Shown one piece after another: positions 1 through 64,000 of a stretch of 64,000 nt of DNA. The notes beneath the pieces are model-generated. The model was not told the origin of the DNA. It ran no database searches and saw only the letters and a list, made by a program, of their open reading frames with translations. Source of the DNA: Nitzschia sp. pyKryTriq1. Taxonomy: Eukaryota > Bacillariophyta > Bacillariophyceae > Bacillariales > Bacillariaceae. Positions within the stretch are counted from its first letter, which is position 1, and each line of letters starts with the position of its first letter. Location: assembly GCA_956465555.1 (NCBI GenBank), contig OY101115.1, positions 1,426,001-1,490,000 on the forward strand. The letters are read 5' to 3'. Made by a program: the position numbers and the translations under genes.

Positions 1-28
1 ATGCTCACTTCTTTCCGAAATCACCCAT

Positions 29-601
29 TTAGCCGCGTTTAGACCTTCTCTTTCGACCTGGACGATTGGCTTCCTCGTACAAATCCTCAAATGATAGACC
101 CAATTGATACCAGTTGGGAGGCAGAACTCGAAGTTTGTTGATCATCTTGGCATCATATGGTTCTACAGTAATGAATGTAATCTCCTCCTTGCCATTGCTG
201 CGGCATCTGTTACACATAGTAGAGGTGCATGGTCGGACATCCATCGTTGTGGTGCTTTCCGAAACAGAGGTTGCAACCGATGCCACGTCCGTTGAGTCAC
301 AAGATGGGTTTGTGGAGATCACGCTCATTTGATTCTTCACAAAGTGCTGCTGGTCTTGCTGATTCTCGCTGTCGTCGTTACATACATCGGGTTTTTTCTC
401 AGACTTCCTAGAATTCTGAGGAGACAAATCACCATGAGTATCAAAAGACGTTGTCAATGCAGTCATAATTCCCTCTGTGGAATTCGTTGACGCCAGCAAG
501 ATCTGTGGCGGAACTTTTCCATTCCCCTCTTCTTTCTTCGTGCTCTTTGTCTTTTGCCCATTGCCCCTGCGTGAAAATAATCGAGCCATCATCTTCTTCA
601 A
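29..601 (-). CDS. Hypothetical protein, 190 aa
   Basis: An intact single-exon frame with start at 601 and stop at 29. I do not recognise the family. The N-terminus is strongly basic (MKKMMARLFSRR), residues about 15-125 are polar, Ser/Thr-rich and probably disordered, and the last 50 residues look more ordered (ITFITVEPYDAKMINKLRVL followed by PPNWYQLGLSFEDLYEEAN) and end in a basic tail, RPGRKRRSKRG, that could act as a nuclear or membrane-contact signal. There is no transmembrane segment and no clear signal peptide. It is divergent from the CCZ1-like gene that starts near 1271. It is called because the frame is long for this AT/GC mix and the C-terminal block has protein-like composition, but it could be a lineage-specific protein or a chance frame. 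Confidence 0.5.
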   Translation of the reverse strand: MKKMMARLFSRRGNGQKTKSTKKEEGNGKVPPQILLASTNSTEGIMTALTTSFDTHGDLSPQNSRKSEKKPDVCNDDSENQQDQQHFVKNQMSVISTNPSCDSTDVASVATSVSESTTTMDVRPCTSTMCNRCRSNGKEEITFITVEPYDAKMINKLRVLPPNWYQLGLSFEDLYEEANRPGRKRRSKRG

Positions 602-1270
602 TCAATTTTCTATCGAGGTTCGAATAGTCTATGTAATACTATCTGATAGCGTTGTCGCACTTTCTTGAATTAATACATACAACAGTCAGTAAACCACCTT
701 GAGAGAGAAAATAAAGAACAAAATAATGAGATGGAATTTGTGAGAATGAGAACCATCGCGGACTTGCTTGCTTGGCCAGCTAACAACAACTACGGTACGA
801 CGATACAGGAGGCCACGGTCCGTTCATGTGATATATTGGAAAAGCTACATATCTGAAGATCCTATTTAGTAAATGGGCTTAATTGAAGTTTGTCGCACAA
901 GCGCGCACGCAAGGTGCAGAAAATGTTTGTTCACGGACGGATGTACAGTCCCGGGAAGAAGAAAGAAAACAGCACGATCAGCTTTCCGCAATATACATAG
1001 ATCATCACAGCTCATCGCAAGCATCAAGCTAATAAAAAGCTGCCTCTTCTATTTTGTTGTCAAAGAGCCGAAGAAAGACTTTGCTACATTTTAGAAGCCA
1101 GGACCATTCTACTACCCGAGAAGGAGTTCTGAAGGGATCGAGGTTTGATTGATAGTATAGCGAATACTGAAAGATTTTGTAGAAGCAAGGAACTATGGGT
1201 CGAGCATAGGAATTTGGAATAGGCTTGGCATTACATCGTGTTATTTTACTCGAATTTTGAAGGCGAGAGG
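602..1270. promoter_or_regulatory. Divergent intergenic region
   Basis: A 669-bp gap between the starts of two divergent genes (601 on minus, 1271 on plus), so it must hold both promoters. Only short unsupported frames are present. I see no recognisable RNA gene or repeat. Confidence 0.4.
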
Positions 1271-3466
1271 ATGTCAGCAGTTGCAGTGCCTCCGTCGTCC
1301 TCGTCATCATCATCATCATCATCGCTTCAGCCTCCGTCGCCCATTCAAAGAATCTTGATTTTCCACTTGACTCTTCCAGAGAAATGTATGGGTGGTCATT
1401 CTTTGGGGGAGGGGGCTTCTATTCAAGAAATCAGTGAACAAATCTTGTACTATCATCGAGACCAAAAATGGTCCACGGAGTCGTCTTCGGGACTTCCTAC
1501 GCCTCGAACAAAGACTTCTTTGACGGAAGAGGCAGTTCAGTTTTTAGGTCTCTGTTCTGCATTATATGGTCTTCCAGCATCGTTTGGGGATCCGGGGTTG
1601 GCGGAGGAGCGAACGAAACAAATTTTCTTCGGCAATTCGACACTGGTTTTCGTGATGCTCGAGTCATCCCCTGACCTGCTCGCAGTTGCGCAAATTTCGA
1701 GGTTGTATCAGCAAGGCAACAAATCTGAAACTGGTGGTGGCAACCCTTTAGCAATCCGCACATCGATTGAAAGGTGTCATCAGCTATTTTGTCTTTTGAG
1801 GGGTGGGGGGATTTTGAAACGACTTGAACCGTCAATCGGTACAATGGGGGAACTATACGCGATACTCAAACAGGTACGAAAAGAAAGCGAACAAAACTCG
1901 AGATCAAGAGGCTCTAGTAGGCTAGAAGCAGATGAAAACAACTTTGAAGGTAAAATCTTTGATCTACAGAATGAAGTTAGGGTTCTGCGAAAGAAACTCC
2001 CGATCCAATCGATTCGGAGAGACCTCGACGCTCACTACAAAGAATATCTTGCGCACCAAGGCCTTGCGATGAACCGAAATGGTGGTGCTGGTCGATGTTT
2101 GGTAGAAACAATACCAGAACCAATGGCGCGTGTCTGTGGAACCCACGCCCTTCAATCTTCATCGGCGAGCCTATCAACTTTTTCGATCATGTCTTTGGGT
2201 CTTTCTACGAGGCGCTTGCTTGATGAGTTCGTGGTCGGGTCAGAACATGACATTTCACTATTTGGAATATCGATATTTGTCGATGGACAACTTCTCCACA
2301 GCCATTGGTCGAATGATTCTTTATCGCGGCGACTAGAAGAGGATGATTGCAGTCCTGTTTCGATTTCGGTTCCAAATGAAATGATCTACCTTGTTAACAG
2401 GTATATGACATCGTACAGTGTGAAAATGTCTCAACTACCATCATCCAAACGCGAAGGGGCGTCTGTTTCTTCAGAGCTTGGGATACGCAAGATTGCCATG
2501 GCCTTCGGGGATCCGACGTCAACGTTTGCACCATCTATAGAAGCGAACGATGGAGCGAGCGATCCTCCTAAGATCATGTCGAAGTTTATCGCACCTCCTC
2601 CTCAATTCATGATGAGTGCTACCGAAGAGGCGGACTTTATCACAATATCAAGTCAACAAACCAAGGCTTGGGCGCTGAAAGTCTGCATCCCTGTCCAAGT
2701 TTCGTACGAGCGATCCGAAAAGCAAATTCCATTTCAATTTGGAGCCATTGTGTGCGAAGTGGAAAACTGTAGTTTTTTGCTCTTCTTGGACGATGGTTCC
2801 TTTGGGCATGTTTCCGATAGCCTATCGATAGTGGAGTCCAGGCTCACAGATATCGTGCTTGTGGCAGAAGAAACAGATAGGGATACTGATTTCCTGGGTC
2901 AACACGAAAAATTCTCATTACAGTGGACAGAACCTGGGCAAGATGTGGTCGTTGTCAACCGCGAGCAAAACATGTTGTATCTCTTCTCTGACCGAAAGCG
3001 AAAAGATAATACGAAGGCTTCTACAGCTACAAGTACCACAAGGCGTTTCCTCGGCTTTGGAACGAAATCTCATTCTAGTTCTGGAGAAAGCGAACGAAGT
3101 CGAAGCACCCAACATCTGGAGTGGGCGACACTGGGACTGGACTGCAGGCATCGCCTTGCCTCCCATCTTCACCTAGATACGATGCTCGCGTTCGATGACA
3201 TGATGAATGAAATAGCACTGCGAAGGAAATTATTGATGCGAGAGGATGATGTCAAAACAATTGGTCCCACGGCTAATCCCACAAGAAGTGGAGTTGTGGA
3301 GCTCTGTACTTGTATGCCTCTGGGGTGGGTTTACGCCTGTGCAGCGGAAGAAATGGAGCTCTATGCATTCTTCGACTCGAGCATTTATGTCACAGTTGCA
3401 GATGTGCAAACTGCCGCAACGAAAATTCAAGATCAATTCTTCGGACGACGGAAAACAGAATCATGA
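1271..3466 (+). CDS. CCZ1-like first-longin-domain protein
   Basis: The frame opens at 1238, but the Met at 1271 (MSAVAVPP, followed by a poly-Ser run) is a better start, giving 731 residues in one exon. Residues about 20-190 look like the first longin domain shared by CCZ1, HPS4 and Intu: RILIFHLTLPEK, then ILYYHRD, EEAVQFLGLCSALYG, a FGNSTLVFVML strand and a helix ending HQLFCLLRGG. In yeast and animals CCZ1 pairs with MON1 as the exchange factor for the endosomal GTPase RAB7; that role is inferred here. The C-terminal third again holds longin/roadblock-like hydrophobic strands (PLGWVYACAAEEMELYAFFD). HPS4 or another member of this longin group is the main alternative. The gene is convergent with the next one, 110 bp away. 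Confidence 0.55.
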   Translation: MSAVAVPPSSSSSSSSSSLQPPSPIQRILIFHLTLPEKCMGGHSLGEGASIQEISEQILYYHRDQKWSTESSSGLPTPRTKTSLTEEAVQFLGLCSALYGLPASFGDPGLAEERTKQIFFGNSTLVFVMLESSPDLLAVAQISRLYQQGNKSETGGGNPLAIRTSIERCHQLFCLLRGGGILKRLEPSIGTMGELYAILKQVRKESEQNSRSRGSSRLEADENNFEGKIFDLQNEVRVLRKKLPIQSIRRDLDAHYKEYLAHQGLAMNRNGGAGRCLVETIPEPMARVCGTHALQSSSASLSTFSIMSLGLSTRRLLDEFVVGSEHDISLFGISIFVDGQLLHSHWSNDSLSRRLEEDDCSPVSISVPNEMIYLVNRYMTSYSVKMSQLPSSKREGASVSSELGIRKIAMAFGDPTSTFAPSIEANDGASDPPKIMSKFIAPPPQFMMSATEEADFITISSQQTKAWALKVCIPVQVSYERSEKQIPFQFGAIVCEVENCSFLLFLDDGSFGHVSDSLSIVESRLTDIVLVAEETDRDTDFLGQHEKFSLQWTEPGQDVVVVNREQNMLYLFSDRKRKDNTKASTATSTTRRFLGFGTKSHSSSGESERSRSTQHLEWATLGLDCRHRLASHLHLDTMLAFDDMMNEIALRRKLLMREDDVKTIGPTANPTRSGVVELCTCMPLGWVYACAAEEMELYAFFDSSIYVTVADVQTAATKIQDQFFGRRKTES

Positions 3467-3576
3467 CGGCAGCAGCTGATCCAACACAGTACTAAAGTTC
3501 ATCACCAGTTATTTTCCTCAAACATGCATGTAGTGTATGATTGGCTCGTTCTTCAACCTTGAGAGCAACCCAACAT

Positions 3577-4135
3577 TTACAGACCGCCCCCGGGAACAAT
3601 GGGGGGGACGTAAGACAGCTTGTAATAGAAGAAGATGACAATGAAAAAAGTAATTGTTGCGAGCCCCTTGAGTTTGCTTTGCTTTTTGAATTCTTCGATT
3701 CGTGCACGGACTTCATCGCCTTTTCCTTCCTTTTCTGCCTCTCCGATAACTCCATCCATCAATGACTTGTATCCCAAACTCCTGTAATATTCCTCACCCT
3801 ATGGCAAAACGACCAAGCGGGAAAAGGGGTGAGCAATGAACCCCGACGATAGAATGCAAAACGAATAAACATACCTTCTGAAGAGCGTAGTCATTTGGAT
3901 TTTCGAGGTAGGAATTGTATTCTTTCTCGGCCTGCTCCTTGGTAAGTCCTTTGGTTTTCATCAAATTTTCGACCACCGTCTGGTACTCCTTGTTTTTGGT
4001 TAGTTTCTGCAAAGGTCCGACCGAAAGACTGGTCTTGCTCACAACGGATCGGGGCACGCCTACACCTGTGAAAGCGGAGCAAAGGAAGGATCCAAGGGCC
4101 ACAAGGATAAGTAAGAAAGACTTGGAGGTCATCAT
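3577..4135 (-). CDS. Small plastid-targeted membrane protein (2 exons)
   Basis: Exons 4135-3875 and 3800-3577, with a 74-bp GT-AG intron (3801-3874) joining LQK to GEEYYRS in frame. The product is about 161 residues. Residues 1-21 form a hydrophobic signal (SFLLILVALGSFLCSAF) ending in an SAF site like the ASAF motif that routes proteins into complex plastids. The middle is charged and helical (KLTKNKEYQTVVENLMKTKG, EQAEKEYNSYLENP). One transmembrane segment lies near the C-terminus (ATITFFIVIFFYYKL), followed by a short VPPIVPGGGL tail. It may be a single-pass thylakoid or plastid-envelope protein. I do not recognise a named family. Confidence 0.72.
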
Positions 4136-4563
4136 GTTTTCAAATGTTTCTAAATAGTCTCGAGTTCAATGCATTCAATAATGTAAATGACGGCAATAAA
4201 AGTTGTATCCTCTTTCAACCGCAGCCTCTTGGTCTCGGAATTCCAGCTTAAAAAATAATATCCATCCGAAGTTCGTGCCACGCAACACTTCAACTCTCGT
4301 TCCGGCGAGCGACACGCGATGACACAGACGATGATGATTCCTTCGATTCCAACATTGTTGACACATTCGACCGCCCTTCGACTAAGTCGTCAGTCGTCCT
4401 CCGTAATAGTCCCCGAGATTATTCGGCGATCGTCTATCACTACCGGTAGAACAATTCAAGTTGACTGATTAGAAAACTGCGGAGCATCACGACAGGCCAA
4501 TGATCGCTGGTAACACCATGATAGTCCTAAATGCTTACTAGCTAGTCAACGTAGCGGAATCAA
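4136..4563. promoter_or_regulatory. Intergenic, upstream of the plastid protein
   Basis: A 428-bp gap between the TRM6 stop and the start of the small plastid protein, both on minus. It should carry the promoter of the latter and the TRM6 3' end. No other feature seen. Confidence 0.35.
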
Positions 4564-6321
4564 TCAATCGCTTGCGCTGTCGTCTACTTCTGCTCGGCTG
4601 CGCTTCGGGTCCCGTCCAGATAAGAAAGAATTGGTTCCCTGAGCGATTTCATCGATTTCGGGACGACTTCTCTTAGAGTCTCGGCTGGCTACCCCACTGC
4701 TGCTGGATTGTCTTGTGCTCTTCTTGCGCCCATTCTTTGAGCTTTCACTGCCGTTCTTGGATTTACTAGTCTTTCGTCCTCGGCGGCCACCCACGAGGCC
4801 TCTCAATTCTTTCAAAAGATTGTCGTCAAGTTCATTGTGACCATGAACTGGACATAGCTTAATCCCAGTCAGCAAGAATCCACCACTTTGAGTCATGTTC
4901 ATTTGGGGATGTGTTCTGCCTGGAAGCACTTGATACTCCCGCATCCAAGTATCCATAAGACGGAGGTTGATCGCAAGTCCCTGCTTTTGTAGCTCCCGAA
5001 AGCATTCGGCAAGTGGCTCCATATACTCGGAATACACGACAAAAGGACCTGAAGGGGTCAAATAGGGCAGAAGATCCAATAGCGTTGATGTGGGATCGTA
5101 CCGAGTCGCAAGCACGATCGAGTCGCATTTCCTGGCGACAAGCATTTCTTTCGCCTCGATTCCAGTGTGTCGTGTGAGCTTCCGTGCGAACCGAGCGCAA
5201 CGTTTCGCTAAAAAGTCCTTCCTCGCCCTTTCCTTTTTGATTTTTTCAAGGTAGTCTCGAGTATGATTTTGTAGCGGGCAAGGCCAAACCAAGACTTCTC
5301 GCTCCACCTTCTCAGGATCTTGTGCATCCGGGGCTGATGATGTGACTACATCTTCGGCGAAAATATCTCCAGAATGTAGCCATTTGATAGAATGTTGTTC
5401 GGCAAAAGATAGATTGAACCGGGCAATCATTTCCACGAATGATGGTTGCTGCCCACTGTAAACAGAGATGACCTTTCCGTACCCACCCATTCGTTGGGTG
5501 ATCGCCCCAGTAATCACCCCAAGGCAGGTTTCCATCACGAGAACCTGACATCCCGCACTCACATTAGAATAACTCAAAATCTGTCCTAACGTGTCCTCTC
5601 GCATGTTCATCATCTTTCGTGGATCCTTCTTGAACATAGCTTCACAAACAGAAAATCCGGTGCAGCGGACCATTCGACATCTTGGCTGATATTTCTTCTG
5701 CTTTCTCACAATGTACTTGGCCTTACTGAACTCAGTCTTGTGCTCAAATGTCTTGGAATTTTCCACCAAGGCACTCACGATTGCAGAACCCTCTGTTCCG
5801 TTTTCGACTAGCTTTGAGAGCTGCGCGTAGTCGAGACTCTGGGAATTGTTGTCGTCCACCAGATTTCGATTATCGTTAGCTTGCTCAATTTCTGGAAATG
5901 TGCTATCATCTGCGTCAACTTCATCGTCGTTCTCAGTCTCCAACTTGGCGGCACCAGGAGTGTATTCCGGTATGAGATCTTCGCCCTCGGGGAGCGGTTT
6001 CAATTCGATGTTCCCCACCTCGAGAACAGTGCCGTAGGGGAGGCCTACTAGATTTGCAGTCGGGTAGGACCGCTTGTTGATTTTGACCGGCGCGGATTTG
6101 CCTTTCCAGCTCCTGAGACATTGCGCGAAATATTGTCGACCATCACCAAACACGAGAATCACATGATCTCCCTCCCGGACTACATCCGAAGGAGGTTCTA
6201 GCAGTGGATCCCACCTTTTCAGCTTCTCTTCTGCAGCTTCGGTGCTGTCTTCTACGACGAAATCAGCGGTCGTTGCTGCTGGCTCGTCGTGGACCTCGGA
6301 CGCTCCTTCTGCTGTGCTCAT
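4564..6321 (-). CDS. TRM6: tRNA (adenine-N1)-methyltransferase non-catalytic subunit TRM6/GCD10
   Basis: A single exon of 585 residues. TRM6 pairs with catalytic TRM61 to make m1A58 in the T-loop of tRNAs, including initiator tRNA-Met, in the nucleus. After an acidic N-terminus, residues about 45-115 fit the TRM6 N-terminal barrel (VREGDHVILVFGDGRQYF, KINKRSYPTANLVGLPYG). The central Rossmann-like half follows (KKYQPRCRMVRCTG, VLVMETCLGVITGAITQRMG), with the glycine-rich SAM-binding motif degenerate, as is usual for this non-catalytic subunit. A further block (KCDSIVLATRYDPTSTLLDL) also matches the family. The C-terminal 90 residues are a lysine/serine-rich basic tail typical of RNA-binding extensions. 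Length is near that of other TRM6 proteins. Confidence 0.92.
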   Translation of the reverse strand: MSTAEGASEVHDEPAATTADFVVEDSTEAAEEKLKRWDPLLEPPSDVVREGDHVILVFGDGRQYFAQCLRSWKGKSAPVKINKRSYPTANLVGLPYGTVLEVGNIELKPLPEGEDLIPEYTPGAAKLETENDDEVDADDSTFPEIEQANDNRNLVDDNNSQSLDYAQLSKLVENGTEGSAIVSALVENSKTFEHKTEFSKAKYIVRKQKKYQPRCRMVRCTGFSVCEAMFKKDPRKMMNMREDTLGQILSYSNVSAGCQVLVMETCLGVITGAITQRMGGYGKVISVYSGQQPSFVEMIARFNLSFAEQHSIKWLHSGDIFAEDVVTSSAPDAQDPEKVEREVLVWPCPLQNHTRDYLEKIKKERARKDFLAKRCARFARKLTRHTGIEAKEMLVARKCDSIVLATRYDPTSTLLDLLPYLTPSGPFVVYSEYMEPLAECFRELQKQGLAINLRLMDTWMREYQVLPGRTHPQMNMTQSGGFLLTGIKLCPVHGHNELDDNLLKELRGLVGGRRGRKTSKSKNGSESSKNGRKKSTRQSSSSGVASRDSKRSRPEIDEIAQGTNSFLSGRDPKRSRAEVDDSASD

Positions 6322-7465
6322 AGTCTGGTTACTTGATTAGCAAGCGAGGCGAAACAATCGATCGATCAGTCGATCAGTCGATGATGTGAGGGAAAACCAA
6401 GTATGAATACGGGTAGTACTCGTAGACGATGATGATTATGATTCCTCCCAACAATCAATATCATCGTCAGATAGTCAGGCATGCATCATGCATTATCATC
6501 ATCATGCTACCGGTAATTGTATGTACGGCTGCAGTTTTCCACGCCGCCCATCATCTTCTCCAATGGCCCGCGCGCGCGGTTCGATGGTTCGATGTTTGTG
6601 GCGAGAAGTCGAAGCAGTCAGCCTGATGAAGAATCATGATCACACGCACGAGAGCCGGGCGTCGTGCGTCCATGAAACAGCCCCAACAACGATCGAGCGG
6701 TACTGTATGATTTACTCGACTGACGGATATTCCTACAGTACCAGTACCTGGTACCGTACCGTCGTACCGGTACAGACAGTGTACAGCTCCTCTGTGATCT
6801 ACTTATCGACAATAGTCTGCCAAGGAGTACGGTATAGAGGGTACGTAGAGTGGATCTCTCTCTCTCTCTCTCTCCACTCTCTAGAGAGTAACAAAGGTAG
6901 TTCTACCAGTAGAAAGAGAGGTTTTACATACCGGATCTGTACATGTTTGTATGGTACTCCAGATTGATTTTGCCGATCATGGCAGGCACAAGCCAGAGCA
7001 GCACAGGGCTACCGGTATTGTACGGTACACAGCGTTCTCGAAGTGCTGCTCCAGATCGTCTAGTAGAGAGATCTGGGAACTCTGGATTCGTGGAATTTTC
7101 AATAACATAATGATTACCAAACAAGTTAATGTACAAACGTGCGTAGCTGTCACATGCATAGTCTGCATGTTACTATGGGGCGACTTGATAGTTCATTGCT
7201 CACGTCGGCTTCGGGGTGCTGCTTCGAAATGCTGGAGTATTTTATGGTAGCGGGTGCTGTCCTTGGACAACAAAGCGATAAGTAGCCTGCTCTGTTTGCT
7301 CCAGCAAGTCGTATTTTATAGTAGTGTACAACGTACAAACAGTTGTCTGTTTGGTGTCGATGGGATCACCTCTGATATAGCCAGAGGATAAAAACATCGT
7401 GTTGCGACACCTTAGACACTGCAAATGCCGCAGTAATCCAGTATGGTGTTCACCACCTAGCTAGT
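6322..7465. promoter_or_regulatory. Intergenic region with GTAC words and a (TC)n tract
   Basis: 1.14 kb upstream of TRM6 and downstream of the next minus-strand gene. It contains a tandem GATCAGTC-like run near 6358-6385, several GGTACC/GTACCGGTAC words near 6745-6790, and a (TC)10 run at 6855-6874. Open frames crossing it are low-complexity and have no domain character. No RNA gene recognised. Confidence 0.4.
6855..6874. repeat. (TC)10 microsatellite
   Basis: Ten perfect TC dinucleotides in the TRM6 upstream region. Confidence 0.9.
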
Positions 7466-7938
7466 CTATTGGGCTATAGCTCGCATTTGCTCTTCAACCA
7501 GGCACTTCACTGACCGACTCTGTTAAAGGGAAAGAACAAAGCGTGAGAAAAACATCCCGATATTAATAATAATTCGTTCCAGCACCTGCCACCACCTTCA
7601 CTCACCTTCAGTAACTCTGTGCCCGTTTGATCTAGGAGCTCAAAAAACTGTTCGGGGTCTGGGACGACAACAGCCTTTTCACCCATCAAAACTGGCGTTG
7701 AAGGGTCTTCAGGGATGATAGATCCTTGGAAACCAGATTCGCTGAGAGTAAAAGAGGCATCGGCATCATCCGCCGTGTCGACTGTTGCTAGACTCATACA
7801 CTCTTCTATAACGCCCTGGTCCTCGTATTTACCACCAACGGATCGCCCCCTTCTCGAGCCTAATACGACATAGTGCACTATTGCTTGGACCAAAACAACG
7901 CTGATCCAAGCCATCACCGACAATGGTAATTCTATCAT
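7466..7938 (-). CDS. Hypothetical small membrane protein (2 exons)
   Basis: Exons 7938-7606 and 7519-7466, with an 86-bp intron (7520-7605; donor GTGAGT, acceptor CAG) that joins LLK to SRSVKCLVEEQM in frame and ends at TAG 7466-7468. The product is 128 residues. An in-frame Met at 7962 is an alternative start, but the Met at 7938 has the stronger ACACAATG context. Residues 1-27 form one hydrophobic segment (LSVMAWISVVLVQAIVHYVV) followed by basic RRGRS, so the N-terminus is either a signal anchor or a cleaved signal. The remainder is acidic and predicted soluble. Not recognised. Confidence 0.55.
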
Positions 7939-8878
7939 TGTGTTGTGTTTAATGGATCGCAAGATGGAAGAGATGGTAGTCTACTAGTCTCGCGATCAGT
8001 TGGTAGTTGTATTGGAATACTTGTATCATACAGTATGATGAGACGTACTCGTACGGTACATACAAGCCAAAATGGTGTCCATGAAACTGACAAATGGCGG
8101 TAAGAGCTCAAAAAGAGGAGCAGCTTGCTCGACAGAGCGACGATTGGCCATAGAAATCTACAGAGTGGAGGGAAACCAATCAAAAACAGTTCCAGCTGTC
8201 GGCTGGCTTGCGAAGCATCCGGGCAGACCACCTCCTGGCGTGGTTTGCTAAGCGAAATAAATCGCAAATCAGATGGGGGAATTTTGAATGAAAAAAATTC
8301 AGATCAATAGGGCATATACAATAGCACTCCTATTTATTGGCATGACACGTCAAAGGGCCTGAAAAATAGCCATGATAAGCTTCAATAGGCCTTTGTTGAC
8401 ATCTAACGCACTTTTGGCGAGGTCATTCTCGCCAAAGAATATTCCATTATCTTCATAACCATAACTGAGGACATTGAATTGAACTTCTTGCTAACGTCAG
8501 AAACAGAACGCTAATATTTTGTTCCTCTTTTTAGGGGTGGAATTTCAAATTTCAATCTCCCCCTTTCCAATGAATAGGACAGTATGTATCCCCAAAATTC
8601 CCCCATCACGAGACGACCACCACGGAAGAACAAAATGAATGCAGAAGACTAAAATATCAGAGGAGTCAGTCATCCTCTCTACAGTAGTACCGGTAGGTGT
8701 AGTTCGTATCGTAAAAATGAAAACAATCCGCAACTACGTCTCAAGCGAGCACCCTACTACCTCTAGAGAGATGGAGTACCGAGGAGTACTTGACTACGAG
8801 TACAGTACCGAAATATCACCACTCGACATTACGGAAGTGCGGCGTATAGCTTATGGTCTTGCTAATCATGTCGCGGAC
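7939..8878. other. Intergenic, no gene seen
   Basis: 940 bp between the start of the small membrane protein and the stop of ATG101. Short frames only. Some GTAC and TACTAC words near 8010-8060 and 8680-8810. Nothing else recognised. Confidence 0.35.
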
Positions 8879-9972
8879 TTAGTTGCTCAAATTGATCAAC
8901 GATGGCATATTTGCAACTCTCGAATACACATTTTCCCGATCGTCAACCTTTTTGGAACAGCTGATCTCGAACTCGTACATGACTGGCGGAACGTGGTCAA
9001 TAGATCTACCGGCAATCTCAAATATCTTCATCAGGACCGATCGAAGCATTCCTTCGGCCGTATCCTGAAAAGAAAAGAGGAGAAAAGGTCAGGGTACTTA
9101 AGTGATGCGCATGACGCAAATCAAGGAGTAGTCGTGCAAAGTTCAAGACATCCTTGCACATACATACCTGTATTCGCTGTCTCTCGATTACCGCGGCAGA
9201 GTCATCGCTTACTGGTCGTGGCGTGTTGTTGACGACAACTCGCAAGTGCCACTGCTCCCATCTAATGCCAGCAGAAAAGGAGGAAATAAGTTTCAAAAAT
9301 GAACACGTCAATAAGATTCCTCCAAATTCAATAGTGGATGACAGGATCTTGAGGTGATTGATTGACAGTATCATATACGTACACTACTTTTTCCTCATTC
9401 GACACCAAACCAAATAATTGTCTTGTGGCTCTCCTCTCAAAAAAGCTCAGCGTCAGCCCCCCCTGCAAAAACGGTCATGTTCAAAATTGGTCAGAGAACG
9501 AATTGCGTAGGCACAATTTCAGCAGTCCGTAAATGAATGAATGAATGAATGATTGAATCATCACCCCAAACCACAAGCAGACTGACTCACACTTAAAAGC
9601 TCCGGTCCGATTTGTGAGAGTGTTGTCAGAAATGTTGTGATTGACGAATCTACTTTCTTGTCCACGTCGTACTCGAGCGCAGAGTGACCCCCCGGGAGTG
9701 TATTCAGTTTGTCATTTGCGATTCTTGGATACGTCAGGTTGAAGCCTTCACATTCTACATCTCGTGGTGTCACTGGACCTGGAGATCGAATACTGGGAAG
9801 ATAAAAATATGAGACTGAATTGGGAATGTGAAAGTCAATGATGGCGTGAGATCGTATACGAAGTACAGTATGATACGTACAAAAGAATTGTGTAGAGAAT
9901 GGCTTGGAGGGCCTCGCGGGCCTGGCCTGTTGCCAATTCTAGCTCTGGCAGATGGTGTTCCTTGCAGTTCAT
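8879..9972 (-). CDS. ATG101: Autophagy-related protein ATG101 (5 exons)
   Basis: Five small exons: 9972-9881, 9792-9591, 9462-9383, 9261-9168 and 9064-8879. They sum to 654 nt, exactly 217 codons plus stop, almost the 218 residues of animal ATG101. The start reads MNCKEHHLPELELATGQARE, resembling the family's MNC start. Further matches are PRDVECEGFNLTYPRI (HORMA-fold strand), GGLTLSFFERRATRQLF, then the WF-finger region EEKVVWEQWHLRVVVNN, and a C-terminal HVPPVMYEFEISC block. ATG101 is a HORMA protein that stabilises ATG13 in the ATG1/ULK autophagy-initiation complex. Introns are 88, 128, 121 and 103 bp; the donors of introns 1 and 3 are GTACGT. It is divergent from VDAC, with 480 bp between the two starts. 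The identification rests on several separate motifs plus length. Confidence 0.9.
9532..9551. repeat. ATGA tetranucleotide run in ATG101 intron 2
   Basis: About five ATGA units inside the 9463-9590 intron. Confidence 0.7.
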
Positions 9973-10452
9973 TCAGTCGAAGATCTACTGGATTAAGAAG
10001 GGCGGTGAGTGGGATGTGATGTCTTTCTGGGTGCCTTAGTGGGTGCTTTTGAAAAGAAGTATAGTACCCGTCGATGACAACAGCGGAAAGCGGAAGGGCA
10101 TCTTTTGTTTTGCTTATTACAGTAGCTTGTTCTGCCTGTGTTCTGCTCTGCGCTCCAATAGTTCGAAGCCAGAACTCAAAACTCAAAACATTGTTTGAGT
10201 CGTCTGGGTCGACTGATCACCGCGCGTGCCGCATGATCGCGTTTTTCTGACCGTTGTTGCCACGCACAACGTCGGCAGTCCGAGTTTCAAGTTGTTGACA
10301 CCATTTTCTATCTCTGGCGAGCAAAAACATCAACCTCGCGCGCGCAAGCAACAGAGGAAAGCCCCACATCATCGGCACCACCGGCGACCGACGACACCCC
10401 ATACTCATCATCTCTCATTCCATTTTTGCAAGACAAAAAGCTAACTTTCACC
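9973..10452. promoter_or_regulatory. Divergent promoter region ATG101/VDAC
   Basis: 480 bp between the two start codons; it must contain both promoters. No TATA box is convincing. Short frames here are not supported. Confidence 0.45.
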
Positions 10453-11543
10453 ATGGCTACCAAATTCGACGACCTTGCCAAGGCTCCTAAGGGTGAGTTA
10501 AGATGAGAATTGATCGGAAAACGTGAGGTTGTTTGGCGGCGAATCCTACCAAAAATCGAACGTACATGATGCCATCAGCGGCGGTTGCGCGTGTCAGCAC
10601 TGACTGTTTGGCGCCGAGGGGTGTCAAATAATACGTGCGTGGCTCGTAGAAATTCCTACGACAAACCGAAATCATGACGACGGCCTCACTTTTTTCGCGG
10701 GGATTTTTCGGACGAATCTTCAACAATGACAATTATTGACAAACAACTTTCCTAACATCATCATTACCATCACTTTTACTTACAGACCTTTTGAACGACG
10801 ACTACACCACCAAGACCTCGTTGAAGTGCAAGAAGGATGCTGGTCCAGTAGCTGTCACTATCGAGACCGAGCGAGGAGAGGGAGGTGCTCTTTCGTCCAA
10901 AATTGGAACCAAGTTCTCCTATGCTAAGTTCAACGTCGATAAGGCTCAAGCCACTGCTAACGGCGGACGTGTCTTGGAAACCTCGTTGAAGGTTGCCCCT
11001 AATGTCAAGCTTTCTTTCAAGGCCAACAAGGGTGCCGATCTCCTTGTCGATTACACCAGCGGAAACTTTTATGCCACTGGTATCCTTGACGTCGCTGAAA
11101 TGTCCAAATTCAGCACCAGCGCATGCATTGGGCTTCCCTCTGGTATCAAGGCTGGAGGAAATGCCACCTACGCTCTTTCTGGAAAATCCGGCCTCACTGG
11201 CTTGAATGTTGGTGCTAGCTACGCTCACGGACCTCTTTTTGCCAGTCTTACTAGTGCGAGCAAATTCTCGTCGGTCACCCTTGGAGTTGTTTACAAGGTC
11301 AATGATGATATCTCACTTGCCTCCCTGACCACTCACTCTGGAGACAAGATTTGTGATGTCGGAGGTGTCGGAGGATCATACAAGGCTTCTTTTGGAACCA
11401 TCAAGGCCAAGTACACTGGTGCTGGTTCCGTTTCTGCCGCTTTGGTCAAGGAAGTCGCTCCCAAGGTCACCTTGACTGCCTCTGGAACTGCCAGTCTGTC
11501 GGACTTCTCCACTTTCAAGTATGGACTTGGAATCGCCATGTAA
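10453..11543 (+). CDS. VDAC: Mitochondrial outer-membrane porin VDAC (2 exons)
   Basis: Exon 1 is 10453-10492 (MATKFDDLAKAPK plus one base). The intron 10493-10785 is 293 bp, the longest in the window. Exon 2 is 10786-11543. Total 265 residues, slightly shorter than the 280-285 of animal and fungal VDAC. The amphipathic N-terminal helix DDLAKAPKDLLNDDY fits the pattern of the pore-lining helix. It is followed by alternating beta-strand sequence with repeated Gly and Ser (TSLKCKKDAGPVAVTIETER, SLKVAPNVKLSFKANKG) and ends FSTFKYGLGIAM, the usual closing strand. It passes metabolites such as ATP, ADP and anions through the mitochondrial outer membrane. The ACCATGGC start context is strong. Confidence 0.9.
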
Positions 11544-12045
11544 GATGCCACACCAATTGTTCACACGTTGATAAAAGTATATAGGAATTTTTCATCACTC
11601 TCGATAATTCTATGTGCCAAACGCAAAACATCGGAAACTCGAAATATCCCTCGTAGGCTATGGGCGGCTTTTACTTTTTGTACGTCAGTATCTGTCACGC
11701 ACAAACAATGCAGAAATCGACCGAATCCTTCATCCCTGTTGCACATGAACTTAGATATTTTGAACAAAAAATGGATGGAGCCTATGAAGAGAAGGGTGCA
11801 AGTCCCTGGCTAAGTGTATGTAGCTCTAGGGTCTTGCTTCGATTGAAAAATATCTAAGTAGAATTGCGATTGATTCTTATCGATGCTTCACTTTTAGATG
11901 GAGAGGACAAACAAGATCATTCACGACATCACTACAAGTCGAATCCTGCTATATGAAAGGGCAGATACATTATACGGGTCGGTGCAGAATAAAAAGACAG
12001 CTATAGCCTTGTCTAACTAAAGTTGTAGATAGATCAGAGGCATTT
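11544..12045. other. Intergenic between convergent genes
   Basis: 502 bp of 3' sequence for VDAC and the following minus-strand gene. No gene or RNA recognised. Confidence 0.35.
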
Positions 12046-13353
12046 TTACGCGAGCTGACCATCGGTGCCCTGCCAAGACAAGTCAATCTTGGGGGTTGAA
12101 CGGTCAATTTGTTTTTGCAAGAAATAGATTGAAGCAGATAGGCCCGCCAGGATCAATGTCAGCACGGATAATGAACCTTTTTGCAAACTAGTCATCTTCC
12201 GGGTAACAACTTGTGTTCCCCCCTCGAGATTAATATCGCCCGTTTCTGTGTATGAATTGGAAAGCAGCGAATCAATGTAGTTGCAGGTCATGAACTCATT
12301 CTCGACTTGGTTTTCAAAGTCGCGGTCCTCTCTGTTTTCATCTATGAATCCATAAAGACCGTACTTCGACTCACACTTCGCCGATCCGTCGTAAAGACTC
12401 TCACACATCTCATTGACATCATCACCATCGGCAGCATCAGCTTCGTTCGCGTCCTCATCGCTTTCCATACAACTTAGGCAATATGAGCCATCGTTGCTCG
12501 AGGTGTGGGCCATGTAGTGATAAGAAAGCTCTCCGTCAAGAAAGTCTTCAGGATCAGCAACAGTGTAAGGTTCCAAACAATCTTCGTCGCTGAATAGGCC
12601 GATCAATACCCTGCTTCCGTCGCTACTGCAACGGGGGCCGATGTAAAGCTGAACCTGATTACCATCGTCATTCCCGTCTGCAAGTCTTCGCCCGCCTCCG
12701 CCTTCTTCTCCCTCATTGTTTCCCTCACCCTCACCCTGACCTTCTTCTCCCTCGTTGTTTCCCTCACCTTCATCATCTGCTCCCTCATCTGCCCCATTGT
12801 TTTCATCATCGCCATAGTTCAGTTCGAGTTTTTGGCACTGGGCATAGTTTGCTGCATCAATGTAACCCTTGGCTTCCAAGTTTGCTAGTTTGTAGCAAAT
12901 CTTTCCACAGCCGCTGCATTCTCCTCCGTCCTCATTACAGGCCTCCTCACAGTTGTTACACATGTACTCGAAGGCAGATTGTTGTTCGGCGACTGTGTAA
13001 GTGAGATAGTCCTCCAATTCCGAGACATAACGGCCAAACACTCCTGAATCGCAAATTTGACAATCGTCCGAAGGGCAGAGACGATAAACTGCAAAGTGCT
13101 TTACTGCCAGAGGACTTTCGCTATCCTCGTCTTGAGCAAAATCATCGTCATACATCTTCACATATTGGCATCGATCAAATCGAAGGCTAAAGTTTGAAAG
13201 CTGATACTCGTAGTAGTCCACGGCGGCATCATCTTGCTGCAAGTGTCTCATCACTAGATCAGTGGCCTCTTCTTCCGAGATCTTCGACGCGACGCCGCCA
13301 GAAAGCGACAGAAGAAGCGTCGTGAACACGGCAAAACACCACAACCCTCTCAT
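12046..13353 (-). CDS. Secreted Cys-rich single-pass membrane protein
   Basis: The frame extends to 13491, but the Met at 13353 starts a clear signal peptide (MRGLWCFAVFTTLLLSLSGG), giving 435 residues. The lumenal part holds many paired cysteines (CPSDDCQICD, CNNCEEACNEDGGECSGC) and then an acidic linker with a 13-residue repeat (GEGNNEGEEGQGE). GGRRLADGN follows, containing an RRL site like the RXL processing motif of some diatom silica-associated proteins. A second Cys block follows (YIGPRCSSDG, LFSDEDCLEPYT, SYCLSCM). One transmembrane helix (LSVLTLILAGLSASIYFL) precedes a short cytosolic tail. The general plan (signal, Cys-rich lumenal region, one helix, short tail) resembles diatom silicalemma or cell-surface proteins, but I cannot assign a named family. 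Confidence 0.75.
   Translation of the reverse strand: MRGLWCFAVFTTLLLSLSGGVASKISEEEATDLVMRHLQQDDAAVDYYEYQLSNFSLRFDRCQYVKMYDDDFAQDEDSESPLAVKHFAVYRLCPSDDCQICDSGVFGRYVSELEDYLTYTVAEQQSAFEYMCNNCEEACNEDGGECSGCGKICYKLANLEAKGYIDAANYAQCQKLELNYGDDENNGADEGADDEGEGNNEGEEGQGEGEGNNEGEEGGGGRRLADGNDDGNQVQLYIGPRCSSDGSRVLIGLFSDEDCLEPYTVADPEDFLDGELSYHYMAHTSSNDGSYCLSCMESDEDANEADAADGDDVNEMCESLYDGSAKCESKYGLYGFIDENREDRDFENQVENEFMTCNYIDSLLSNSYTETGDINLEGGTQVVTRKMTSLQKGSLSVLTLILAGLSASIYFLQKQIDRSTPKIDLSWQGTDGQLA
12702..12768. repeat. 39-bp coding repeat, two copies
   Basis: Copies begin at 12702 and 12741 (spacing 39 bp) and encode the repeated acidic GEGNNEGEEG segment of the secreted protein. Simple slippage could produce it. 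Confidence 0.8.
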
Positions 13354-14169
13354 TTTGGATTGTTGTGTGAAGATAACGATCACTGTTATTATGATGGTTT
13401 GTACGAGGCTAGCAGGCACCGACCGGTATGCGATGGGAAGGACGGAGAGATCTCGATTTTCCTTCTTTTTAGAAAAAAGTACAACGAGCAACTTCGTAAC
13501 GACGCTTCCCGCCAGTTTTTTATAATCTACAAGAACGTAGTTTGGTTAATGATCCAAAGCGCGTGTCAGGTAATGTATTTGGATGATATGAAAACTTCGC
13601 GCCAATGAAATTCGTGACTCGACTGAAATTATCGTCTACCTGTACGTTCTACTTGAACGATTCTTCTTTCAGCAGAATTGCTCTCACGCCTTCCTATTTC
13701 TGCCAGCTGTAGTCAGACATGCAGTACTATCGGTAGATATAAATAGTATCGTCTATAGTATAGACCACTCCAGCAGTATTCCACCCAACAGGAAGCGATG
13801 CTGGTCGTCGTTGATGGGAAGAGATGCCCCCTCTCTTGTCTACTCGTACTCTACTAGAGCGTCAGAAAATAATGGCTTCTTTCATGGATCGGTCTACATT
13901 TTTTCTGTACTAACATAAAGTAGAAACTGGAAACTGGTTGGGGATATTTTTGAGGAAAAATTGACATGTGCCGTCGGCAGCGAGGACTGGATGGCTCTGT
14001 TGGGCTTAGCACAAGCTTTTATTTCACGAATCATCCACAACCAAATAAGAATATCCAATCGTTTCCGCGTCATACTGGACTACCTCCTGAAAATAGAATC
14101 ATAGAATACTCATCCCTGGTATCCAAGATTTCGATTTTAAAAATATGTCGTCCAGAAATTGTTTTCTCG
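13354..14169. promoter_or_regulatory. Intergenic, upstream of the secreted Cys-rich gene
   Basis: 816 bp between two minus-strand genes. It includes the promoter of the Cys-rich gene. AT-rich words such as ATAGTATCGTCTATAGTAT near 13745-13765 form short inverted repeats. No gene seen. Confidence 0.35.
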
Positions 14170-14886
14170 CTATCCCACTGGGCCTACTTTTCTGGCACAT
14201 ATCCGAGTCCCAAGCAATTCGAAATCAAAAACAATGGTGTCCTTGTCTAGATAGGAAACGGGAAATTTAGACACTGCGTCGATGAAAAATAATTTCCCCA
14301 ATGCCTGAATTCCATCTTTCCATGGAGAAGGAGGAACCGCTTCTAAACTTTCAAAGGGTTGTACGTCGTCGTCGCCGTCGTCGTTGTTATTCTTCTTATC
14401 AATGAGCTTGACCCACGCTTTGTCGAAATCGACGCGGCAGACATTTTCCTCGTCCTCGCTGCTGTAGGTGCCACTCACTGAAAGCCATCCGGATCCAATA
14501 ATGGGAAAATTATACCGTGCATGTGAAGTCATTTTACCATTGGGTTTCATAATGTAGTATACTGGATCGAAGCTTCCCTGAAACAAGCTCCCCATGGTAT
14601 AAATGTGTGGGGCGTAGATAATGCGCCAAGTGCCGACCGCAAGGGGGGTGAAGGATTTCGACGATCCTGGCGCATCTACCGGGTTTTCTTTCGTAAGATC
14701 GGCAACAAGTTGCGTCCGCTCTTTGCTGGCACTGTTGAAGGTAAGAGGATCATCCAAGTTCCGCAGTAAGATATCTTTCGCACTCGCTTTCAAAGGGGCC
14801 TTTTTGACTACGAAGGCTTCAATTGACGAGCCTACTAGTAGTAGCCAAACAAGGAACCGTGCTGCAGTCCAGAACTTCATCTGCAT
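14170..14886 (-). CDS. Fibrillin/plastid lipid-associated (PAP)-like protein
   Basis: A single exon of 238 residues. The N-terminus is hydrophobic (FLVWLLLVGSSIEAFVVKK) with an EAF site matching the plastid presequence pattern of diatoms, followed by a basic/Ser transit region. From about residue 45 the chain fits a PAP/fibrillin domain: a helix (DLTKENPVDAP), then GTWRIIYAP corresponding to the conserved W-R-L-Y strand, a barrel, and a final strand (TIVFDFELLGTRICARK). Fibrillins bind lipids in plastoglobules and thylakoids. An acidic low-complexity insert (NNNDDGDDDVQ) interrupts the barrel. It is divergent from the KRE6-like gene. A lipocalin-like plastid protein is an alternative. Confidence 0.68.
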   Translation of the reverse strand: MQMKFWTAARFLVWLLLVGSSIEAFVVKKAPLKASAKDILLRNLDDPLTFNSASKERTQLVADLTKENPVDAPGSSKSFTPLAVGTWRIIYAPHIYTMGSLFQGSFDPVYYIMKPNGKMTSHARYNFPIIGSGWLSVSGTYSSEDEENVCRVDFDKAWVKLIDKKNNNDDGDDDVQPFESLEAVPPSPWKDGIQALGKLFFIDAVSKFPVSYLDKDTIVFDFELLGTRICARKVGPVG

Positions 14887-15781
14887 TGATGAGTGTATTG
14901 TATGCCAAGAGCATCAACTGTAGACTGGTGGGAAGATGATGAGGAAACCTCCACGAGGTTCTTTGGTCTGTCGTCTCGATGAGGAGGAGGAGTCTGTTGA
15001 AGAGAACGAACTGACGACATCGGACGACATCTTCAGCAAACTCTCTGTTGTTGTGGATACTGTAGACTACGATTACTGCACCAGGTATGTCCTTGTACCA
15101 GTACAGGTAGCTCTGCACAGCACGACGTGTTGTGTCGACAAATAATAATTATCGGACATCGGATTGGGCGCTTGGCGCATCATTCATTCATTTTCATCGT
15201 TGATGACGTTTTGTTCAGATTTCTCGTTTTACGCCCCCGCGCGCCCCCCATGATGGGATCTTTTTGCATATATTTCTTGTATCGGTTATTTTTTATAGGT
15301 TATATTATTCGATTTCGTAAAAAGGGCCGCTTTTTCATGGATTAAGTGGGTCGATCGAGTCCAAAGTGTCGTTATTTCATATTTTTAGAGGAAAGTTCTA
15401 ATTGCGTGTGTCCGAATGAAGACGGTGGAACGAGGTGTTACTGGCCGAGCCAGCTGCCACTTTGAACTTTGTCGGTGCGACCGTGTCGTCGTACTCGTCG
15501 AAGAATATCATCATCATCGAATGAAATGTCGTGTTGGTTGCGAACAACAACACAAAACGCACGAAGCGAAAAGCCGAAGACAAACAAAATCATTCGACCC
15601 CTTCCACTTTGGATCGCGGTCGAAAGAGGATACTGCAGAACTTGTAACAAAAGGATCTGATCTACCATACCTATTCTTTCTCCTCCTTTGTTGCTCCTTT
15701 CAACGACGACGATCCGATCGCCCATCTGCTACTGTTCCTACAGCAAATACCCTGGGCGTCTCCTCTGAGTCTGCGCAAAAA
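14887..15781. promoter_or_regulatory. Divergent promoter region, fibrillin/KRE6-like
   Basis: 895 bp between the two start codons. An open frame runs on plus from 15416 into the KRE6-like gene, but the signal peptide at 15782 marks the true start, so 15416-15781 is probably 5' untranslated. No RNA gene seen. Confidence 0.4.
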
Positions 15782-18108
15782 ATGATTACCCATCCGATTT
15801 GCCTCCTATTAGTTGGGCCGTTGGCCTTCCAACTGACGGGGGCGTCCTGGGTGGATCCAGATACACCAGAGTATTTCACGTCCATCAAGCCGATGCATAA
15901 AGGAGACCGGAGAGAATATGAATTGGTACGTACGATCTTGCATAGCCTTTTGACTTGCGTGCTCTTTTCTCTCACACACTCGCCGCCGCGCTCCTTTTTG
16001 TCTTTTAGGTATTCTCCGACGAATTTGAACAAGATGGTAGAACCTTCAATGATGGAAACGACCCTCGGTGGACGGCTCTCAACAAGAACGACTGTACGTC
16101 ATCTGGCCAGCACGAATTCTTGTAGTTTTCTCTGGAATGTATCATACCGGTATTATGTGTACTATTCAAAAGTGCGATGGATTCTCACCATTATTTTTTG
16201 TTCTCCTCCTTTTTTACTTCTTCGACGAGTAGACACCAACGCGGCACTGCATTATTATAGTCATGACAATGCCCATACTAAAAATGGCGTGCTTAACATC
16301 TCGACGATACAAAAGGTCAACAACTACCGGGCGTTCAATGAAAAGACAAAGACATTTTATGCAGATAAGAAATATGTTCAATCGGCGATGATGCAATCAT
16401 GGAATAAATTCTGTTTCACAGGTGGAATCGTCGAGTTCTCGGCAAAGTTGCCCGGGAAGCCTGATGTTGGAGGACTGTGGCCCGCTCGTAAGTTTTTGGT
16501 GGAAAGAAGAACCGAATGAAAAATCAATAATATACATCCACACATTCTCATTGACTTTTGTGGCCACGCGGCGACGACGACGACGACGGCAGTTTGGTTG
16601 CTAGGAAATTTGGCGAGAGCAACGTATGTGGGATCGTCCGACTATATGTGGCCCTACAGTTATAACAAATGCGATCCAAGAAAGCGAATGAGCCAGGAAA
16701 TCAACGCTTGTGACAAGGTCCACCATTATGGTATGCATTCCTTCACGGGCCGTGGGGCTCCCGAAATCGATATCATTGAGGCAATGCAGGGAGATAAACA
16801 GAAACTGCCAAATACGAACATTACGCGTCCCTATCAGTCATGTTCACTACAGGTAGCCCCTGGTGTCGAAAGGGATCGCCCTGAGCTGGGGCTTTTACCG
16901 AAGGAGGTGCGTTTGCGTTTATGTTTGGTTGTGAGCCTTGCGACCGGAAACGTTTTGTTGGCTCACGACGTACTTCTATGTTATAGGGACACTGGTACAC
17001 GGGGATGGAATACAACCATCGCAATGCAACACTTTCAGAACTGAATCCCTTCTTTTATGGAGTGACATTGGTACACACGCCAAAATCATATACATACCAG
17101 GCGGATGCATTGTCAGCCAATATTGGTCTAAACAAGTCGTATTACTCTCAGCAGCAAACTTATCGAGTGGAATGGGATCCACCAGAAGAGGACGGTCAAG
17201 GGGGATACATTCGATGGTATACGAATGGAAATTTTCTTTATAGCATCAAAGGAGAGAACCTGAACATTACGGGGAGTGAAATTCCGAGCGAAGCGATGTA
17301 TTTGATCATGAACACAGCTGTTGCTAGTAGTTGGGGCTTCCCAGCACCCTGTCCGTCGGGATGTACATGCGAATGCTTTGAATGTGGCAACCCTGATTGT
17401 GAGTGCGCGCTTCCGTCTGGTTACTGCGAAAACTTCCCCGCGTCCTTCGAAATCGATTATGTTCGAGTATACCAAGCCAAAAATGAACCAAAACACACTC
17501 TCGGGTGCTCACCTGAAAAGAAACCGACCGAGCTTTTCATCAAGGGGCATGAAAAACGGTACATGGAGGCGGGTGACAAACGTCCTCTGGACCCCGTTCG
17601 TCAAGGTGGGGCATTCTGTACCGCTAATTCGGAATGTGGTGGCGGTGGTGTGCATGGGCATTGCTCGGATCGTGGATTTTGCGTTTGCAGCAAGAACTTC
17701 ACCGGGCCGTCATGTCTGGCCCATGCTGGGTTTTACGATCATCAATCGCACAGCGACACTTCAATTGAGCTTGGATGTAAGTACACAGATGAAAATGTGG
17801 CAATGGATTATGATTTTACCTTTGAAATTCTGGACTAACGCAAAACCTTGATTGTAGGGGCTACCTTTTACATCCCAAGGAGCTTGCTCGTCTTTAGCAT
17901 TCTGATTTCTCTGGGGATGTTCGCATCAATGTACGGTACGATTCGAAACAAAGTACGTCACGGTCGATACAATAAACTCGGTCCCTCACAAGATATGCAA
18001 GTCCAGAAAACACCAACGTCGTATCAAAACTCGGCCGACTACGCTCTTCCACCCAAGCAGAAAGTCGTGACGTATTGTGTCATCGATGGACGTCTTGTCG
18101 ACCAGTAG
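15782..18108 (+). CDS. KRE6/SKN1-type GH16 beta-glucan transglycosylase (6 exons)
   Basis: Exons 15782-15925, 16009-16093, 16233-16487, 16593-16906, 16987-17776 and 17858-18108 join in phase to 612 residues. A signal peptide (HPICLLLVGPLAFQLTGASW) leads into a GH16-fold catalytic domain of the SKN1/KRE6 group: LVFSDEFEQDGRTF, GLWPALWLLGN, and the active-site EIDIIE at residues 219-224 (E219, D221, E224 as the ExDxxE triad). An EGF-like module follows near residues 480-515 (spaced Cys ending CVCSKNFTGPSC). One transmembrane helix is near 536-556, with a cytosolic tail. In yeast the family supports beta-1,6-glucan synthesis; in diatoms homologues are proposed to add beta-1,6 branches to chrysolaminarin. 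The latter is the likely role here, acting in the secretory or vacuolar system. Confidence 0.88.
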
Positions 18109-18482
18109 TTGATGTGCCACCTTTCTTCTCGAATGTAGCAGAGCTGCTACTTTCTGGGTAGGGATATTTACGAAGCGTTCTGGCACGTATAACATAGACC
18201 TGGACTGCCTAATATGAAGCTGGGCTCTTGTGTACCCTTTGCGAGGTGGATTGCAGTCAAAGCAGAGGGGACCGCAAGAAACGTTGATTTATCGACATGC
18301 CTTCTTCTGACAGAACCCACAAGGCTAAGGTCTTTGAACGTTCTTAAAGCTTCCCGTCGAGGCTGTGCTGGAAACGATATTCTAGCTAGACGAAGCCTTG
18401 TCAAGACGGGCTCGAAGTTATGGGCGTATCTGTGCGTTCTCGTCTAGGAATTGAAAGATGTTAACGTATCTAATCTAGTAGC
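18109..18482. other. Intergenic between convergent genes
   Basis: 374 bp shared by two 3' ends. Nothing recognised. Confidence 0.35.
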
Positions 18483-20318
18483 CTATGACAACAATCGCAC
18501 TTTGAACATTCGGTCCCATTTCTTTCCTGTGACGTACAGAATATCGGGATCTTTTGACACCGAAATACCATTCAAAACGTCACACCCTAACTTGTCACGC
18601 AAGCTCTTGGGGAAAAGATTGCTGAAATCTATCGACAGGAAGCGAGGACATATTGTTATTGTGAGCCTCTCAGGGGTACAGGTACGCAACGAGTTAGTCT
18701 GTCCAACTACCAGGTACAAGATCGTACACACTTACCGTATTCCTTTTCCACGGTTCCCGTGGTTGGATCTATCACAAGCAGAACGTCCTCGAACCACACA
18801 TTCGCTAGAATCTTCCCTCGGAACCATTCGATTTCGTTCAATTCATGCGCTGGGCTCCCGTCCATTCGAGTGACAGGGATTGTTCGTTTCTGTGCTAACG
18901 TCTCCTTTTCCCAGAAATGAAGATTCGGACTCCCATCAGTCACCACGAATTCCCTCTCGCATGGATCCCACGTAATGCCCCAGCCCTCGTTGCGTGTCGT
19001 GTGAAATTTGAATTCATCAATGGTCTCGAGGGTGGTGGCATTATAAATAAAACCTCTTTGTGACTTCCACGTTATTTGATATAACTTGCCCTGCCAATAA
19101 GCCATGCCTTCTCCAAAGAGTTCTTTAGACATATCCACAGATTTGATCACAGCGGCAGTGTCCGGGTCTAAAATCCGTATCGTGGACCTTCCATAAAGCC
19201 CATTGCTCTCCCAGAGAGTGTCGTGAGCATATGTCAGTCCTTGTCTGTACCGAACACGAAAGTGAGTTATAAGAGATTCATTCATTCTACAGCGTCAACG
19301 TCAACGTCAACATTTCCATGAGTTTTAGTCCAGCGGCAACTTACACAAATGCCTTGTGATCGTGGTCGAATTTCTCCACAATTTCGTACTTGACACCGTC
19401 ATTGAGAGTCACGGTGGCATCGAGCCATTCTGAATACTCGCTATGATCACATTGGGATGACGATGGTGATGATGATTCTTCTTCTTCTCCTTGCCCTCCG
19501 CCATTTTCGTTGCCACCTGCACCTGCACCATTGTTCGGCCACCCCGGATCACCAGCGCCTCCACCACCCCCATTCGGTCGTCCTGGGTTTGGTTGGTTGC
19601 CGCCATTCGGTCGTGTATTTCCACCCGGTCGCAAGCCACCACCACCGCCACCTCCACTACCTTTGTGGCCGCCTCCTTTGATGCCCCCGGGACCACTACC
19701 ATGGTGTCCCTTTGTCCCGTCCAAGCCTTTCATTTTGTCCACAGGAAATGGCTGTCCTGGATGCGCTTTCTCCCACCGCAACTGTTCCAGAGCTTCGCTG
19801 TTTCCATGTTCCTTGGCATTTTTATTTCCAAACGGATTGTCTCTGCCGTGCGATGCAAACCAACCATGAACATTCACGGGTTTGTCATTATTTTCGTTTT
19901 CGTGCTCTTCTTCATAGACATCCTGAGCCTTGGCACCGTCAAACTCCTCATTCAGAATCCCCGATTCGGCATTGTACTTGTCACCCTCGAGCGCCCCTTC
20001 TTCGGTCGTATTATAGTACACGTCGCCCACCACGTAAAAGACAGCGGCACCAATGACCAACGCGGCCAGAGCCAAGAAGAAGCAGCGATTCTGTCGTCTC
20101 ATCTGGCGTTCCGCCCAAGCAAAGGGTTCACCCCCACCGTGGGTTTCATTATCATCTAGTACCACATCTTCGTCGACAAAATCGTCAGCATCATCAAGTG
20201 TCGTCGTCGCTAACGCCGAATGACCGCGGGGTGCCATTTCAATGGCGGCATCATCTTCATCCTCATCATCCTCATCATCCTCATCATCGTACGAGTGGTG
20301 GTCGTCTTGTTCGTCCAT
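18483..20318 (-). CDS. Membrane-anchored glutaminyl-peptide cyclotransferase (3 exons)
   Basis: Exons 20318-19345, 19244-18736 and 18628-18483 total 1629 nt, 542 residues. The C-terminal 240 residues are a plant/bacterial-type glutamine cyclotransferase beta-propeller: VQGLTYAHDTLWESNGLYGR, LFGEGMAYWQGKLYQITWK, GWGITWDP, ELNEIEWFRGKILANVW and a final DVLNGISVSKD plus VTGKKWDRMF. The enzyme turns N-terminal Gln of secreted proteins into pyroglutamate. Unusually, about 300 residues precede it: an acidic cytosolic segment (Asp/Glu run encoded near 20250-20290), one transmembrane helix near residues 79-98, and a Gly/Pro/Asn-rich stalk near 205-280. This makes it a type II membrane enzyme facing the Golgi or cell-surface lumen. 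Splice joins restore the family's continuous motifs, which supports them. Confidence 0.87.
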
Positions 20319-21049
20319 AGTAGTAGTCTATTAGCTAAAGAGTTGCGGTTCTTTCCTTTAGAAGAATCGATACGAGGGCTGCTTCAGGCTGCAAGTCTAC
20401 CGGCACAGTAGTTGCCCTTTTCCCATAATGGACACAAGACGCCCAACAAGAATAAAATGCCAACCATCGTGCTCTCGCTCTTTTCGATCCCTGTGGGTAC
20501 GAGTAGACTAAAAGTATACTGTACTGCGCGGGCGAAAATGTGTTGGATGGGATCGACGAGCTCTCTCATGCGCGAGCTTTTTGGCGGTGATGAAGTCACG
20601 CACGGAAAACTGAGACACGAAAGCAATCGTGCATGTTGTGGAAGTACCTGTAGAGCTACTACCGGTATCATACTTTCCCGGGGTACTCGTACTTCTGCTG
20701 TACCGGTAGCATTACTTTTACTGCTGTCTCTACCCTATAGAGATACTTGAAAACAGGAAGTTGATGATGATTCATACCACCAATATTTGTTTCAAATACT
20801 CGGTAGCTAGGAGTACTTGTAGTCGCTACCGGTACTGTACGGCTACATACTGTACCTCGTCCCATAAGAATCACATACTACTAGTAGAGCTCCACTCTAG
20901 CTAGTCTAGTAGTATTCGAATTCCATCGGTGCAAAAGAAGATGATACTGTATGGATCATGTACATACTCGTATTCTACTACACCACCGCATTATTTATAG
21001 TCTACCTACGGTAAATTTGGCCTTTCGGCTCATTATTTATTCTTCCTCT
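20319..21049. promoter_or_regulatory. Intergenic, upstream of the cyclotransferase
   Basis: 731 bp between two minus-strand genes. Repeated TACCGGTA and GTACT words lie at 20655-20860. No gene recognised. Confidence 0.35.
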
Positions 21050-21694
21050 CTATTTGAAAGAAATCCGGAACCATCGAGGGACTCGTCCGCAATAGTCTTC
21101 GTAAGCTTTTCCAAATTCGGTCCGCAGCAGCTTTTCTTCGGCAGGAATAACAATAGAATTCAGATAGGCTCCCAACCCCAAGGTCGAATACAAAAGCCAT
21201 GCGGTATCCAACATCACGCTTCCCGAAACCGTTATGCCAAGCATGGCCACATACATAAAGTTCCTTCCATAGCTGTAGGGTCCAGTCTCGCAGACATTCA
21301 CCACAGGATGAAAGTTGGCGTTGGTACCGGACTTTTCCAATTCTGCTCGACATGCTTTTGTTAGCTTGTTCGAAACCATAAACAGGGCACCGCCTAGAGT
21401 GCAGCGCAGTGGAAGAATGAAGGAAGTCAATCTGCCTCCTGCTTCTGGCAAGTATCGCATGCGATTGCCTGAGACAAACCATCCCAACAGGCCACCTCCA
21501 CTGAACAGTAGAAAAGCCAGAGGAGGGAAAACAGGGATATCACCACCAATCAGTCCCACACGGAGCTGCCCTTTGTTTGGATCCTTCTTTGGTGGAGCAT
21601 GAATGGCTGTCTTGAGCCTTGCCATGAAACGAAACAAAAAATTTGGTTCTTGTCGCCCATCGTCGTCTCCACCTTGAGCTTCTCCTCCTCCCAT
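21050..21694 (-). CDS. Isoprenylcysteine carboxyl methyltransferase/PEMT-like membrane protein
   Basis: A single exon of 214 residues. An N-terminal polar segment with an acidic run precedes several hydrophobic helices (IPVFPPLAFLLFSGGGLLGW, YVAMLGITVSGSVML, LLYSTLGLGAYLNSIV). The C-terminal signature EEKLLRTEFG then GKAYEDYCGRVPRW matches the conserved E...F.YY..VPR end of the ICMT/phospholipid methyltransferase superfamily, which contacts SAM. The GPYSYGRNFMYVAM segment corresponds to the usual GPYxxxRHPxY motif, but the expected Arg-His-Pro is changed to Arg-Asn-Phe. Substrate (prenyl-Cys or a lipid) cannot be told. It lies upstream of the cyclotransferase on the same strand, with no sign of linkage. 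Confidence 0.72.
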   Translation of the reverse strand: MGGGEAQGGDDDGRQEPNFLFRFMARLKTAIHAPPKKDPNKGQLRVGLIGGDIPVFPPLAFLLFSGGGLLGWFVSGNRMRYLPEAGGRLTSFILPLRCTLGGALFMVSNKLTKACRAELEKSGTNANFHPVVNVCETGPYSYGRNFMYVAMLGITVSGSVMLDTAWLLYSTLGLGAYLNSIVIPAEEKLLRTEFGKAYEDYCGRVPRWFRISFK

Positions 21695-23064
21695 AATGAC
21701 GAGTGGTTAATTATTCGAGCTATCGTCCTTTTATTTCGATTTGTTTCCAGCCGGTTTGATTTGAAGGATGCATCCTGTATCCTGTAACGTTAGTGTTCTT
21801 GATGTTCTTTGCTTCGTGGTTTTCGTTCGACGATCGAAGCAAAATGACAAAGATCTTTTGGATTTTGGAAGCGACGCACGAATGACGACGAAAGAACGAA
21901 GAACGGGAGCATGCAAGCGCACACAGGCAGGCAGACAGGCAGAACGATCCAGGATGTTGTCTGTCACACCGAGAGCGTCTTTCGAGCGTGGGCGAACAGG
22001 GGAGGAAATCGGAGAGCTACGTAGGTCCACGTAGATACAGTATGTAGTCAAAAAATTACCCGCCATTTTTTGCATGTGTTAGTGCATTCAAAATAGAGTA
22101 ATTAGGGCAAGCCATTTTGCGCGGGAGATTCTACTATGGTGAAAATCGTCTAAATACGATCGTAGGCAGGGCAGCGCTTAGCGAGAAGCCTTATGGTGGG
22201 CACACAATCAGCCTAAATAAAAAATCTCAACAGCGCCTGCCGAAAGCGATATCAGAACAATATTGATGTGAGTTTCAGCGTGTCTTCCGACGCTCTTCAT
22301 TGATCGTACGATAATCGTCTCGTGTCGTCATCGTTCACATATGAGCCTTCACCCTTGTCTGAAAATCGGATACTGTGTTTGCATTGAAATCGGTTGATTT
22401 CCGACGGCGCCGTCGTCGCCTTGTTGCCGCTGGATGCTGCTGGATACGATTGATGATTTTATTTTGATCACAAACGGGGGAATCCGGAATCTTGATGCTC
22501 GTATGTACGAATGTTTCCAATTTTTTCTGTGCGTTCGAACGAGTCGACTATATGATTTTTTCGGACGGAGTGTCACAGTCTTGGTGGCGCCCGGCGCAAC
22601 CAACGCTCGTAAGTACCTTCTTCCACGTAGAAATCCTAAATGTCGGATCGCTTAAATCATCCTGCCTCGGACCGACGTGAGACTCGCTGAAACGCCCGCC
22701 TGCCGTAAGTGTCGCTAAATCGCATCGAGTTATTTACTCAACATTTTCCGCAAGGTACGATGATGTCGTCTAAATGACCGTCTATGTATTGAAACACCTC
22801 CCACCTCCCATCATGATGATCATCATGGGCGTGACAATGATCCATGAAAGGGACTGATGGTGACACAATGGCCTGCCTTTTGTCTCCCTCTCCATTGTTT
22901 CGAAATGGCCGATGTTCGATCAATCGTGTTTTTACCTGATGTTTGCGTGGAGTTTGTACCATGCGACGCGTAGGAAGCATGAACCAGGCACTATGCAGGA
23001 ATTTCTCTAACCCGTCCACGTTTGTGTCTTCAATCCTAATTCAGCAGTATAGAAAACAGACAAG
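21695..23064. promoter_or_regulatory. Divergent intergenic region, methyltransferase/HMG-box
   Basis: 1.37 kb holding two promoters. A 93-residue frame on minus (23019-22738) is present but has no recognisable domain and is not called. No tRNA or snRNA fold was convincing. Confidence 0.35.
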
Positions 23065-24288
23065 ATGAAAGGAGATTCGCCTGAAGGAAAATCAAAGGAG
23101 AAGGTGGCCGTAAAGAGGCCCTCGAAGGTATGCATTTTGTTGTTGTTTCGCGTTCCGATCGCAGGAAACGAGAAGGCTCCCCGCATTCCGAGTTATTTGT
23201 CGTGTTTCATTTCGGCTATTTTGTGACTGACGATAATCCTCTCTGTATCTCTACGTTATTTTTGCCTCGACAATAGAAGAAGCCCAAGGATAAGCCCAAG
23301 CGTCCTTTGAGTGCGTACAACTTTTTCTTCAAGGAGGAGCGTGAAAAGATTCTCAAGGTGGTACTCGCCGAAGAGCCTGCAACGGTGCAAACGGATCCCG
23401 AAGCAGATGATTTTCTCGATGAAGAGATAATTGGTCGTTTGAAGAAGGAGGGCGGCAAGGTTTCCTTTGAAGAAATGGGGAAGTAAGTATTTTTGGTGTC
23501 TTCTTGGGTTGGGTGGTTTTACTTTTTAAATTGTCATCTGATTTTCGATTTCTCTTTCAGACTTATTGGGCAACGCTGGAAGAACATTGACCCTGACCGA
23601 CTTTCCAAATATTCCGAAATGGCTGCAGAAGACACGGAACGATACAAGACCGAAATGCAATCTTATAACGGACGACAGGAAGCTAGAATGCGTAGTGAAG
23701 CACTGAAGCCTCCTCCCACATACACGCCTACTTCCCAGGCTCAGGCTTATACGGGCCAGGGAGCCATGCCGGCTGGGGCAGACCCGTCACGCGGTGGTTA
23801 TCCCGACCAAATGGGACACATGGCCGGCTATGGAAGCCCAGGAATGGCTGCAGGTGGATATGGATCATATGGCGGGGGTGTGGATTTCAATAGCTATGGA
23901 GCCATGTCAGGTTATGGAATGGGTGCTTACGGGGGCGCATACGGAATGCCTGGTGCTGGCCAGATGGATCCCAGCATGTACGGAGCATCTGGTGGTTACG
24001 GTCAAATGGGAATGATGGGTGGCTTCCAGGGTGGAATGATGGGCTACGGGTAAGCTATTTCTTGTGACCGCATGCTATGTTTTCTTGCTTTTCTGTTAAG
24101 TCAGTGATATCTCACCGTTTCCACTGGTTGTATCCTCTATCTTTCACAGCGGCGGCGCACCACCAGCGGAATATGGCGCTCCCCCACCACCACATTCAAT
24201 GGACCATCAACAGCAGCAGCATGCCCCCCCGCATCCAGGCATGTACGGTGGCTACGGTGGCGGAGCACAAGGATGGGGTGGTCAGTAA
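23065..24288 (+). CDS. HMG-box protein with extended box and Gly/Met-rich tail (4 exons)
   Basis: Exons 23065-23127, 23277-23482, 23561-24049 and 24150-24288 total 897 nt, 298 residues. A lysine-rich start leads into an HMG box: KPKRPLSAYNFFFKEEREKI (helix 1), EEMGKLIGQRWKNI (helix 2) and KYSEMAAEDTERYKTEM (helix 3). Between helices 1 and 2 sits an acidic insert of roughly 25-28 residues (around TVQTDPEADDFLDEEII) not found in canonical boxes. The C-terminal half is low-complexity, rich in Gly, Tyr, Met and Pro, ending in a His/Gln run and GGYGGGAQGWGGQ; it may drive self-association. It is likely a nuclear DNA-binding architectural protein. Confidence 0.88.
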
Positions 24289-24850
24289 AGAGAATACTAT
24301 TGCATTGTATATTTTGCATTGACCATGATCATTTTCCTCTTCGTCCCTCTCCGATCCAAAGAATCGGCGCGTTCTTTCCTATTACATGTCGAAACACATT
24401 TTTCTTCTTCGTTCACCGTGCCGTGGCCAAATGTTCCGACACGTGAGGTGAACTATACCATACGAGTAAAGCAGAAGCAAATAGAGCACTTAAAAACGTC
24501 CAATTCGCATATGCCGTTCGTGTAGACCCCTCTAGTAGTGCCCGTCGGTAACTCTACATTCTACTCGAGTAGAGTAGCTGCTACTGATAGAAAGAGTATA
24601 TTCTATGTATACATCGTACTGGTACTTGGGGACTGTCTGCTTGTCGCTTTCCTGCCTCTGAGAGCGAGCAGGAAAAGTGGACGACGCAAAATAACGTGTC
24701 GGGCGGGTGGGCGGGCGGGCGGATGGTAGATCGCCAAGATCCAAGATCTCTCCCGCCCTCATTATCTTGACGATGACGAATTGTCTGATTGTGTTTCACA
24801 AAAATCCAACATTTCGTTTCACCCACTACACGTTTCACTAGCAGTATAGT
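24289..24850. promoter_or_regulatory. Intergenic, upstream of the methyltransferase
   Basis: 562 bp between two plus-strand genes. A GGGCGGGC run lies at 24699-24722. No gene seen. Confidence 0.35.
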
Positions 24851-25795
24851 ATGAGACGCTCCGTATTGATTGCCGTTTCGTTAGCACATTCTCTTTCAGA
24901 ATTGGTGCAGTGCTTCTCGCAGTCACCCAAGAAGAACAAAGACGGCGGTGATGTTTCAGGAACCGCAAATAACATCAGCCGGCGTGATCTACTTTACTGG
25001 CCTGTTGGGATCGGGGGTGCGGTGGTTTATGGCAAGCTCGTATCTGACGCTGTCGGAAAGCTTTCCCGGGGCGACTTGGCCTACCCAGAAGCCCACGAAC
25101 GACGGGTCGAAGAAATGATATCAAGATCCTTGCTCGCTGCAATGTCATCAGACCCGAAATCAAGTAGCTTGCGAGTGCTCGAAGTGGGGATTGGGGACGA
25201 ATGTCGACTACTTCAACGCGGGCTCTACAATAGTGCACTTGAAGAGTTGTCGAAGCAGGGCCTTTCGAAACTAGACTTGGTGGGTGTAGACATTGCTGTT
25301 CCAAAGGGGGGTGTCCAAGACGAAGCGACTAGGCGTTTCAGAAATGCGGCTTCCGGAAATGGAATCGAAGCGAGCTTGGATATTCGTCAAAATAGTATCA
25401 CTGCACCTCTGGATTTTCCAGACGGCTGGTTTGATGCAGTGGTATGTTCGCTCACTCTATGCAGCGTCGATGACCAAGATGCAGCGATTCACGAGATCAA
25501 ACGGTTAATCCGACCGACTGGGGGGACATTCGGATTTGTGGAACATGTTGCAGTGAATCCGGACGAGCCCTATCGACTATTGGCACTTCAACAGGAAGTC
25601 TTTGACCCTCTGCAACAGGTTGTAGCGGACAACTGTCATCTGCATAGGTTCACCGATGCCAACGTGGCCAAGATTTTTGGAGTCCAAGATTCCATAAACA
25701 GTCATTCGTCTCTCATTTTCCAAGAGCGATACCTTGTTGACGGAATGTGGCCAGTTTCTTGTCAAGCTTGCGGTATAGTCCAAATAAGCACCTAG
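24851..25795 (+). CDS. SAM-dependent methyltransferase (class I, METTL7-like), probably plastidial
   Basis: A single exon of 314 residues. The first 25 residues form a signal-like hydrophobic stretch ending QCFSQS, resembling a plastid presequence cleavage site. A second targeting-like element, SRRDLLYWPVGIGGAVVYG, has a twin-Arg followed by a hydrophobic run, as in Tat signals for the thylakoid lumen. The catalytic domain starts near 105: RVLEVGIGDECRL (motif I), DLVGVDIAVP (acidic ribose-binding end of strand 2), DFPDGWFDAVVCSLTLC (motif IV) and IRPTGGTFGFVEH. The FVEH and following NPDEP resemble METTL7-type enzymes. Substrate is unknown. It is convergent with the aminotransferase, with 50 bp between stops. 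Confidence 0.8.
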   Translation: MRRSVLIAVSLAHSLSELVQCFSQSPKKNKDGGDVSGTANNISRRDLLYWPVGIGGAVVYGKLVSDAVGKLSRGDLAYPEAHERRVEEMISRSLLAAMSSDPKSSSLRVLEVGIGDECRLLQRGLYNSALEELSKQGLSKLDLVGVDIAVPKGGVQDEATRRFRNAASGNGIEASLDIRQNSITAPLDFPDGWFDAVVCSLTLCSVDDQDAAIHEIKRLIRPTGGTFGFVEHVAVNPDEPYRLLALQQEVFDPLQQVVADNCHLHRFTDANVAKIFGVQDSINSHSSLIFQERYLVDGMWPVSCQACGIVQIST

Positions 25796-25845
25796 TGGTG
25801 AGAGCATGGAGCTATCACAGTATTATACTAGAAAAGAGTTACTAC

Positions 25846-27454
25846 CTATTTGGAAACATCATGAATGGCATTCGCGATATAATCAACATTTCCCGAAGTG
25901 ACACCCTGTGAAGCAAAACGAATGGTGAGTGAGCAAGTTTTATTTGGTTGATACTCCTATCTCCTTCAAAGAAACTTACCGCCATACTGATTCGGCCATC
26001 GGCTGTGCAATATACGTGGTGCTTTTCTCTCATAGTCATCACTTGATCCTTGGTAAGGCCGCTGTATGCGAACATACCAATCTGCTTGACAATGTGGTCC
26101 CAATCCTTTGTGGATCCAGCGGCCGTCAAGGCGTCGTGAAGGCTGGTTCGCATGGTGTTGATCCGGTCTGCCATCCCCCGACATTGTTCAATGAATTCCG
26201 CTTTCAACTTGGGATCCTCGAGAACAGTGGTGACCAAACGAGCTCCATGACGAGGCGGATTGGAATACATCGGCCGAATAACCATCTTCATTTGCGAGAC
26301 AACACGCTTTGCCTCATCTTCGTTAGCACCAACGACTGAGAGAGCTCCTACTCTTTGACCGTATAATCCAAAATTCTTCGAGAAACTTTGAACCATCGAG
26401 ACCAGGTGTCCATCGTCTACAAACATACGTACGGCAGCGGCATCTTTGACGGCATCCCCAGAAGCGAAACCCTGATAGGCACAGTCAAAGAAGGGAACAA
26501 GCTTTTGCTTCTTGACCGTGTCACTGATTTCCTTCCATTGTTCCATCGTTGGATCCATTCTACACGACCGAGTAATAGACAAGAAAAAACCGTCGTGAGT
26601 CTCGTTCCGATTCAATGATCCCCACTTTCGAGTCAGACACTCAGTCAATCCGCGAACCAGTAGCGTACTCACCCCGTTGGGTTATGCGCACAGGCATGAA
26701 GCAAGACGATGCTTCCTTCGGGCATCTCCTTAAAATCCTTCATCATGTTATCAAAGTCCAAATCCGAGCTGTCGGCGTCGTAGTATCTATACTTGTGAAC
26801 TGCGAGGCCCGAGTTGGAAAAGATGGCATTGTGGTTGCCCCAAGTAGGATTGGGAAGATAAATGTGCTTATGTCCGTGTCGCTGCATGAGTTCTCCAAAC
26901 ACGCGAAGGCCCCCAGTTCCAGATAGCGCTTGGACGCCATGAACCCGATTTTCCTGCATTGGAAGAGAGTCATCGCCGTAGACGAATTTCAAGGCCAAGT
27001 CGACAAATTTGGGTTCGCCAGCCTGAGCACAAAAAGGATGAGCACGCAATCAAAGAAATCGCAGTGAGATGAGCTGCTGTGCTGTACTGCACTGTTGCTT
27101 TGTTCATGCATGAATCGAGAAAGGAAATTCTGAACTTTCACTCACAATTCCAGTGTACTCCATGTCCAGATTCTTCGCCATCATCAACTTCTCTGCTTCT
27201 CGAATACAGGGCAAGACATACGGCTTGCCAGCATCGTCACGGTAGGCTCCAACCCCAACGATAACCTTGCTCGGAAAGTCATCCGCCGCAAAGGCTTCGT
27301 TCAACCCAACAATTGGGTCTGGCGGGGCCATCTCAAAGTTGGCCCACGGACTCGCAGTGCTCATCGACCTCGCGACTGCTCCATTGAAGCGCGACTTCTG
27401 GATCAAAGAGCTGGATTGGCGGAGAGCGGAGCGGGAAAGACTGAGCAGAACCAT
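25846..27454 (-). CDS. Aspartate aminotransferase, mitochondrial type (4 exons)
   Basis: Exons 27454-27146, 27022-26673, 26559-25980 and 25905-25846 total 1299 nt, 432 residues, the usual size for mitochondrial AAT precursors. The N-terminus (SLSRSALRQSSSLIQKSRF then RSMST) is a typical basic mitochondrial presequence. The fold-type I core follows: PPDPIVGLNEAF, VGVGAYRDDAGKPYVLP, ALSGTGGLRVFGEL, LPNPTWGNH, HACAHNPTGMDPT, FDCAYQGFASGD (Asp245 pairs with the PLP ring) and SFSKNFGLYGQRVG with Schiff-base Lys281. It interconverts aspartate/2-oxoglutarate and oxaloacetate/glutamate. Introns are 123, 113 and 74 bp. The last exon encodes only GVTSGNVDYIANAIHDVSK. It is divergent from the carotenoid dioxygenase. 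Confidence 0.96.
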
Positions 27455-28106
27455 GTTGAAAGTGGAATGTGAGAGCTTTTGTTGTGAAGACTAACTCTTG
27501 TCTTTTCGTTCCGATAATTTGATTTGTGTGGTCGGTGGATATGACAGGTGACAGAAATGCCAGATGCCGGTCGTAGTCGTTCCATTTTGTATTTTCTTTT
27601 CGACGACACGAGACACGACGACTACCGGTAGTGTGCGGTGGCTGGGAGGGGACTGCGCATGCATGCACATCTCTCAGCCGCATCAGCTCTCGGTTGTTTG
27701 TGCACTTGCGATCATCATCGGAGTATCTCTTCGCCTTGATTCAGCCGACCCAAATAAATTGTTCGCTTCCGCCCTTTCTCCTCGCCGCCAGCGCAGGCAG
27801 TTCTCGGTTCTCGTTCATCCTTGGCTTCCGATGATGATTCGCCTTGCGTCTGGCCTGCTTCCGTCGAGAAGCGTTCGACGCGAGCAAGCAAATGAGTTGG
27901 TGAATGACGTCATCGAGAAGAAGGAATCATCATCATCAATCATCTTCTCAAATCTCACGTACACGTACCGGTACGCGTACTAAAATAATCTAAAATCTGC
28001 ACTCCAAATCTTTTTTCGTTCCACTATCTATTCTATTAGCCTTTCCTTCCAAAACCTTCATGTCCTTACTCGAATAGACGTACAGTGCATTATTGATTAT
28101 TTCATT
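27455..28106. promoter_or_regulatory. Divergent promoter region, AAT/carotenoid dioxygenase
   Basis: 652 bp between two start codons. It carries ACCGGTA and GTACCGGTACGCGTAC words (27625, 27966). No gene seen. Confidence 0.4.
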
Positions 28107-30033
28107 ATGAAGTCCAAGGGAGTGCTATTCGTTGGCCCTTCGTTGGCGGTCGTCTGGGTTGCCAGCGTTGGCACGATGACAACGGCATTTTCATTATCAT
28201 CACGACAGCATCCACCAGGCAATTCCGGCGCAAAGTCATGGAGAAGGAAACATGCCCTGCACAGTTCCCAGAGAGCTGTGGAGTCGTCGACGACACAGGC
28301 AGATTCAGTCATACCCTCGGGCGCGGACTTTGAAGCCTATATTGGGAGCTATTCGTCCTGTACCGAAGAAACGGCTCCTACGATCATCTCGTGTCCCCTG
28401 CCGACCGATTTTCCAGCCGGCACTTACTATCGGAATGGAGGGTGTCGATTCGAAGCCGATGACCGGACTCGGGTGATACACCCCTTTGATGCGGACGGTA
28501 TGATATGTGCTGCCACGTTTGACCCTGATAATCAGAGGATGTTGTTCCGCAACAAATACGTCGAGACAGAGGGCTACATCGAGGACAAGGCGACGGGGAA
28601 AATGTCGAGACGTGGCATTTTTGGGACCATGAAATCGGGAGGTGTCCTTGCCAACATTTTCCGAACGGATTTTAAGAACGTGGCAAACACCAATGTTTTG
28701 TGTGTCGGTGATAAGCTGTATGCTCTCTGGGAAGGCGGCAAGCCATATGTTCTCGACCCGTTGACACTGAAGAACTTGGACGGTCCCGGTGCTGCCGGTG
28801 AAACAGACTTGGACGAACTGCTGAAGGATCGCACAATGAGCGCTCATCCAAGATACGACTCTGTTCGGGATGTATGGGTGACTTTTGGATATACTTTTGA
28901 TCCGCAGACAAGCAGCACCAAAGTCGATTTGTATGAATTGGACAACAAAGGATTCCGATCTACACGTGAGGGGCGGCTTCGGTTTGTCAAAGAAGGGCCT
29001 GGACTTCTTCATGACTTTATCCTTTCGGAGAACTATATAATTTTCAACTTGAACAAGGCTACAGTCTCTCCAGAGGCTGGCTTAAAAGCTATATTGGGGC
29101 TGGGTGCATTTGCTGAATTCATTGCTCTGGACGAAGATGCGACCGAAACCCAATTTGTACTCATTCCTCGATCATTGTTCGATGACATTGACGACGGCTC
29201 CGAAATTGAAATCGATGTCCTGAATGATGAAAGAGTCAAAGTGGTGAACGCTCCGTTCCACGCCAACTTTCATTTCAGCAACTGTTTCGAGGATGAAAAC
29301 GGTCAAGTCGTCTTTGATACGGTCCAAAGCATTCAGCGCGATGTAAGTGCCAGAGAGTATTGAATGCTGCGAGAATTTGTGCATGTGGCAGTTTTGGCTT
29401 ATATTTGTTTTTATCTTTCAGTTGTTACGTCCGCCATCTAAAGCTGGTGTGCCTGTCATTGAAAATGCCGCATTGTGGACTTGGCTCTACCCATCAACCA
29501 TCACGCGATACTCATTGGATCCTGAAAATGAAAGTTTGTCCATCGGCGTATCACCCAAGGTCCTTTCGACCAAACCAGCAGAGTTTCCTACTGTGCCGAG
29601 AGAGTTGTCTTCCAGAAGACATCGATATGTTTACTCTGGTGGTAGTCACAATGATATTCCAGGCAGTACACCGGAGACCCGTGGGTCCGGGCCCCAAACG
29701 GGATCCATCATGAAATTGGATGCGGAGGATCCGACGCAAAATGAACAGTACTGTTTTGAGAATTATGAATTCATTGGTGAGAGCGTGTTTGTGCAGAAAG
29801 TAGGAAAGAATATCACAAAACGAGACCAAGAGGATGCGGGGTATCTCGTATCTCTTCTTACCAATGGACGTGATAAGACAACGGAGTTGGTTATTTTTGA
29901 CGTCGAGGGCAAGGGTACACTAGAAAAAGGACCGGTCGTTCGGGTACCTCTTCCAACGTTTATCCCTCAAGGGCTTCATGGATTCTTTGCCAAGGATCAA
30001 ATTTTTGATTTTGATCCTTTTGAGAAGAAATGA
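28107..30033 (+). CDS. Carotenoid cleavage dioxygenase (RPE65 family), plastid-targeted (2 exons)
   Basis: Exons 28107-29342 and 29422-30033 give 615 residues. A signal peptide ends at TMTTAF/SLSS, an ASAF-like plastid site. The RPE65-family propeller follows: FPAGTYYRNGG, HPFDADGMIC, and the four iron-binding His contexts: SAHPRYD (H247), LLHDFILSE (H302), FHFSNCFE (H389) and QGLHGFF (H598). HRYVYSGG and EFPTVPRE also fit. The enzyme oxidatively cleaves carotenoid double bonds; which carotenoid cannot be told, and the family also contains stilbene cleavers. The single 79-bp intron falls after QRD. It is convergent with the ABC1 kinase gene 221 bp away. Confidence 0.9.
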
Positions 30034-30254
30034 GCGTTAGCTCTTGTAGTAGACTATTTTAATGATCGGCTTTAGAAAATCAAATTTTCCACGCTTCGCA
30101 TTGTTCTTCGATGGACTTCACCAGTAGAGATGATTCGACGCGAAGCATGATCTCAAGTGCCGGGGACAGAAGGCTAGAAGACCACCGATTGATCGATGTG
30201 GTGAAGAAAGACAATAGTAGACTACCGGTAGATACCTCTAGTAACAAAGACCGA

Positions 30255-32291
30255 CTAGACAGACCCTCCTCCCATGACAAACGGCTTGGCAAAGTCAATC
30301 AAATTCAGCTCAGGAGAAAGCGACCTTCCAAGTCCTTCCAACACAAGGGTGCTGATGACCACACTTGCCATGGCCGGATCGATTTCGACACCGTGTACGC
30401 GACAGAGATCCAAGACCCGGCTCAGCAAGCTTCCTATCCGCACCGCACCCAGCGTCAATCCCTCCTTTCTTCGATCATGAAACTCGGAAACAATTGCTTC
30501 GACCCCCTTTGCGAATGCATCGACACCACCAGGAACCTGACTACATCGTTCGTACTTGGCACGTTCTACCATGAGCCGGCCCGCCCGGTCTCCGTTGTTG
30601 AAAATCACCGCTCGAAACAGATCAATCAGATTGCGCTGATCGTTACGGCTCAATGAGTTGGCAATGCCGGCATCCAAGAAAACAATCGTGTGTCGAGTGC
30701 GCTTCTTCTCTTCGTCGCGTTCGCCATCATCTGTTTGGGAGTTGCTCTCACCGCCGAAGAAAGAGGACCAAATGGAGGGTTGGGTGGTTACAACATCGGT
30801 TTTTACCATGACATTACCAGGATGCAGGTCGCCGTGAATCTTTCGGGGTGAAAGGAAGAAGAAAGGTGAGAACATTGATTGCTCGAATTCATCAATCCAG
30901 TACAGAATCCAACATTGATCAAACGTACAAAGTTGTCAATCTATGACGAACAAAAAGTGAGAGGACGAGCCACGGGTTAGCCCAATAATTCAAGGAATCA
31001 AAAAAGAGAAAACAGCATCAGCACGACTTACAAAAACCATTTTCAAAAAGGCCCGCAGCAGGGGCCCCGCTAGCTTCCTCCGCAAAACCAAGCCATCAGG
31101 AGTCGAATCCTGCAAGTAGTTGGAAATCGGAATGGCGTCTAGAACATAATCTTCCACCAACACTCGCGAGCTGAACCATCCAGGAATAGGTTGAGGAAAG
31201 GCGATCGCAGAATTCTTTTCCTTGTCGTTGTCGTCTTTGTAAAAGTTGGACCGGAATTGCTGCAGGTTTCTCGCCTCATTGGTCAGATCAGCTTGCAGCC
31301 GTAACACCTTCCCAAAATTTTCGGTTGCACGAGGTAGATTAACCATTCGTATAGCGTCACTTGGAATACTATGTACAAAATCTGCCACCGATTGCATCAA
31401 CGCTAAGTCTCGTTCGACATTCCATGAAAACTTGGGATGGAGCACCTTGATGGCCACTGGACGTTTTGAATCGACACCTTTTGAATCTGTTTCCTTCAAT
31501 GATCCTTTGTACACTTGTGCCGCTGAACCACATCCAACAACTTCTTCAACTGTTAACCCCCGCTCTTTATAATCTCCAAAGGCATCTGTCAAAACTTGAT
31601 GAGTGTGATCCCAGGAATGAGGATACCCCCGATCATGAAGGACACCTAATCGATCACAGAGATATGGTGGGAAAATATCCCTTCGAGTGGCTATCCACTG
31701 ACAAAATTTGACAGCAACCGGCCCGATGCCCTGCACTGTCGAAATTGTGTAGCGCCACGCCACTTCGTTCCAATAGTTCGATTGTGTCAAAACGGCCAGG
31801 GGCGCAAGAATCGTGAGCGGTGACAACCGCAGAGCAATTTCGGTCGATCGACTGGCCACCAGAACAGCCTTCCACGCAGCTTGGAACCACGATTTCAACC
31901 AACGCCAATATCGGTGTAATAGAGAGTCACGAGTTGCCATTATGGCGGAACTGGAAGCCAATATAACCGCAGCGTTCTTCTGGTGCGAGTCTTTTTCAGA
32001 TCCAGCTTGGGCCTTCACATTGTGTCGTATTCTACTAGCAAGGTAATATTGTTCCAGACACACAAAGAGGGAAGATCCAGGAAGTACGGCTAACGACGAC
32101 GAAAACGCTCTCGATGACGCTGTTGAAACGAGAGACTTTGGTGGTAGCCCTAGAGCAGCGTGCCGATGTACTGGCCGTGGTGGAAAAAGTGCTGCCGATG
32201 AGTAAAGCGTGGAGGATCGCGATGCCGAGACGAAGCTGCTGCCTCTTCTGAGAATTAGAGCTCTACTCGTACTCGTACTTGTTATGATCAT
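30255..32291 (-). CDS. ABC1/UbiB-family atypical kinase, ADCK2-like (3 exons, 12-nt microexon)
   Basis: Exons run from the start to 31032, then 30940-30929 (12 nt, codons for I-D-N-F), then 30839-30255. A Met at 32348 is in frame, but the segment before the Met at 32291 is GTAC-repeat sequence, and the latter begins a mitochondrial-like presequence (MIITSTSTSRALILRRGSSF). Product about 618 residues. Family features: GPVAVKFCQWIATRRDIFP (KxGQ motif with Gly replaced by Cys), VGCGSAAQVYKG (altered P-loop), RPVAIKVLHP, DLTNEARNLQQF, then FIDNFIHGDLHPGN (catalytic HxDLHPGN) and IVFLDAGIA (metal-binding D). The microexon completes the FIDNF motif. These proteins support coenzyme Q or lipid homeostasis in mitochondria. 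The second intron acceptor is AAG. Confidence 0.9.
30929..30940 (-). other. 12-nt microexon of the ABC1 kinase
   Basis: Flanked by TAG acceptor (30942-30941) and GTACGT donor (30928-30923). It encodes four residues, I-D-N-F, between KMVF and IHGDLHPGN. Skipping would keep frame but shorten the conserved catalytic segment. Confidence 0.85.
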
Positions 32292-32803
32292 ACTATACGT
32301 GTACTGTACCGGTAGAGGAGGTGAGGTCAATTGTGAAAGTAGAGTCACACGTTTAGAAAGCTAGAGCAGTAGAGGCATGCAAAGAGAAGAAAATACAACC
32401 AGATATCAGATATTACTCGTGTGTATTCAAAAGACATGCGACATGCAAGTTGCAACAAAAATGGAATGAGTCAGTCGTCGTCGGGTATTACATGCGGTAC
32501 CAGTAGACGTACAGTACAATTGTACTCAGTACGTGTACTGGTACTGTACAAGCACCGAGTACAAGGTACGAGTACAGGTACAGGTACAGGTACAGGTACA
32601 GGTACAGGTACAGTACTGGTACAAGTGCTGTACGTAATAAGGTACCCCCCCGACACAGTGCACGCCCTCTTCTCTTGCTATTCAAAATCCAAAATCCAAA
32701 AAATCCAAATCGCAAAAGAGCGAATGGACGAGATTATTACGAGTACGATGGTGCGGTGCGAGTAGTATACCAGGTACTTGTTGTACAGAACTGATGGTAC
32801 ACC
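32292..32803. promoter_or_regulatory. Divergent promoter region with (GTACAG)7
   Basis: About 510 bp between the ABC1 kinase and the next plus-strand gene, very rich in GTAC words from 32495 to 32645. No gene seen. Confidence 0.4.
32572..32613. repeat. (GTACAG)7 hexanucleotide array
   Basis: Seven perfect tandem units, flanked by degenerate GTAC-containing copies on both sides. Confidence 0.95.
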
Positions 32804-34079
32804 ATGATATCGCAAATATCTCCCCTTGCTGCACGACGAGGAGGAAAGCAAAAGTCTCGACAGCAGCAGAAGAAGAAACTAGCCGTGGTAGTAACAATTT
32901 TGTCCACCCTGTCTGTGTTATTATTATGGATCTCGAACAGCGGATCGCTCTTTTTGGACGACGTGCAACCCTTTCTCAGCAGTGTGGGTCGGACAATTAT
33001 TAAAAAATACACGCCTTCCAAAATAGAATCACATTTCTTGGAAAAGGGGAGACTGCTTGGCCTCGACAATAAACAGAAGGCAGTTTCGGGATGCGAATCA
33101 TGGAAGGACACAAAGTCACCCATTGCCAAGGAGCTGTCAGCGTTTAGGCTCGAAATAAAGGCATATCAAGAAAAACTGTCTTCTTTCAAGGGAAAAGTAA
33201 CGGATCTGCGAGATCACATAAACCATGATGACCACACTATTTGTGACTCTTTGGAGCTTCATCCCCAAGGATTGAAGGGCATTTTCGCAAGCGGAAGCCT
33301 CTCGCAGACTTCCGACGGATTTCTCGAGCCGCTGTTTCCACCCATGCGAACCCCAGAGGTGTGTTTTCAAGAAGGGAATGTTGTCAAACTGTCATTGGAT
33401 TACTTGATACACGATTTTTCAGCATATTGCCGGAGGCTCAAGCCCAAGTCGCGGATCGTCCTTCTTGACATGGGGGCATCCCTAGATTTCCACCACGCGC
33501 AGGGACAAGTACCTGCAGTGTATTTGACGCAGATCTATCAGCAATTTGGGTTTCATTGGGATCATATTTACGCCTATGAAATGCAGGACAAGAAACCAGC
33601 TGACGTCTTTGACCAAGTTCCAGAGGACCTTTTCCATGCTTATCATTGGATTAACGTCGGTGTGAACTCGGCCAAAGGCTCAAAGATGAACCCTTGGAAT
33701 ATGCTGCTGCGGGAATACAAAGAGGATGATTTTGGTACGTTTATGGTATTTGTGTCTTTTCTCAAACCACCCAACGTCGTCGTATTGTGCGATTAGCTCA
33801 TGATTTAGTTGCTCGTTCTACTAAATAATCTCGACAGTGGTCGTCAAGCTAGACATTGACTCACCAGAGATAGAAATAGCCCTTGCTAAGCAACTGAGTG
33901 ACTCTCCAGAGCTCCTGCGATTAGTGGACGTGTTCTACTTTGAGCACCACGTACTTTTGAAAGAACTTGCATACAATTGGGGTATTTCAGACATGCACAA
34001 GGGGGGGAGTATTTTGTCTTCGTTGAAATTCTTTCAAAGTCTCCGGGAAGCAGGCGTTGATGCGCACTTTTGGGTGTAG
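32804..34079 (+). CDS. Golgi-type membrane protein with FkbM-like methyltransferase fold (2 exons)
   Basis: Exons 32804-33734 and 33838-34079 give 390 residues. A basic cytosolic start (ARRGGKQKSRQQQKKK) precedes one transmembrane anchor (AVVVTILSTLSVLLLWI), the topology of Golgi type II proteins. A coiled stem follows. The C-terminal half has a Rossmann-like pattern: SRIVLLDMGASLDF, HIYAYEMQDKKP, and after the splice VVVKLDIDSPEIE, then FEHHV. The order resembles FkbM-type SAM methyltransferases and a plant/algal group of uncharacterised Golgi proteins with a conserved K-L-D-I-D motif. Activity is inferred only. The 103-bp intron has a GTACGT donor. Confidence 0.65.
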
Positions 34080-36709
<2,630 letters not shown>

Positions 36710-36816
36710 TTCAAATGCACAGCTTTTTATGTATGACTAAGATTAGGATCGCGCTTCAGAGTCGAACTATATTTTTCACCGAAGAGGGTAGCAAGTTTGT
36801 GATAACTGGTGCAAGC

Positions 36817-37554
36817 TCATAGCACACCAGCTGCCACAACGGTGGGGGGTCCTTGTCGCTGTCGAACCATCGTGTGTAGCACTTCCAAGCAAGAAGGATC
36901 CATCTTGCCGATTACACCCGCGTTGAGTAGGAGTCGCTCGCCCCATTCGTTCGGAGACTCGCCGACCCGAACAATCGAGAATTTACTAGTTCCTCGACCA
37001 GGTCCCAGCACAGTGACGGTCAATAGAACACCAGGATCCCCCTCTTCAAATTTGCTCGGGTCGTATCTAACTCCATAGTACTGACCACCAAAACATGAAT
37101 GAGTGTACTTGAGCTGGTTTTCAGGATCATTGATATTTTCATCAGCCCGTCCAATGGCATTTCGTCCTCGTCCTTTCAGTTGGTGGCCCCATCTATACCG
37201 ACCCATTCCATCTTCGATTGTTGAGGGCGAAAAGTCGAATTCACACCCGACGTAGTGTGCTCTTGGGTCGATCCCTCTCCTCGAACCTTTGGCAAGTTCA
37301 ATCAGATTCTCAGTATGAAGGGGAAGCGGCGATGGGTTCGCCAGGTGGAAAACAAGCCGACCGATTTCCGTCCCGGCCACTTCAATATCAAAATATACTG
37401 AATCCGCAGAGACCACGTTGCGATCTTTTTCTTCGACGACTCCTTCATGAATGGTGGTAGTCGATATCTTCCACGTTCTCGCCGACAGTTGACTCGATGG
37501 AAAGAACCCATCAACCATCGTGATGAGGACAAAAGGAATGCCTAAGCACTTCAT
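36817..37554 (-). CDS. Divergent cyclophilin-type (PPIase-like) protein, secretory or plastid
   Basis: A single exon of 245 residues. A short hydrophobic start (LGIPFVLITMVDGFFPSS) suggests an ER signal, possibly a plastid presequence. Residues about 50-95 match the cyclophilin opening (VYFDIEVAGTEIGRLVFHL, HTENLIELAKG). The catalytic FHRVIPxFMxQGGD block of active enzymes is replaced by HYVGCEFDFSPSTIEDG, and the Arg/Phe/Gln residues needed for isomerisation are not visible. The C-terminus regains family-like spacing (FSIVRVGES, AGVIGKMDPSCLEVL). It is probably a non-catalytic or plastid-specific member found in algae. Its stop lies 107 bp from that of PRP43. Confidence 0.6.
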   Translation of the reverse strand: MKCLGIPFVLITMVDGFFPSSQLSARTWKISTTTIHEGVVEEKDRNVVSADSVYFDIEVAGTEIGRLVFHLANPSPLPLHTENLIELAKGSRRGIDPRAHYVGCEFDFSPSTIEDGMGRYRWGHQLKGRGRNAIGRADENINDPENQLKYTHSCFGGQYYGVRYDPSKFEEGDPGVLLTVTVLGPGRGTSKFSIVRVGESPNEWGERLLLNAGVIGKMDPSCLEVLHTMVRQRQGPPTVVAAGVL

Positions 37555-38570
37555 TGCCCCACTTTTCTCTTGCTATCTGCTAGGAATCAATCAACCTTGT
37601 ATCAACAGAACGAAGACGTAGACCACGTGTTCCGATTATTCCAGGCTCGTAGATAGACTAGTATAGTAGAACACTAATTGAAGAAGTCAAAATGGCAGGA
37701 TCCAGATCTGCGCTCAGCTCTTATTTCGAACATTGTTATGAGATGAGTTTGACCTCTTTGACCACCAAAGTTCAAAAGTTGGCGCATGTGCTTCGAAATC
37801 TCTGCGACGACGAGCCCTCCGTCCCCTTGCCTGAAGCCAGAAACAGCACCAGAAACAGCACCAGAAACACCAGCCACTACCGGTATGTTCCGGTATGATG
37901 ATGTGTTGAAGTTGTCTTGCTGCTTTATTCAAAAATAATATTGGAGCACTTCACTACATAGGTCTCCTACCGCCTGTTAAAAAGTCAAAGAATCTTGGAG
38001 GAACATTCATTCTTCATTGCTCGACGGAGGCCATTGTATGTATCTGAGGATAATGTTCTTCCTCTCCCTAAATTCGTCGGTGGAATTGGGGCGAAAGCAG
38101 ATACAACATGCTTACTCGTGCTTATGGGAATAATAATATGGTCCCTCCTTGAACATAACGCAATCGAGTCGTGGTCTATGCAAATGCATTCAGAAATCAT
38201 CATTATAAGAGAAAGGTGATACTCGATCGTAGTTGATAATGGATAGAATTTACCACGTAAGTCTACTACTGTACTAATGTACTCGTACTGTACTTAATGC
38301 ACTCTCTCTCCTCTACTACTGCCGTAGCAGGCAATTTAAACCACTCCGAATGAAGTCTCGTGCTTCGTTTTTAATAAATGTGTGATACAATTATTTGTTC
38401 TTCAAGGAACTCTATCTAGTTCCCCGAGGAGAAAAAGAGAAGGAAATGCGAAGCCTAAAGCTAGATTGCTCAACAGGTGGGCATATGGGTTTCCTATGAA
38501 GAACGTTTCGCATGTCGTTTCGGGACTTTTTATGCTGCTACTCTCTCTCGCTCTAGTAGTAGAGAATTAG

Positions 38571-38632
38571 AATGGCCTTGCTTTAGGATTAATTGTACGA
38601 GTGCTAATGGCCTTGCTTAGGATTGTACGAGT
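38571..38632. repeat. Short imperfect tandem duplication
   Basis: Two copies (38571-38602, 38606-38632) share AATGGCCTTGCTT, TAGGATT and GTACGAGT, differing by small indels. Confidence 0.85.
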
Positions 38633-38759
38633 CCCAGTACCAGCACTGTTCTGGTACTGCAGAAGAGAAGCCTTCTTTGGATAATTCTTCGATGATGATT
38701 CCGCCGTTTCTCACTAAACTGCTCCGCCGCGCCGTGCTACCGATGGTGGTGCAGTACCA

Positions 38760-38792
38760 GGTACAGTACTGGTACAGTACTGGTACAGTACT
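38760..38792. repeat. (GGTACAGTACT)3 array
   Basis: Three perfect 11-bp units, followed by two GGTACTGCAC(T) variants to 38813. The units are nearly self-complementary, so the array can fold on itself. Confidence 0.93.
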
Positions 38793-39382
38793 GGTACTGC
38801 ACTGGTACTGCACAAGTGGTACTTTTACTGTACCTGGTACCGGTACAGTACATTGCAAGGGTACTTGTACTGTTCTTGTACGTCTACAGTACATACCGTA
38901 CGAATGACACGCGTCAGCGCGACTTGGTTAAGGTGCAATTTCCATTTTTTCGGTGGATTTATTAGCAGTGCCTGCGTTGTGTTGTTGCACGCATTTCGCA
39001 GCTGTGCATGGATTCTTCCCGATTTTCGGAGGATCTTATGTCCGCCACATCCTTAAGCACGAGCAAATGTGGGCAGCACTTGAAGTTCGCCCTTGTTGCG
39101 AAAAGGTTCCACATCTCTTCATTAAATCTAAATCACCGTGTGTGACGTCGAATTGGAATCCAAAGGCTTTTCTGCAAAACGAGCGAACACAAAAATCACG
39201 CCGGAAACGAAAATGCTCTCTTCCCCATCTCCGTCCCCTCACTTCTCTCTATTCCATATTCTACCTCCATTCATATTTTCGAGCCACTTGCGTTGACAAC
39301 TCCCGAAAACTAAATCGGAACACTATTCTCAATCAAGTCGTTGAATCAAGCTAGCAACAATCACAACAGAAGTCCTCTTACA

Positions 39383-41548
39383 ATGAACAAAACACGTATG
39401 CATTCACCTCGCTTGTCTCCCTTTGAGGGAGTACCCAGGAAGCGCGTGAAACTGGAGGCAAGCCTTCTTGCAACGATCGTTTTGAACGAGCGAGGGATCG
39501 CCGCATTTGGGAAAGGAGAATTTGAGGAAGCAGAAAAGTATTTTTCGCAAGCACTATGTAGAGTTGACGTGGGCTTCCTTTGCAACTCGATCCAATTATC
39601 GATCGATACCTACATTACAAGGAATGGTGGGTCCCCTTCTTTACTACTCAGCAGTGGTGCAGAGAAGGAACAGAACGACGAGCATCTGTACAGCATCACA
39701 CCAACGAGTGTAAATGCACGAAGATCGACGCCGAGCAAAGTCATCACCTCTAATCAGCGGCATGAATACGATGAAGGCATGTCAACTTTCGAGCTTCCTC
39801 TTGGTTTGAAGGCTTCTTTGACATCTGAGTTTTGCTCGCGAACTTTGTTTTACAATGTTTCGATCACCCATATCAAAAGAGGGGACTATCGAAGTGCAAA
39901 GACGTGGCTTCAAAGAGCCATGTCTTCGTTCGAAGCCTCTGGCTCGAATGCTGACATGCTGCAGGTTCAGACCCAGTTGGGGATGGGCCTATGCTTCTAC
40001 CGACTGGGGAACAACAACGACGCCATGAAGTACTATACACATGCTTTGGCTTTCTCTCTGCAGATCGAGAAGCATCCGGGAAATGCGGTCCAAGCGGCGG
40101 CTTTGAACTGCCTTGGTGTTCTCTATTTTCATCGTCACATCAATGATGGCGAGAAGGCTTTGAATTTGTTTAAGCAGAGCCTGGACATGTACCGAAAGTG
40201 TTTGGGGAATGATAGCGCAGAAGTTGGGACCGTCTTGAACAATATAGGTCGAGTTCAGTATCTTCTGAGTCACCATGAGCAAGCACTACAAGTTTATGGG
40301 GAATCCCTTGATGTACGGAAGCGAGTCCTCGGGAACGACTCAATTGATGTCGCTGCAACACTCTACAACTTTGGCCAGACCTACCATCAGCTCGGAAACC
40401 TCAAACAAGCTTTGAAGTATTATCATGAGTTCCTAGAGCTCGCCACGAGTAAGCTAGGTGGAGAATCTAGAGATGTGGCAGTGGTTTACAGGTGTATCGG
40501 TGAGATTTACCATGAGCAGGGAGATCTTCAAAAGGCACTTGAAGTCTTTAAAATGGCTCTAGTGGCCGGACGCGCATCACTTGGAAGTGCTCACCCTGAG
40601 ATTGCATCATGCCTGAACAAACTTGGGAACTTGTGTTATGAGATGAAGGACAACGAGTCTGCGCTGACTTTTTACCAAGATGGATTGCAGGTCGAACAGC
40701 GCATCTTTCAGTCCGGCCATCCGCATATTATCATTACACTAACCAACATGGCACACATCTACAAAAATCGTGGTGAGCATAGTCTTGCGCTAAGTGCTTA
40801 TCGACAGGTTCATGGGAAGCAAAAGGCGACCTTTGGGGAATCGAGTATCGAGTGTGCAATGACCTTGTCTAGCATCGGTTTGATGCAGTATCATCTAAAA
40901 TTCTACGAAGAAGCGTTTGAGTCTTACCAAGAGGCTCTCAGAATACGTCGGGACATATATGGCTCTGATGAGCATGTGGACATAGCTTCTACTTTGAATT
41001 CAATCGGCCTGGTACTATTCAAGCAAAATGTTCTCGAAATGTCGAAGCGGTGTTTCACGGAGAGTCTTCGTATTCGGTTGAAGATCCTTGGAAAAGACCA
41101 CCGAGATGTGGCCATTCTTTGGTACAACATTGCGACCATCTACTTTGAAATGGGCCAAGAAGAAGACGCGATCAATCTTTACAAAGAAACCCTTCGAGTT
41201 GAACGTGCTTCGCTTGGCAAGGATCATCCTGATGTCGTCTTGACCCTTCAACATATTGGACAGGTTCTGCAGCAACTGGGAAAGCTCGAAGCAGCTTTGG
41301 GTCATTTCCAAGAAGCTCTGAGCGTGGAAAGACGGCGAAAAAATGGGGATCAAAAGTCCGTTGCAAAGATTCTAAACCTCATTGGTAACATTCATCTGCA
41401 GCGTTGTCACATCCCTGAAATGATGGAATGCTTTATCGAAGCATCACGGATATACGAAGCTCGGCAACCTGGTGATACTCTGGTGATTGCTGGCTACAAC
41501 TTCTATGGGCTCAGCAAGCAACATCCAGAGTGTGCCTCGGTCGCATAA
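39383..41548 (+). CDS. Tetratricopeptide-repeat protein, kinesin-light-chain type
   Basis: The frame begins at 39341, but the Met at 39383 (ACAATGAACAAAA) is a good alternative start, giving 721 residues in one exon. A basic PRKRVKLE near the N-terminus could be a nuclear signal. After one isolated repeat (RGIAAFGKGEFEEAEKYFSQ), about twelve 42-residue TPR units follow from about residue 160. Their pattern is that of kinesin light chain and bacterial TPR_12 arrays (VGTVLNNIGRVQYLLSHHEQ, DVAATLYNFGQTYHQLGNLK, IECAMTLSSIGLMQYHLKFY). There is no enzymatic domain. It is likely a scaffold; diatom genomes hold many such proteins, so a partner cannot be inferred. Confidence 0.82.
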   Translation: MNKTRMHSPRLSPFEGVPRKRVKLEASLLATIVLNERGIAAFGKGEFEEAEKYFSQALCRVDVGFLCNSIQLSIDTYITRNGGSPSLLLSSGAEKEQNDEHLYSITPTSVNARRSTPSKVITSNQRHEYDEGMSTFELPLGLKASLTSEFCSRTLFYNVSITHIKRGDYRSAKTWLQRAMSSFEASGSNADMLQVQTQLGMGLCFYRLGNNNDAMKYYTHALAFSLQIEKHPGNAVQAAALNCLGVLYFHRHINDGEKALNLFKQSLDMYRKCLGNDSAEVGTVLNNIGRVQYLLSHHEQALQVYGESLDVRKRVLGNDSIDVAATLYNFGQTYHQLGNLKQALKYYHEFLELATSKLGGESRDVAVVYRCIGEIYHEQGDLQKALEVFKMALVAGRASLGSAHPEIASCLNKLGNLCYEMKDNESALTFYQDGLQVEQRIFQSGHPHIIITLTNMAHIYKNRGEHSLALSAYRQVHGKQKATFGESSIECAMTLSSIGLMQYHLKFYEEAFESYQEALRIRRDIYGSDEHVDIASTLNSIGLVLFKQNVLEMSKRCFTESLRIRLKILGKDHRDVAILWYNIATIYFEMGQEEDAINLYKETLRVERASLGKDHPDVVLTLQHIGQVLQQLGKLEAALGHFQEALSVERRRKNGDQKSVAKILNLIGNIHLQRCHIPEMMECFIEASRIYEARQPGDTLVIAGYNFYGLSKQHPECASVA

Positions 41549-41676
41549 TTTTGAGGTCGCGTTGCAAAGTAAACTGGTTAACATAGCAAGAAATGTCAGC
41601 TTGAATCCACGGTCCCCTGGTTCTCCTGGTACCAGAACTGTACCAGTACCCTTCTACTCAGTAGAGGCGCATTGTG

Positions 41677-43011
41677 TTAGGCTTCTTTCTCCATCTCGTT
41701 CAACTGTTCCTCTTGCACCATGTCGCGGAGGGATGGATAAAAGGTAGCGACCAAGCCGCTGTCGGCTCCACCCTCCAACAACTTTGAGATACCATGGGTT
41801 GTTGTCTTGCACCTGTGGTCGGTCACTCGATCCTGTGGATAGTTGTATGTCCTAATTCGTTCGCTCCTGTCACCCCCTCCCAAGAGACTGCTCCTGACTG
41901 CCCCTCTTTCACGTGCCTCTTCTTCTCGTTGCGCTTCTCTTACTCGCGCGGCAATCAACTTGAGAGCCTTGTCTTTGTTCTTGTGTTGACTCCGTTCGTC
42001 TTGGATCGATGCCGTAATACCAGTGGGGATGTGTGTTATTCTGACAGCACTATCGGTCGTGTTCACACTCTGGCCTCCAGCACCAGATGATCGCATTGTG
42101 TCAATTTTCAATTCAGACATGGGCAAGAGCTCCCCCAAAGACTTGTCCTGGAGCAAGGGGAGGACGGCTACGGAACAAGCGCTGGTCTGAATTTTGGTAT
42201 CGTTGACAGGTACGCGCTGCACCCGATGGACACCACTTTCATACTTCAAAAGACCAAATGGCCCAATACCGGCTTTGAAGTCTTCCTCGTCGCCGTCGTC
42301 TTCGCTGTCATATACCATTCCAGCACTACCGCCACGGGCACTAATAGAGAGCACGGTTTCTTTGATCCCTCCTAGATCCGTCCTATTCTCTGACATTACG
42401 TCGTGATCCCAACCCATCGACTTGGCAGTTTTCTCGTATGCTTCCCGGAGTTCTGCAGCGAAAAGTGTAGCTTCATCCCCACCTGTTCCCGCTCGAATTT
42501 CGACAATGGCGTCACTGTCAGTGTCGTTCTCGTCCTTGGGCAACAAGGCATCCCGCATCTTCTTTTGCAGCCGAGTATTCCTTGCTTCCAAAAATTCTAG
42601 TTCAGCAGTGCATTCTCGTTGCATATCTTTATCCTCTCCCGCTTCCTGTAGAAGTTCTTTTATGGAATGCTCTTCCTCTTCGAGGGCTCTGATTTTCTCG
42701 TTGAGAGACACCACCTGTGTGAGCGAAGACAGTTCCTTACCGTGTGTGAAGCCATCTTCCGGGGACTGCTCTATCAGCGCTAGTAGCTCTTCGTGACGAG
42801 ACACGATGGTATCCAGCCGACGAGTCAAGGCGGGCGAGAGAAACGTTCTTCGATGAACAGCAACAGCAGCAGTGAAGGTAGTAGGACTTTGCATCGCTCC
42901 TGGCAACCGATGAAGAAGAATCGTCGTCATCGGCATTCTCGTCGGGGTGATGGCTCGTGCTCCCAGCATGGATACCGTTCTTCCAACGATCATGCGATTA
43001 AAGATCGACAT
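41677..43011 (-). CDS. Mitochondrial peptide chain release factor 1 (RF1-type)
   Basis: The frame starts at 43098, but the Met at 43011 opens a mitochondrial presequence (MSIFNRMIVGRTVSMLGARA), giving 444 residues. RF1 domains follow: a helical domain 1 (LTRRLDTIVSRHEELLALIE), then GTGGDEATLFAAEL, KYESGVHRVQRVP and the catalytic RSSGAGGQSVNTTDSAVRI, where the GGQ loop enters the peptidyl transferase centre. The C-terminal stretch RIRTYNYPQDRVTDHR is diagnostic of class I factors. The codon-reading segment after HRVQRVP reads VNDTKIQTSAC where standard RF1 has a P-x-T loop two residues longer. It terminates translation in mitochondria, or possibly the plastid. Convergent with the TPR gene. Confidence 0.9.
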   Translation of the reverse strand: MSIFNRMIVGRTVSMLGARAITPTRMPMTTILLHRLPGAMQSPTTFTAAVAVHRRTFLSPALTRRLDTIVSRHEELLALIEQSPEDGFTHGKELSSLTQVVSLNEKIRALEEEEHSIKELLQEAGEDKDMQRECTAELEFLEARNTRLQKKMRDALLPKDENDTDSDAIVEIRAGTGGDEATLFAAELREAYEKTAKSMGWDHDVMSENRTDLGGIKETVLSISARGGSAGMVYDSEDDGDEEDFKAGIGPFGLLKYESGVHRVQRVPVNDTKIQTSACSVAVLPLLQDKSLGELLPMSELKIDTMRSSGAGGQSVNTTDSAVRITHIPTGITASIQDERSQHKNKDKALKLIAARVREAQREEEARERGAVRSSLLGGGDRSERIRTYNYPQDRVTDHRCKTTTHGISKLLEGGADSGLVATFYPSLRDMVQEEQLNEMEKEA

Positions 43012-43098
43012 CGTCGGCTGTAGCTTCAACGTAAATACGGAGACAGATATGAGTAATGGTTGGGGAAAGCGTTGGCGGCACTGCGTCTGGCTGAACAA

Positions 43099-43435
43099 GT
43101 TTGTGATGCATATGCAATTCTATTTTTACGTCATAGTTCATGGTCGAAACGCGAAAATCTTGGTCTCTACGCGATCGGATGGCGACGACGAGGGGACATT
43201 CCACGTGGAATGCACAACAATATTTTTGTTCGTGACTGACAGTAGGGACTTATTTCACAACCCAAGGAGAAATCAATCCATCTGAGATCTCTACCGGTAC
43301 GAGTACGAGTACCGTGCAGTATTATTCGTACTGTAGGGCCCTACTATGATACTGGTATTATGATTACAGTATGACTACTCTTTCATTCAAACTCGCAACG
43401 ATAGGCCATACCCCATTTTATTAAACTCATCATGG
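43099..43435. promoter_or_regulatory. Intergenic, upstream of RF1
   Basis: 337 bp between minus-strand genes. GTACGAGTACGAGTACCG words lie near 43296-43312. No gene seen. Confidence 0.4.
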
Positions 43436-44956
43436 CTATGGTTCCTCACTTCCCGTGACCAGCTTCTTCTCCAAAAATCCGCAGAGCGACTCCAATTCTT
43501 TAATCTCCTTTTGTTGCCGGTCCACCTTGAACTCCACGGACTGGCAGTATTGTCTCGCCATGGCCTCCATTTCGTGTGTTAGGACTGGATTTTCGTGACC
43601 TTTTCTCCACCAGTGACCAGCCAAATCTAAACGCCTTCCACTGTCCTGTATTAGTTTGGCGGCGTTTTTACAATCTTCTGATGATTCTCCCGAAAGGTAG
43701 TTTCGTGGTGATGGCGACTGATGCTGAGACGACGATGATGATGTAGACCGTATAATTGCCAGGGGAGATGAAGAATCGTCATCTTGTTTCCTTTGCATCC
43801 TGGGTGTCATGACTTCTTCCGCGGGCGACGGGACTTGGGGACGACGAAGCAGGAGCTCCCCTGTATCTGCATTCTGTGGAGTGGCTTCCACTTTGGTAGT
43901 ATCTTCCGGCCGCGAAGATGACGAGTCATTGGCAAATCGGACGGATCGTCTGGGTGTTTCCAGTTGTGGGGGCGGCTGTTCTTTTAGCGTTTGCAACTCT
44001 TCCATAACTCGTTCCAATTCATCTTCCATTTCATCTCGTTTCTCTGAACTTTCCTTGGCCAAATCTAGAGCCAGCTGGGCATCCTCTTCGGCCGCCTCTA
44101 CGTAAAGCTTCGCCTTGGCTAGTTCGTGCTCCAAGTTCCAGATCTTTTCATCTCTCTCTCGATCTAGCTGCTGTAGTTGTTGCCTCAGCCTCTTGTTTTC
44201 TTCCTCTAGGGAGCTAGCTTTCATCTTTTGATTAGATAGGGCCACTTTGGTTTCGTCGTGGTATTTTTGTTCCGATTTCAATGCGTTTTTCGATCGTTCG
44301 AGCTCCATCGACAAGGTCAGGACATCTTCCGCATGCGACTGAGCTATCCGATCCGCAGAACTTGGAGTGTGAAAGTTTCTTGCCACCCGATTATTATTAT
44401 TATTAGTATGATTTCGGCCCGGAGAAGAAGACGAAGAGGATCCTGCTCCTTTTCTCGAAGAAGAATCGGGCCGATTCGGAGTCGGCGGTTTGCTGTTGTG
44501 TTCTTGCAGTGAGAAGTAGTCGTTGGTACTCCCTGTTGTACCGGTACCGTGGCTCTCTACTACTAAAGGAGAGCGGGAGCCTTCCTTGGATTCTTCCGGT
44601 CGCGCAACTGCCGCCGACAGGGGCGAGCCAAAAGAAGTGGAAACTTTCGGATAACTTCGATGGATATAACGGCGAGCGATTTCCGAGGCGGTTCGAGCAT
44701 TCCGCCGTGCCTGTTCGGCATCCCTGGCCGCGTCGGCAGCACAGTGAGTCATTTCGGCATACGCCAAGTCCAACGTCTGGATCAAGTCAGCAGCTGCCTT
44801 GAGCGGTGAAACCGAGACGGATGGCGACGGCGATTCGGGCACTACTGGTACTTTGGTGTCCCCTGGTCGTCGCTCATTCGTAGGAGTGTTTTGATTTTCT
44901 ACATGGATTTTCGGCCGCAATGGCGGTGGTGGCGGGGGAGGCGATGGTGCAGGCAT
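43436..44956 (-). CDS. Proline-rich coiled-coil protein, hypothetical
   Basis: A single exon of 506 residues. It starts MPAPSPPPPPPPLRP, a polyproline tract that could bind SH3, WW or profilin-type partners. Then come an Ala-rich helix (AEMTHCAADAARDAEQARRN), a Ser-rich disordered segment and a long coiled coil near residues 210-330 (ENKRLRQQLQQLDRERDEK, ELAKAKLYVEAAEEDAQLAL, DEMEDELERVMEELQTLKEQ). The C-terminal quarter is Ser-rich and ends in another helix (VDRQQKEIKELESLCGFLEK). I do not recognise a family; a cytoskeletal or scaffold role is a guess. Confidence 0.7.
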   Translation of the reverse strand: MPAPSPPPPPPPLRPKIHVENQNTPTNERRPGDTKVPVVPESPSPSVSVSPLKAAADLIQTLDLAYAEMTHCAADAARDAEQARRNARTASEIARRYIHRSYPKVSTSFGSPLSAAVARPEESKEGSRSPLVVESHGTGTTGSTNDYFSLQEHNSKPPTPNRPDSSSRKGAGSSSSSSPGRNHTNNNNNRVARNFHTPSSADRIAQSHAEDVLTLSMELERSKNALKSEQKYHDETKVALSNQKMKASSLEEENKRLRQQLQQLDRERDEKIWNLEHELAKAKLYVEAAEEDAQLALDLAKESSEKRDEMEDELERVMEELQTLKEQPPPQLETPRRSVRFANDSSSSRPEDTTKVEATPQNADTGELLLRRPQVPSPAEEVMTPRMQRKQDDDSSSPLAIIRSTSSSSSQHQSPSPRNYLSGESSEDCKNAAKLIQDSGRRLDLAGHWWRKGHENPVLTHEMEAMARQYCQSVEFKVDRQQKEIKELESLCGFLEKKLVTGSEEP

Positions 44957-46596
44957 GTCTTGGTGCTTCTTGGCTAGCAGTTCAAAGAGTGACAGACAGT
45001 CAGTGGAGTAGATAAAATGACGATGTGGCTATAAGATCGAATAAGGAGCTGATTTTGAATTTGGTCATCGTCGACTTTCGACCGATCATAGATCGATCGG
45101 CGGATCAACAGTCAACAGAAAGGAGGAGTGTCGTGTGCATTCATTCATTCATTCGTCATCACGCACTGTTTTGCTGGTCCGTACTGAACATAAATATGAT
45201 GTAGTACATAGGGCGAGCCGACCGGCGCTAACATTTTCAATTTTCTGTTTAAAAACAACGTCAGCCCGGCGTTCGGAAACTTAGACTACTACGAGTCTGT
45301 TGTCTGTACGTCACCGTAAGGATGCTCAAACAAAGTCACAAAGAAGGAGGATGAGGAGGAGTCAGAGGGAGCTTATCAAAATTTTGGGAGGTCAGTTCTT
45401 CATCAACCGACCATCCAAAGCTTGGTAGACTACCGGTACAGTATGTTGCACTTGGTACTGTACCCTGCCTCACCGTCAAATCAGAAAGAGGATTTGCAAG
45501 AATGCAAGCTTCCTGCCTGGTGCTGTCCTGTAGTGAAGGCTTCTGGTAGCTTTAAATAGCATTGGCCTGATCAGCAAACCCATGTGAAATGAATCAATCG
45601 CATTTTGGATATGTAATCAGCAGGCTTATATAGATCCCAAACCCCCCTCTTCTCCAAGCTGTTCCGCATGGACAGGTGAACAAGCTCATTCTATCTTGCA
45701 GGCATAGCTACTGCAGCAAATCTGGCGCAACACAAGGCAATACTTTTCACTTTCAATCATTCTTGTCGACTACCTCGGCGCTTTTTGGATGGTCGGACTG
45801 ACCGTATTACAGCGCTCTATCACAGCGACCATTACCAGAGATAAACGGCGGCCCTAAATCCAACAGTACTGTACAGTAAATCCCCGTAAAACGCCAAAGG
45901 TTGTCACACGCATCGCGCCCAGGCGATAACACGTGTTGTAGTAACTTCCTGTCCGGCAATGTATCACCACCGGTACCGGGTACAGTATCACCAAATTAAA
46001 AAACGACTGACGTTACGAATCGTCTAAGTATATTTGGGTGGAGTGTGCTGCTGTGCAAGGGTTCGTAGGACCTTCAGAGCTGGTTATGATCATTTCAGAC
46101 CTTGGCCAATTTTACATAGTAATATCGCGATTGGTCCCTGAGCACTGAGCAGAGCAGGAAAGCAAGATCTTCCGAAACGAACAAGGACGAAGTAGAATTT
46201 TCTCTACATCATATTATATGCTCTTTTACATGTGTATCCTCAATCGCCACATGTAAAAATCATGGCAAGCACGTGACGATGATGTTCGCACCATAAGGGT
46301 GCCTGCTGCTTTACATGTGCATCATCGAAACGCCATACAATATTATGGGCAAGCACGTTATTGCAGTTCGCATGCACGATGACAAGGTTTACGTAGCGGT
46401 ATCGCTCGATGTGTTGGACGACTTTTCGGTATCGATACCACTCTACACTCTACTGGTACCGTCGGTCGGTGGGAGATATTTTCTCCAAGCTTGACAGAAC
46501 CATCTTTGTGGATCCACGTTCTTCGTTTGCTCCAGCTTGTGTCATTATTTCTGGACAAAGGCAGCACGACCAGCGACGACAACAACACGCAACACA
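44957..46596. promoter_or_regulatory. Divergent intergenic region upstream of FEA1-like gene A
   Basis: 1.64 kb between divergent genes. The stretch 46222-46371, about 300 bp before the FEA1-like start, contains a perfect inverted repeat and a duplicated module (separate entries). Elsewhere: CATTCATTCATTCATTC near 45139-45156 and GTAC words near 45435-45465 and 45970. No gene seen. Confidence 0.5.
46222..46371. promoter_or_regulatory. Duplicated promoter module with E-box/G-box words
   Basis: Two copies (46222-46290 and 46309-46371) share, in order, TTTACATGTG, CGCCA, ATGG(G)CAAGCACGT and TTCGCA. Copy 1 contains a perfect 11-bp inverted repeat TTTTACATGTG/CACATGTAAAA (46224-46234, 46248-46258) and CACGTG at 46270-46275. 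CACATG and CACGTG are classes of site bound by bHLH or bZIP factors elsewhere. Position upstream of gene A suggests cis control; this is inference. Confidence 0.5.
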
Positions 46597-48758
46597 ATGA
46601 AGTTCCAGTACATTATCCAATTGGCCTTTGTTTTGGGAGCCCGCGCTAAAGAAAACAGTCTCATTGCTAAGAATCGTGGTCTTATCGGAGGGATTGAAAG
46701 CTACCAACCAAAGACGGTTGTAACGGATTATGTAAGTGCAGCAGGTGGTCAGAGGAACTTCTTCCTGGCGTTTGAACCTTGTCGCAAATCAAAGAAGAAC
46801 ACTCACATGATGGGTCTTTCACGTTTGTAGGCCGCGTTTGATTTGGATCTACGTTTGATTCGGTCGGAACTGGACAAAGATCGCGAGAGTGCCTTTCGAA
46901 CCGCCCAACGAGTGTACCAGGAGGGGGCCTTTTCTCGCCCGGTTGCTGAACTGATTCTCGACAAAGAGTTGGAGGACTCCATTTCTTCGGGAACCGAGAT
47001 AATTGGGACAGCTTACAATCACAACAACTCGTCGTATACTATGGTCAAGGGTACCACTCGTCGGCATGCCCGCAAGGGCGACCGTGTTCTGGAAGTGCTT
47101 TACGATGTGATGGATGACCAGGATGATTACGTCCAATGCCAAGTTGGAGCCAACCCGACTCCCAATGTAAATGGATGTAAGTGTTTGCGTACGCTATAGC
47201 TGGAAAGAAAGTCCTTCGCCTCATGCGCCCCCATATGTGATTTTCGTCCTCGCAGGTTTTGCAGAGCAAGGAAGCATCCAAATTCCGGCCGAGGAAAAAG
47301 CACTCAACTACACCTACGATGTCCTCGGCAATAACATCAACTATCGCAGCTTCCAGATAGAGGTTCGTTACTCTCGGGAGAGGTTGTGGGACTGCGAGAG
47401 TTGCCCCAAACCGGATTATGAGAAATTTGTGAACTACTATGGAATGGTAAGACGCGGTTTTTTTTCTAATTCCCGTGCCCTTTCTTCGGATTCCTCACTA
47501 TTTCTCACTTCGTTCACTTTGCAGCACGATTATGCTGACCACGTGATCACGAGGGCCTTCCAAGGTGCCCAAACAGACATGGAGCGAGGCAATCATGACT
47601 TTCGTTGGTATGGCTGGACCGGCCGTAGAGGTGTGTACAACGATCTGGCCTGCATTGAATGATTCGATGGGTTCGAGAAGAGCCACCGCTAACATCACAA
47701 AATATCATTTCACTTGCTTGTCTATCACAGAGATGGTACAGAATTCGATCGTGTGGATGATCATGTGGATGGAGGTCATAAGTCGCATGGAGCGCTCCAT
47801 CGACTATTGTCTCGATACTCAAAATACTGTTGATGGAGCTCTTGAATTCTGGGACAGTTCTGTTGCTTTTTATACCGGCTCCCAAGTCGAAGATGGTAGC
47901 GGGTATCTTTTGTTTCATTTGGCAAACAATCGGTGCTTGTCTGCTTCCACTTGTGGTGAAGATGGAGATGGCGATGATGGGATAGCGTGGGTCAATTTGA
48001 AGGTTCTAGAAAACTTTCAATCCGGTCAGGGACAAATCAACGCAAGAAACTGTGAGGCGGCGCGAAAAAACAAAGAGGAAATCGTGCGACTCATGACCAT
48101 TCCGTTGATTCAGGGAGCCCTTCATGATGCTCGTGTGCTGCACGATAAACTTGAGAGTAAAGACTTTGTCGACTATGAAAGTCGCGCTGGCTCTGGGGCT
48201 GCTATTGTGGCGGCCGTTTTGCCTTTGGTCCATGCGTGTGATCATGATGATGCAGATATCATTCTCAGAAATCTCCAGGCAGCCAGCACTAGTGCCGTGA
48301 ATTTTGAGGATGTCAGAGATGCCTTTGCGCGAAACCTTCGATGCCTTGGAATCACTTGTGATGAAATTGGAGACGTTTTGGAGCTTTCCGATGATATGTG
48401 TGCGAAGGTCCAAGCTCAGGCCGCTTCTCGTTCAAAGAATGGAGTGAACAAAGAAAACGTGGACACCGATTCTCCAGCGAAGAGTGGTGTTGTGTTCATG
48501 TATGCTTTTATTACACTTTCAGCTTTGGTGATCTGTTTCTTGGGACGGAAGCTCGTATCTAAGAATCGGGCTCCAGAAAAGGAAATCACTTTTCCCGAGC
48601 CTATGGCATCAGTCCCTCCTGTCGCCTCCAAAAGCATTATCCGCGGAACCGATTACGCTCCAAAGTATTGGAAGGACTGCCAAGAGACTGAGGAAGGAAA
48701 AAGTTCAAATCAGTCGCTTAAGGATGACGAGGCGATCATGGTTGCGGAGATTTTGTAG
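46597..48758 (+). CDS. FEA1/phytotransferrin-like surface protein A (5 exons)
   Basis: Exons 46597-46731, 46831-47176, 47256-47446, 47525-47630 and 47731-48758 give 601 residues. A signal peptide (KFQYIIQLAFVLGARA) leads to an extracellular region resembling the low-iron-inducible FEA1 family: AAFDLDLRLIRSEL, VNYYGMHDYADHVITRAF, MIMWMEVISRMERSIDYC, SSVAFYTGS, NNRCLSASTCGEDG, EEIVRLMTIPLIQGAL and CLGITCDEIGDVLEL. FEA1 proteins of green algae and ISIP2a phytotransferrin of diatoms take up ferric iron at the cell surface; ligand residues were not verified here. One transmembrane helix (FMYAFITLSALVICFLG) and a cytosolic tail follow, as in ISIP2a. CQVGANPTPNVNG is also found in gene B downstream, its tandem paralogue. 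Confidence 0.72.
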
Positions 48759-48917
48759 TTTCGACGACCTCGGTCGGTCGGGGCATTCATGTTGTGTTGT
48801 CTCCCAGTACATAAAATGATATAATGTCAACAGAAGTTTGACACGAAATTAGCTGTCCCTACGAGCAACTTCAAATAGATCGTCTCTCATAAACCGTGGA
48901 AAGTAGAGGACCGTGTC

Positions 48918-48965
48918 CGCGGCTGTCAAGCAGGATTTGATAATCCTGATGAAATGGCAGCCGCG
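48918..48965. other. Strong two-stem hairpin
   Basis: Outer arms CGCGGCTG (48918-48925) and CAGCCGCG (48958-48965) pair perfectly over 8 bp. Inner arms CAGGATT (48931-48937) and AATCCTG (48942-48948) pair over 7 bp around a TGAT loop. An asymmetric internal loop of 5 and 9 nt lies between the stems. It is 160 bp past the stop of gene A, so it could be in the 3' UTR, or a small RNA or DNA site. Confidence 0.7.
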
Positions 48966-49264
48966 TCGTGGTCTGAGGTTGCTATGTTGGATGAGAAATC
49001 ACTCAGCTCTGGTACTCATTGCATCATCACTACTGCTGTACACTTCGTACTATTACTGATTGTCTGTTCGAAATACATATTATTATTGAGAGATGATAGA
49101 TTTTGATGTGAGGTACTTTCATCTTTCATGCATGTTGTATTATGTTGAATGTGGTCGATCCAATCGATTTCCACAGTCTGTCCTCTGCCCGCGCACTTCT
49201 ATACGCCAACGGGCACGCTAATACGAATGTCGAGCAGGCCAAGGTGGTGCAAATCCACAAAAAA

Positions 49265-49355
49265 GCTTCTCAGAAGCAAACAGAATATAATAATCAACTT
49301 CTCACAAAGTACCTCCCGAGAAAGCTTCTCAAATTGATTCCGAAAAAGTTTCTCA
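49265..49355. repeat. Four AAGCTTCTCA-like elements
   Basis: GCTTCTCA at 49265 and 49324, ACTTCTCA at 49297 and GTTTCTCA at 49348, spaced 32, 27 and 24 bp, within 265 bp of the gene B start. Confidence 0.6.
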
Positions 49356-49526
49356 AAGACAAAATCTTCTGGATTCGAAGTCAAATGTGACATGGAATAC
49401 CCAATCAGACGGAGCGGATCTTTCCCGAATGGGAGTGATAGGATGAAGTTGAAATCCCTCTGCTACAAAAGGCCCCCGCAATCTTGCCATAACTTTGTTT
49501 GGCTGCCCAAGTTACTACCGACCATC

Positions 49527-51529
49527 ATGAAGTTCTCCCTTTCTACCTTCATTTGTCCGTTGCTTACCCAATGCATTGGACTCTCGGATGCCAAGGGTTA
49601 CAACAGTGAGGACGTTTTGATCCGAGGCCGTCGCTTGTCGTACAACAGACTATGGGTCTACGAGCCTCTCACTCTCGTTACTGACCACGTGAGTAATTTA
49701 AGTCCTTTCACCGAAGAATCTGGGACCTCCAATTTCTCAAACACTCGTACCCTTCCCTCCTTAGGCGGCCATTGATTTGGATTTGCACGCCATCAAGCAA
49801 CAGATAGCGCTTGGGACGAACACCGGGTACACCCTTGCAGAACGATTGTACAAGGAAGGATCCCACTCCAAGTCCACCGCTGTGATCACCTTGGATGATC
49901 ACCTCGACCGAGATTTGTTCAAAGACACTATAGTCCAAGGTTTTGCTCAAGTTGTGTCGGAAAATCAAGAACCGCAACACGTTCTTGGAAGGCTCCATGC
50001 GGACGCCCGACGCGGGGATACCACCCTTTGGATTACCTATGACATCAATGCCATTCAAGAATCATACGTCGGGTGCCAGGTAGGAGCCAATCCGTCGCCC
50101 AATGTGAACGGCTGCTTCGCTTCCAAGGGAACTGTCAGCTTCCCAGAGCTTGGTGCCAGTCTCGGATACACTTATAACGTGACTGAGGACAATATCTCAG
50201 ACAGAACCATCCAAGGATTTAGCACCAACGCCGAGAAATGGATGGGGACTTGTGAGAAATGCCCCAGGCGAGACTTCCATAAGTTCAGTCGCTTCTATGG
50301 CAAAGGTAAGAGCCATAGCGCATTCTCGAAGACTCCCATCTTAAAATGAATTCACGTGGTAACATTTGTATTCTCGTCTGCTCTCATCCCATGCTTGGAC
50401 TCAGCTGACTATGGAGACGAGATAGTGATGGCAGCCTTGTATGGTCGAAATACAGAGCTCTCGAAGGGGAATATGAACCTCGGAAAGTACAGCGTTAAAG
50501 GACGAGCCGGTATGTTCTCCGTGATGCATAAATGTAACGTGTTGGTCGAGCATGAACATTGACTTATTTCTTTGTTTTCGTTTTCGTTCAGAAATTGCAA
50601 AAAAGGCAATGGCCTTCTTGAATATATGGATGTGGGTCATCCATCAGATGGAACATGCCATTGACATGTGCGAGAGAGACTGCACCGGCTCAAATACCAA
50701 GAAATGCTTAGAATCCCCTGCGGTCCATGAGTGGGATACAAGTGTTGCGTATTACACTGGCTCGCGTATGACCACCGACATAGACGCCGGCAGCATGATG
50801 TTCCACGCTACCGAAAAACGTTGCATTGCTTTCAAGACCTGTGGGGAAAATGGAGATAAGGCAGCTGGCGCTGCTCGGGCCAACCAATTGGTATTCAAGA
50901 ACTTCATGATGGGTCAGAGACAGCTTCGTCATGGAGACTGTAATGGTGCCCGCAAGTCCAAGGAAGTAATCGTTCGTCAAATGACAGTTCCTCTGGTCCA
51001 AGGTACGCTCCAGTATGCTCACAAAGTAGCCCACTCAGAGAACTATGACGAGCAGTTTTCAGCAGACTTTACCGCCTTCGCGTTTTCTGTCATTCCGATT
51101 GTCAATGAATGCAATGAGGAGGACGCAATCGCTATCCATCACGAGCTCAAGGCGAGCACAGATTCCAACGTCGACTTTCGAGCCATCAAGAACGCATTGG
51201 AAAGGAATTATCAGTGCATGAACATTACTTGTGACGATGTGGGTGGTATCTATGATCTTGCGACTGGCCAATACGAGCCAGATGCCAAGCCCTGTAAAGC
51301 ATTCACGCCTCCTTACGATTCTTCAGGCCCGACTAAAGTAACCACCAAGATCGCAGGAATCTCGTTGGCTTCCATTGCCGTCTTCGGTCTTGTGGTCGTG
51401 ACATATGGAAGACTTGTCAAAAAACAAGACGAAGAAGCAGGGGGCAAAGTTCGAATTCCCGAGGAACTCGCAGGAAGCGGCGATTTTGTCGTCGACGAAG
51501 AGAAGGTCGAGAGTTTGACATTCATGTGA
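49527..51529 (+). CDS. FEA1/phytotransferrin-like surface protein B (4 exons)
   Basis: Exons 49527-49688, 49765-50305, 50405-50509 and 50592-51529 give 581 residues. The plan is the same as gene A: signal peptide (STFICPLLTQCIGLSDA), FEA1-like extracellular region (AAIDLDLHAIKQQI, FSRFYGKADYGDEIV, LNIWMWVIHQMEHAIDMC, TSVAYYTGS, EKRCIAFKTCGENG, EVIVRQMTVPLVQGTLQYAH), a transmembrane helix (GISLASIAVFGLVVVTYG) and an acidic tail. The shared GCQVGANPSPNVNGCF confirms paralogy. The intron that splits that motif in gene A (47177-47255) is absent here. Both copies look intact and are quite diverged, so the duplication is not recent. It is convergent with the ViaA-RavA fusion gene, 41 bp between stops. 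Iron binding is inferred from family only. Confidence 0.72.
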
Positions 51530-51570
51530 GAAAGATGTGTGAGCAAGTAGCCATTCATTGTATTGATTCG

Positions 51571-54500
51571 TCATATAGTTTTGTCCAGCTTCTTCTTCGC
51601 TCGTTTCCATCGCCGGAATGTGTCCAAGTCGTATTTTGATTTTGCTTCCTTCATAGTAATAGAGAGATCTGCTTCGGTGAAATCTAATTCACCCGTGTAG
51701 CCGTCCTCCCACAGATCTTGGATGACTTCTATTCTCAGCTCATTTGATGGTGCCTCTGGAAGAGTCGACAGCGAGAATTCCAAGGCACGAGCATCCTCAC
51801 AGGCTTTCTTCAGCTCTACCCACAATGACTGTGCTCTCGGAAGAAGCAACTGTTGTATGGCGCTAGAATCTTCCGGGTCGATCCACAAGAAGTCGTCCGA
51901 TCTTCGTACTAATTCCATGTGTCGAGCAAGACTGTCCAAGTTCTGTTGCAGCAATGTCGAAATGCGGCTGCATTCCACCTTCAACGCATCGATAAGCATC
52001 AAGTCTTCACGTCTGGCCCCAGAATCCCCGGTGACATCGCCAGTAGTCTTGCGCAAAGCAGAGAGGATTTCGTTGCGCAAATTATCGAGAAGAAAACGAA
52101 ACTGTTCCAATGAGGATCCTTGATTACCATTACACGGGGTAAGATTTTCCCACAGCCACTCCCGAATTTGAGTCCTCTGTTCGGGTAAATTCCAAAAGCA
52201 ATGTTGCAGTAATAGGAAATCGATAGGATCCACTTTGGCTCTTCCATCCGAAGCTGCACTGATTTTCAAGAGCCTCGCTGCTTTGACAAGCCTCCTGTCA
52301 CTGATTTCGACACTTTGTTCTTGTCGCATGTATGTTCGTAAATCCCTCATCATCTCACATACGTCATTTTCCATTCTGATAGACTCCGCTGCCACCGAAA
52401 GAGAATTCACTACTTTGTCGAACCCTTCAGCAAAGACAGTTTCGCAATCTGGCTCATCGCCGTTCGTTTGACACGAGGGTTGGCCAGGATTCGACATAGA
52501 TAAAAGAGCCAGAACGCCATCATCTGTGACAGGCAGTACTTCTTTCCGAATGAGAAATCGATCAAAAAGAGCAACAAGGTCGTCATTTTCTGGAAGCTCA
52601 TTTGATGCACCGACAACGCATCTTATCGGGCACGATTCTCGGCCCCCAGCGTTATCGAATTTGCGTTCATTCAGTATTGTGAGTAACGTGTTCAAAATTG
52701 CACTGTTCGCTTTGAAAATCTCGTCAAGGAAGGCTATGTCTGCTGTTGGGAGAAACCCAGCGGTACAGCGGCGATACTCGTCTTTTTCCAAGCTACTGAG
52801 CGACAAGGGCCCAAAAAGTTCTTCGGGTGTCGTGAAACGCGTGAGCAAGCGCTGGAAAAACTTGCCTTCGCATAACTCAGCAAGACGTAATCCGAGAATA
52901 GATTTTCCTGTTCCCGGCGAGCCCAATAAAAGAATATGCTCTTTGGCAACCATTGCAAGGACAACGAGTCGGGCGTCTTCTCCTCTTTCAACGAGCCCGT
53001 CCTCAACACGTTCGACAGCTGCTCGTAGCTGCGAATGCGTCTGCCAGCACGCGGCGTTCTCGGCACGCTCCTGGTCAAGTTCCTCCACAGACCAAGAGTC
53101 GTCAGACACCGCCTGTGCAGCCGACTTTTGTAGTTGCTCAACGGTCTCAGTCACAGCGGCAGAGAAGGGAATATCGGCAGTTATGGTCTGGCTATTCTGG
53201 GCACGATCACTTTCGTCCTCAGACCACCCGCGGGCCGAATCATAGTCGTCGTACCTGTCCATCTCATCACCTTCATCACTACCCCACCTGCCGGCCTTTC
53301 GTCGTTTGCCGCTTCCACCCTCTTCATCGTAGGAGGACCTCTTCGCGTATAGTGCAGTGCCCATTCTTCCTGACCGTGCAAAATTGTGGGTTGGGCCCGA
53401 TGTTGTTACTGGCGAATCATATGCAGACAAAAAATCATGGGTCGTAGTACAAAGCCGAGACAATGGCTTACTTTCTGATTTTCCAATCAGTAGACCGTGG
53501 ACTTGAATCCCTTTTCTCGCTTTCCACATATCCAAGGATTCCATCATTTCATGTGAAACTGGAGGGTCTGGTATTTCACCGTCTGTAACTAGCAAGATAT
53601 CAGCGGAAGACATGAGGTCATCCTCGAGACTTGCTATGGCATATTTCAATGCCCCCGTTACGTCCGTACCACCTCCAAAAGAATGCGAGAGAAATTCGAG
53701 TAGACGTTGGATTCCGTCCTTTGACTTAGCAGTGATAACCCCCTCTTCAATGACGCCCCTTTCCGTTGAAAAAGCAACAACCTGACAATCCCGACCTTGT
53801 TTGTGCGCTGCAGACACACACGATAAAACCACGGCTTTGGAGAGCGACTCTCTTCGTCCTGTCATCGACCATGAGGTATCCAAACATACAATGATCGGCC
53901 CTCCCGGTGCCGAAGGAAGTCGATTCATGTACAGAGGCCTCGTCCGGGGAATACTGGGCACGTCACTCCAACCTGATAGTTGATAGCTGAGCAACTTTGA
54001 TTCCACTTTTTTGGCGAGAAAGAGTCGCCGCAAGGCTTTGGATTCCCCACACAGTAATAGTGCTTCCGATGGAAGCATTTCGGAGAAGCTCCCCGAATGT
54101 GAAATACCTTCTACAGATTCCCGAAGTTGCGGATCGAATTCGGCGCCCAATGCTCCGTCCTTTTGTTGGTTTCTTGGGGCAAACTTTTGGATCCGATCAC
54201 TGTCTTTTGCACTGGGTCGCCGTCCCAAGGATTGTACAAGTTCTTTGAGTTCTGATACGTTGGAAAGTTCCTGCTGCAATTTCGGGATCTCCTTCCAGCC
54301 CGTATGCGACCAAATCCCATCGTGAACCCCAAAACCCATTGTGGCACCACCACCGGAATCTTCAGAGGCATCTTGCGATACTTGAAGCAATCCATGATCG
54401 AAACCAAAAAGACTGTCCAGTATGTTCACGCCATTGAGTACACCAATCCATTCTTCGAGGAGTCCCCTTGCTGTTTCATCGGCTAGGGTGGCTTCGTCGT

Positions 54501-55218
54501 CTACTGACTCGAGTTGCGAGGCCTCAGTAGACTGTGTATCGAAATCATTCTGAAACTGCTTTTGCCACTCGAGAAAGTAGAAATCCTCTTCCTCCTCGAC
54601 TTGACCGTCTCCTAGATTTTCCACGTCTTTCTCTTCTCTCACATTTCTCAGTTGCTTGGAATACTCAATGGTCAGACGCAATAGTGACAAAAGAACGAGA
54701 GTGATAGCTTCCGGATGCCTAAGGGTGAATCGAGGTAGCTGAAGTGCGACCATAGAATCGTAGAGTTTGGAGAATAAAGGTTGCCTTGGCCACCACGCAA
54801 TCCCCCCCGTCGTCGTAGCAGGAAATTCCGACTCTAGCGGCAGCCGTCCCTTGGTCAAGGCGTGCCTCCAAACTCGGATGCCATCAGAGGCTTCCAATAT
54901 GCCTCCCAACAATTCCAACGACGAAGACTCTTTGTCTTCTAGTACACTGTAAATCAGTGGATCAACGGAAAATCCGTCATTCAATGGTGTCAGCCTGTCA
55001 CCCTTGCCAACCAACCGTTCGTCCATAGAGCCAAGCGTGGAACTTGAGACGACTCTTGCCAGTGAAAATGGTCGAGCCCACCCGGAATGTGTAGAGGTAT
55101 GACCGACAAAGGCATGTGCAAGGCTGCACTCGTCCCTGGAAAGGAAGGTACCTACACCCAGAATGGCGACAACCAACCAGGATTGGATCTTTTTGGAACT
55201 ACCTAACGGAGGCCTCAT
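51571..55218 (-). CDS. ViaA-RavA fusion: vWA domain plus MoxR-type AAA+ ATPase, plastid-type presequence
   Basis: A single exon of 1215 residues. The N-terminus has a hydrophobic signal (SWLVVAILGVGTFL) and an AHAF/VGH site resembling the diatom plastid motif. Residues about 150-600 match bacterial ViaA: SFSEMLPSEALLL, ALRRLFLAKKVESKLLSYQL, then a vWA domain with MIDAS residues DTSWS (447-451), T518 in GGGTD and D546 in VTDGE. A charged linker (about 605-700) leads to a RavA-type AAA+ module: GSPGTGKS Walker A (766-773), LDEIFKANSAILNTLL Walker B (from 831), GASNELPENDDLVALFDRFL sensor region and EISDRRLVKAARLL lid. In bacteria RavA and ViaA are separate operon-encoded partners linked to Fe-S and respiratory complexes. 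Here they are one chain, ViaA first. Mg-chelatase and CbbX-type proteins fit less well. Confidence 0.88.
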   Translation of the reverse strand: MRPPLGSSKKIQSWLVVAILGVGTFLSRDECSLAHAFVGHTSTHSGWARPFSLARVVSSSTLGSMDERLVGKGDRLTPLNDGFSVDPLIYSVLEDKESSSLELLGGILEASDGIRVWRHALTKGRLPLESEFPATTTGGIAWWPRQPLFSKLYDSMVALQLPRFTLRHPEAITLVLLSLLRLTIEYSKQLRNVREEKDVENLGDGQVEEEEDFYFLEWQKQFQNDFDTQSTEASQLESVDDEATLADETARGLLEEWIGVLNGVNILDSLFGFDHGLLQVSQDASEDSGGGATMGFGVHDGIWSHTGWKEIPKLQQELSNVSELKELVQSLGRRPSAKDSDRIQKFAPRNQQKDGALGAEFDPQLRESVEGISHSGSFSEMLPSEALLLCGESKALRRLFLAKKVESKLLSYQLSGWSDVPSIPRTRPLYMNRLPSAPGGPIIVCLDTSWSMTGRRESLSKAVVLSCVSAAHKQGRDCQVVAFSTERGVIEEGVITAKSKDGIQRLLEFLSHSFGGGTDVTGALKYAIASLEDDLMSSADILLVTDGEIPDPPVSHEMMESLDMWKARKGIQVHGLLIGKSESKPLSRLCTTTHDFLSAYDSPVTTSGPTHNFARSGRMGTALYAKRSSYDEEGGSGKRRKAGRWGSDEGDEMDRYDDYDSARGWSEDESDRAQNSQTITADIPFSAAVTETVEQLQKSAAQAVSDDSWSVEELDQERAENAACWQTHSQLRAAVERVEDGLVERGEDARLVVLAMVAKEHILLLGSPGTGKSILGLRLAELCEGKFFQRLLTRFTTPEELFGPLSLSSLEKDEYRRCTAGFLPTADIAFLDEIFKANSAILNTLLTILNERKFDNAGGRESCPIRCVVGASNELPENDDLVALFDRFLIRKEVLPVTDDGVLALLSMSNPGQPSCQTNGDEPDCETVFAEGFDKVVNSLSVAAESIRMENDVCEMMRDLRTYMRQEQSVEISDRRLVKAARLLKISAASDGRAKVDPIDFLLLQHCFWNLPEQRTQIREWLWENLTPCNGNQGSSLEQFRFLLDNLRNEILSALRKTTGDVTGDSGARREDLMLIDALKVECSRISTLLQQNLDSLARHMELVRRSDDFLWIDPEDSSAIQQLLLPRAQSLWVELKKACEDARALEFSLSTLPEAPSNELRIEVIQDLWEDGYTGELDFTEADLSITMKEAKSKYDLDTFRRWKRAKKKLDKTI

Positions 55219-55806
55219 TCTATAGACTATCTACAAGCTCGAAATACTTCAGCTGATCAACCTCTTCAAAAATAGCATCGTCAGTTTTATCGTCTCGTGA
55301 TAATTCGAAATATGATGGCGTCTGGGCATGTAGTATGTCGGATGATGCAGGCAGGCAACAGTGAAACATTCATGGCCGTCACCCGTCATTATCATGAACA
55401 AACCAAAAACCCGAACGAAACACGCAACAAACATCAAAATCCGCGCCTTCCGAGAAAATCACGCAACACGCACCAAAACTGCCGTCATCGGATTTCTCAC
55501 TAACGGACACCATGTTCGTTTGTCGTTCATCATCTCGGGCCACGACGGACACAAATTTCGCCAAAACAAAACCGCAAAAAAGGATGAAGCAAGAAGAAAG
55601 ATCGCTCTTTCCATTTCGTTCGACGAAGTTCAAAGAAGAGTCGTCTTCTGGGATTTGGGATCACAACACTGCGTATCGCATCGAAACTCCACACCTGTAA
55701 CAATTGCTTTTCACTTTCGACATATAATTTGTCTCTTCCACTACATCCCACAATTCCGTCGCCACCGAGATATTTGCTTTTCTTAGTAGTGTTCCTTCTG
55801 CTAAAC
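55219..55806. promoter_or_regulatory. Divergent promoter region, ViaA-RavA/SDR
   Basis: 588 bp between divergent starts. Short overlapping frames only. No gene or RNA recognised. Confidence 0.4.
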
Positions 55807-56846
55807 ATGTCGAGCGCTGCGATGAAAAACGCTGTAGTAACTGGTACGACTTTGTCGCTCACACCAGAAGCACATTCCTACTAAAATGATAAGCTCTCTC
55901 CTCTCTCACGATCGAGAATTGTCGCTCTTTTTATCTTTCTCTCTTATTTTACAGGCGCCAACCGTGGCCTCGGTCTTGAGCTCTGTAAACAACTTTCCGA
56001 AGGCGCTGCTTATTCCTTGGTGTACGCACTGTGCCGCAAAACAAGCCCCGAATTGACCCAACTTGCTACGGAATCCAGCAAAATCAAAATCGTGGAGAAT
56101 TTTGAGGTGACTAGCGATACTGTAGCTACCGCTGTTCAGCAAGCGTTCAAAACCAAAGACGACAAGGCCTCGCTCGTCCCAATTCATTTGTTGATACACA
56201 ACGCGGGAGCCTACGGTCCATCCGAAGATTTTGCGGGGGGGGTGGCAGAAGGATATACAACGCAATCACTGGAAAATATTACCGTGAAACGTATGCGCTT
56301 TGCCTTTGAGCTCAACACGCTGGCACCTCTTATGTTGACTCAGGCTCTGGTCCCTAATTTGGAAGCGGCTGGGACCCTCACGAATGGTGATGGCCCAGGG
56401 AAAGTTGTGATTATTTCTTCTGCCATGGGATCGATCGCGGACAATGGCTCGGGTGGCCACTACGGATATCGGACCGCCAAAGCTGGTGTCAACATGGTAG
56501 GCATGAGCTTGTCTCATGATTTGAAGGACAAAAATGTCGCCGTCAGTCTCGGTAAGATACATTATCGCCGCCACCCGGAGCAACAATCACCACTACTCCT
56601 ACTAGAGAGAGTGGTTGACAGCGAAGGCAGAAACTCACAACCTCTTTTCTCTTTATTTTGCTAGTCCATCCTGGGTTTGTCTACACTGGTTTCGGTAGTA
56701 AAGATGCTCCCCGTCGTCCAGGACAGAGAGAAGTGGACGAGAGTGTCCGTGGAGTACTCGAAGCTGTAGACAAGACGACCATGGAAACGACTGGATCATT
56801 TTTTCACGGAAACTATGGAGAAGGTGTCAAGACTATGCCATGGTAA
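55807..56846 (+). CDS. Short-chain dehydrogenase/reductase (3 exons)
   Basis: Exons 55807-55843, 55955-56551 and 56665-56846 give 271 residues. The short first exon encodes MSSAAMKNAVVTG; splicing completes the TGANRGLG NAD(P)-binding glycine motif. Further SDR landmarks are HNAGAYG (NAG motif), FELNTLAPLMLTQ, VVIISSAMGS (catalytic Ser), YGYRTAKAG (Tyr-x-x-x-Lys) and LVHPGFVYTGF. Together they fit classical SDRs of the C-factor/carbonyl-reductase type, cytosolic, substrate unknown. The introns are 111 and 113 bp; the first donor is GTACGA. Confidence 0.9.
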
Positions 56847-57242
56847 AATCGTCGTCTGGTTAACATTTACAATGTATGATACTGTATACTCCTCGTACGA
56901 GTACATGAGACGGTGAGACGACAGTACTACTCTACAGGTACCGGCAGTAAAAAAACAGTAGACCTACTATGTAGTCTAGCTTTGGATGAATAATAAAGGC
57001 CTTTTCGTTTTTAAGTTTTCGATTTTGTTCACGGAGAAAAAGCATTCCCGGACGTCTTGCTTGGTCCGCCAACTCGCATCGCACATCGCATTGGGAATTT
57101 TTCAAATGCGCAAAAACGATGACGACGACAGCGACGACGATGGCGATGGCGATGGCGAGCGAGAAAGGCGAAAGGCGAGAAAAGCATCACACTAAAAAGA
57201 CGACCTTTCATCATTTCCCACAGAGAGTATAGACGAGAAACC
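56847..57242. promoter_or_regulatory. Intergenic, upstream of the cis-prenyltransferase
   Basis: 396 bp between plus-strand genes, with GTAC words near 56895-56945 and a GATGGCGATGGCGATGGCGA run near 57139. No gene seen. Confidence 0.4.
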
Positions 57243-58745
57243 ATGGTAACTGGAGGGCTGTATCCATACTCGGAAGATCCGTGGCCACAGCGAGTCATAC
57301 TCGCATCGCGTTCGTTCACCACCACTTTGAGACATGAAAGCGGCGATTCTTCCGATGCCGCCGACTTTGTGGAGCTTTTTGGGCCCCTGATTATTGATGA
57401 TGATAATTCCAGTCACCAGTGTCCGGGATTTTGTGTCCCATGTCCTGATGATCAACCGTTGTGGTGGCTAGTTTTGAGGTGGCTCAAGATGATGCTCCTC
57501 AAAATTGCACGCTCGTATCACGCCAAACCGTTGTTGCTGGTCATTGCCCCGCTGATGGTTGGAATCGCCATGGGATATGTCTTGGGGATGCGCCAATCTT
57601 CTTCTCATCACAACAAAACTTCTGGCGGGACTCATGTCTCGCATCATTCCAAAAGCCGTCCGCTTCTTCTAGTCACTACTAGAATTTGGTGGAGTCTGCG
57701 AGATTTGATGGTGTTTCTTTGCTTTCGATTTCTGGATATTGGTGGAATGGGGAGCAACTTGGTGAACGATGACCAGTCTGTTGCTCAGACCTGTCTCACC
57801 AATACAGAGAACCAATATTGTGCAGCACATTCTACTACTCTGATAGATGAAAGCTCTCCCATAGATCATGTTGTTGTGGAGAAAGAGGACCTTGTCAGGA
57901 CGAACCTCAAAAGTGACGATGGCACCACTTGTGAAAGTGGAGTGGATGCATCTCAGGTACCTCGCCATGTAGCGGTGATTATGGACGGGAATCGCCGATA
58001 CGGCAAAGCCAAATATGGAAATGTTTCAAAGGGACACTGGGATGGCAGCTCCAAGCTCGTAGAGTTTGCCAAATGGTGCATTGCCGAACACATTTCTGTT
58101 TTGACGGTGTACGCCTTTTCGACGGAAAACTGGAACCGTGATCCAGCGGAAGTAGCCTCTCTGATGGCCATATTTTCCAAGTATTGTGATGAACTCCGAG
58201 TAGAAGCTTTGAAGAGGAACATTCGAATACTGGTTCTATCCACAGATTCTACAAGGGTAAGTACGAGTACGAGGACACAGCTAAACAATTCTGGAATCAT
58301 AAGCGTTGATTGTGCATTTTTCCCTAATGATTTCAACTTTCTGGAATAGATCCCAGCCAGAGTGAAGGAAGGACTCTCCCGCATGACCTCGGAGACGCAG
58401 CATTGTACAGGGCTGATCATGAACATTTGTATGAGCTATGGCAGTCGGAGTGAAATTTTGAATGCGGCCCGCTCTATAGCCGCGGATGCCGCGGTGGGGA
58501 AGCTTTCCGCCAACAATGTGGACGAAACCGAATTTCAGAAACATCTCTTAACGAGCCATTGCAGTGACCCAGACGTTCTTATTCGGACGTCCGGTGAAGT
58601 CCGTATCAGCAACTTTTTACTTTGGCAGCTGGCATACAGCGAACTGTTCTTCGTTGACAAACCCTGGCCTGCGATGGAGAAAGAGGACCTTTTGCAGGTG
58701 ATTCGGACGTACGCCAAGGGAAGAATACGAAGGTATGGAAAATAG
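57243..58745 (+). CDS. cis-Prenyltransferase (dehydrodolichyl/undecaprenyl diphosphate synthase type), 2 exons
   Basis: Exons 57243-58256 and 58350-58745 give 469 residues. About 230 residues precede the catalytic domain, with hydrophobic segments (LLLVIAPLMVGIAMGYVLGM, SLRDLMVFLCFRFLDIG) that suggest membrane association. The catalytic domain starts at HVAVIMDGNRRYGK (the diphosphate-binding D-G-N-R motif), then WCIAEHISVLTVYAFSTENW, and after the splice LIMNICMSYGSRSEI, DPDVLIRTSGEVRISN and LLWQLAYSELFFVDKPWP. These are conserved regions I-V of the UPP synthase family. It makes long cis-polyprenyl diphosphate for dolichol, N-glycosylation or plastid polyprenols. The long N-terminus is unusual compared with about 250-330 residues in most relatives. 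Confidence 0.93.
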
Positions 58746-59164
58746 CATTGCACTTTAATCGAAGTAGACTACGCATAGTCTAATATATACTCTAGTCTAC
58801 TATAGAGAGACTGAACTCGATACATCAATTTTATTACTGTACGGTGGAAATACAAATTGATTTTTGTGTACTGTAACCCCCTGTCCACATTGGTCGGAGG
58901 TCTCGGAAGGCTTCCTTCTTAACCAACGCAGACACACCATTGGCAGTTAATAAGTGCACAGGGCAAGCTGTGTTGTTGTCATCTTTATGTTATCACGTGA
59001 GGTACAACTCTTCAGGACCAGCAGTGTGCGCATGTAGATGATGGAGAGTAGTTGTACAAGAACACTTCGCGAACGCCGAGGGAATGAAGAGATCAGAGCA
59101 TTCCTGGATGTAGATGTTATGTCAGCGATCGGAAGGTAAGTTTGCAGAACAAATATTGCAGAAA
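58746..59164. other. Intergenic between convergent genes
   Basis: 419 bp of shared 3' sequence. Inverted TAGTCTA-type words lie near 58765-58805. Nothing else recognised. Confidence 0.35.
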
Positions 59165-60713
59165 CTAAGCATCAACTACTGTAAGGGAGCAGTCAAAGAA
59201 TTTGGCCCGACCTTGCGGACTTCGAACAAGGGAGACATTCATTCGCAACTGCAATGGGGAATATATCAAGGAAATGAGGTGAGTTGTCAAAATTGCAAAA
59301 ACATTGACTTATTTGATGCCCGTAGCCCCACGGCTTGGCTGATGTCTCACGCACCTTGACTTCCGTATTTTGGCTGAGACAGACGTCTCCAGACCAATAA
59401 TCTTTGCCCTTAGTTTGTTCACTATTTCCTTCCACAAGCTTTCCTGGCGCCTGTCTAAGCATTTCGCTCATCGCAAGAAAGACTGCTTCCATATGCTCTC
59501 GGCTCAGCAAGTTGAAGAGCGACATGTTTCTTGATGCAGGAGGCTGTGCTGGAGTCTCATCCGAGCATTTGTCATCATCATTCGCTTTCAACGATGACGG
59601 TGAGCTTTGCTCGCAAGGCAAGAGCTGATCACGCTTGTAGCCAGTAAGTCGTTCAAATCCATAGTTGCACTCGAGGAAGCGCCCATCGATGCTAAGGACA
59701 GCCATAGGCACACCGCATCTCGCGAAAACATTTCTGTAATCAATGTTTGGAACGAAGAAGGCCTCACCCTTGCCTTCCTGGTTGGTTCCTTGCTCCAGAT
59801 TTGTTGATCCAGGGGGGTCTGAACCGTTCGTGGATGCAGGCATGTATTGCTCGTTTACCATCTCATTAGTTCGAGAAATGGTTTCAATTAGCTTGTTGTG
59901 CTCCACATCAAGGAGTGCGGATCGTTCTTGAAGCTGCTGAATGTAATCCGCAACGGACACCAAGGTCGAATACTTGTCCGGCTTGAACGGCACATTAGCT
60001 TGAGCTAATAGTTCCTTGAGGTGATCAATCTGGTTTGTAATCTTTTGAGATCTCTGCTGCTCTCGCATATTGCGATCGTTTTTCCTTCGTCCTCGTTCCC
60101 CTTCGTCTTCAGAGACAGCAGTGGCATCCCGGGAACGCTTCCGAGGTCTAGAGCGCCTTGAGCTAGTGCCTGATGGAGTCGAAGACACCACCGATGACGC
60201 ATCGAAGGAGGTAATGTATTCGGCCGGCTGCCTCTGAGTGTACATCTGAGATTGGTGTCCGAGGGACCCATATGATGGCATCCCCGGGTACGCTGCGTGA
60301 CTGCTGGTTGGAAGTCCACCATACGAGCTAATCGGTAAAGGAGCAGCCATGCTGTCTCCTTGCGCGCTAGCTTCGACACTCCCCGAATCGCCCAAGAGTT
60401 CTTGTACCGATTGAGAAGCTTGGCTTTGTGCGGAGGTCTGCATGAATGACTCAGGATATGGATTGGACCCGGATCCTTCACTGAGGTTCTCGCCATCTAG
60501 CAGAGCATCCAGCGAGGCATTGAACTGCATCTCGTCCATACTCCCCATTTCCGACTTCACTTTCTCGAACGCTGCGGACATCTTCACCTGGTCACTAAAG
60601 GTACTTTCCTGATCTATGCTACCGGTATTGTTGTTGACTGTTTGGTTTCCACTAAGAGTCTCTCCTACTTGACTTCTGCCTGAGTTCATTATTGTGGGAT
60701 GTCCACTGTCCAC
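59165..60713 (-). CDS. bHLH-PAS transcription factor (2 exons)
   Basis: Exons 60713-59355 and 59248-59165 give 480 residues. The 106-bp intron (donor GTGCGT, acceptor CAG) restores the final PAS strand (LRMNVSLVRSPQGRAKFFDC then SLTVVDA). The N-terminal 190 residues are Ser/Gln/Gly-rich. A basic SRRSRPRKRSRD precedes the bHLH (NDRNMREQQRSQKITNQIDH for basic region and helix 1, PDKYSTLVSVADYIQQLQER for helix 2). One PAS domain starts near 330 (FARCGVPMAVLSIDG, CNYGFERLTGYKRDQLL). Diatom bHLH-PAS proteins include the circadian regulator RITMO1; whether this is that orthologue cannot be decided here. It is likely a nuclear E-box-binding dimer. Convergent with the cis-prenyltransferase gene. Confidence 0.9.
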
Positions 60714-61812
60714 TGCTGTGATTACGAATACCGTTCGTACGTGCTGTACTTTTTCTGTTGTTGTGTTTACTGTATGCTTGAGACCCCGGCGCTGCTGTGT
60801 CGTACAACATCTACGACGCCTTCTCGTGCAGCAGCAGCGCAGTCGGTGAAGCGCTGAGCTCTAAATTGTCTCCACAAAAAAGTAGACCTTGGTACAATTC
60901 CTACGAAGACAGATGGTGCTGCGCAACCTTCTTGTGTGCAAACACCAAGTTCCCTCATTCTGGCACCACGTGGCCATCTATTTAACGGAAAAATATCTCG
61001 AACTTCAATTTCATTAATCTCCTTCCTTCCGACCATCTGCTTGTCGTTGAGGAAAGTGCACGCATGGCACCTCTTTCGGTCAAAGGGGAACACCCACAAA
61101 CGTACGCGACAGATGGCTGTTTGTGGATTGGCGAATCAGTAGTCTACGATACGAGTGCGGAACAAAGACATCTACTACTCTGACGCAGGTACGGTACCTG
61201 GTACCTGGTACATGACAGTAATCGAACTCGTTCTCGTAGACTATTACGAATACTTACTTGTACAGTACAGTAAGCTCCCCCCGCTATGCCGTGCGTGGCG
61301 TGCGTGCGAGGTTCCATCGACCATGTGAAAACGTCATGCCCACGTCAGCAAGTTGCATCGCACACGCGCTTGCGGATGCAACAACAACATTATTTCATGT
61401 ATTCATGTGTCTCCCGTAAAAAAGCGTTACACATGCCAAAATTGAAAATTATTATTCTAGCTAGTTGCATTCGTGACGCGTGCACTCCCCGAAAGAGCAA
61501 TGCTTCACTATCACGCTCGTGTCGCACTTTTGGCGGGTAGAACGCGAACCGCGAAAATTTGGATCTTTACAAGAGCCGAAATGCGATCTCCGAGCCGGCG
61601 GGGCGCAGCTGGAAGAACGAATGAGAACCTTTGACGGCCATCATCGGTTTTCGGTTGTCATGGTCTCGTCAGTCTCGCTCGTTGGCATCACAAGACTCAT
61701 TATTTCTTCTTGCAGCGAGATTTTTCTGCACCAACCACCAAGCAAAGGCAGGATCCACCCACCCACCTATTAGATCCATCCATTCATTCCCTGCAACCAG
61801 TATTCTTTCAAG
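60714..61812. promoter_or_regulatory. Divergent promoter region, bHLH-PAS/2OG protein
   Basis: 1.1 kb between divergent starts. GGTACGGTACCTGGTACC-type palindromes occur near 61188-61215. No RNA gene recognised. Confidence 0.4.
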
Positions 61813-64000
61813 ATGAAGTTCCATAGGCAAGTCCTCCCCCTTCTAACAGTCCTATCCCTTTCGATGCAACAGGGGCTTGCTCGACAAGTAGACGACGACG
61901 ACGACGAAGAAGAAGAAGTCCACGACGGCAATGTTGGCCCCCGTGATCGTTTTTGGAGACACCATGTGGCCACCAAGACTTTGTTTTACAACGGCGTCGA
62001 TCACTACGGCACCATCCAAAACTGCCTCGACGAGGCACTCACGGATGAAGAGAGGGCAGCCATTGCTGCCCAGACTGCCGAAGGCATCCGCCACGCTGGA
62101 AGATTTTACGCCGAAGAAGACGACGAAGACGACATCTTCCTTGTGCACATCAAAAAGGCCATCCTTCCTATCCATGCCAAGGCGATCCAGACCCTGGCCA
62201 AGTGCGCTCGGACTGCTCTTCCCCATCTTTACGAATCCCGTCCAATGTACCAAGAATGGAACTTGGACGAAGACCCCGGTCTAGGTGGGAACTGTCCCAC
62301 GCACTTAGTGCCGCTGGTTGGAATTTTCTTTCCCAAGGTTATTGACCAGATGCAGCAAACCCTCGAGACCGCCTATGTTGCTGCTGGCTGGGAGGCGTTG
62401 GTCGATCGTGACCGCTACCAGCAGTACTACGGTCAAGTTAATCGGGATCGTGCAATTCATGCTCCCGAAAACGTGGGCATCCGAGCGTCAGAACATTTGC
62501 TATACACCGATTTCCCCACTTTGGCGGATCATACCGACGGAGACAGCACAGTTTACACCATGAATTTCGCCTTTTCGGATGACTATGAAGGAGGAGAATT
62601 CTATATTTATTCCAAGGAAGATCCTGAAACTGGCGAGAAAGCAAAGCACGTCATCAAGCCGCAAAAATACGACGCGCTCGTTTTTCTGGGTGGAAAGCAC
62701 TTGCACGGAGTCCAGCAAATCACTGGTGGTGCGCGAGAAATGTTCAGCACTGAATTCTGGCCTTATCCGGATTCTCCTTTCGGAACCTCGTTGTGGACCA
62801 ATGAACCCAGCAACATGGCAAAGTACGTCCTTGATTGCAACAAAGAAATGGAAGAAAACGGCACTGGTTACGATACTCCTTGCACAAGACCATTTCCAAC
62901 AACGACTCCATTTGGCGTTGAGATTTCGGAAGTCCGAAAGAAATATGATGGCGAGTCTTCCAAGCCTTCGGACGTCAAGCGCCCCAATCGCATGCGGCCT
63001 CAGGCACTCACACCCATCCGCTTTCGAGACGGTGCAGGGAAAGAGTATGGTATCGAAGACTTTCACCCTCCCGAAGATGAGCCCGACTTTTTGATTCCCA
63101 ACACGCTTGAACCAGGTGAAATGATCCCCATTCGCTGGCGTGAGACCCTCAGGCCCGTGGACGGTGACGAAGGAGAGTCATTTGTAATTGGCTTTCCGCC
63201 CGAGCTCCATCAAGAATTTGTCGCCTATGTAGAGAAAAGTGGTATGATGGACGTTGCCAAGAAAATTCTGTACGATGAAGAAGGACTTGTACCCAACGAA
63301 CATCGCATCTACACGCTGGACGATGGTCACAAGTGGGGCGCCATGATTCAAGGATCCTGGAATACTGACATGGTTTGGCTTGATCCAGCTGATGAAGAGT
63401 GCTTTGAGAGTCTCCTCTCAATCTTGAGACGGGGTGGCTTTGACACCGTACTTGACAGTATGGGAAAAGCTTTTGATTTGCAGGGCTTGATGATTCAAGG
63501 TGTGGGAGCCATCTTTCTCTCCGAGTATGAATTTAGCCAGAATATGCACGTCGATATTCCAGGCAGCAAGGGGTCCTTTTACAATATCATTGTGCCAGTC
63601 TACATCCCCGAAAATCAAAAAGCACAGTTCTATGTCTCGGACAGGGGCGATGAAGACGAGAAAGGCATCACGAACCTGGATCCAAATGTGGGTATCATTC
63701 TTGGCGGAGAAAGTCCACACGGAACTGGGGAATGCAACTACCGAGAAGAAAAGGAGTTCCGGCTCTCGTTTGCCATTTATGTTGCCGACATTAATGACGA
63801 AAATGTGGAGCTCATTGCCTCGGATTCGACTTCACTTTGGCCCACACAAGGGGACACGGAGTGGTTCGCGGCTCAACGTGGACGACTATGGTCTAAGGAT
63901 GGAACTGCTAGCCTCAAGAAAGATAAGGGGCGACAGCCCATGGTCGTGGAAGATCTCGTAGACGACTGCACTGTCGAAGAGTGTGAGTCTGATGCCACGG
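61813..64000 (+). CDS. Secreted protein with two 2-oxoglutarate/Fe(II)-oxygenase-like barrels (3' end off window)
   Basis: The frame opens at the ATG at 61813 and stays open for 729 codons to the window edge, so the gene is truncated by the window. A signal peptide (HRQVLPLLTVLSLSMQQGLA) precedes an acidic run. Barrel 1 shows HTDGD (H240, D242), the strand YEGGEFYIYS, then LGGKHLHGV (H298) and GGAREMF (R308): the HxD...H iron triad plus 2OG-binding Arg of the prolyl-hydroxylase type. A second barrel-like block shows MHVDIPGSKG (H579, D581), GGESPHGTG (H636) and EFRLSFAIYVADI (R650), a second complete-looking set. The two resemble prolyl/lysyl hydroxylase or collagen-type oxygenase folds, acting in the ER or outside the cell. 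Substrate unknown. Confidence 0.78.
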   Translation, partial: MKFHRQVLPLLTVLSLSMQQGLARQVDDDDDEEEEVHDGNVGPRDRFWRHHVATKTLFYNGVDHYGTIQNCLDEALTDEERAAIAAQTAEGIRHAGRFYAEEDDEDDIFLVHIKKAILPIHAKAIQTLAKCARTALPHLYESRPMYQEWNLDEDPGLGGNCPTHLVPLVGIFFPKVIDQMQQTLETAYVAAGWEALVDRDRYQQYYGQVNRDRAIHAPENVGIRASEHLLYTDFPTLADHTDGDSTVYTMNFAFSDDYEGGEFYIYSKEDPETGEKAKHVIKPQKYDALVFLGGKHLHGVQQITGGAREMFSTEFWPYPDSPFGTSLWTNEPSNMAKYVLDCNKEMEENGTGYDTPCTRPFPTTTPFGVEISEVRKKYDGESSKPSDVKRPNRMRPQALTPIRFRDGAGKEYGIEDFHPPEDEPDFLIPNTLEPGEMIPIRWRETLRPVDGDEGESFVIGFPPELHQEFVAYVEKSGMMDVAKKILYDEEGLVPNEHRIYTLDDGHKWGAMIQGSWNTDMVWLDPADEECFESLLSILRRGGFDTVLDSMGKAFDLQGLMIQGVGAIFLSEYEFSQNMHVDIPGSKGSFYNIIVPVYIPENQKAQFYVSDRGDEDEKGITNLDPNVGIILGGESPHGTGECNYREEKEFRLSFAIYVADINDENVELIASDSTSLWPTQGDTEWFAAQRGRLWSKDGTASLKKDKGRQPMVVEDLVDDCTVEECESDAT

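Follow-up and report, generated by a model that had tools for sequence, protein, structure and literature searches.

RavA-ViaA is a bacterial respiratory and stress chaperone. Its two components are encoded in E. coli by separate genes, ravA and then viaA, and E. coli RavA carries the LdcI-binding domain LARA together with a RavA_C domain. For E. coli, the case for an Fe-S role comes from Nuo subunits and Fe-S genes, to which the pair is linked both physically and genetically (PMC3893208, available part). In diatoms and their algal relatives, a two-part protein-remodelling machine of bacterial type is made as one long plastid-addressed chain; unlike E. coli RavA and ViaA, it has a plastid presequence and a long linker, and the order is ViaA then RavA. 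No published description of a fused plastid RavA-ViaA was found in searches of open-licence PMC papers, judged by their listings apart from the papers cited here. The example analyzed here is in a 64,000-nucleotide stretch of Nitzschia sp. pyKryTriq1 (the window), where the minus strand is open from an ATG over 1215 codons with zero stops; the plus-strand reading of 51571-55218 is ruled out, being full of stops throughout. The gene has a single match in the whole 40.65 Mb assembly, and the same 1215-residue chain contains ViaA first and RavA second, complete with the residues for catalysis and metal binding:

51571..55218, minus strand: whole gene, single-frame precursor of 1215 aa plus stop
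55111..55218, minus strand: signal peptide (residues 1-36) with AHA at its end, followed by F37, an ASAFAP-type site (sequence against the consensus in the available parts of PMC4329603/PMC3774753)
55030..55110, minus strand: predicted N-terminal transit peptide, residues 37-63, ending S-T-L-G before S64 (diatom consensus)
53431..54912, minus strand: ViaA part, residues 103-596, with a helical N-terminal domain followed by the vWA (440 columns aligned by hhalign to bacterial ViaA, 1.5e-72; NCBIfam ViaA)
53431..53898, minus strand: vWA domain, residues 441-596 (Pfam VWA_2, VWA_CoxE, VWA)
53866..53880, minus strand: MIDAS motif DTSWS, 447-451 (sequence, 19-row alignment)
53662-53676, minus strand: MIDAS part GGGTD, 515-519 (sequence, 19-row alignment)
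53575-53589, minus strand: MIDAS part VTDGE, 544-548 (sequence, 19-row alignment)
52117..53043, minus strand: RavA AAA+ module and lid, residues 726-1034 (hhalign 1.9e-98, 294 columns; Pfam bpMoxR, AAA_5, AAA_lid_8)
52900..52923, minus strand: Walker A GSPGTGKS, 766-773 (sequence, 19-row alignment)
52720..52734, minus strand: Walker B AFLDE, 829-833 (sequence, 19-row alignment)
Residues 871-876, minus strand: sensor-1 ASNELP (sequence)
Residues 886-888, minus strand: arginine finger in DRF (sequence)
52291..52302, minus strand: sensor-2 motif SDRR, 973-976 (sequence, 19-row alignment)
51574..52116, minus strand: C-terminal helical part, residues 1035-1215, without detected LARA (Pfam; AlphaFold2; structure comparison)

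A transit-peptide-like linker and a proposed stromal cut

The two halves are joined by a linker:

53176..53409, minus strand: disordered linker, residues 604-681 (AlphaFold2 pLDDT under 50)
53347..53415, minus strand: transit-peptide-like stretch, residues 602-624, ending G-T-A-L-Y (sequence, aligned linkers)
53341..53352, minus strand: proposed stromal cleavage site, L623-Y624 / A625-K626 (consensus match; PMC4329603/PMC3774753, available parts)

The joint looks like the end of a diatom transit peptide, with A-L-Y/A close to the published stromal consensus. A MAFFT alignment of 57 linkers (the window protein and 56 hand-picked among 137 other proteins) has Leu at P2 in 51 and Ala at P1' in 45, in columns that MAFFT itself may have lined up. 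The strict cleavage pattern occurs in 35 of the 57, which are related proteins and hence not independent, compared to three expected after shuffling, and is absent from the other 22. With a relaxed pattern the contrast is weaker (56/82 linkers versus 14.5 shuffled). Strict sites fall at the aligned column in only 28 of 35 instances overall, and in two of seven in a second algal clade (see below). The longest acid-free run is unusual (p < 0.01) in only 25 of the 57 linkers, with p = 0.02 for the window's own. Composition and charge also weigh against the cut. Diatom transit peptides are reported to have 18% serine and 14% threonine (PMC4329603/PMC3774753, available parts), more than the 12.9% and 6.5% ahead of this site; K or R mostly follows +1, a position at which the published consensus has negative charge, and the acids come a few residues later. 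We also note that E. coli ViaA has a lipid-binding C-terminal helix with arginines R476 and R479 (PMC9489729, in part), the place of which would correspond to near the linker start here.

Judged by its sequence, the chain is most likely a precursor that is split in the stroma to yield ViaA and RavA, and for ochrophytes as a whole we lean towards a plastid RavA-ViaA machine made as one nuclear precursor, ViaA then RavA, and cut there. The signal and transit peptides would very probably bring the chain into the stroma. A stromal processing peptidase would, on balance, cut it after residue 63 and near Y624/A625, giving equal ViaA (64-624) and RavA (625-1215). RavA would probably form a hexamer with one ViaA vWA as adaptor on the ring, by analogy to the model for NorQ-NorD, and there is a reasonable likelihood that ATP hydrolysis, through the MIDAS surface of the vWA, would remodel plastid clients during assembly or cofactor insertion. 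By the same kind of analogy, thylakoid or other redox complexes would be the first candidate clients; Fe-S insertion as the role is only an analogy.

A permanent fusion is possible but less probable. The chain would stay whole, with six tethered ViaA, one engaged, on a RavA hexamer; the motif in the linker would then serve docking, or be a relic from the transit peptide that a once separate RavA gene encoded. A linker of such length and flexibility suits this arrangement, and the chains of ChlD and midasin/Rea1 stay whole. These two are fused precedents, both AAA+/VWA cases in the available part of PMC9976466, and Euglena has fusions of two different plastid proteins for which cutting is left undecided in the available text of PMC6242988. 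However, a relic is expected to fade, and the cleavage-like site recurs in both clades even though the linkers vary from 71 to 204 residues and are barely alignable, which weakens the relic reading. Subunit numbers also weigh against it, with NorD:NorQ reported at 1:6, one NorD on a NorQ hexamer (PMC9976466, in part), and about 350 RavA versus 90 ViaA given for E. coli in a paper abstract. According to the sequence-only reading, the covalent 1:1 link would set the stoichiometry of the working machine, which is doubtful because of the cleavage-like site in the linker and the 1:6 ratio in NorD/NorQ.

Plastid addressing and identity of the two halves

The window protein has a signal peptide with F at +1, as expected of a diatom plastid precursor, and this combination is a published plastid marker (PMC4329603, PMC3774753, as far as available). 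Such a signal is present in 53 of 64 complete-looking N termini, compared to 16% after shuffling. The sequences thus support addressing to the plastid, as had been proposed from the AHAF site, which is present. It is improbable that the chain is not stromal and gets no further than the periplastid space or secretory system; a signal peptide alone leads to the ER and the plastid location is a prediction, but both the frequency of F at +1 and a Chlamydomonas chloroplast 'moxR ATPase', a putative orthologue that shifts its plastid-ribosome association after long heat (PMC8894945, in part), argue against it.

The assignment to ViaA and RavA stands from the sequence-only reading, with HMM, hhalign and structure comparison in agreement in the minus-strand frame, and with all of the MIDAS, Walker and sensor motifs that it had named. 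The NCBIfam models match at E values of 4e-63 for RavA (214 bits) and 4e-33 for ViaA (115.5 bits), both under the equivalog cut-offs of 681 and 500 bits. Full-length fusions are present in other algae (identity up to 68%, among at least 120 listed proteins), and together with these matches indicate that the fusion is not a chance one. Twelve positions are invariant in an alignment of the window protein and 18 hand-picked among 120 listed proteins (D447, S449, S451, T518, D546, K772, D832, E833, N873, R887, R975 and R976), and we take their roles to be those of MIDAS, Walker, sensor and arginine finger residues. The ViaA half has the N-terminal domain, with residues 103-596 aligning to ViaA 35-507 of Phycisphaerales L039, and a C-terminal vWA with MIDAS. 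The RavA half has a MoxR AAA+ core with a RavA-type lid (AAA_lid_8) and its ViaA partner within the same chain; its active-site residues are intact, and a hexamer with ATPase activity is predicted. In the predicted structure, the first part of residues 1035-1215 superposes on the helices at the C terminus of E. coli RavA. No vWA chain is among the matches listed in the structure comparison, since the AAA part fills the match list. LARA (PF20265) and the RavA C-terminal domain (PF12592) are absent from the window protein at E up to 1, whereas the same Pfam comparison finds both in E. coli RavA. Neither is listed by Pfam for the RavA of Phycisphaerales L039, and they are therefore not universal among bacterial RavA proteins.

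Fusion of a different MoxR/vWA family (ChlI/ChlD, the bpMoxR ternary system, CoxD/E or NorQ/D) is very improbable. Although the top Pfam match is named bpMoxR and the equivalog cut-offs are not reached, bpMoxR is also the best Pfam match of E. coli RavA, the ViaA homology spans the N-terminal domain plus the vWA, and all 19 fusion members are matched by both the RavA and the ViaA model, at most five by any other model (best 9.1e-07); bpMoxR and the other MoxR pairs are rejected as a better home. A closer match of the vWA half to ChlD had been set beforehand as grounds for giving up the ViaA assignment. The ViaA model matches all 19 members (best 9.7e-38) and BchD/ChlD two (best 2.9e-5), and ChlD/BchD is rejected on this far weaker profile match. 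Least probable is a gene-model artefact in which two adjacent genes are read as one frame. One-half entries exist (P0112 of Pseudo-nitzschia australis, and P0120), but the frame lacks stops and the halves are joined in many species, also in entries whose names are of transcriptome type (P0018, P0061, P0075). Six ViaA-only entries (P0111, P0112, P0115, P0118, P0121 and P0135) align into the linker before unrelated ends that look like read-through into an intron, or, for P0112, could be another transcript.

Distribution, gene order and comparison with known systems

The survey that had been suggested finds the same fusion across diatoms, transcript-derived proteins included, and in a second algal clade (P0114, P0116, P0119, P0122-P0126 and P0128, with P0127 added by 60% identity to P0126). 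We infer this clade to be a non-diatom ochrophyte from trees of 48, 45 and 55 hand-chosen rows; seven of the 20 rows of the 48-row tree outside the 19-row alignment are from that alignment's source list or another protein search. Green-algal ViaA (Scenedesmus, Chlorella, Chlamydomonas eustigma) is like the ochrophyte ViaA half but is without a RavA domain, as are all 17 of the listed entries (328-747 aa, in a search restricted to 270-859 aa). In the 55-row tree it falls together with the ochrophyte half at 100/100, away from 18 bacterial rows. Cre13.g603225, found in one paper, is a lead only as candidate green-algal RavA partner. Existing database names include 'ATPase RavA' (Seminavis) and 'viaA' (Scenedesmus).

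Among 80 prokaryotic loci fetched, 78 have a match and 70 have both genes. In all 70, bacterial or archaeal, ravA precedes viaA as a separate gene, and the algal order is thus inverted; a fused bacterial ancestor is not among them. The scan patterns were derived from the vWA only, and RavA genes without such a ViaA are outside the sample. None of the 80 locus titles was seen to name a cyanobacterium, and Synechococcus elongatus, the one cyanobacterium identified among the controls, gave no ViaA match. The reversed order, the undetected LARA and the green-algal ViaA without RavA all go beyond the sequence-only reading.

In ochrophytes, RavA-ViaA appears as a conserved system of the plastid, and green algae have their own ViaA. 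More tentatively, the precursor may be a nuclear 'operon substitute', in which a bacterial gene pair became a reversed-order precursor with a second transit peptide kept or re-made inside it, and the stromal processing peptidase would free both subunits of an AAA+ machine, a layout common to diatoms and the deeply separate second clade. The reversed-order precursor raises two questions that can be tested in a transformable diatom: which complexes of the plastid depend on a MoxR/vWA chaperone, and whether the stromal processing peptidase frees subunits by cutting within proteins.

ChlD and midasin (Rea1/MDN1) have AAA+ and vWA on one chain, as in the fusion, although their families and arrangement differ, and we know of no linker with a transit-peptide-like site in either. 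In NorQ/NorD and CbbQ/CbbO, too, a vWA protein partners a hexamer of MoxR AAA+ subunits, which is the likely mode of action here (PMC9976466, available part), but these are of other families and are separate proteins. Euglena plastid polyproteins and two-protein fusions also place several plastid proteins behind one presequence, and the E. gracilis RBCS units are cut after import (PMC6242988, in the text available). These include no reversed-order former operon pair, and belong to another lineage, with other proteins and with decapeptide or short linkers.

The fused frame and its predicted plastid address

The fusion frame runs uninterrupted from 55218 to 51571 on the minus strand (1215 residues), which bears out the sequence-only reading of a real gene at this position. 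It is the single match across the 40.65 Mb eukaryotic assembly, whose 57 matches to the PF00504 light-harvesting family identify the host as a photosynthetic alga. Two matches to the light-harvesting (LHC) family at G000:C3:1940953-1943345, with identical scores and opposite orientation ~1.2 kb apart, both have internal stops and are an inverted pair. The assignment to the RavA and ViaA families is right, and the protein is homologous to both; it is not an equivalog of the E. coli proteins, because LARA and RavA_C are not detected in the window protein and the strict model cut-offs for RavA and ViaA equivalogs are not reached. We note that P0011, a Nitzschia inconspicua fusion, is filed as a phospholipid-translocating ATPase and is apparently misnamed. 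Other frames in the window are:

15416-17838, plus strand: two frames with matches to SKN1/KRE6 beta-glucan synthesis proteins, likely exons of a single gene
28107-29363, plus strand: RPE65-type carotenoid oxygenase frame (5e-59)
39341-41548, plus strand: frame with many TPR_12-type tetratricopeptide repeats
41677-43098, minus strand: peptide chain release factor (PCRF and RF-1 domains), possibly organellar
50552-51529, plus strand: 325-aa frame convergent with the fusion, ending 41 bases from its stop codon

The 325-aa frame has a weak match to Fea1, a low-iron-inducible protein (2e-5, just below Pfam's cut-off), and no PDB relative of it was found.

Of the 64 complete-looking N termini (among 138 proteins), 53 have [AGSC]F after a hydrophobic core, as do 16% of shuffled N termini. 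The test is loose, and in a few rows the F falls within the core. The window protein has the site AHA↓F, and F at +1 after the signal peptide is a described diatom plastid marker (PMC4329603, PMC3774753). The segment F37-G63 is free of acids and ends in S-T-L-G followed by S-M-D-E, close to a published diatom transit-peptide end (PMC3774753). The plastid location predicted from these N termini, as first proposed, is well supported by sequence.

Distribution and gene order

The first protein search returned 203 relatives of similar length from 7993 scored candidates. Among the 120 listed, the named relatives are diatoms, with members in Pseudo-nitzschia, Nitzschia, Cylindrotheca, Epithemia, Chaetoceros, Seminavis and Thalassiosira, and both halves are present in transcriptome-type entries. 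A search seeded with three distant members found 40 proteins, including further fusions. Quick trees built from hand-picked rows place all 20 eukaryotic rows together (support 98 for RavA, 96 for ViaA), with 11 diatom-type rows forming one group (99, 100) and eight distant rows another (80, 89); the remaining row, P0116, is unresolved here and joins the distant group in a careful ViaA tree (97/90). We infer that the distant clade represents non-diatom ochrophytes.

With a ViaA half as query, 373 proteins were found. Seventeen ViaA entries among the 120 listed have green-algal names or codes (Ostreobium, Nannochloris, Coccomyxa, Myrmecia, Trebouxia, Bryopsis, two Chlorella, Raphidocelis, Tetradesmus, Scenedesmus, Sanguina, two Chlamydomonas, Pyramimonas, and two codes read as Asterochloris and Botryococcus). 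Within the length limits of 270-859 aa, which would conceal longer fusions, no RavA domain is seen in any of the seventeen. An unrooted ViaA tree of 55 rows separates 37 eukaryotic from 18 bacterial rows (100/100). The eukaryotic rows, nine of them without names, comprise an ochrophyte clade (17 rows, 100/99) and a green clade (20 rows, 96/86). P0134, assigned to a Promethearchaeia MAG, is a ViaA fragment that aligns with 50% identity to the algal ViaA half and probably represents eukaryotic contamination.

The 80 bacterial and archaeal loci retrieved include 78 with a match and 70 with both genes. ravA precedes viaA in all 70, as it does in E. coli (overlap of 7 bases), and none of the 70 has the two in a single frame. 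In 68 of the 70 the two genes overlap or are no more than 50 bases apart; the exceptions are L028, with apparently broken frames, and L081, with weak scores. The algal order is thus the inverse of the prokaryotic one, ruling out an origin by loss of a stop codon in a ravA-viaA operon. One locus, on a MAG contig labelled uncultured proteobacterium (L002, 3000-9629), has a tandem ravA-viaA-ravA-viaA whose middle junction is ViaA-then-RavA as in the algal fusion, and shows how such a junction can arise; derivation of the fusion through such a tandem is speculation.

A cleavage-like site in the linker

The linker between the vWA and AAA parts is 71-204 residues long, aligns poorly, and is mostly disordered in a structure model (604-681). 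It contains an acid-poor basic stretch, ending in the window protein as G-T-A-L-Y↓A-K-R-S-S-Y-D-E-E. N-terminomics of T. pseudonana, as reported in PMC3774753, describes stromal cleavage with Ala or Ser at -3, Leu at -2, and Ala, Ser, or a Met later removed as the next residue, behind transit peptides of 12-42 residues that contain almost no acids, with hydroxylated residues before the cut and negative charge after it. Of the 57 linkers, 35 match a strict pattern built on this consensus, where shuffling predicts 3.05; the pattern is about 13 times denser there than in the rest of the same proteins, and 28 of the 35 sites fall at one aligned column (2 of 7 in the second clade). At this column, Leu is present in 51 of 57 rows and is the most conserved column of the stretch examined; Ala (45 of 57, otherwise five Ser, three Gly and two Met) is one of the two second-most conserved. 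The 20 residues upstream have a mean charge of +3.25 with 1.6% Asp and 2.0% Glu, and 79% of rows have a charge of at least +2 with at most one acid, compared with 12% of random 20-mers. In LHC proteins of the same genome the signature occurs in 7 of 15 script-readable N termini (0.46 shuffled; from 30 loci, at least four of the 15 having plainly wrong starts).

Several features count against cleavage. The strict pattern is missing in 22 of the 57 linkers, in several cases owing to Ile, Val or an acid close to it, and a relaxed pattern gives a weaker contrast, matching 56 of 82 linkers (14.5 when shuffled). Only 25 of 57 linkers have an acid-free run that reaches p < 0.01 as unusual (window protein, 0.02). 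Ser and Thr are rarer than in true transit peptides, and the residue after the Ala is mostly K or R rather than an acid. P0120, a protein of 721 aa with RavA alone that shares 54% identity with the window RavA half, has its own signal-like N terminus with S-A-L-S↓A further on, as if RavA in that case carried a separate presequence, and may be a split gene.

Stoichiometry and related machines

The proposal that the covalent link sets a 1:1 stoichiometry is doubtful, given the cleavage-like site and a NorD:NorQ-type mode using one vWA protein per hexamer. A single NorD is described on the NorQ hexamer, with the finger of its vWA domain modelled inside the pore and the MIDAS toward the client; those authors suggest the finger mode for RavA/ViaA too (PMC9976466). 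A permanent chain would place six ViaA on each hexamer, exceeding that need, and stromal cleavage would remove this burden by freeing the subunits. E. coli RavA and ViaA are reported to bind Nuo subunits, mediated by ViaA, and to have genetic links to Fe-S genes (PMC3893208); by analogy, the algal machine may remodel plastid proteins during their assembly. Chlamydomonas has a possible candidate for the green-algal RavA, the chloroplast 'moxR ATPase' Cre13.g603225. Its association with plastid ribosomes is reported to change after 180 min of heat, in the same cluster as chaperonins (PMC8894945).
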